Positions 1 to 33,957 of a stretch of 33,957 bases of DNA are shown here, piece after piece. Source of the DNA: a virus. The translations under genes were made by a program, and so were the position numbers. The first letter of the stretch is position 1. Every line of letters begins with the position of its first letter. The notes below the pieces were generated by a model. That model made no database searches, was not told where the DNA came from, and was given only the letters and a program-made list of their open reading frames with translations. The stretch lies in IMG/VR virus record IMGVR_UViG_3300031659_000043, positions 1 through 33,957 of that record; one strand, written 5' to 3'.

Positions 1-28
1 TAAATTAAATTAACTTAAATTAAATAAA
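1..28 (+). promoter_or_regulatory. A/T-only translation leader
   Basis: The stretch before the first start codon is nearly all A and T, with recurring TAAATTAA units and no purine-rich Shine-Dalgarno site. Similar leaders precede most genes in this window. This is the start context expected in Bacteroidota, where A residues just upstream of the ATG matter more than pairing with 16S rRNA. Whether it also holds a promoter cannot be told. Confidence 0.4.
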
Positions 29-310
29 ATGGCAAAAACAAAAAAGGTTGTGGACCTTAAACCACAAAACATAACAAAAGAAGAGTTAGAAAGCTTACAA
101 GCACTTGTAAACAATCTTAATAGAGCTCAAATGGAAATTGGTAATTTAGAAAGTAGAAAGCACGGTATGCTACATCAAGTTACTGGTCTACAAACTCAAA
201 TGCAAACTCTACAAAAATCTTTTGAAGATCTTTATGGGAAAGTAGATATTAACATTAATGATGGTGCTATAGCGTACCCTGAAGATGTCGAAGCTGATAA
301 GAAAGATTAG
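29..310 (+). CDS. Small coiled-coil protein, function unknown
   Basis: This 93-residue protein has a basic N-terminus (MAKTKKVVDLK), a predicted long helix over about residues 17-70 with regular Leu/Met/Val spacing and many Gln and Glu residues, and an acidic C-terminus. That layout suggests an oligomerising coiled coil. It ends in TAG and overlaps the next gene by 26 bases, so the two are probably translated in series. I do not recognise the family. Its place just before the packaging genes suggests an assembly or packaging accessory, but that is inferred from position only. Confidence 0.75.
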   Translation: MAKTKKVVDLKPQNITKEELESLQALVNNLNRAQMEIGNLESRKHGMLHQVTGLQTQMQTLQKSFEDLYGKVDININDGAIAYPEDVEADKKD

Positions 311-506
311 TATAGGTAAAGATTATAAGAATGACGCCATGCACTATGCCGTAGGGCAAGAAGTGTATGGTGGTCATACTATATGTGATATTATTGAAGA
401 GGAAAGTAAGTTTAGTGTTTATATTAAAAAAGGTAAAGATGTACTGCCTTGGAAAGACTTTAATAAGAACATGGCTGTTTCTGTAGAGTATAATTTACAA
501 TACTAA
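285..506 (+). CDS. Small beta-rich protein, function unknown
   Basis: This 73-residue protein alternates short hydrophobic and charged stretches (for example KFSVYIKKGKDVLPW), which suggests a small beta-sheet domain. It has no signal peptide, membrane segment or cysteine pair. Its start lies inside the preceding gene, and its stop shares a base with the next start (TAATG), a tight coupled arrangement typical of real phage genes. I do not recognise the family and see no catalytic motif. Confidence 0.7.
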   Translation: MSKLIRKISIGKDYKNDAMHYAVGQEVYGGHTICDIIEEESKFSVYIKKGKDVLPWKDFNKNMAVSVEYNLQY

Positions 507-1084
507 TGAAGAGTGTTTACAACTTTGTTGTGGCACCTTTAAATTCTAGATACAACAATACAAAAAATATAGACGGTAAAGAGCTGATAGTTAACACTGA
601 GATATTCAGCCATCAACACGTTAGTAGAGAAGCTATAGTTAAATCAATACCTACAGTTGGTGATACAGATATAAAAATTGGTGATACAGTTATAGTGCAT
701 CACAACGTATTTAGAAGGTGGCATAATCAGCTTGGTATAGAGAAAAATAGTAGAGGTTATATTGACGAAGAAACATACTTAGTACAACCAGATCAAATAT
801 TCTTATACAAAGATACTGAATGGCAAGCGCAAAAAGGATATTGTTTTGTAGCACCAGTAAAATCTACAGACAAACTAAATGTAGATAAAGAAAAACCTTT
901 AGTTGGTATTGTCAAACACACTGATGGTACGGTTAACAAAGGTGATTTAATAGGTTTTAGACCTAGCTCGGAATACGAGTTTATTATAGATGGTCAAAAA
1001 CTATATAGAGTTTTATCAAATTTTATTACAATCAAATATGAATATCAAGGAGACGAAGAAGAGTATAATCCAAGCTGGACATAA
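506..1084 (+). CDS. Probable co-chaperonin with two GroES-like domains
   Basis: The 192 residues read as two consecutive GroES-like folds. In the first (about 5-102), VVAPLNSRY resembles the GroES opening strand. A loop with the hydrophobic triplet L-I-V (GKELIVNT) sits where the GroEL-binding mobile loop carries I-V-L. Then come KIGDTVIV near residue 60 and YLVQPDQIFLY (91-101), like GroES GDIVxF and EYLxLxExDILA. The second (about 111-180) repeats the scheme: GYCFVAPV, KPLVGIVK, NKGDLIGF and KLYRVLSNFITI, with no long mobile loop. A co-chaperonin works with host GroEL, and phages such as T4 (gp31) carry one to fold their capsid protein. The position ahead of terminase and capsid genes fits that role. 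The assignment rests on motif order, not a search. GroES is usually a single domain of about 95 residues. Confidence 0.55.
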   Translation: MKSVYNFVVAPLNSRYNNTKNIDGKELIVNTEIFSHQHVSREAIVKSIPTVGDTDIKIGDTVIVHHNVFRRWHNQLGIEKNSRGYIDEETYLVQPDQIFLYKDTEWQAQKGYCFVAPVKSTDKLNVDKEKPLVGIVKHTDGTVNKGDLIGFRPSSEYEFIIDGQKLYRVLSNFITIKYEYQGDEEEYNPSWT

Positions 1085-1310
1085 AGCTGTTGAGGAACTT
1101 ATTAAGGTTGCTAAAGAAGCCATTGTTGATTCAGACGACGACTTAACAGCTGACAAACTAAAAAATGCCGCAGCAACAAAGAAACTAGCTATATTTGATG
1201 CGTTTGAAATACTAAACAGAATACAAGAAGAAGAAGACTTGTTGAACAACAAACCTAAAGAAGTAGAAAAACAAGCGTTTAAAGGTTTTGCAGAAGGTAG
1301 ATCTAGATAA
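1038..1310 (+). CDS. Probable terminase small subunit
   Basis: This is a 90-residue, almost entirely helical acidic protein with AGHKAVEELIKVAKEA, DDLTADKLKNAAATKKLAI and DAFEILNRIQEEE as successive helices. It sits directly before the large terminase with overlapping stop and start (TAATG), the usual place of the small subunit, which recognises phage DNA and regulates the packaging motor. The helices match my memory of small-terminase-like proteins of marine phages. I chose the ATG giving a 47-base overlap with the upstream gene. An in-frame ATG at 990 would add 16 residues and double the overlap. A non-terminase helical accessory protein remains possible. Confidence 0.6.
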   Translation: MNIKETKKSIIQAGHKAVEELIKVAKEAIVDSDDDLTADKLKNAAATKKLAIFDAFEILNRIQEEEDLLNNKPKEVEKQAFKGFAEGRSR

Positions 1311-3523
1311 TGTACAAGCAAAGTTTATACAACGTTGTTGAACCTATTAAGAAAACTACAATTAGTAGACTTAATAAAGGTAAGAAATGGGATTATGGTT
1401 ATAACAAAGAGCATGATCTTGTAGTTATATCTAGGAATGGTCAAATAGGTGAGATATACGAGATACAGAATTTTAAAATAGCGTTGCCAAAAGTAGGTAG
1501 TGTGTATAGCAACAAAGAAAAAAAATGGAAACAATTTGAATATCCTAAAGAACTATCAAGACTTAAAAGCATATTTGACTGGAAAGCCTACCCAGAACAA
1601 AACAAAGAACAATGGCACGAGTACATTGACGAAGAGTTTAAACGAAGAGATGAAGGCTTTTGGTTTAATAATAATGGGACGAATACCTACATTACTGGTA
1701 CTCATTACATGTACTTGCAATGGAGCAAGATTGATGTAGGTGCGCCAGATTTTAGAGAAGCAAATAGACTGTTCTATATATTCTGGGAAGCGTGTAAAGC
1801 GGATAAGAGATGCTACGGTATGTGCTATCTTAAAAACAGAAGATCTGGATTTTCTTTTATGTCCTCTGCTGAGACAGTTAATCAAGCTACAATTTCAACA
1901 GATTCAAGGTTTGGTGTTTTATCTAAAACAGGAGCTGATGCTAAGAAAATGTTTACCGACAAAATTGTACCTATATCAATTAACTACCCGTTTTTCTTTA
2001 GTCCTATTCAAGATGGTATGGATCGGCCTAAATCCGAACTTGCCTATAGAGTACCTGCGTCTAAGTTTACTAGAAAGAAGATTACAACAAACGAAAAGCT
2101 AGAAGAAATAGAAGGGCTAGATACAACTATAGACTGGAAAAATACAGGTGATAATAGTTATGATGGTGAAAAGCTACAACTACTAGTACACGATGAAAGT
2201 GGTAAGTGGGAAAGACCAGACAATATCTTAAACAACTGGAGAGTTACAAAGACATGCCTTAGACTAGGTAGTAGAATTATAGGTAAGTGTATGATGGGAT
2301 CGACATCAAACTCTTTAGATAAAGGAGGTGATAACTTTAAAAAATTATACAATGCCTCAGATGTTACAAAACGAAACAGAAATGGACAGACAGCGTCTGG
2401 TTTATATTCTCTTTTTATCCCAATGGAGTGGAACTACGAAGGATTTATTGATGAACACGGAAGTCCAGTCTTCGATAGTCCAGACCATGATGTCTTTGAC
2501 CCACAAGGAGAGTTAATAGATATAGGCGTTGTAGAGAACTGGCAAAATGAAGCTGATGGTTTAAAAGGTGATCAAGATGCTTTAAATGAATTTTATAGAC
2601 AATTTCCTAGAACTACAGAGCACGCATTTAGAGATGAGACTAAAAATAGTATATTCAACTTAGTTAAACTATATGAGCAAATAGATTACAACGAAGAAAT
2701 GTCTAGAACATTAGGTATAACTCAAGGTAATTTTCAGTGGGTAAATGGTGTAAAAGACAGTCAAGTTATATTCTATCCAGATAAAAAAGGTAGATTTAAA
2801 GTAAGCTGGGTACCACCAGTAAACATGCAAAACAATTGTATTATTAAAAATGGTGTTAAATGGCCTGGCAATGAGCACATGGGCTCTTTTGGTTGTGATA
2901 GCTACGATATATCAGGAACAGTGGATGGTGTTGGATCAAAAGGAGCTTTGCACGGTTTAACTAAGTTCAGCATGGAAGATGCTCCAGCTAACACGTTTTT
3001 CTTAGAGTATTTAGCAAGACCACAAACGGCAGAGATATTCTTTGAAGATATTTTAATGGCTTGTATATTTTATGGTATGCCTATACTAGCAGAGAATAAT
3101 AAACCTCGTTTATTGTATTATTTCAGAAGACGTGGTTACAGAGGTTTTAGTATGAACAGGCCTGATAAAATATGGAATAAACTATCAGTTGCAGAAAAAG
3201 AAGTTGGTGGAATACCTAATTCAAGTGAAGATATAAAACAAGCTCACGCTGCAGCTATAGAAATGTACATTAACGATCACGTTGGTATAAAAAAAGATGG
3301 ATCAACAGGTAATTGTTATTTTAATGAATTACTAAACGATTGGGCAAGATTTGATATAAACAAAAGAACAAAGCATGATGCATCTATTAGCTCTGGATTA
3401 GCTATTATGGCTAACAATAGACATCTTTACAGGCCAAATGCCCCAGCACAAAAACCTAAACTAAATATAAATATTGCTAAGTATACGAACAAAGGCAATA
3501 CGTCTAAATTAATTAAAAAATAA
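1310..3523 (+). CDS. terL: Terminase large subunit (packaging ATPase-nuclease)
   Basis: This 737-residue protein should be the motor that pumps DNA into the prohead and cuts it. An N-terminal region rich in aromatic residues leads into the ATPase. The Walker A position reads LKNRRSGFS (residues 174-182) and lacks the usual GKS or GKT. Walker B is clear at LQLLVHDE (D295, E296), followed by a motif-III-like GSTSNSLDKGG. The RNase H-like nuclease half starts at FGCDSYDISG (D530, D533) and has a late acidic site at KHDASISSGLA (D690). The order of ATPase then nuclease, and the portal gene two bases downstream, make the call firm. The deviant Walker A resembles the relaxed P-loops seen in some phage terminases, with K175 or R177/R178 as candidate phosphate contacts. 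Confidence 0.92.
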   Translation: MYKQSLYNVVEPIKKTTISRLNKGKKWDYGYNKEHDLVVISRNGQIGEIYEIQNFKIALPKVGSVYSNKEKKWKQFEYPKELSRLKSIFDWKAYPEQNKEQWHEYIDEEFKRRDEGFWFNNNGTNTYITGTHYMYLQWSKIDVGAPDFREANRLFYIFWEACKADKRCYGMCYLKNRRSGFSFMSSAETVNQATISTDSRFGVLSKTGADAKKMFTDKIVPISINYPFFFSPIQDGMDRPKSELAYRVPASKFTRKKITTNEKLEEIEGLDTTIDWKNTGDNSYDGEKLQLLVHDESGKWERPDNILNNWRVTKTCLRLGSRIIGKCMMGSTSNSLDKGGDNFKKLYNASDVTKRNRNGQTASGLYSLFIPMEWNYEGFIDEHGSPVFDSPDHDVFDPQGELIDIGVVENWQNEADGLKGDQDALNEFYRQFPRTTEHAFRDETKNSIFNLVKLYEQIDYNEEMSRTLGITQGNFQWVNGVKDSQVIFYPDKKGRFKVSWVPPVNMQNNCIIKNGVKWPGNEHMGSFGCDSYDISGTVDGVGSKGALHGLTKFSMEDAPANTFFLEYLARPQTAEIFFEDILMACIFYGMPILAENNKPRLLYYFRRRGYRGFSMNRPDKIWNKLSVAEKEVGGIPNSSEDIKQAHAAAIEMYINDHVGIKKDGSTGNCYFNELLNDWARFDINKRTKHDASISSGLAIMANNRHLYRPNAPAQKPKLNINIAKYTNKGNTSKLIKK

Positions 3524-3525
3524 AT

Positions 3526-5931
3526 ATGGCAGAGTCTGTTATAAATAAATATTTTCCAAGTCAAGCTGTTAGTGATATTGAAAAAATGAGCTATGAGTAT
3601 GGTTTAAAAGTAGCGCAAGCTATTGAGTCTGAGTGGTTTCACGCTGATAAAGGTTCCTCTAGATATAATTCGCACAGTAATAATTTTCACAAACTAAGGT
3701 TGTATGCTAGAGGAGAACAATCTATACAAAAATACAAGGATGAGTTATCTATAAACGGTGATTTGTCCTATCTTAATTTAGACTGGAAACCAGTACCTAT
3801 TATACCTAAATTTGTTGACATAGTTGTAAACGGTATTGCAGAAAGAACTTACGATATAAAAGCTTACTCTCAAGATCCATACGGTGTTGAAAAACGTACT
3901 GAGTATATGGAAACTATACTTGGTGATATGGACACTCAAGAGTTAAACGCTTTTACAGAGCAAGCTTTTGGCATATCAATGAAAGAGAGTGACATGGAAG
4001 AGTTACCTGGTTCTAAAGAAGAACTAGAACTTCATATGCAGATAAATTATAAACAAGCTGTTGAAATTGCAGAAGAACAAGCTTTATCTGTTTTGTTTGA
4101 AGGTAGTGATTATGAATTGATAAAGAAAAGATTTTATTACGATTTAACAGTTCTAGGTATTGGAGCTGCAAAAACTACTTTTAATACTTCTGAAGGTGTT
4201 GTTATAGATTATGTTGATCCAGCAAATTTAGTTTACTCTTACACTGAATCACCTTATTTTGAAGATTTATATTACGTTGGTGAGGTTAAACACATACCGG
4301 TTAATGAACTTGCAAAACAGTTTCCACATTTAACCGAGGTTGATCTTGAAGATATATTAAAAAACAAAAGCTCTTATAAAAATAGTTATAATAGTAATGA
4401 TAACGATAACAATAAAGTTCAAGTTTTATACTTTAATTATAAAACATATATGAACCAGGTTTACAAAGTGAAAGAAACTGGTAGTGGTGCTGATAAAGTT
4501 TTACCAAAAGATGACACTTTTAATCCACCAGAAAACATGGAAGGTGGGTTTGGGAAGCTACAAAGATCTATTGAATGTCTTTACGACGGTGCTGTAATTT
4601 TAGGAACAGACAAGCTATTGAAATGGGAAATGGCTAAAAACATGGTAAGACCTAAGAGCGACTTTACTAAAGTTAAAATGAATTATAGCATTGTAGCTCC
4701 ACGTATGTATAAAGGTAAGATAGAAAGTCTAGTTAGTCGTATTACTGGTTTCGCTGACATGATACAACTTACACACTTAAAACTACAACAAGTACTGTCA
4801 CGCATGGTACCGGATGGTGTTTATTTAGATGCTGATGGTTTAGCTGAAATAGATTTAGGCAACGGCACAAACTACAACCCGCAAGAAGCTTTAAATATGT
4901 TTTTCCAAACAGGATCTGTTATAGGTAGATCAATGACCTCTGAAGGAGATCCAAACCCTGGCAAAGTGCCAATTCAAGAAATACAATCAGGTTCGGGTGG
5001 ACAGAAGATGCAGAGTTTAATTGGCACGTATAACTACTACATGCAAATGATAAGAGATACCACTGGATTAAACGAAGCTAGAGATGCTGCAACGCCTGAC
5101 CCTAAGGCTTTGGTAGGTGTTCAAAAACTTGCTGCCGCTAATTCTAACACAGCAACAAGACATATATTACAAGCTGGTTTGTTTTTAACATCAGAAGTTG
5201 CAGAGTGTTTATCGCTTAGAATATCTGACATATTAGAGTATTCACCAACAAAAGATGCTTTTATACAGCAAATAGGTAATCACAATGTTGCAACACTTGA
5301 AGAAATGGCTAGTTTGCATTTATATGACTTTGGTATATTTTTAGAGTTAACTCCTGATGACGAAGAAAAAGCAATGTTAGAGCAAAACATACAAATGGCA
5401 ATACAACAACAGCTTATAGAGTTGACTGACGCTATTGATCTTAGAGAAATAAAAAACATAAAGCTTGCTAATCAGTTGCTAAAAATACGTAGAAAAAGAA
5501 AGCTAGAAAGAGACCAGCAAATGCAACAACAAAACATCCAAGCTCAGTCTCAAGCAAACATACAAGCACAGCAAGCATCTGCTCAAATGGAGTTGCAAAA
5601 ACAACAAGCGCTTAGCCAGTCTCAAGCGCAGTTAGAACAAGTAAAAGCACAGCTTAACCAACAAAAACAAGCTCAAGAAGTAATGTACAAAAAAGAGTTG
5701 ATGCAGTTAGAGTTTCAGATGAACATGCAGCTTAAATCTATGGAGGTAGAAGCTACAAAAACAAAAGAAACACAAAAAGAAGATCGTAAAGACGAAAGAA
5801 CAAGAATACAAGCCACTCAACAAAGTGAACTTATAGATCAAAGAAAAAGTGAAAAAGCACCTAAAAACTTTGAGTCTGCAGGTAATGATTCTTTAGGAGG
5901 CTTTGACTTAGGTTCTTTTGATCCTAGGTAA
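3526..5931 (+). CDS. Portal protein with long Gln-rich C-terminal tail
   Basis: This 801-residue protein should form the dodecameric ring at the head vertex through which DNA enters and leaves. It opens with FPSQAVSDIEKMSYEYGLKV, followed by KLRLYARGEQSIQKYK and LNLDWKPVPIIPKFVDI, which I associate with portals of crAss-like and uncultured marine phages. The middle alternates strands and helices. Residues from about 660 to 745 are very rich in Gln, Ala and Met in a continuous coiled-coil pattern, and the last 50 residues are charged. The long tail probably forms the helical barrel pointing into the capsid, as in P22 gp1, or contacts ejection proteins. Size and position between terminase and scaffold/capsid support the call. 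Confidence 0.88.
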   Translation: MAESVINKYFPSQAVSDIEKMSYEYGLKVAQAIESEWFHADKGSSRYNSHSNNFHKLRLYARGEQSIQKYKDELSINGDLSYLNLDWKPVPIIPKFVDIVVNGIAERTYDIKAYSQDPYGVEKRTEYMETILGDMDTQELNAFTEQAFGISMKESDMEELPGSKEELELHMQINYKQAVEIAEEQALSVLFEGSDYELIKKRFYYDLTVLGIGAAKTTFNTSEGVVIDYVDPANLVYSYTESPYFEDLYYVGEVKHIPVNELAKQFPHLTEVDLEDILKNKSSYKNSYNSNDNDNNKVQVLYFNYKTYMNQVYKVKETGSGADKVLPKDDTFNPPENMEGGFGKLQRSIECLYDGAVILGTDKLLKWEMAKNMVRPKSDFTKVKMNYSIVAPRMYKGKIESLVSRITGFADMIQLTHLKLQQVLSRMVPDGVYLDADGLAEIDLGNGTNYNPQEALNMFFQTGSVIGRSMTSEGDPNPGKVPIQEIQSGSGGQKMQSLIGTYNYYMQMIRDTTGLNEARDAATPDPKALVGVQKLAAANSNTATRHILQAGLFLTSEVAECLSLRISDILEYSPTKDAFIQQIGNHNVATLEEMASLHLYDFGIFLELTPDDEEKAMLEQNIQMAIQQQLIELTDAIDLREIKNIKLANQLLKIRRKRKLERDQQMQQQNIQAQSQANIQAQQASAQMELQKQQALSQSQAQLEQVKAQLNQQKQAQEVMYKKELMQLEFQMNMQLKSMEVEATKTKETQKEDRKDERTRIQATQQSELIDQRKSEKAPKNFESAGNDSLGGFDLGSFDPR

Positions 5932-5934
5932 AAA

Positions 5935-5963
5935 TTATTAATTTATATTATATTATATTATGG
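5935..5963 (+). repeat. 29-base leader repeat, copy 1 (before scaffold gene)
   Basis: This A/T-only stretch runs into the start codon of the scaffold gene. It is identical over 29 bases, including ATGG, to the sequence in front of the gene that follows the capsid terminator. Its core is TTATATTATATTATATTATG. Perfect conservation next to two different genes suggests a functional translation leader or late promoter. It contains no Shine-Dalgarno sequence. Confidence 0.75.
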
Positions 5964-7165
5964 AAGAAAACGTAGAAAACGTAGTTGAACAAACTACACC
6001 TGAAACTGTAGAAACAGTTAAAGAAACAAAATTTGATAGCGCTGATAATGACAGTGTTATTAAGGTAGACTTAAGTAAACCACCAAAACCAAAAGAAGAA
6101 ATAAAAAATGAAACCAAAGAAACAACAGAAGTTGCGGAAGATAACTCTGACAACAAGAGAGTGGCTGGAGTCGATGAAGATGCCGCTACCACAGAAAAAC
6201 AAGAAGAAGTACAACCGGAAAAACAAACACAAGAAGCCCCAGTATTAGAAGAGGTAACTGAGGAAGAAATTAAAGACGAGGCCGAGGTATTAGCTGAAGA
6301 TATTATTGATGCTGCTATAGAAAAACAAGAAGACGGCAAGCCTTTACCTGAGAATTTACAAAAAGTTGTAGATTTTATGGAAGAAACTGGTGGTACATTA
6401 GAAGATTACGTAAGACTTAATCAAGATTTTTCTAACTACGATGATATAACAGTACTTAGAGAGTACTATAGACAAACAAAATCACATTTAAATAGTGATG
6501 AAATTAATTTTTTAATAGAAGATTCATTTTCATATAATGAAGAAGAAGATGAAGCAAGAGAAATTAAAAAAAGAAAAATAGCGCTTAAAGAGCAAGTTGC
6601 CAGCGCTAAAAGCCACTTAGACGGGCAAAAGTCTAAATACTATGAAGAAGTTAAAGCTGGTTCTAGGTTAACTACCGAACAACAAAAAGCTATAAACTTT
6701 TTTGATAGATATAACAAGGAGTCAGAAGAAACTCAAAAAATGGCAAAAAAACAAACTGATAATTTTTTAACTAAAACTAATCAAGTTTTTAACGACAAGT
6801 TCAAAGGTTTTGAATATAACGTCGGTGAAAAAAAATATAGGTTTAATGTGAAAAATGCTGGAGAGGTAAAAAATAGTCAAAGCGATATTAATAATTTCGT
6901 CAAAAAGTTTTTGAACGATAAAAATGAAATGTCAGATGCTAAAGGTTATCATAAATCTCTATATACAGCTATGAACGCTGATGCTGTTGCTAATCACTTT
7001 TACGAACAAGGTAAGGCAGATGCTATTAAAGATAGTGTTGCTAAAGCCAAAAATGTAAGCATGGATCCTAGACAGTCGTTTTCAAACGACAATACTAGCG
7101 GGCCAAAAGTAAGAGTGCTTAACGATGATTCTCCTAACTTTAAGTTTAAAATTAAAAACAAATAA
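5960..7165 (+). CDS. Putative capsid scaffolding protein
   Basis: This 401-residue protein is extremely acidic in its first 130 or so residues (dense Glu, Thr and Pro, low complexity, probably unfolded). A helical charged middle follows, for example REIKKRKIALKEQVASAKSH. The C-terminal part is basic (ending FKFKIKNK). That profile, together with the location between portal and major capsid genes, is the usual signature of a scaffold that nucleates prohead assembly and is then removed, with the C-terminal basic part binding capsid subunits. There is no protease motif. The gene uses the A/T leader found again at 8723. The call rests on composition and gene order. Confidence 0.72.
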   Translation: MEENVENVVEQTTPETVETVKETKFDSADNDSVIKVDLSKPPKPKEEIKNETKETTEVAEDNSDNKRVAGVDEDAATTEKQEEVQPEKQTQEAPVLEEVTEEEIKDEAEVLAEDIIDAAIEKQEDGKPLPENLQKVVDFMEETGGTLEDYVRLNQDFSNYDDITVLREYYRQTKSHLNSDEINFLIEDSFSYNEEEDEAREIKKRKIALKEQVASAKSHLDGQKSKYYEEVKAGSRLTTEQQKAINFFDRYNKESEETQKMAKKQTDNFLTKTNQVFNDKFKGFEYNVGEKKYRFNVKNAGEVKNSQSDINNFVKKFLNDKNEMSDAKGYHKSLYTAMNADAVANHFYEQGKADAIKDSVAKAKNVSMDPRQSFSNDNTSGPKVRVLNDDSPNFKFKIKNK

Positions 7166-7190
7166 ATTATAAATTTAAAAAAACAAAATT

Positions 7191-8675
7191 ATGGCAATTA
7201 CTGCAGGAGGTAATTTGAATAGTGTGGCTGCATCAGTGCAACAAACACTAGCTACAAATTACATCGATTTTACAAGCACAACCACTGCTGGTTGGGCACA
7301 ACAATATTTACCAGATCTTATGGAAAAAGAAGCTGAGGTTTTTGGACAAAGAACAATCTCAGGATTTCTTGCACAAGTAGGAGCTGAAGAGGCTATGACA
7401 GCTGACCAAGTTGTTTGGTCTGAGCAGTCAAGACTACATTTATCATACATTGGAACAGTAGACGCTGATGGTGATGTTAATGGTACTTTTACAGTTACTA
7501 CTGACATAGATGGTAATGCACTAACTACTAATCACGGTATTAGAGTAAATGATATAGTATTAATAGCACAAGCTGGTGTTGTGGTTAAAGCACTATGTGT
7601 TGAAACTCCAAACTCAGCTGTTGTTTCAGTTGAGCCTTATGCTACAACTGCTTTATCAACTTTATCTGATGGCGCTGCTACTTTACTAGTTATTGGTTCT
7701 GAATACGGAAAAGGACAATCTTATTCTGATGTTACTGGTACTTTTAATTCTGAAAGAAGAACAGCTTTAACACCACAATTTAAATCTTTTACTAACAAGC
7801 CAATCATCATGAAAGATTACTACGAGATTTCTGGATCTGATGCTTCGCAAGTTGGTTGGGTAGAAATATCTGGTGAAGAAGGACAAAACGGTTACTTATG
7901 GTACTTAAAAGCTGAAGGTGATACTAGAGCTAGATTTACTGATTACTTAGAAATGGCTATGCTAGAATCTGAGTTATCAGATGATCTTTCTGCTATCGGT
8001 TTTGCTGATAAGCAAATTAGAGGTACTGCTGATTCTGGTGCAAGTGGATCTGGTACTGAAGGTTTATTCGCTGCTATTGAGTCTAGAGGTAATGTTACTT
8101 CTGGTATTACTGGTGTTAATGCTGCTACTGATTTAGCTGAATTTGATGCTATCTTAGCAGAATTTGATAAGCAAGGTGCTATTGAAGAAAACATGATGTT
8201 TGTAAATAGAGCTACGTCTCTTGCAATGGATGACATGCTTGCTTCAATGAATTCTTACGGTGCTGGTGGTACTTCTTACGGAGTATTCAACAACTCTGAA
8301 GATATGGCATTAAACTTAGGTTTCTCTGGTTTCAGACGTGGATCTTACGATTTCTACAAGTCAGACATGAGATACTTAAATGACAAAGCTACAAGAGGTG
8401 GTATTAATGACAGAGCAGGTAGCGCAGCTATCCGTGGGGTTATTATTCCAGCTGGAGTATCTTCTGTTTACGATCAAGCTTTAGGAAAGAACTTAAAAAG
8501 ACCTTTCTTACATGTTAGATATAGAGCTTCACAAACTGACGACCGAAGAATGAAATCTTGGGTTACTGGTTCTGTTGGAGCAACTACATCTGCGCTTGAC
8601 GCAATGCAGATACACATGCTAACTGAAAGATGTTTAATTACACAAGGTGCTAACAATTTCATGTTAATGAAATAA
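7191..8675 (+). CDS. Major capsid protein
   Basis: This 494-residue protein, located right after the scaffold gene, has the size and composition of a HK97-fold shell protein. The N-terminal segment (TTAGWAQQYLPDLMEKEAEV) resembles the N-arm of crAss-like and marine-phage capsid proteins. The centre holds a Gly/Thr/Val-rich beta region (about 85-165). The conserved-looking core includes KSFTNKPIIMKDYYEISGSD and a long helix around LEMAMLESELSDDL. The last third prefers C-ending Phe and Tyr codons, unlike neighbouring genes, as expected for the most abundant virion protein. A strong terminator follows immediately. No protease or fused domain is seen. Confidence 0.9.
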   Translation: MAITAGGNLNSVAASVQQTLATNYIDFTSTTTAGWAQQYLPDLMEKEAEVFGQRTISGFLAQVGAEEAMTADQVVWSEQSRLHLSYIGTVDADGDVNGTFTVTTDIDGNALTTNHGIRVNDIVLIAQAGVVVKALCVETPNSAVVSVEPYATTALSTLSDGAATLLVIGSEYGKGQSYSDVTGTFNSERRTALTPQFKSFTNKPIIMKDYYEISGSDASQVGWVEISGEEGQNGYLWYLKAEGDTRARFTDYLEMAMLESELSDDLSAIGFADKQIRGTADSGASGSGTEGLFAAIESRGNVTSGITGVNAATDLAEFDAILAEFDKQGAIEENMMFVNRATSLAMDDMLASMNSYGAGGTSYGVFNNSEDMALNLGFSGFRRGSYDFYKSDMRYLNDKATRGGINDRAGSAAIRGVIIPAGVSSVYDQALGKNLKRPFLHVRYRASQTDDRRMKSWVTGSVGATTSALDAMQIHMLTERCLITQGANNFMLMK

Positions 8676-8692
8676 GCACATTTATTTAAAGA

Positions 8693-8718
8693 ACCGGGGC
8701 TTCGGCCTCGGTCCTTTT
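8693..8718 (+). terminator. Rho-independent terminator after the capsid gene
   Basis: An 8-bp GC-rich stem, ACCGGGGC with GCCTCGGT (one G-U pair), closes a TTCG loop. The loop context is the very stable C(UUCG)G tetraloop. A run of T follows (TTTTATTTTTATT). In such an AT-rich region this GC block stands out. Its place just past the major capsid gene parallels T-phi behind gene 10 of T7, suggesting that most transcripts stop after the capsid message and only some read into tail genes. Confidence 0.88.
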
Positions 8719-8722
8719 ATTT

Positions 8723-8751
8723 TTATTAATTTATATTATATTATATTATGG
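8723..8751 (+). repeat. 29-base leader repeat, copy 2 (after capsid terminator)
   Basis: This is the second perfect copy of the A/T-only leader seen at 5935. Here it fills the gap between the terminator and the start codon of the next gene. Because transcription should largely stop just upstream, this copy may carry a promoter as well as acting as a translation leader. The classic Bacteroidota -7 element TAnnTTTG is not present. Confidence 0.72.
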
Positions 8752-9611
8752 CAAAAAAAACACAAAAAGCTTACGCGGGAGATCCTGGAGATGAGCATGT
8801 AGAAAAAGTAACACCGGTTGTAGAAGCTACTAAAACTGTAGAACAACCAAAAAGAAAAAGATTAGAACCAACCTATAAAACACTAGATGACGGTTGGGAA
8901 ATTAAAGATAGAATATATAGATTAAAAGGTAATAAAAAACCTTTATCAAGATCTATTAGGTCTGCAAACATACACTGGTTTGATGAGGACAAAGGCTATG
9001 AAAGAGAACTTAAGTATTGTCAAAATCAAAAAACAGTATTTGTAGATGAAATGAAAGGTGATCAGAGATTAGAGCACGTGATTTTTAGAAACGGTATTTT
9101 AATAGTTGAAAGAGAAAAAACAATTTTACAAAAATTGCTTTCTCTATATCACCCTGACAAAGAAGCATTGTTTTACGAAGAAAAACCAGTTGCAGATGCA
9201 ATAGATGAAATTACTTGGTTAGAAATGGAAATAGAAGCATTGAACGCTGCTAAAAATATTGACATAGATATAGCAGAAGCTATTATGCGCGTTGAGGTAG
9301 GTTCTAAGGTGTCAGACATGAGTTCTAAGGAACTTAAAAGAGATTTACTATTATACGCTAAGAAAAATCCTCAACTATTCTTAGAATTAGTAAATGATGA
9401 AAATGTTGTTCTTAGAAACTTTGGTATTAAAGCAACAGAAGTTGGTATATTAAAATTATCTTCAGATCAAAGAACTTTCACATGGGGTTCTAATAATAGA
9501 AAACTAATGAATGTACCATTTGATGAGCACCCATACTCAGCCTTAGCCGCTTGGTTTAAAACTGACGAAGGTATGGAGATCTATACAAATATAGAAAAGC
9601 AATTAAAGTAA
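8748..9611 (+). CDS. Conserved-looking head/neck protein, function unknown
   Basis: This 287-residue cytosolic protein has a Lys/Thr/Val-rich N-terminus (about 1-40), then a compact region (DRIYRLKGNKKPLS, NIHWFDEDKGYERELKY near residues 74-90, NQKTVFVDEMKGDQ). An acidic helical part and a C-terminal domain with RTFTWGSNNRKLM follow. It lies between capsid and neck genes, where decoration, head-completion or connector proteins are encoded. I have seen similar sequences after capsid genes of uncultured marine phages but know no function for them. Hairpins with UNCG loops lie on both sides, so its message may be a separate unit. Confidence 0.8.
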   Translation: MAKKTQKAYAGDPGDEHVEKVTPVVEATKTVEQPKRKRLEPTYKTLDDGWEIKDRIYRLKGNKKPLSRSIRSANIHWFDEDKGYERELKYCQNQKTVFVDEMKGDQRLEHVIFRNGILIVEREKTILQKLLSLYHPDKEALFYEEKPVADAIDEITWLEMEIEALNAAKNIDIDIAEAIMRVEVGSKVSDMSSKELKRDLLLYAKKNPQLFLELVNDENVVLRNFGIKATEVGILKLSSDQRTFTWGSNNRKLMNVPFDEHPYSALAAWFKTDEGMEIYTNIEKQLK

Positions 9612-9624
9612 TCAAACTGTAGGA

Positions 9625-9648
9625 GCGGTCGCTCTACGGGGCGACTGC
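9625..9648 (+). other. Intergenic RNA hairpin with UACG tetraloop
   Basis: GCGGTCGCTC can pair with GGGCGACTGC-like sequence to form a 10-bp stem with two G-U pairs around a C(TACG)G loop, another UNCG-type tetraloop. It lies in the short gap before the 54-residue gene. Unlike the capsid terminator, it is followed by A-rich sequence rather than a T run, so it is not a standard + strand terminator. An RNA-processing, stability or attenuation element is possible. Confidence 0.6.
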
Positions 9649-9667
9649 AAACTACTAAAAATTAAAT

Positions 9668-9832
9668 ATGAAATCACAAGGACTAGGAGATACAGTAGAA
9701 AAATTCACAACAGCAACTGGCATAAAATCATTTACACAATATTTAAACAAGCAAGGAGTGCTTGGAAAAAAAGGTTGCAATTGTAACAAAAGAAAAGATG
9801 CGCTTAATAAAGCGTTTCCTTATAAAAAATAA
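9668..9832 (+). CDS. 54-residue protein with CxC motif
   Basis: This short gene starts MKSQGLGDTVEKFTTATGIK and ends CNCNKRKDALNKAFPYKK. A G-D-T, T-G-I-K pattern followed by a Cys-x-Cys, Lys-Arg and an F-P-Y end resembles very small proteins I recall from neck regions of other marine phages. The two cysteines (residues 37 and 39) could bind a metal, but two alone would need a partner. The start follows the A-rich leader AAAAATTAAAT. Five bases separate it from the next start. Gene order suggests a virion or assembly role. No function is known to me. Confidence 0.65.
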   Translation: MKSQGLGDTVEKFTTATGIKSFTQYLNKQGVLGKKGCNCNKRKDALNKAFPYKK

Positions 9833-9837
9833 TAAAC

Positions 9838-10551
9838 ATGATAAGTATAGACACTATATATCAAAGAGTATTAGCAGCTGCAAATAAAGAACAAAGAGGA
9901 TATGTAACGCCTCAAGAGTTTAACTTATTTGCTAACCAAGCTCAGATGGATATTTTTGAGCAATATTTTTATGACTTAAACCAGTTTGATAGATTACCTG
10001 ATAACAATACAGAGTTTTCTAATATAACAAATTTACTTGATGAAAAAATAAGTGTTTTTAAACAAGTTAAAACTTTAACAGGTAGTGGTAGTGGAGAATT
10101 TATTCTACCAGCACCTACAGGTGTAGACGATTTTTATAGACTTGGTACTGTTATGTATAATTCAAAATACCCTGTAGAAGAAATAGAACATGAAGAGCTT
10201 TATAGAATTCAATTAAGCCCTTTGTCAGCACCATCACAAACACAACCAGTATATATTAGGAAAAAAAATGCTGTAGGACAACAAGTTGTACAAGTTTTTC
10301 CAAACGTTTCAAGTGGTGTTACTGTGACACAAATACACAAACCAAACAAAGTCAACTGGGGTTATGTTGTTATTGATGGCAAAGCATTATACAATGCTAC
10401 AGCAGCTGTAAACTTTGAGCTACACGCTTCAGAAGAAAAAGAACTTGTTAATAAAATATTATTACTAGCGGGTATAATGTTAAAAGATAGTGGGCTTTAT
10501 GGTTCAGTGGCTCAAGAAGATCAAAAAAATATTCAACAAGAAAAATCATAA
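9838..10551 (+). CDS. Putative neck/head-tail connector protein
   Basis: This 237-residue protein begins with a helical segment containing EQRGYVTPQEFNLFANQAQ (about 18-36) and FEQYFYDLNQFDRLP. A beta-rich central part follows (EFILPAPTGVDDFYRLGTVMY), and it ends in a helix ELVNKILLLAGIMLKD. A helical start, beta core and C-terminal helix suit a ring-forming connector such as T7 gp11 or the ring proteins of crAss-like phages. It is the first of two neighbouring genes with this general shape, directly ahead of the giant tail protein. The exact ring it forms cannot be assigned by eye. Confidence 0.68.
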   Translation: MISIDTIYQRVLAAANKEQRGYVTPQEFNLFANQAQMDIFEQYFYDLNQFDRLPDNNTEFSNITNLLDEKISVFKQVKTLTGSGSGEFILPAPTGVDDFYRLGTVMYNSKYPVEEIEHEELYRIQLSPLSAPSQTQPVYIRKKNAVGQQVVQVFPNVSSGVTVTQIHKPNKVNWGYVVIDGKALYNATAAVNFELHASEEKELVNKILLLAGIMLKDSGLYGSVAQEDQKNIQQEKS

Positions 10552-10554
10552 TAA

Positions 10555-11922
10555 ATGGGATTACTAAATCAATCAGCAAGAAGTTATTACGAGGGTAGTG
10601 ACGGTATTCAAAATAGTGGAGATGAATCTTATGGAGATTATCAATTCACATCTTTAGAGAATATAATAAATCAATTTATAATTGCTTATGTTGGTGAAGA
10701 CAAGTTAATACCTAAAATTAAAAAAACAGACGTTTCTTTCCATGCTAAGCGTGCTTTACAAGAATTAAGTTTTGATACTTTTAAGTCTTGCAAGTCGTTA
10801 GAGCTTGAGGTTTCAAATACATTAAGTTTACCTTTACCACAAGACTATGTTAATTATGTTAAAGTTTCTTGGGTTGATAGTAGTGGTATAACACGTATAC
10901 TATTTCCCGCATCTAAAACATCTAATCCAAAAGCATTTCAACAAAACAGTGATGGTAGTTTAAAGTTTGAAAACAACTCTTACCAAGCAACATCAGCTGA
11001 CCCTTTTGAAGAATACGGTGTTACAAAGTCTGGTAAAACATCTGCATTTGACGGTGATGGTTTAATAAAATCAGATAATCCCTTAGAACAATATGAAAAA
11101 GAAATAAGAGTTAGTTTTGATACAGATGGTACCGGTAATTTAAAGTATAGTCCAACTATTTTTGCAGGAAATTCGAATGAAAGAGTTAGTCACGGTATGT
11201 TTATTCAACTACGAGAAAGCCACGACATAGCTGTTGGCATGAGCGTTATTGGTCCTGGAATACCTAACGGCACAACAATACATTCTGTAAATACTATAGC
11301 TGGTAGTCTTGCTTTTCCTTACAATGTAACGTTGTCAACTCCAGAATATGAGCAATGGCTCTTAGGCGGTCAGGTTGGTGCAAACACTTACGCTCCAAGT
11401 ATAACTGCATCACAACTTTTATTTGACAACGAAGAGCTTATATTTGTAGATCTTAATAAAAAATCAAACACAAAAACAAACTATAAATCAGCGGCAACTA
11501 TAGAAGATACTGTAGATGGTTACGACTATAGCACAGATGTTTATGATCTTAACGTAGGAAGACGTTATGGTTTAGACCCACAACATGCACAAGTAAATGG
11601 TTCTTATTATATTGATTGTATGGCTGGAATAATTAATTTTAGCTCTAACATTTCAGGAAAAACTGTAATCATAGAATATATAAGCGATAGTCTTGGTACA
11701 GACGAAGAAATGAAAGTTCATAAGTTTGCAGAAGAATCTATGTACAAGTGTATAGCATACGCGATACTTTCAACAAGAGCTAACGTTCAAGAGTATATAG
11801 TACAAAGATTTAAAAGAGATCGTTTTGCCTCAATTAGAACAGCAAAATTAAGACTATCAAATTTAAAATTAGAAGAATTAACTCAAATACTTAGAGGTAA
11901 ATCTAAACAAATAAAACACTAG
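10555..11922 (+). CDS. Putative neck ring / tail stabilisation protein
   Basis: This 455-residue protein has an N-terminal helical part (SLENIINQFIIAYVGEDKLI and HAKRALQELSFDTFK), then a strand pair (SLPLPQDYVNYVKVSW) and a C-terminal helical bundle (MKVHKFAEESMYKCIAYAIL, RFKRDRFASIRTAKLRLSNL). This fits gateway or ring proteins of podoviruses (T7 gp11, P22 gp4 and crAss-like ring proteins). Between the two ends, residues 223-264 form a small inserted beta motif, VGMSVIGPGIPNGTTI, that recurs in the 434-class tail protein encoded at 20953. The gene ends in TAG, three bases before the giant tail gene. Confidence 0.72.
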   Translation: MGLLNQSARSYYEGSDGIQNSGDESYGDYQFTSLENIINQFIIAYVGEDKLIPKIKKTDVSFHAKRALQELSFDTFKSCKSLELEVSNTLSLPLPQDYVNYVKVSWVDSSGITRILFPASKTSNPKAFQQNSDGSLKFENNSYQATSADPFEEYGVTKSGKTSAFDGDGLIKSDNPLEQYEKEIRVSFDTDGTGNLKYSPTIFAGNSNERVSHGMFIQLRESHDIAVGMSVIGPGIPNGTTIHSVNTIAGSLAFPYNVTLSTPEYEQWLLGGQVGANTYAPSITASQLLFDNEELIFVDLNKKSNTKTNYKSAATIEDTVDGYDYSTDVYDLNVGRRYGLDPQHAQVNGSYYIDCMAGIINFSSNISGKTVIIEYISDSLGTDEEMKVHKFAEESMYKCIAYAILSTRANVQEYIVQRFKRDRFASIRTAKLRLSNLKLEELTQILRGKSKQIKH

Positions 11923-11925
11923 TAT

Positions 11926-14900
11926 ATGCCTGAGATTAAAAATACTTTCACGTCAGGAAAAATGAACAAAGATCTTGACGAGAGATTAGTGCGTAATAAT
12001 GAATATAGAGATGCTGTTAATATACAGGTTTCTAATTCAGATGGTTCTAACGTTGGTGTTGTTGAAAATGTGCTAGGAAATAATCAACCTTCTTTTAATT
12101 ATAATCTGGCAAATCAACATGGAAGCAGGTGTGTTGGAACAATTGCAGATGAGTCAAAAGATGTTATATATTGGTTTGTTGCTTCTCCAATGTCTGGTCA
12201 TGTTCAATATGAATTAGAAGGTGATCCAAACTCAGGTATTTTAAAAGATTGGAGCTGTATAGATTGTGTTTTTGATGCGAATAGAAATAGCTTCCTTACT
12301 GGAGGTACACAAGACTATATCTGGAAAGATAAAATAATGAAGTACAGTCCTTCTACGACTGGCGTTGCTCCAGTTTTTGTAGATAATTTCATGTTTAAAA
12401 CAGAGTTTAAAACTACGGTTAACGACCAAAGCGGAATTAATTTAAACGATCCTTTCTCCAGTGTCTTTGATGGCACAAGCAACAAGCATTATTATATTTT
12501 AACTATTAATGCACAAAATGCAAGAGATTTAGTTCCTGGTATGACTGCATATTTTTTTAATGATATTTCGCATGCTAATGCATTAAGTCTAACTCAACTT
12601 CCGGGTAGTCTTTCACAAGATATAGGTGTAACTCCAGTAACAAGAACTATTTTAGAGATAGATAAAAACGCAAACAATGAAATATGTGTTGTGTTTGATA
12701 AAGATTTAACTGAAGAGCATGATGGAGCTAACTTTGCTAGCGGCAACGCGCTTGTAGATTCCTCAGTTCATGGTTACAATTATATTGTGTTTACTAAAAA
12801 AAGACTTTTAAATTTTAACTGCGGAAATATAGTTACAGGTATAAACATATTGTATGATTTTTTACTATGGACAGATAATGACGCTGAACCTAAAAAACTA
12901 CATGTGCCTAGAAGTATATTAGGTACTGATCCAAACGGCAAAAGAAGTACTAGGCTTATAGTAGAAGAAAGAGGAATATCAGGAGCAGATAATATATTGG
13001 TAAAAGAAGAAAACATATCTACAATAAAAAAATATCCTAAAAACAAACCTTTAGTAGAAGAAAAAATTGAATATCTTTTATCCGCAACAAGTGAGCATAA
13101 TTTTGTTAACGGTTATCTTGACCCAAATACTGGTATTAATAATGTTACTATAAACGACCCTGGAGACGTGGTTGTTGTTGAGTTTGACAGCTTTGCAGGT
13201 GGTAATAGCTTTGTTGTTGGTGAGGAGTTAAGATTTTTAGAGCAAGGTGGAACTCAAACACTTCCTAATAATTACGATGTTAGATGTAAAGTAGTTGAAA
13301 ATGTAAGTAATGTAACTATAAATTATAAATCATCTAATGGTAATGCACTATCATACACCTACCCACCAAATTCTTATAAATTAGAAATACTAAGCATATC
13401 ATCTTCTACAACAATTGATACTGCTATAGGTATTTACGCAAACTGGATGACAAATGCAACTGTCCCTATTGTTTTTGATGTTCAAAGAGTTTTAGACAAT
13501 AAAGTTTTATTTGAAAAAAACTTAGCAAGATTTGGTTATAGATGGAAATACCAAGACGGTGAGTATTCTACATTTTCTCCTTTTTCAGATATTATATTTG
13601 AACCTGGTAAATTTAATTACGACTCTAAAAAAGCCTATAACACGGCTATGCAAAACCAACTTATAAGATTAACTTTAAGAAATATTATTGCTAGTGATAT
13701 GCCAGGTGATGTTATTCAAGTTGATATTTTGTATGTTGATGCAAACTCTCCAAGCGTGTACGTTGTTGATAAGTTAAGATACAATGATTATGCACACGTT
13801 TCTATTGGTTCTCAAATGTTTAATCATTGGAAATCCAACCAATACCAAATAAAATCCGACATTATATATGCAGTTGTACCAGAAAACCAATCGTTTAGAT
13901 CTTGGGATAATGTTCCAAGAAAAGCGTTGGCTCAAGAAATAACTGGTAACAGGCTTGTTTATGGTAACTACTTACAAAACTATACATTAAAAAATAACTA
14001 CGAAGGTTTATACGAAAAACCAGTTTTAGAAACATCATTAGACGATAGATGGAGCCCGTTAATTGTTTTCAACACTGATCCAAAGGGCAATGTAACATTT
14101 GTTACAAGTAGAGTTTTATATAACGATACTTATTTTGATGAGCAAGCAATAAGCAATCCAGAGCTAGATTATCCTTTTTTAGAAGCAGAACCTTTAGTAA
14201 ATTTAATGGGAAACCACTCTTTAAAATCAGATAGAAAATACCAGTTAGGTTTTACTTATTTAGATGAGTATGGTAGAGAGACACCTGTGTTTAGTAATTC
14301 AGAAGCAACAATAGATGTGTCAAAAAAACACGCTGATGATTATACTTTGTTAGCTTCTAAAATAGTTTCTTTTCCACCTAGTTGGGCAACAGATTTTAGA
14401 GTTTATGTTAAAGAAACTTCTAACGAATATTATAATGTTGTCATGGATAGGGTTTATCGAGCTGAAGATGGTAACTTATGGCTTTCTTTTCCATCATCTG
14501 AAAGAAATAAAATACAAGAAGATACATTTTTAATACTTAAAAAAGCTGCTGATTCAGATGCTTTAGTTGAAGATCCTGCTAGATATAAAGTTGTATCTAT
14601 AAAAAACGAAGTTCCAGACTATTTAAAAACAAAATTAAAAGTATTAATAAAAGCTGCTGGCGATGACACTCTTGCAGTTCCAATACAACATCTTTTTGAA
14701 GATCCACAAACCGGTGCTGTTTTAGATACTTTAATAAGTGTAGGTGTAAGATCTTTTAAAATCAGTGAACAAGCGTTAGGCGATGAGACTGCAGTTTTAC
14801 TTCAAGACGCTGGTGTTAATGTTTTTGACTTTGATGTTGCCGGGCAGTACTCTGAAAAATATAGAATTATAAATATAACACTTGTAGGCGGTGAATACAC

Positions 14901-17685
14901 AGTGACATTAGATAAAAACATACATAGTAGCGAGCAATGGATGTTTAGCGATACGCCAACAAACTCAACGTATGAAGAAAAATTAGTATTAAACTTTTAT
15001 AAAGAAATTACAGATATTAAACCAGAATTTTTTGGTAAGTTTTTTGTAAAAATTGAAGGCGATGGTTACGCTAACCAATACTTAAATACAAATGTAACTG
15101 GAGAAACTTTTTATGGGGTTTCAGGTTCTTTTAATATTTACTATGTCTCAGACACAGACGCTCCTTTAGTTTCAACAGGTACTACAGACCTTCAAATTGA
15201 TCATTTTTGGGACGAATATCAATCTTCTGGTGGTACAATTAACCAAGCTGGTACTAGTAACGAATCTACAGATGGTGAAGATGACTGGGAAGAAGTTTTA
15301 GATTTTGGCTTTGTTCCAGGTTTAGTTGATTTAAATGGCCAATGGTTTATAGATGAAGCTTTTTATGCTGGAATACACCCTTCTGGAAATCACCCTAACG
15401 TTAATAATCCAAGCCACGTGTCTGCAACAAATCAAAATTATGGTTATGGTAAAGGTATATATAATGATAATGGGCAAGATTATATAGAATTATCTTTTGG
15501 CGCAATACAACCACATTTTGCTAGTGGTTCGAGTGGAATTGTTGGAAATAATCAAATTAACTATTCTGATTTTAACGAAGCATATATATGGGAAGTCGGT
15601 AGTAGTCAAAACCCTGCGCATGCAAGCCAAAATTCTGTAACAAAAAATTTAATACCAGGTAGTACGTTTAGAATTTTAGGTGATACTATACTTGATAATA
15701 TATACACAATATCAGAGACTATATCTATACAAAAAATTAGAAGATACAACCATACACAGTGGGGTGAGGTTCAATACAGATTTAATCAGTGGGTTTCTGC
15801 TGGTAGACCTGCTGTTGGAGTTTCTGAGCGTGATGATTATGAGGCTGCTTGGATTAGATTTGCAAACCCACATAATAGAAGGATAACATATGTAATACCT
15901 ATTGATAAAAACCCAAACACATCAACAGTTTTTGCTAGTGGTCAAACTCTTACAGATCCAGTAAAAAATGATTCAGAAACAGACGTAGCAGGCAACCCAC
16001 AAACAATACAGTTTGTAGAGCAAAGAAAAGATGAAGATGCTGATATAATATCAAGCGCAAACCCAGTTGTTTTTGAAACAGAACCAAAAGAAGCAATTGA
16101 TTTAAATATATTTTATCAAGCGTCAGATTCTTACCCAACAAGATTAACTATTGACAACGCCGCACAGTGGGTTCCATTAGGTAGTGTTGTTAGTTGTAAA
16201 TCACACCCTTACGTTGTTGATGGTTTTACAACTACATTTGTTACTGGTTGGGAAATAAATAATTATGGTCAATTAATGATTAAATTTAATCAACCTTTAG
16301 ATATTCTAGGATTAGGTAGATTAGATGTGTTTGAACAACAAAAACTAGTGTTAAGATTTGTTAGGCCTGATAATTCATTTACAAGTCTTAAGGGTAATTG
16401 GGTAAACCTTGTTACAGTGCCAGGGTTTGCATCCGTTACTCCAAGCTTAAAAATAGGTAATCAAACAGCGTATGTAGAAACTCATTTTGCAAATATGGGT
16501 TGGAATGAAACGGCCTACGAAGTCAACACACAAAACGTTGCTGCTAACAAAATAGGTATATCTTGGTTTAATACTTTTTCTTTTGGTAACGGTGTTGAAT
16601 CTGATAGATTAAGAGATGTTTTTAATGAAAAAAGATTAAGTAAAGGCGTTAAAGTTTCTACAACTATAGACGAACCATACGAAGAAGAAAGAAGAAGTAG
16701 TGGTTTAATATACTCTGGTATATACAATAGTAATAGCGGTGTTAATAATTTAAATCAATTTATTCAAGCAGAAAAAATAACTAAAGATTTAAACCCTACT
16801 TACGGAAGTATACAGAAATTGTTTTCAAGAGAAACAGACTTAATATCTTTTTGTGAAGATAGAGTTATAAGAATAGCTGCAAATAAAGACGCTATATTCA
16901 ACGCCGATGGAAATCCTCAATTAATAGCAAGTAGTAACGTTCTTGGCCAAACAATGCCTTTTAGTGGTGATTATGGTATATCAAAAAACCCAGAAAGCTT
17001 TGCTGCAGAAAGTTATAGAGCTTATTTTACCGACGCTAAACATGGTGCTGTTCTTAGATTATCTAAAGATGGTTTAACAGCTATATCAGACTATGGTATG
17101 AAAGACTATTTTATTACTCTTTTAAAAGAAAATTCTGAGGCTTTTTTTATAGGTACTTTTGACGATAAAAAAGACTTATACAATTTATCTATAAATAGAG
17201 ATAATTGTTACTTAAATCAAGTGAGTTATGGTGATACTAAGTCAACGGTTAGTTATTCTGAAAAAAATAAAGGTTGGGAAAGCTTTAAAACTTTTGAACC
17301 AGAAGAAGGTGTAAGTATGTCTGGAGAATACTACACATATAAACATGGCTACATATATAACCATCATGACGAGTTGGTACCTAGAAATACTTTTTACGGT
17401 CAAAATCTTCTAGCCAAATCTTCTGTAACGTTTTTGTTTAACGCTTCACCTAATACTATAAAATCTTTTAACACTTTAAACTACGAAGGTACACAAGCAA
17501 GAAGAGTTGAAGAAACCGCACATCCAGTAGTTCAATCAAATTCAAATAGAGGATTTTATAATTTAACAGGAGAACATGGTTGGTTTTGCACAGATATAAA
17601 AACAAACAAACAAGATGGTGATGTAAAAGAGTTTATAGAAAAAGAAGGTAAATGGTTTAATTATATAAAAGGTAAGAAATTATGA
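11926..17685 (+). CDS. Giant tail-tube/muzzle protein
   Basis: This 1919-residue, mostly beta protein is the likely main tail component, comparable to T7 gp12 or the muzzle of crAss-like phages. The N-terminus has GKMNKDLDERLVRNNEYRDA and VNIQVSNSDGSNVGVVENV (about 12-50), a module I recall as a hallmark of these proteins. The middle contains many Gly/Asn/Asp-rich strands and a variable Asn/Ser/His-rich stretch around 1100-1240. The C-terminal third contains RRSSGLIYSGIYNSNSG (1589 on), NPTYGSIQKLFSRETDLISF and YGISKNPESFAAESYR, again conserved in that family. There is no signal peptide or transmembrane segment. The stop codon overlaps the next start as ATGA, linking it to the fibre gene. Confidence 0.82.
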   Translation: MPEIKNTFTSGKMNKDLDERLVRNNEYRDAVNIQVSNSDGSNVGVVENVLGNNQPSFNYNLANQHGSRCVGTIADESKDVIYWFVASPMSGHVQYELEGDPNSGILKDWSCIDCVFDANRNSFLTGGTQDYIWKDKIMKYSPSTTGVAPVFVDNFMFKTEFKTTVNDQSGINLNDPFSSVFDGTSNKHYYILTINAQNARDLVPGMTAYFFNDISHANALSLTQLPGSLSQDIGVTPVTRTILEIDKNANNEICVVFDKDLTEEHDGANFASGNALVDSSVHGYNYIVFTKKRLLNFNCGNIVTGINILYDFLLWTDNDAEPKKLHVPRSILGTDPNGKRSTRLIVEERGISGADNILVKEENISTIKKYPKNKPLVEEKIEYLLSATSEHNFVNGYLDPNTGINNVTINDPGDVVVVEFDSFAGGNSFVVGEELRFLEQGGTQTLPNNYDVRCKVVENVSNVTINYKSSNGNALSYTYPPNSYKLEILSISSSTTIDTAIGIYANWMTNATVPIVFDVQRVLDNKVLFEKNLARFGYRWKYQDGEYSTFSPFSDIIFEPGKFNYDSKKAYNTAMQNQLIRLTLRNIIASDMPGDVIQVDILYVDANSPSVYVVDKLRYNDYAHVSIGSQMFNHWKSNQYQIKSDIIYAVVPENQSFRSWDNVPRKALAQEITGNRLVYGNYLQNYTLKNNYEGLYEKPVLETSLDDRWSPLIVFNTDPKGNVTFVTSRVLYNDTYFDEQAISNPELDYPFLEAEPLVNLMGNHSLKSDRKYQLGFTYLDEYGRETPVFSNSEATIDVSKKHADDYTLLASKIVSFPPSWATDFRVYVKETSNEYYNVVMDRVYRAEDGNLWLSFPSSERNKIQEDTFLILKKAADSDALVEDPARYKVVSIKNEVPDYLKTKLKVLIKAAGDDTLAVPIQHLFEDPQTGAVLDTLISVGVRSFKISEQALGDETAVLLQDAGVNVFDFDVAGQYSEKYRIINITLVGGEYTVTLDKNIHSSEQWMFSDTPTNSTYEEKLVLNFYKEITDIKPEFFGKFFVKIEGDGYANQYLNTNVTGETFYGVSGSFNIYYVSDTDAPLVSTGTTDLQIDHFWDEYQSSGGTINQAGTSNESTDGEDDWEEVLDFGFVPGLVDLNGQWFIDEAFYAGIHPSGNHPNVNNPSHVSATNQNYGYGKGIYNDNGQDYIELSFGAIQPHFASGSSGIVGNNQINYSDFNEAYIWEVGSSQNPAHASQNSVTKNLIPGSTFRILGDTILDNIYTISETISIQKIRRYNHTQWGEVQYRFNQWVSAGRPAVGVSERDDYEAAWIRFANPHNRRITYVIPIDKNPNTSTVFASGQTLTDPVKNDSETDVAGNPQTIQFVEQRKDEDADIISSANPVVFETEPKEAIDLNIFYQASDSYPTRLTIDNAAQWVPLGSVVSCKSHPYVVDGFTTTFVTGWEINNYGQLMIKFNQPLDILGLGRLDVFEQQKLVLRFVRPDNSFTSLKGNWVNLVTVPGFASVTPSLKIGNQTAYVETHFANMGWNETAYEVNTQNVAANKIGISWFNTFSFGNGVESDRLRDVFNEKRLSKGVKVSTTIDEPYEEERRSSGLIYSGIYNSNSGVNNLNQFIQAEKITKDLNPTYGSIQKLFSRETDLISFCEDRVIRIAANKDAIFNADGNPQLIASSNVLGQTMPFSGDYGISKNPESFAAESYRAYFTDAKHGAVLRLSKDGLTAISDYGMKDYFITLLKENSEAFFIGTFDDKKDLYNLSINRDNCYLNQVSYGDTKSTVSYSEKNKGWESFKTFEPEEGVSMSGEYYTYKHGYIYNHHDELVPRNTFYGQNLLAKSSVTFLFNASPNTIKSFNTLNYEGTQARRVEETAHPVVQSNSNRGFYNLTGEHGWFCTDIKTNKQDGDVKEFIEKEGKWFNYIKGKKL

Positions 17686-20600
17686 CAATAGTAGCGGGAA
17701 ATTTAGATTCTAGCGCATTTAATATACAAGGTGTTGGCTTTGCTGTTGGTTTAGCACCACCAACAATTGGTTGTATGGATGCTAATGCGGATAATCACAA
17801 TATAGATACTGGTGGTGTTTATGGACCTGCTAATGGTATTATTACATTTAATACACACTCTAATCCAGGTGATCCTAACGAGTGTTTGTACAGTGGTTGT
17901 ATGGACCAAAACTCTTCATCATTTTTTTCTATAGTATATAATGGTAATACATATTATGCAACTTTACATCAGTACAATAGCTTTACAGCAGGAGTTTGTG
18001 ATTATGAAGGTTGTGACGATCCATTAGCTTACAATAATAATACAACTTGTGGTGGTTATGTTTTACCTTTAGGAACTTCTATAACAATAACAAATAATGG
18101 GTGTTGCGACTATCCTGATTCTTGGAGTTGCGATACTGTTAATGGTGGTTGTACTGCAGTAGCAGGTGGACTTGGGTTAGCCTCTGTTGTTTGTCATGAT
18201 TATTATAATCCTTTAGCCCTAGCTAACACGCCCGCTGGTTGCTATCTAACACCTCTTCTTGCTCAAAACGCTGCGTGTACAAGTGGTAACTGCCCTAGTT
18301 GTGGTTCAAGTTCAGTTCAAGGTTGCAAAGATGCCTGCGCTCCTAATTTTAATCCTCTTGCTACTTGTGATGATGGATCATGTGATCCAGTTGTATATGG
18401 TTGCATGGACGATGGTAGCATGACTAGTGGTCAGGTAAACAGTGATGGTAATTCAATATGGCCAACAACAGGTTGCCTTGGTTACGCTTGTGTGCCTTAT
18501 GATTCTTACGATTCTAGTTGGAGTTATATAGATCTTACTGGTACACAACTTAATAGTAATTTAGGTAATGATATTAGCGCTAATAATGTTAATTCTCTTG
18601 CTACTCATATGGATTGTAATTGTGAATATCACGGTTGTACAGATCCTCAAGCAATAAACTATGAGTCACTTTACACAAATGAAGACGGTAGTTGTATTTA
18701 TGCTGGTTGTACAGATCCAACCTCTGTAAATGGAGTTACAACATATAATCATCCAAATCCAATACTATACGATAACTTAGGTAATATTATAACTACTTGG
18801 TACATAAATCCTATTGACGCTACGGTTGAAGATGGTTCTTGTGTTGTTTTTGGTTGTAATCTTATTGACACACCTAACGTTCCGCCTTGGAATGGTGTTC
18901 CTATAAAAGAAACAATGATTAACGATGATAATTTTGAAGAAGCTATTGAGTCTTGGAACGAAGGTGGTCAGAATAACCAAATGCTAGGTCTTTACCTTGG
19001 TCATGCTGGTAGCTGGGACGACGGCACACCTCCTTTAACAGGACCTGGTAATTTAACAGGTTTAGGTTGTGGTATACCATCTACGTTTGCAAACAACTTA
19101 AACAACCCAGTAAACTACGGTAATGGTTATGGAGGTGATTGTTCAGTTGAAGAATTTCTTTCACATATGCAGTGGACAGATAATTCTGGTACATTTACTT
19201 ATGACGGTTTATGTTGCACGCAAGGTTTTGCAAATGCTTGGGGACCGTTTGACAGCACCGCTTGGACTTCAGGTGGCGCTGGTGGACATAATGATGGTTT
19301 TTATTTACAAAGATGGGGTTATCCGCCTTTAACAGGAGGGATTTATAAAACAATATATAATCCATATACTGCTAATATAACAGATCTTTCTGGTTTACAA
19401 GATTTTGCATTGAACCCAGGTTTTAAAAGACTTGTTATACATAATCAATATATAACTAATTTTATACACACAGAAACTGATCCTACGAGTCCATACTATC
19501 AATTAGATATGTTAGACACATTGTTTCAACATGCTCTAGACTTTGATTGTTTATCTTTAAAATCTTCTACGCTTGGAAGTAGTGGAGAGGTTTTAGATTT
19601 AACTGGCTGGGCTAATTGTGCTATTGTAGAGTTAACCGATCTTTTCTATGACGAACTAAATATAAACCACATAGACAATCCTAAATGCCACTCAATATTT
19701 ATTGTTAATGATGAAAGCAGTTCAAACAACTACGGTAATCTAGGATCAACTGGTGCTATTAAAAACAAATGGGCGTCTGGACATGATCCAGGTTACAGCA
19801 TGGATTTAGTTATTGACTGGACTACCCACACACCTGGAACTATACCTAGCCCTATAATCATCACAGGGCAAGGTTTAAACACTAGCTACACAGACAAAGA
19901 CGAAAGCTATAGACAAACCATGACCGCAGGTGGACATGGTTATCCTAAAGGTAGTGGTTATTTAGACCCTTCTCTTGTAGGTAAAATGTATAACAATACA
20001 AACGATGAAATTGGTAAACACTTTCCACCCCAGACATCTAGTTTTAGTGGTTGGGATCCTACATCGGGTTTTAATACTGGTATTGCTGATCGTTTTGTAC
20101 CACAATATAAGTTAGCACCAGCAGACCCGGTAATTATGAGAAGAGTAGGTAGTAATGTATTATCAACTAGAAGAGGATCTGGAGAAGCTTGGCCAGATGC
20201 TAATTATTCTTTAGTGACCGTAAATCCTGTTACATTGTTGCCAGTAACAACAACTCATCGACTCCCTTTTGGAAACGCTAGTACAAATTGGCAAGGAGCT
20301 TTTAATACTTTTATGTTCAATTACCAGGGCAATATTCAAGGAGATCTTAATATGGGAGTATCAAATCCTAATATAGGTCATAATGGTTTTGGTTGGTACA
20401 CGAGGCCAAACAGTAATGATTTGGGTAGTAACCCACAAGGTCAAACAGTTAGTTATTATTATGGTGGTGGAAATGCAGGTTCTGGAGGTTACGAAGATCC
20501 TACTCTTTATAGCCCAGCTGATCCAGCTATGATAATAGATAATGAGTTAACTCTTGGTAGTGCTACTGATATGGATAGAGTTGGTTTTATACTACAAAGC

Positions 20601-20942
20601 AAATTAGTATTAATTAATTTAAAAAACTTACAACATGTTTGGTTAGGGCCAGATTGGGAGCCATTGTACGCTATGAATAGACCTGATACATTTCCAACCA
20701 CAACTCTTGGAACTCATTTATTTAATTCAAAAAACCCTGGGAACAGAGGTTTTTCTATTAAAGGGTGTGGTAATGGTCAACCAGTGTACGTGCACACAGC
20801 TGGTAGAGCTATGGAGTTTCAAAAACGATATGGTACAAATGATCAAAATGCTTTAAATCAATATGCACAACCAATATGGAGCGCAGAAGGAGAAACTTTC
20901 TTTTTAGAGTATTTTGATAGTAACGTAGTGTTTGTTGATTAA
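17682..20942 (+). CDS. Cys-rich tail fibre / receptor-binding protein
   Basis: This 1086-residue protein follows the tail-tube gene with an ATGA overlap. Residues about 30-392 carry degenerate repeats of the type GC-[TMD]-D-x-x-A-x-N-Y ... D-D-G-S-C-x-Y, for example GCTDPQAINYE with EDGSCIYAGC and CDDGSCDPVVYGC. Repeats of this form occur in secreted proteins of marine Bacteroidota. The Asp/Asn-rich loops and paired cysteines suggest small calcium-bound, disulfide-stapled units. The rest (about 400-1086) is Gly/Asn/Pro/aromatic-rich, consistent with a beta fibre tip. The likely role is recognition of the host surface. No enzyme motif is visible. Two stop codons stand in tandem at its end. Confidence 0.78.
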   Translation: MTIVAGNLDSSAFNIQGVGFAVGLAPPTIGCMDANADNHNIDTGGVYGPANGIITFNTHSNPGDPNECLYSGCMDQNSSSFFSIVYNGNTYYATLHQYNSFTAGVCDYEGCDDPLAYNNNTTCGGYVLPLGTSITITNNGCCDYPDSWSCDTVNGGCTAVAGGLGLASVVCHDYYNPLALANTPAGCYLTPLLAQNAACTSGNCPSCGSSSVQGCKDACAPNFNPLATCDDGSCDPVVYGCMDDGSMTSGQVNSDGNSIWPTTGCLGYACVPYDSYDSSWSYIDLTGTQLNSNLGNDISANNVNSLATHMDCNCEYHGCTDPQAINYESLYTNEDGSCIYAGCTDPTSVNGVTTYNHPNPILYDNLGNIITTWYINPIDATVEDGSCVVFGCNLIDTPNVPPWNGVPIKETMINDDNFEEAIESWNEGGQNNQMLGLYLGHAGSWDDGTPPLTGPGNLTGLGCGIPSTFANNLNNPVNYGNGYGGDCSVEEFLSHMQWTDNSGTFTYDGLCCTQGFANAWGPFDSTAWTSGGAGGHNDGFYLQRWGYPPLTGGIYKTIYNPYTANITDLSGLQDFALNPGFKRLVIHNQYITNFIHTETDPTSPYYQLDMLDTLFQHALDFDCLSLKSSTLGSSGEVLDLTGWANCAIVELTDLFYDELNINHIDNPKCHSIFIVNDESSSNNYGNLGSTGAIKNKWASGHDPGYSMDLVIDWTTHTPGTIPSPIIITGQGLNTSYTDKDESYRQTMTAGGHGYPKGSGYLDPSLVGKMYNNTNDEIGKHFPPQTSSFSGWDPTSGFNTGIADRFVPQYKLAPADPVIMRRVGSNVLSTRRGSGEAWPDANYSLVTVNPVTLLPVTTTHRLPFGNASTNWQGAFNTFMFNYQGNIQGDLNMGVSNPNIGHNGFGWYTRPNSNDLGSNPQGQTVSYYYGGGNAGSGGYEDPTLYSPADPAMIIDNELTLGSATDMDRVGFILQSKLVLINLKNLQHVWLGPDWEPLYAMNRPDTFPTTTLGTHLFNSKNPGNRGFSIKGCGNGQPVYVHTAGRAMEFQKRYGTNDQNALNQYAQPIWSAEGETFFLEYFDSNVVFVD
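17769..18860 (+). repeat. Cys/Asp repeats within the tail fibre gene
   Basis: This is the coding repeat array for the GC(T/M/D)D ... DDGSC units. At least six unit starts can be read (GCMDANADN, GCMDQNSSS, GCDDPLAYN, GCKDACAPN, GCTDPQAIN, GCTDPTSVN), with spacers of very different length. The best-formed pair is the adjacent one near the array end. Units are diverged at the DNA level, so the array is old or shuffled rather than a recent tandem duplication. Confidence 0.7.
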
Positions 20943-20952
20943 TAAAAATTAT

Positions 20953-22236
20953 ATGAAAAAAATAAATAAAATAACTATAGAAGACAGTCCAATGCCTGCT
21001 ACTAAAACAATGCGGGTTTATAGTGTTGAAGGAGATCCTGGCGCAATGTTTGGTTTGAGAGTTATAAATAAGTCTAGTAGTAATTATTATAATTTTCCAG
21101 AAAATACAGACCCTGCTTTTGCAACACAACCAGCACCTGCTTTTGCAGCAACTGTAGTAGAGCTAAATGTTAAAACAATAGATGATAGTGGTGTGTATAG
21201 CAGTTTTATTTCTTTTCCAGCAATAACAGGTAATGATGGTTACAAACTGGTTTTATTACCAAAAGGAAACACTGAGCTAGATACAAATTTATCTTTTGAA
21301 AAAAACTATCAATCACCTGAATTTATAAAACAATATAGTAACACAGCTGTTACGTTTAGTTTGTTGCACTCTAACTCTGCGGTAGTAGAACCTAGTAACA
21401 TTGTGTCCACAGGTCCTAACAACTTTATATCAAAAGGTGTTGTAAAATCTCTTTCTATAAATTGGGATATAACATTAAGTTCTAGTCAGTGTGTTATAGC
21501 TAGGCAACCTATTGAAAGTGATTTTGAGTTTACCTTTAGTAGAGTTACAAGGCAAACCAAAACAACAAGTATTGATAAATTTGAATTAACTGACATTACA
21601 GGTTTAAGTATTGGTATGAGTGTTAGTGGAACTGGTATTGATAACGGCGTTACAATAACATCTATAAATAAAGGTTATTATGACGAAACTAATTCCACAG
21701 CTTTAAACCCTATTTATAAAATACCTGAAGTTTTAGGAGAAGATGGAAATGGTAAAACAATAATAAGATTTGATAAAGGTGGTACTATAACACTAAGCAC
21801 TACAGCTTCTAGCCACGTTGCTAATAGAAGTATAACGTTTACAGGTAAAGGATCTAGTCATGCTAAAAATTACAACAGTACAGAATTTCAATTAAGTAAC
21901 TTTGCTTTAACTATAGATTCAGTTAGAACAACAACAGACGCAGCTGTTTCAAATAGCACAACAATACCAATAACTAGTACCAACGGTATAAAAGCAGCTG
22001 ATACAGTTTTAATGTCTGGCATAGGTATTACTTCAGTAGCACCACATGTAGATACTGTAAACTCTGGTGCTTCAGTTGTAGTAAGTTCAGCTCAAACAAT
22101 AGAAAACGGGCAGACGGTTACGTTTGTCGGTAGTAGTAGAGTTGCAAACATAAAACTTGATGTAAAAGTTTTAAATCATGGCAACTCACCACTAACACTA
22201 AAACTAAATTTAGATAACATTTTAACAGTAGGATAA
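20953..22236 (+). CDS. Tail-associated beta-rich structural protein
   Basis: This 427-residue protein starts MKKINKITIEDSPMPATKTM after the A/T leader AATAAAAATTAT. An upstream in-frame TTG would overlap the fibre gene and is less likely. The sequence is almost all short Ser/Thr/Val/Asn-rich strands. A motif GLSIGMSVSGTGIDNGVTI (217-235) with a later TITLSTTA matches the insert of the 455-residue ring protein. A related but weaker unit follows at STNGIKAADTVLMSGIGI. Such small beta modules decorate many phage tail proteins. Location between fibre and ejection genes suggests a tail accessory, perhaps attaching or extending fibres. I do not recognise a specific family. Confidence 0.7.
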   Translation: MKKINKITIEDSPMPATKTMRVYSVEGDPGAMFGLRVINKSSSNYYNFPENTDPAFATQPAPAFAATVVELNVKTIDDSGVYSSFISFPAITGNDGYKLVLLPKGNTELDTNLSFEKNYQSPEFIKQYSNTAVTFSLLHSNSAVVEPSNIVSTGPNNFISKGVVKSLSINWDITLSSSQCVIARQPIESDFEFTFSRVTRQTKTTSIDKFELTDITGLSIGMSVSGTGIDNGVTITSINKGYYDETNSTALNPIYKIPEVLGEDGNGKTIIRFDKGGTITLSTTASSHVANRSITFTGKGSSHAKNYNSTEFQLSNFALTIDSVRTTTDAAVSNSTTIPITSTNGIKAADTVLMSGIGITSVAPHVDTVNSGASVVVSSAQTIENGQTVTFVGSSRVANIKLDVKVLNHGNSPLTLKLNLDNILTVG

Positions 22237-22237
22237 T

Positions 22238-22591
22238 ATGACAGTAACATTCGCAGAGCAAATAAACGTATCGGTACAAATAGGAGACTTAGCATGGTTT
22301 TTAACACCAAACCCACCATCTGGAGTTCCAGGTAACCAGTACTCAACCGGTTCGGCCGCAAACTCTTTATTATTTGGTGAAATAACAGGTGTAACACCGT
22401 TTACAATAACTGTAAATACACCTATAAATATACCACTTAGTAATAGTTATATATTGTTTTCTAAAAACAATGAGGCAAATAAAAGTAGCCTAATTGGTTA
22501 TTACGCTGAGGTTACTATGGTTAATGAAATAACAGACAAAACAGTAGAGCTATACGCTGTAAGTACTGAGGTAACAGAAAGTAGTAAATAA
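22238..22591 (+). CDS. Small structural protein, function unknown
   Basis: This 117-residue beta-rich protein has QINVSVQIGDLAWFLTP at the N-terminus, FGEITGVTPFTITVNTP in the middle and an end FSKNNEANKSSLIGYYAEVT, then TEVTESSK. I recall similar small proteins near the tail genes of uncultured marine phages, where they are unannotated. It starts one base after the preceding stop codon, so it is probably translationally coupled to it. There is no signal peptide or membrane segment. A minor tail or adaptor protein is the most reasonable guess. Confidence 0.7.
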   Translation: MTVTFAEQINVSVQIGDLAWFLTPNPPSGVPGNQYSTGSAANSLLFGEITGVTPFTITVNTPINIPLSNSYILFSKNNEANKSSLIGYYAEVTMVNEITDKTVELYAVSTEVTESSK

Positions 22592-22632
22592 AACACAAAA
22601 AGTGTGATTATAATTAATAAGAAAAAATAAAC

Positions 22633-23586
22633 ATGGCACTAGGAAAAAGAATTAACACATTAAATTTAAAAAAGACAAGTCCGGCTCGAGGAATGTTTGA
22701 TGGTATATGGTCTGAATCAGGTGGTTTTTTTAACTCTAAAACTAGAAAAAATAAAACAGACGCTGCTGAAAATAGCATGAATCAAGCTATAGATGATTTT
22801 GGTAATTTAGATACTAGTAATTTAGCAGCAGATTTTAAAAATCCATATGCTGACGCTAAAAATGTATATGCTGGTGCTACAAATGCTTTTGCTGGTGCTA
22901 AAAACGCTTTTGCTGGAGCACAAAATCAATTTGCCAATGTACAAAATCAGTTTGGTAATTTAGAAAACACAGCTGAAGATTTAACAGTAAACACACAACA
23001 AGCTGAATTTGAAAAACAACAATTTCAACAAAGCCAAGCAAACATGCTAGGTAGTCTCGCTGGTGGTGCTGGTAGTTCGGGTGTAGCTGGTTTAGCACAA
23101 GCATTGTCAAATCAAAATATGAGACAAGCACAACAAAGCTCTGCTAGTATAGGACAGCAAGAATCTCAAAACCAAAGAATGGCAGCGCAACAAGCTGGAT
23201 CAAATCAAATGGCTTCAGCACAAGGTGCTCAATCAGCTGAAATGGCTAGAGCACAAGGAGCAGCAAACCAACAGTCACAAATAATGGGTGGTGCCGCTCA
23301 ACAGCAATCTCAGATAATGGGTGGTGCAGCTGCTCAGCAGTCAATGATTTTAGGTGGAGCTTCTGATCAACAAAACATGATTTTAGGTGGTGCTGCGGAT
23401 TTACAAGGAATGCAATTTCAGGGAGCTACAGATGCTAGAGGTTTAGAGTATGATAAGCAACAAGCGATGGTAGCCGCAAGATCTGGGCAATATGCAAGCG
23501 CATATCAAGACCAACAAGAGAATAGCGTGTTAAATCAAGGGTTAAAAATACTAGACACTGTTTCAGGCTTCGTGCCTGGTGGTTAA
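22633..23586 (+). CDS. Repeat-rich internal virion (ejection) protein
   Basis: This 317-residue protein is very rich in Ala, Gln, Gly and Met. A basic N-terminus is followed by six heptads of the form N-x-(Y/F)-A-x-A-x (residues 70-111, as in NAFAGAKNAFAGAQ). A helical Gln-rich segment comes next, then a Gly-rich turn (GSLAGGAGSSGVAGLAQAL). Eleven-residue repeats follow (about 212-266, as in QQSQIMGGAAQ and DQQNMILGGAA). Heptads and hendecads both mean extended amphipathic helices. It is the first of three consecutive genes resembling the T7 gp14-15-16 ejection set, in which the smallest protein forms the outer-membrane part of the DNA conduit. The role is inferred from order and composition. 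Confidence 0.7.
   Translation: MALGKRINTLNLKKTSPARGMFDGIWSESGGFFNSKTRKNKTDAAENSMNQAIDDFGNLDTSNLAADFKNPYADAKNVYAGATNAFAGAKNAFAGAQNQFANVQNQFGNLENTAEDLTVNTQQAEFEKQQFQQSQANMLGSLAGGAGSSGVAGLAQALSNQNMRQAQQSSASIGQQESQNQRMAAQQAGSNQMASAQGAQSAEMARAQGAANQQSQIMGGAAQQQSQIMGGAAAQQSMILGGASDQQNMILGGAADLQGMQFQGATDARGLEYDKQQAMVAARSGQYASAYQDQQENSVLNQGLKILDTVSGFVPGG
22840..22965 (+). repeat. Six 21-base (heptad) coding repeats
   Basis: Six consecutive seven-residue units, N-P-Y-A-D-A-K then N-V-Y-A-G-A-T, N-A-F-A-G-A-K, N-A-F-A-G-A-Q, N-Q-F-A-N-V-Q and N-Q-F-G-N-L-E, form an alpha-helical array. The middle units are most alike at the DNA level (GCTTTTGCTGGTGCTA recurs), suggesting duplication by slippage. Confidence 0.8.
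23266..23430 (+). repeat. 33-base (hendecad) coding repeats
   Basis: Five eleven-residue units share the pattern x-Q-Q-x-x-I-(M/L)-G-G-A-(A/S), with the last one diverging. An 11-residue period gives a slightly right-handed helix and is typical of membrane-facing or conduit-forming helices. Confidence 0.78.
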
Positions 23587-23604
23587 AATTAAAAATAAAT
23601 AAAT

Positions 23605-25137
23605 ATGGCAATAGATCCAAATGTTTTTTACCGTGCAACCGCTCTAAAAGGGCAATTATCACAACAATACGCAGATAGAAGACAACAAACAGTAAAAAAC
23701 CTTGCTAGCAAAGTTGGTAATTACATTAATAAAAAGCAAGATCAGTACGACCAAAACATGACTGACTTTAATGGTGAGATACCTAGAGAGGTTGTGCCTG
23801 AGGAAACTATGATGCAATTAACTAGGCATATTGCTCAAGAAAAAGCTGTATACACTGCAAATGCTAAAATAATGAGAAGTAGTTTTTCAAGAAAAAAGAA
23901 AAGAGAAGCTGCTGAAGAAAATGAAAAAATTAAAACAGGCTTATCAAAAGTATATGCTGATTACCAAGGAGCACATGATATGGGTAAAGTTCAAGAAAAA
24001 AATATACAAAACATAGACCAAAAATATGGTGATGAAATGGCAAGAGACAACTCTCTTAATTTTGCAAACCAAGAGTGGTATAAAAGTGGTATTAAATTTT
24101 CTAGAGACGGTATGACTATAGATGATGTTAAAGAGGATGAAAATGGTAAGATAGTAACGCATGATAAAAGATTGTCAGATTTTAAATTTGCAAAACCAGT
24201 ACAAGGTCTTGGTGAAAATACTTTTAATAACGCTTCAACAGCTCTTTCTAAAGCTGGTGAAAAAGATGGTAAAGGTGGTGTGTTAGTAAATGAAGATTTT
24301 CTTAAAATAGAAAAAAATAAGTATGTAAAAGCTATGAAATCGCTTTCACCAGAAGAGCAGCGACAGTTTTATTTTAATGGCATGAGTGGTGAACCAGGTA
24401 CTGCGCAAGCAGATATTGATGCAATGAAACAAATAGGCATGAACAAAGCTGATTACGATGTTATGATGGACATTCAAGATGAAGACGCTCCAGGCTATCA
24501 AGATGCAATGAATAAAAGAGAAGAGTTTGAGCAAGCTAAAAAATCTTTAGGTTTTAGAAAAGATTTTTTAACACCACAAATGATAGATAGTCAATGGAAT
24601 ACTTTAACGAATGTTTATAATAGTCGTCACCAAGAAGGTTCAAGACTTCTTAGTGAATCACAAGTAAGATCTAACAAGAAACAAGATAAAAAAAGCTCAA
24701 CAATACCAGTAAACTACGGTGGTGGTTATATAACTAGAGATTCAGCTGAGAATATATATGCAGATATTAAAAATAAAAGAAAAATAAAAACCCTTTATGG
24801 TGATCAGCTAGTTTACGATAAAGATAAAGACTCTTATGTTTATGCAACTGATCAAGCTCTTGCAGAAGGTCAAGAAACTCCAGACTTTAAAAAAGGAGAT
24901 GTAATATCTAATTATAATTTATTAACTCAATATGAAATCTGGAACCAAGGTTATAGACTTGATGATTTTGCTGGAACTCAAACAACTCTTGACGACAATG
25001 AAGAGCAAAGAAGAAAAACTTTAGAAAAACAAATTGATGATGCTAATAAAAAAGAAGAAGAAGAAATCATAAGAAAAAAGAATTCTAACAAAAATATTAA
25101 GGGTAATGTTGAGTTTGTATCTGGTAGAAAATACTAA
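23605..25137 (+). CDS. Putative internal virion (ejection) protein, helical
   Basis: This 510-residue soluble, strongly charged protein has mostly helical stretches: RRQQTVKNLASKVGNYINK near the N-terminus, RKKKREAAEENEKIK around residue 95, and a Glu/Lys-rich C-terminal coil (LEKQIDDANKKEEEEIIRKK). The centre (about 170-420) looks globular, with NYGGGYITRDSAENIY. There are no cysteines of note, no signal and no membrane segment. It sits second in the set of three and starts three bases before the giant gene would, matching the place of T7 gp15, the hub of the periplasmic conduit. I do not recognise the sequence family. The role is inferred from order. Confidence 0.68.
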   Translation: MAIDPNVFYRATALKGQLSQQYADRRQQTVKNLASKVGNYINKKQDQYDQNMTDFNGEIPREVVPEETMMQLTRHIAQEKAVYTANAKIMRSSFSRKKKREAAEENEKIKTGLSKVYADYQGAHDMGKVQEKNIQNIDQKYGDEMARDNSLNFANQEWYKSGIKFSRDGMTIDDVKEDENGKIVTHDKRLSDFKFAKPVQGLGENTFNNASTALSKAGEKDGKGGVLVNEDFLKIEKNKYVKAMKSLSPEEQRQFYFNGMSGEPGTAQADIDAMKQIGMNKADYDVMMDIQDEDAPGYQDAMNKREEFEQAKKSLGFRKDFLTPQMIDSQWNTLTNVYNSRHQEGSRLLSESQVRSNKKQDKKSSTIPVNYGGGYITRDSAENIYADIKNKRKIKTLYGDQLVYDKDKDSYVYATDQALAEGQETPDFKKGDVISNYNLLTQYEIWNQGYRLDDFAGTQTTLDDNEEQRRKTLEKQIDDANKKEEEEIIRKKNSNKNIKGNVEFVSGRKY

Positions 25138-25140
25138 CAT

Positions 25141-28100
25141 ATGAATAAATTTCAAATAGGAGATAATATTTTTGATGTTGACGAAAGAGATATGGAGTTT
25201 TTTAAACAAAAATATCCTAACGCTAAACCTGTAACTGAAAATCAAGATGATATTTCTGCAGGTGAGTTTTTTACAGACTTGTTTACAACTATACCTCAAG
25301 CTGGGTTAAAAGCTGTTGGAGGGATTGTTAATTACCTTGAAGCTGGAGAAAGAACATTAAGAGATCATATGTATCGTGATCTAGATGATGAGACAAAAGT
25401 TGAAAAATTTAAAGAGCTTGAAGATGGTGGTTTTTCTTTATTATCAAAAGGTGATGATAATGTTTTTTCTAATGCTGGAGAGTATTTTGATCAATTTGAT
25501 GTTAAAGCTGACAAAGCAATAACAGAAGAGCTAGACATTACAGATCCTTCAACATGGGGTAGGGCTGGTGCTAGAGCTGTTTTAGCTGGAGTAGAATCTT
25601 GGCCTTCAATTGCTGCGGCTTACATGGGTGCGCCTGCTATGTTGGCTTTAGGCGTTTCATATGCTGGTAATAAATTTGAAGAAGAATTAGAAAAAAATCC
25701 TAAAGCAAGTTTAAATCAATTGTTTCTAAATGCAACTGGTACTGGTGCTATTGAAGCTGGTTTTGAAATGGCAACTAGAGGTTTGTTTAAAAGAGCTGGT
25801 TTAATAGGCGCAGGAGGAAGTGTAAAAGCTGCTAAAGCTATTGTAAAAGGTGGTTTTATGGAATTATCTAAAAATTTAACATCTGGTTTTGTTACTGAAG
25901 GTGCTTCTGAAATGGCTACAGAGCTAGCTAACAAGTGGTGGGATAGTCAAACGATAGAAGGAAGAGAAATGCCTAGCCTAGCTCAAATGAAATACCAACT
26001 AGGTGACGCGTTTTTAATCGGTGGATTAGTTGGTGGTACTATAAGTGGTGTTGGGGAAATAAGCGGTAAAAGCAAAGCCGCTGCAGATAAAGCTACAGTA
26101 ACTTTAATGCCTTTAGAAGAGAAAAAGAGATTTAACGAGTCTACAGTAAAGCTTAATAATTTGTATAATGATAGAAGAAAAGCTAAGACAGATGAAGCTA
26201 AAGCTATTGTAGATAAAGAAATATCTAAAGAAACAAATATAGTTGAAAAAATTAAAAACGACAATTTTAACTATTTACAAAATTTAGATTCAAAAGAAAT
26301 AAAACAATACAGTAAAAACATTGTTGAAATTAATAAGTTAAATTCACAAATAAAAGAAAACTCTAACAATGCAACAATACGTGATGTTAATAGTAAAAAA
26401 ATTGAAGAAATAAACAAGTCTAACGTTGGCATGCTACAAAAGTCTAAAGTTAACCTTGCAGATAAACAATTTCAAAACATACAAGATATAGCTGTACAAT
26501 TAGAAAAAGCTGGTGGTAAAAAAATTAATGTTATTAAAGGTAATACTAAAGATTTTCAAGAATTTAGTAAACAGCGTGGTATAGAGCAGGACTTTGATTA
26601 TGATCGTAGATACGGTGGTATGCTACCAATCTTAGATGATGGTGGTAACGTTACTAGTTTAGATATTTTTATAAATGAAGAGACAGTTTTAAGAGATGGT
26701 AAAGTAAATACATCTGCACATGAATTTTTACATGCTGCTGTTTTTGCTACTTTAAAACAAAATATCGAAGCTGGTGAAGTTTTAGGTGGTGCTGTGCTAA
26801 AAGCTCTTGGAGCTAACAAAGCAACATTAAGAGAAGGTAGTGATTTTAACGAAAGAATAAACTCTTATAGTAAAGAAGAAGGTGGTGGTGAAGAAATATT
26901 AACTATAACTGGTGAGGCAATAAGCAATAATGAAATAAATCTTAATGAAGGTTTTATTGGTGGTTTAAAAGATGCTTTCCGTAGGTTTGGCCAAAAACAT
27001 CTTAATTTCGACATGAAGTTTGACACAGATCAAGATATATTAAACTTTGTAAAAGATTATTCTAGAGCTATAAAAGATCCTAGCAAGCTAAACAAAGCTT
27101 TAATAAAAGTTGCTGCGTTAGGTGCAGAAGGTAAATTAGCTCCTAATAAAGTAAAAGCAGATCCAAAGCTAGCAGTGTCTAAAGAAGCTTCTGAAAAAGT
27201 ACAAAGTATATACGAAAAGGAAGGAGCTACAGGTGCTTTTGATATAATAAGTGAGTTTAAACCTATTGTTAATAAAATTGTTGAAAAGCGTAGCCAAGCT
27301 CCAAATTTTGATAGAGAGTTATTAACTAGTGAAATAGAAATTGGTAAACGTGGTATACTAGACCTTATATCTGAGTACAAACCAGAGTCTGGAGTGCCAC
27401 TAGCCGCTTTTATTAATAAGTTTTTACCATCAAGAGCTATTGAAGCATCAAGAAGAGTTTTAGGTGAAGAGTTTACAGAAGATGTTTCTGAAAGAGTTGA
27501 TATAGCAGCCGATGAGGTTGCTGAAGTTGATGTTCAAGCTAAACCAAAGAAAAAGAAAATTGTATTAGCAGATAGATTGCGTGTTGAAAACAAAGTTGAC
27601 ACAGCTGTTAAAAAAATATTTCCTAGTTTAAATCTTAAAAAATTAGATTTTAAATCTTTAAAAGATTTAACACCGGAAATAACTGGTGAGATGTTTGGTA
27701 TATCACCTAAAAAATTATTAAACAACGCTAATATAACAAAAGTTGAATTACAAGCTGCGCAGATGTTTATTAATAAAAATGCAGACTTGTTAATAGCAAT
27801 GCTACCAGAAGGAGCTACAGTTTCAGGTACATCTACGGGTGTTCAAAAAGTTTTGTTAGACGCTTTTTACACTAAATCAAATAGAGCAAGAGCGGCTAAA
27901 ACAGGTAGTAAAGCAGGTTTGGCTGTTCAAGTTAAAAATCCTAATATTACTAAAGTAGAGTTTTTAGAAACATTTGGTATAATAAATGGTAAACCAGTTC
28001 GTACTGATAGAAACACATCGTCAAGAGTTCTAGCCTTAGCAAAACAAACTGGTAAAATGATGAGTAACCAGGCGGTGAGAAAAATATTATTAAGTGATAA

Positions 28101-31100
28101 AAATAGCCCCGCCCATGTGCTTGGTGTTCTTGAAGATGGTAAGCCAAAAATGATGTGGTCTCAACAATCAAGTTTAAATGCTGAGCAAATAAAAAAACAA
28201 GGAGCTTCTGAAAGAAACTTAGAACAAAGAGCTATTGGTGAAGAGTTTTTAGAGTCACAAAAAGACTGGAACCAAAGTGTTAAAGATGCTGGTGAAAAGC
28301 CTTTAGACATGATAAGCGATGAAGGTGTTGATTATTATCTTCAACTTTTATATTATGGGTTAGGACCATTTCTACCAGAAAGCTTTTTTAGGCACAATGG
28401 TACTTATACCGGTACATCTAAACCTATAAAAGATAAAGATGGTAACACTATAAAAAGAACAAGAACAAGAAATTATCCATTTATAAATGTTAAGCAAGTT
28501 CAAAACTCTGTTGACAATGTTTTACAAAATAGTGATTTTGTAGGTTTTGCCGAGCCAGACGTAGATATAGAAAATGCTATGCAAAGAGATTCTTACGAAA
28601 CGCTTTTAAAAATGGATCCTAAAAAACGTCAAGAGCTATTAGAATCTAAAGCTCGTGGTTTTAAAAAAATATGGCAAGCTTTTGATGAGTTAATTGAATC
28701 AGACCCTCAACTTGGTATACCTTTAGTTGGAGCTTTAATGTCTTCTGTTAGCGCTACTCAACTTCACTTTGGAAGAACAGCATCTATATTTAGTTTTTAT
28801 AACACTTTAAACGAAGCTAACGTTGAAGAACACGCTGGACCAGCAAGTGATATGAATAAGTTTTTGTTTAATAGAGCTATAGATGGAAATTTATTTGGAG
28901 AGTTAAATTATTTTGACGGAGCTGTACAAAGTTTTATTCAAGGAGATTTACCAGCAAGATTTGACACTCCAGTTTTAAAAGGAAAAGGTTATAATTATGT
29001 TAAAAATGCACCGCCAGAATATGCTTATGATATTTTATTAGGATTAAAACCTATATGGATAAGATATTGGAACGCAAATGTTAATAATAACGGTAGAGAT
29101 TTTGACAAAGGTAAGGTTGGTGGAATAGATCCAAACGTAATAGTATTATTAAATGACAAAACAATAGCTCAAGAGTTTGGCATAGATGTTGATCCAGATT
29201 TGTTAACACCTTACGTAGTAATGATGCAGCAAGATTTATTAGCAGATATATTTTTAGGCAAAACAACAAGTGCTGATGCTAAAATAGCTATAACAAATTT
29301 TGCAAATGTAAAAATAAAACAACAAGTAGGTCCTTTAAAAATTAAAGAAAAAGCTATTAAACAAGGTAGAATGATGGCGTCTAAAAAACCCAAAGGTATT
29401 ACTGTTTTAGATTTTGATGACACATTAGCTACTAGTAAGTCTTTAATTAGATACACAAAACCTGATGGTGAAGAAGGAACATTAACGCCAGAGCAATACG
29501 CTAGTACGTATGAAGATCTTTTAGACAAAGGTTATGAATTTGATTTTTCTGAATTTAACAAAGTTGTAGATGGTAGAATAGCTCCATTGTTTCAAAAAGC
29601 ATTAAAATTACAAGGCAAGTTTGGTTCTGAAAATATGTTTGTATTAACGGCAAGACCTGCACAATCTCAAAAAGCTATATTTGAATTTTTAAAAGCTAAC
29701 GGTTTAAACATACCTTTAAAAAACATAACTGGATTAGGTAATTCTACCGCAGAAGCAAAAGCACTTTGGATGGCTGAAAAAGTTGGTGAAGGTTATAATG
29801 ATTTTTATTTTGCTGATGATGCACTGCAAAACGTACAAGCTGTTGACAATGTGCTAGAACAATTTGATGTTAAAAGAAAAGTACAACAAGCTAAAATACA
29901 ATTTAGCAAAGATTTAGATAAAAATTTTAATGATATACTAGAAAATGTAACTGGAATTGAATCTAAAAAGCAATTTGCAGCTACAAAAGCTAGAAAACGT
30001 GGGGATAGTAAAGGTAAGTTCAGATTATTTATACCACCATCTCATGAAGATTTTGTTGGATTATTATATAACTTTATGGGTAAAGGCAAAGAAGGTAATG
30101 CTCATAGAGACTTTTTTGAACAAGCTTTAGTTAGACCGTTAAATAGAGCATACAAAGAAATAGACACTGCTAAACAAGCTGTAGCAAACGACTACAAGGA
30201 GCTAAACAAGCAAATGGCTGACGTTAATAAAAAACTTACTCAAAAAACTCCTGATGGAGACTTTACATATCAAGATGCTATAAGAGTATACTTGTGGGAT
30301 AAACATGGTTATAAAATACCAGGATTAAGTGATGTTGATCAAGTTGATTTAGTTGATATAGTAGGTAAAGACCCTAGTTTACAAGCTTATGCCGAAGCAT
30401 TAAATATTATATCTAAACAAGAAAAGTATGTAGATCCAGGTCAAAACTGGGAAACTGGTAATATAAGAATAGACTTAGTGGATGCAACTGGTAGAGTTGG
30501 TAGGGTTAGTTATTTTGCTGAGTTTCAAGAAAGTGCTGATGTTATATTTTCTGAAACAAACTTAAATAAAATTGAAGCTGCATACGGGCCTAATTTTAGA
30601 AGTGCTTTAGAAGACATGCTTCACAGGGTTAAAACAGGTATTAACAGACCAAAAGGTGCTAGCGCACAACCAAATATGTTTATGAACTGGTTAAACGCTT
30701 CTGTTGCAGGTGTTATGTTTTTTAACACTAGATCCGCACTACTACAGCAAATGTCTAACGTAAATTATTTAAACTTTGCTGATAACAATATATTTACAGC
30801 GGGTCTGGCGTTTGCTAACCAACCACAATATTGGAAAGACTTTGCAATGATATTTAATTCAGACATGCTAAAGCAAAGACGTGGTGGTTTACAAACAGAT
30901 ATTAACGGTGCTGAACTTGCAGAGGCTATTAAAAAAGCTAGGCCAAATAATATGTTTGACCAAGTAGCTATTATAACTGGTAAGGCACTTAGACTTGGAT
31001 TTTTACCTACACAAATTGGTGATAACATTGCAATTGCAACTGGTGGTGCTGCTTTTTATAGAAACAGAGTTAATAAATACATTAAAGATGGTTTAAGTCA

Positions 31101-32061
31101 GAAAGAAGCTGAAACAAAAGCATTTACTGATTTTCAAAATATAACACAATCAACACAACAGTCAGCAAGACCAGATATGACATCTCAGCAGCAAGCATCT
31201 TGGATAGGTAAATTAGTACTAAACTTTTTAAACACACCGTCACAATACAATAGAATAATTAAAAAAGCTGGTTCTGATATTTTAAATAAAAGAATAACAC
31301 CACCTAACACCTCATTAACGCAAAGCAACATGTCTAACGCATCTAGAATGTTGTATTATGGTGCTGCACAAAATTTAATATTTTATAGTTTACAAACGGC
31401 TTTATTTGCAGTTATGTTTGGTGGTGATGATGAAGATGAAGATAAAAGAGTTGAAGCTTACTTAACTAAAAAACAAAGAGTTATACAAGGAAGTATAGAC
31501 ACTATATTAAGAGGTTCTGGTATATATGGCGTTGCGGTTTCTACATTAAAAAACATGGCTATTAAATTTATGGAGCAAAGAGAAAAAGGCTATAATAAAG
31601 ATGAAAGCGCTGTTGTAATGGAAATGTTAAACTTTTCACCAGTTGTAGGTATCAAGGCTAGAAGAATTGTTAATGCTGAAAAAACTTTAAATTACAATAA
31701 AAAAGTAATTAAAGAGATGGAAACGTTTGATATAGACAACCCTGCCTGGTCTGCTGTTACAAACTATACACAAACTATAACTACAGCGCCTGTAAACAAA
31801 ATATATCAAAAAACAATAAACCTTAGAAACGCTGCGGATAATGATTACACGGCTATGCAAAGATTATTATTTCTTAGTGGTTATACTACTTGGGCTTTAA
31901 ATCTTGGTGAAACAAAAAAAATGGAGGAGGTTAAAGAAGAAATTAAAAGAAAAAAAGAAGTTGAAAAGAAAAAAGAAAAAGAAAAGAAAAAACAAAATAA
32001 AAAAACAACTAGTAGAATAATAAGAAGAAAAGTTAGTAAAAGAACTCCTAAAAGAAGATAA
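25141..32061 (+). CDS. Giant polyvalent internal virion protein
   Basis: This 2306-residue protein is probably ejected with the DNA. It has a short N-terminal charged domain and Gly/Ala-rich hydrophobic segments (about 141-176, 201-250, 288-309) able to enter membranes. A zincin-like site HEFLH (527-531) comes next, with a possible third ligand in GEEILTITGEA (583-593). A stretch resembling sigma-70 region 2 follows (about 700-775). Further on is a HAD-like domain: DFDDT (1424-1428), LTARP (1502-1506), K1540 or K1547, and ADD (1558-1560). After further helical regions come a hydrophobic segment (about 2073-2095) and a Lys/Arg-rich tail (about 2259-2306). Multi-domain phage proteins of this sort have been described as polyvalent proteins. 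Third in the ejection set, it parallels T7 gp16. Activities are inferred from motifs only. Confidence 0.8.
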   Translation: MNKFQIGDNIFDVDERDMEFFKQKYPNAKPVTENQDDISAGEFFTDLFTTIPQAGLKAVGGIVNYLEAGERTLRDHMYRDLDDETKVEKFKELEDGGFSLLSKGDDNVFSNAGEYFDQFDVKADKAITEELDITDPSTWGRAGARAVLAGVESWPSIAAAYMGAPAMLALGVSYAGNKFEEELEKNPKASLNQLFLNATGTGAIEAGFEMATRGLFKRAGLIGAGGSVKAAKAIVKGGFMELSKNLTSGFVTEGASEMATELANKWWDSQTIEGREMPSLAQMKYQLGDAFLIGGLVGGTISGVGEISGKSKAAADKATVTLMPLEEKKRFNESTVKLNNLYNDRRKAKTDEAKAIVDKEISKETNIVEKIKNDNFNYLQNLDSKEIKQYSKNIVEINKLNSQIKENSNNATIRDVNSKKIEEINKSNVGMLQKSKVNLADKQFQNIQDIAVQLEKAGGKKINVIKGNTKDFQEFSKQRGIEQDFDYDRRYGGMLPILDDGGNVTSLDIFINEETVLRDGKVNTSAHEFLHAAVFATLKQNIEAGEVLGGAVLKALGANKATLREGSDFNERINSYSKEEGGGEEILTITGEAISNNEINLNEGFIGGLKDAFRRFGQKHLNFDMKFDTDQDILNFVKDYSRAIKDPSKLNKALIKVAALGAEGKLAPNKVKADPKLAVSKEASEKVQSIYEKEGATGAFDIISEFKPIVNKIVEKRSQAPNFDRELLTSEIEIGKRGILDLISEYKPESGVPLAAFINKFLPSRAIEASRRVLGEEFTEDVSERVDIAADEVAEVDVQAKPKKKKIVLADRLRVENKVDTAVKKIFPSLNLKKLDFKSLKDLTPEITGEMFGISPKKLLNNANITKVELQAAQMFINKNADLLIAMLPEGATVSGTSTGVQKVLLDAFYTKSNRARAAKTGSKAGLAVQVKNPNITKVEFLETFGIINGKPVRTDRNTSSRVLALAKQTGKMMSNQAVRKILLSDKNSPAHVLGVLEDGKPKMMWSQQSSLNAEQIKKQGASERNLEQRAIGEEFLESQKDWNQSVKDAGEKPLDMISDEGVDYYLQLLYYGLGPFLPESFFRHNGTYTGTSKPIKDKDGNTIKRTRTRNYPFINVKQVQNSVDNVLQNSDFVGFAEPDVDIENAMQRDSYETLLKMDPKKRQELLESKARGFKKIWQAFDELIESDPQLGIPLVGALMSSVSATQLHFGRTASIFSFYNTLNEANVEEHAGPASDMNKFLFNRAIDGNLFGELNYFDGAVQSFIQGDLPARFDTPVLKGKGYNYVKNAPPEYAYDILLGLKPIWIRYWNANVNNNGRDFDKGKVGGIDPNVIVLLNDKTIAQEFGIDVDPDLLTPYVVMMQQDLLADIFLGKTTSADAKIAITNFANVKIKQQVGPLKIKEKAIKQGRMMASKKPKGITVLDFDDTLATSKSLIRYTKPDGEEGTLTPEQYASTYEDLLDKGYEFDFSEFNKVVDGRIAPLFQKALKLQGKFGSENMFVLTARPAQSQKAIFEFLKANGLNIPLKNITGLGNSTAEAKALWMAEKVGEGYNDFYFADDALQNVQAVDNVLEQFDVKRKVQQAKIQFSKDLDKNFNDILENVTGIESKKQFAATKARKRGDSKGKFRLFIPPSHEDFVGLLYNFMGKGKEGNAHRDFFEQALVRPLNRAYKEIDTAKQAVANDYKELNKQMADVNKKLTQKTPDGDFTYQDAIRVYLWDKHGYKIPGLSDVDQVDLVDIVGKDPSLQAYAEALNIISKQEKYVDPGQNWETGNIRIDLVDATGRVGRVSYFAEFQESADVIFSETNLNKIEAAYGPNFRSALEDMLHRVKTGINRPKGASAQPNMFMNWLNASVAGVMFFNTRSALLQQMSNVNYLNFADNNIFTAGLAFANQPQYWKDFAMIFNSDMLKQRRGGLQTDINGAELAEAIKKARPNNMFDQVAIITGKALRLGFLPTQIGDNIAIATGGAAFYRNRVNKYIKDGLSQKEAETKAFTDFQNITQSTQQSARPDMTSQQQASWIGKLVLNFLNTPSQYNRIIKKAGSDILNKRITPPNTSLTQSNMSNASRMLYYGAAQNLIFYSLQTALFAVMFGGDDEDEDKRVEAYLTKKQRVIQGSIDTILRGSGIYGVAVSTLKNMAIKFMEQREKGYNKDESAVVMEMLNFSPVVGIKARRIVNAEKTLNYNKKVIKEMETFDIDNPAWSAVTNYTQTITTAPVNKIYQKTINLRNAADNDYTAMQRLLFLSGYTTWALNLGETKKMEEVKEEIKRKKEVEKKKEKEKKKQNKKTTSRIIRRKVSKRTPKRR

Positions 32062-33105
32062 ATGAAAAAAATAATAATAATATGTATAGCATTGGTTGTT
32101 TGCTCTGTACCAAAAGACTGTTGCTCACAAAACTTTAAAAAGTATTTTAAGTTTGCTACGTTTTACGCGGCAGCCAACGGTGGTAACTCTATATCGGACG
32201 TAGATGTATTTTCTGTTACTAACGGCTTGGAAACGGTTACAGTTAAAACTCCTTATGATTACAACTTAGCTTTAGGTATACGTAAGATAGCTAGGTTTGG
32301 ATATGAAAATAAAGCACAAACTTTTTATGACGGTACCGAAAACTCATGGTCTGATGGTGCTAATGTTGGTAAAGTTAGTGGTCTTGAGTTTTTGTTTGAA
32401 GTTGATTATACTAGACAGCAAGGCATAGATTATTTAGATCAACATCACTTCATTAGATATGTAGGTGATAAGTATATATTAAAAGGTGAATACCTAGAAG
32501 ATGGCTTTGCAGACATTAAATACTTTGAAACATCGGAAAGATATAGATATAAAGTTAATGACAAATTGTCGTTCAATGCAGGTTTTGTACAAAGACTATC
32601 CGAACCTTATGGATATGATCCTTTGGCAGAGTGGATGCTTAGCAATGACAATATACATTACACTTACCTAGCGCTACAAGAAGGCTACAATGTAGACGTA
32701 GCAGCTAGTGAGTATTTTTCTCCAGATGGAGAACTTGTTGCCACAAGCAGGGAGGTTTGGGAAGAGGTGGTTATACCCACAGTGTTATCAGATTATACAA
32801 GTAAAAAACGAAGTGAGTTAGACAATACCATACTACATTCTGTAGTTCTTGGTTTTGATTACTACAAGTATACCAAGACATTTTGGACTCACGCTTGGGC
32901 TAGTGTAATGCCTTTCCATGTAGACAACGGTGAGTTTTCTTATGAAAAATATAACGGTGGACAATGGCTAGATTATAACGGTGGTTTAATCTTTGGTTAC
33001 AAGCAAACAAAACATCTAGGTTACTTTGTTGAAGGAAAGTACAACAAGTATTGGAATAGAGAGTGGTATGACTTTAAATTTGGAGTAAACTACGTAATCT
33101 TTTAA
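32062..33105 (+). CDS. Exported protein, probable outer-membrane beta-barrel
   Basis: The 347 residues begin with a signal peptide (MKKIIIICIALVVCSV, with cleavage probably near CCSQ-NF). The mature part shows alternating strands rich in Tyr and Phe with Gly/Asp/Asn turns, such as HHFIRYVGDKYILKGEYL and YKVNDKLSFNAGFVQRL. It ends FGVNYVIF, with a terminal Phe as in outer-membrane barrels recognised by BamA. A helical, acidic insert lies around 200-260 (YLALQEGYNVDVAASEYF and SREVWEEVVIPTVLSDY). I recall similar proteins in uncultured marine phages without known function. A barrel made late in infection could alter the surface, block superinfection or help lysis. It starts right at the stop of the giant gene. 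Confidence 0.62.
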   Translation: MKKIIIICIALVVCSVPKDCCSQNFKKYFKFATFYAAANGGNSISDVDVFSVTNGLETVTVKTPYDYNLALGIRKIARFGYENKAQTFYDGTENSWSDGANVGKVSGLEFLFEVDYTRQQGIDYLDQHHFIRYVGDKYILKGEYLEDGFADIKYFETSERYRYKVNDKLSFNAGFVQRLSEPYGYDPLAEWMLSNDNIHYTYLALQEGYNVDVAASEYFSPDGELVATSREVWEEVVIPTVLSDYTSKKRSELDNTILHSVVLGFDYYKYTKTFWTHAWASVMPFHVDNGEFSYEKYNGGQWLDYNGGLIFGYKQTKHLGYFVEGKYNKYWNREWYDFKFGVNYVIF

Positions 33106-33125
33106 CCATACTCAAAACTAAGAAA

Positions 33126-33410
33126 ATGGGACAAGAACTAAATGAGAATACTGGATTTAATATTAGCATAAAAACGCTAATAGCTATAGGTTTTACTATG
33201 GCTACAATCATTGGTATGTGGTTTGCTTTACAAGCCGACATAGCAGAAGCTAAAGAGTTACCTAAACCACCTCCGCCATCAGTAACTAGAATGGAGTTTG
33301 ATATGAAAGATCAAAACATTAGGTTGTCTATTGAGAACACAGAGAAAGCCGTTGAAGAGCTAAAAATCGACTTAAGAAGGATGGAAGATAAGATCGACAA
33401 ATTAAGATAA
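33126..33410 (+). CDS. One-pass membrane protein with coiled coil
   Basis: This 94-residue protein has a short polar N-terminus, one transmembrane helix (about 17-36, TLIAIGFTMATIIGMWFALQ), a proline hinge (LPKPPPPSV) and a charged C-terminal coiled coil (about 56-94, ENTEKAVEELKIDLRRMEDK). This layout, N-in with a periplasmic coil, resembles inner-membrane spanins and some small holins. No lipoprotein partner that would be an outer-membrane spanin is seen. Located among exported proteins at the end of the late genes, a lysis or envelope-fusion role is plausible but unproven. Confidence 0.7.
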   Translation: MGQELNENTGFNISIKTLIAIGFTMATIIGMWFALQADIAEAKELPKPPPPSVTRMEFDMKDQNIRLSIENTEKAVEELKIDLRRMEDKIDKLR

Positions 33411-33415
33411 ATTAA

Positions 33416-33775
33416 ATGGAAAAAAACAATACTACTTGGAAGCTTTTTATTGGCTATTTACTAATACTACTCTTAATGGTAGGTAGCGCACAAGCTAATG
33501 CTCAAATAGTAGTAACACACTTTAACGCTGCTTGGAACGATCCAAATAAAGTGGCTTATATAGGTAAGTTGACTGACTGTGATATAGTTTATGTTGATAT
33601 TGCAGTTGCTCCAAAGTTACAAGAAAAACACGCAATAGTGGTTGTACCTACCGTTGTTATATTTAAAGATGGGGAAGAAGTAAAAAGGTTTCAAGCAGAT
33701 ATATCCTTTAGTATGAAGGCAACTAGAAAAGATATACAAGGGGTTATAGATGAATTATTAATGAGTGACTTTTAA
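33416..33775 (+). CDS. Exported thioredoxin-fold protein without active-site cysteines
   Basis: This 119-residue protein has an N-terminal signal (hydrophobic core about 10-23, likely cleavage at ANA-Q) and then a thioredoxin-like core: IVVTHFNAAW (strand and turn), DIVYVDIA, VVVPTVVIFKDGEEV with the cis-Pro site at V77-P78-T79, and a C-terminal helix. The usual WCGPCK reads W40-N-D-P-N-K45, so both redox cysteines are Asn while the flanking W, P and K remain. It therefore should not catalyse disulfide exchange and may bind or block a partner in the periplasm. The only mature cysteine is C55. It begins three bases after the membrane protein stop codon region, suggesting one unit. Confidence 0.72.
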   Translation: MEKNNTTWKLFIGYLLILLLMVGSAQANAQIVVTHFNAAWNDPNKVAYIGKLTDCDIVYVDIAVAPKLQEKHAIVVVPTVVIFKDGEEVKRFQADISFSMKATRKDIQGVIDELLMSDF

Positions 33776-33782
33776 AAAAAAG

Positions 33783-33860
33783 ATGAAAGAAAAAATATGT
33801 AAACTACTAATGAAACTAACTTTTGGAAAACTATGTTTAGGTTGGTGTAAAACAAAATAA
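33783..33860 (+). CDS. 25-residue Cys-containing peptide gene (tentative)
   Basis: A short reading frame encodes MKEKICKLLMKLTFGKLCLG followed by W-C-K-T-K. It is basic and has three cysteines, which could bind a metal. It starts seven bases after the preceding gene and stops five bases before the next start, and its composition matches small Cys-rich phage peptides I recall. It is too short to be sure it is translated. The fact that it fills an otherwise empty gap in a tightly packed region is the main support. Confidence 0.4.
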   Translation: MKEKICKLLMKLTFGKLCLGWCKTK

Positions 33861-33865
33861 ATCTA

Positions 33866-33957
33866 ATGAAGAATTTAATATTATTATTATTATTACCACT
33901 GAGCATATTTGCTCAAACTTTTGTAAGTACAACACCTGAGAATAAGAAGGTTGTACT
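33866..33957 (+). CDS. Exported protein, cut by the window end
   Basis: Only 30 residues are visible. MKNLILLLLLPLSIFAQTF is a textbook Bacteroidota signal peptide with likely cleavage at A-Q. The mature start, VSTTPENKKVVL, resembles the beginning of exported thioredoxin-fold proteins of the Omp28-like kind, in which a strand is followed by a Cys-containing turn. The predicted CxxC would lie just past the window edge, so this cannot be checked here. It is the third exported protein in a row. Confidence 0.6.
   Translation, partial: MKNLILLLLLPLSIFAQTFVSTTPENKKVV

Follow-up and report, generated by a model that had tools for sequence, protein, structure and literature searches.

Near the start of the window, the 33,957-nucleotide stretch of DNA analyzed here, from a virus of marine bacteria, an open reading frame at 506..1084 (+ strand; 192 amino acids, ATG to TAA with the stop codon within the coordinates) encodes a tandem GroES-like co-chaperonin. 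Two GroES-like domains joined head to tail in one chain are a well supported fold for this protein, judged from its predicted structure and from sequence profiles. The tandem GroES is a real, widespread, and under-described phage variant. Most of its carriers that we sampled also encode GroEL and a one-domain GroES, pointing to a folding machine of three parts (GroEL, normal GroES, and tandem GroES) that these phages supply themselves.

A two-domain GroES-like protein family

The reading frame matches phrog_13932, "co-chaperonin GroES" (E 3.3e-22; residues 1-172 against profile positions 1-193 of 200), as do all 86 aligned members of the tandem-protein family. The GroES identity is thus already known from PHROGs and RefSeq annotation, and the "chaperonin cpn10" reported as a Pervagoviridae core protein (PMC8776804) is probably the same gene. 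Both annotations concern this family and are silent on the two domains, the one-sided loop, and the combination of GroEL, GroES, and tandem protein. The open-access papers searched do not describe tandem GroES in phages, its two-domain nature, or the three-gene set, which is weak evidence of novelty because subscription journals and preprints lay outside the scope; the only fused pairs of GroES units described in those papers are plastid and apicoplast cases.

As a single sequence, the window protein found no match in Pfam, Cpn10 included, or in a phmmer search of the PDB, and the family profile gave only weak PDB matches to bacterial GroES (E 0.08). An LpxA match in the same profile search is a chance hit. 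Pfam Cpn10 scores above its cut-off for the proteins of phi40:1 and phi18:3. Comparison with seven close relatives indicates purifying selection (dN 0.04-0.08, dS 0.45-0.92), with codon changes that are mostly silent. Relatives at 60-100% identity number at least 586 in IMG/VR, encoded on at least 500 contigs, and a second, freshwater-type group holds 508 more. Cultivated carriers are Cellulophaga phages phi38:1, phi40:1, and Calle (Pervagoviridae), 68 Flavobacterium elemo records, and Maribacter phage Panino; more distant ones are Cellulophaga phages phi18:3, phi13:2, phi19:3, and phi46:3 (Pachyviridae). Six contigs with the tandem gene (L261, L264, L269, L271, L272, and L277) are binned as archaea or Alphaproteobacteria and are likely mis-binned phage DNA. 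Archaeal hosts, named in some contig titles as Woesearchaeota, Pacearchaeota, or Euryarchaeota, were rejected on the same grounds, mis-binning being the most likely explanation.

AlphaFold2, run on the 86-sequence alignment, confidently predicts two domains (pLDDT 82.7, pTM 0.75). In a Foldseek search with the full-length model, 7ekq_R ranked first in the PDB (E 2.8e-4, 207 aligned columns, TM 0.54), and no other match fell below 0.001; the sequence table names 7ekq_R "Cpn20 co-chaperonin subunit". This chain is Chlamydomonas CPN20, which consists of two fused GroES domains, and it aligned along the whole tandem chain; the PDB matches that followed were GroES chains, each covering one domain. 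The highest-ranking named match in a comparison with viral predictions was the phi18:3 "chaperonin cpn10". Another viral entry, BFVD A0A516L046 (304 aa), aligns with both domains of the model from end to end and may represent an extended form, perhaps with three domains.

Domain 1 (506..823; residues 1-106) is a predicted GroES barrel with a long mobile loop. Modeled separately it reached a pLDDT of 89.1, and its best 25 PDB hits were all GroES/Cpn10 (best E 5e-3 with probability 1.00; probabilities mostly 0.9-1.0). Domain 2 (824..1081; residues 107-192) is a predicted GroES barrel with a shortened loop. The barrel thus appears in both halves of the model and no non-GroES fold was seen, in agreement with an earlier, sequence-only reading of this DNA that had proposed two successive GroES-like segments.

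We compared a profile of host and phage GroES proteins with profiles of each half by using hhalign, with 100 column shuffles as the control. Both halves exceeded the shuffles, with a score of 38.0 for domain 2 (P 7.5e-7; shuffle maximum 16.0) and 28.0 for domain 1 (P 1.2e-4; shuffle maximum 18.1), and neither pointed to an unrelated family. As far as profiles go, support for GroES identity is strong in domain 2 and weak in domain 1. The sequence-only reading had also traced the GroES strand order in the letters themselves. The observation of two GroES-like segments is confirmed by relatives and predicted structure; the window sequence alone scored 2.2 and 5.2 bits for its halves against a GroES HMM, not above shuffles, so that a strand order traced by eye in this one sequence would not count as evidence. 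A distant relative, gp096 of phi18:3 (44.8 bits with the family HMM of the 86-sequence alignment), scored 14.5 bits in domain 1 and 30.8 bits in domain 2 against the same GroES HMM, values equaled by 0 of about 190 shuffles, and its second half is above the Pfam Cpn10 cut-off. These scores tie both halves of the family to GroES by sequence. Profiles of the two domains, compared directly with each other, did not match convincingly (E 0.023), a result that lends the tandem reading no support; the two have either over-diverged or come from different GroES ancestors.

One mobile loop, no roof, and a domain 1 insertion

In domain 1, residues 12-41 (539..628) form the mobile-loop region, a long loop with a hairpin and the hydrophobic triplet L27-I28-V29 (584-592). 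Three hydrophobic residues occupy these positions in 79 of 86 relatives, as L-I-L or L-I-V in most. AlphaFold2 confidence is lowest here, falling to a pLDDT of 65 in the block 31-40. The shortened loop of domain 2 comprises residues 120-131 (863-898). Loop length among all relatives aligned is 27-31 residues in domain 1 versus 11-14 in domain 2, and the domain 2 loop segment has no hydrophobic triplet, so the earlier observation of a mobile-loop-like stretch with L-I-V only in the first half is borne out. In the phi18:3 alignment, domain 1 and domain 2 each show a stretch resembling GroES (KTESGLEL; KKPSLIYIPEDNKEK), so that loss of the second loop probably took place in the lineage of the window. 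Such a loss would fix which domain docks.

The roof hairpin of GroES would not fit into either domain, since the segments between core strands 2 and 3 (residues 48-57 and 139-147) are too short. T4 gp31 likewise lacks this hairpin, so its absence is not decisive against membership among the co-chaperonins. Domain 1 also contains a specific insertion starting HHNVF (698..775; residues 65-90) that has no known GroES counterpart and whose residues H66, N67, and F69 are invariant across the 86-sequence alignment. We rejected the C-terminal tail EYNPSW as a functional motif, since it falls inside a 47-base overlap with the next gene and its conservation therefore has another cause.

Neighboring genes and phage-encoded chaperonins

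Terminase, portal, and head genes come right after the tandem gene, which the sequence-only reading had likewise placed beside packaging and head genes. The conserved order, all on the + strand in the window, runs from a small reading frame of about 73 codons through the tandem gene (and a 90-aa reading frame) to terminase, portal, and head gene. The conserved small protein (285..506; 73 aa) overlaps the tandem gene by 1 base in the sequence TAATG; such a reading frame sits directly upstream in 80 of 85 relatives, with the 1-base overlap in 66. Family searches with this protein returned no confident match, and it is possibly a partner of the tandem co-chaperonin. It carries the motif IRKIS-G--YKN-AMHY, and phi18:3 has a different reading frame in its place.

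Downstream, a helical-looking 90-aa reading frame (1038..1310) shares the 47 bases mentioned above with the 3' end of the tandem gene and, from its position, may encode the small terminase. It is followed by the terminase large subunit (1310..3523; phrog_6681, 3.7e-165), the portal protein (3526..5931; phrog_6547, 5.3e-151), and a 494-aa virion structural protein (7191..8675; phrog_13704, 4e-97). The last is a probable major capsid protein and would be a candidate client of the tandem co-chaperonin. The late-gene position of the tandem gene fits the idea of virion-protein clients. In phi40:1 and phi18:3 the tandem protein has no virion-proteomics annotation and neighboring proteins are annotated as detected; this absence of annotation would suit a helper better than a structural component.

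We then considered 32 phage records with the tandem gene, taking PF00118 as GroEL and PF00166 as one-domain GroES. GroEL was found in 26 of the 32, and a separate one-domain GroES in the same 26. True absence from the other six was rejected: all six contigs stop before the expected site, ending 0.8-4.8 kb upstream of the tandem gene, and where this stretch is preserved in other members of the window's clade, GroEL starts 4.3-9.1 kb upstream. Record G011 breaks off 2.1 kb before the tandem gene and has GroEL near its other end. The closest relatives of the window encode GroEL (521 aa) and GroES (85 aa), overlapping by a few bases, about 5-6.5 kb before the tandem gene. In the window itself, a search found no GroES gene and its reading frames include no GroEL. 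This absence is uninformative, because the window is a fragment that starts 505 bases upstream of the tandem gene and so ends before their usual site. GroEL is uncommon across phages generally (192 of 50,697 records at 1e-30). The interpretation in the sequence-only reading is supported in part: a ring differing from host GroES in subunit count or binding valence would be one possibility, and its choice of host GroES and host GroEL for comparison is probably off given that carriers encode their own GroEL and one-domain GroES; most likely, the tandem protein works with these two rather than simply replacing host GroES.

The phage GroELs are in most cases about 37-40% identical to E. coli GroEL and keep the ATPase aspartates D52, D87, and D398 wherever these can be aligned. 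Their face for GroES and substrate is altered, with L234 replaced by E or Q in most and L259 by K in seven, changes seen in the L299 and L300 GroELs and their relatives. Both L234Q and L259K occur on the GroES-docking face in the nearest relatives of the window, so standard loop docking is not assured. Unlike other lineages, phi18:3 (NC_021794) encodes the tandem protein (gp096) and a single GroES (gp080) and has no GroEL in its complete genome. The tandem protein is therefore not strictly dependent on phage GroEL, and the lid of phi18:3 must act on host GroEL. Among 19 records, the distances of tandem protein, GroES, and GroEL are correlated (Mantel 0.86 and 0.76); we rejected this as proof of contact, since co-inheritance and common descent would produce it. 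The GroEL of phi38:1 is made during infection (PMC13288928), and its methylated form was reported in free-virion samples (PMC13288928, Table 3), so phage GroEL may co-purify with or stay on phi38:1 particles. The GroEL and GroES of Maribacter phage Panino were noted previously (PMC11590407).

Proposed composition of the lid and comparison with known co-chaperonins

We consider it fairly likely that the tandem protein resembles Cpn20 in being one kind of subunit in a lid that the phage encodes, mixed with phage GroES and acting on phage GroEL for virion assembly. For the three proteins, we infer joint assembly, stoichiometry, and clients. As a co-chaperonin of the Cpn20 type, with two GroES barrels covalently linked, the protein would fill two adjacent places of a seven-domain lid, and phage one-domain GroES would take the remaining places atop phage GroEL. 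Domain 1 would dock on GroEL via its mobile loop and domain 2 would occupy a ring place without docking, such that k tandem chains in a mixed lid would leave 7-k docking loops. Both domains, like T4 gp31, are without a roof hairpin, which would leave the lid open on top and make the chamber roomier. The clients would be the large virion proteins of the phage. If this is true, the phages of a large marine and freshwater group carry a nearly self-sufficient folding machine.

The mismatch between the plastid fused co-chaperonin and the seven-fold symmetry of GroEL is a long-standing puzzle. Phages would provide a second, apparently independent fused co-chaperonin, in a very common phage group, and the cultivated members (Cellulophaga phi38:1, phi40:1, and phi18:3, Flavobacterium elemo, and Maribacter Panino) would make the symmetry question testable in small recombinant systems. 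According to PMC5780408, citing Tsai et al. 2012, chloroplast CPN20/23 and CPN10 combine into functional seven-domain rings. Four chains make up the solved CPN11/20/23 assembly (PMC8889267); the 7ekq chain list gives one CPN11, one CPN23, and two CPN20, or seven domains. Cpn20 was known from chloroplasts only until it was found in Plasmodium, according to a 2013 paper (PMC3542282).

Chloroplast and apicoplast Cpn20 (CPN20 and CPN23 of 7ekq; Arabidopsis and Plasmodium) resembles the phage protein in its two GroES barrels fused head to tail and in the one-domain Cpn10 and Cpn60 found alongside. However, it keeps a mobile loop and a roof in both domains (PMC3542282), whereas domain 2 of the phage protein is without the loop and neither phage domain has the roof. 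No sequence match to Cpn20 came up in the PDB search with the window protein, so the phage fusion is likely independent. The tandem protein works like plastid Cpn20 but is not one, since the domain 2 mobile loop and a sequence relation are missing. Tentatively, Bacteroidota phages may have evolved the chloroplast arrangement independently, with their own Cpn60, Cpn10, and fused two-domain subunit in an asymmetric seven-domain lid that loses one docking loop per fused subunit and makes fewer than seven GroEL contacts.

T4 gp31 and other one-domain phage GroES proteins are also phage co-chaperonins with a loop longer than that of GroES and no roof loops, and the T4 capsid protein requires gp31 in order to fold (PMC6318259). 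Both gp31 and the tandem protein are expected to serve virion proteins. In contrast to the two-domain protein, whose phages also have a one-domain GroES, gp31 has one domain and forms a homoheptamer on host GroEL; it is only a weak structural match to the tandem model (1g31, E 0.59). Jumbo phages EL and AR9 share the possession of a phage GroEL, and the portions of the respective papers considered here (PMC7185714, PMC9598537) concern the GroEL-type ring, whereas the present phages have two kinds of lid subunit.

The tandem protein might instead form a lid alone, as an alternative to one-domain GroES for particular clients, which we regard as unlikely. Three or four chains could form a ring of six or eight domains, or seven chains could do so with domain 2 stacked outside. 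Plant and Plasmodium Cpn20 are largely tetrameric and functional alone (PMC3542282), concatamers of six or eight domains are functional with GroEL (PMC5780408), and the tandem gene lies in the late head module, away from the GroEL-GroES pair. With one loop per chain, however, a three- or four-chain ring would offer only three or four loops to seven GroEL sites, and a one-domain GroES is present in every record complete enough to judge.

A GroES fold repurposed as an assembly or packaging adaptor, acting with the 73-aa neighbor, terminase, or portal and not capping a chaperonin, is quite improbable in our estimation. The tight, conserved place between the 73-aa reading frame and terminase would suit such a role, as would the insertion confined to domain 1 with its invariant H66-N67-F69, and GroES rings do moonlight, in that CPN11/20/23 also caps the Clp protease (PMC8889267). 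Against this, most relatives (79 of 86) retain the triplet in the loop of domain 1, GroES always and GroEL usually accompany the tandem gene, and the protein is without the virion-proteomics annotation that its neighbors have in phi40:1 and phi18:3. We give very little weight to a decoy lid that, with a single loop for every two domains, would bind host GroEL and block or redirect it. Fewer loops and the lack of a GroEL gene in phi18:3 would agree with a decoy, but phi18:3 retains GroES-like loop sequence in both domains, fitting a working lid, the gene position is late and assembly-linked, and most carriers bring GroEL.

Two further genes lie toward the end of the window. A small protein with an N-terminal hydrophobic stretch (33416-33775) has a sub-threshold thioredoxin match (PF00085, 5e-4), and its active-site region reads AAWNDPNK, without CxxC. 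A 2306-aa protein (25141-32061), which has no Pfam match at 0.1, is probably a large internal or ejected virion protein.
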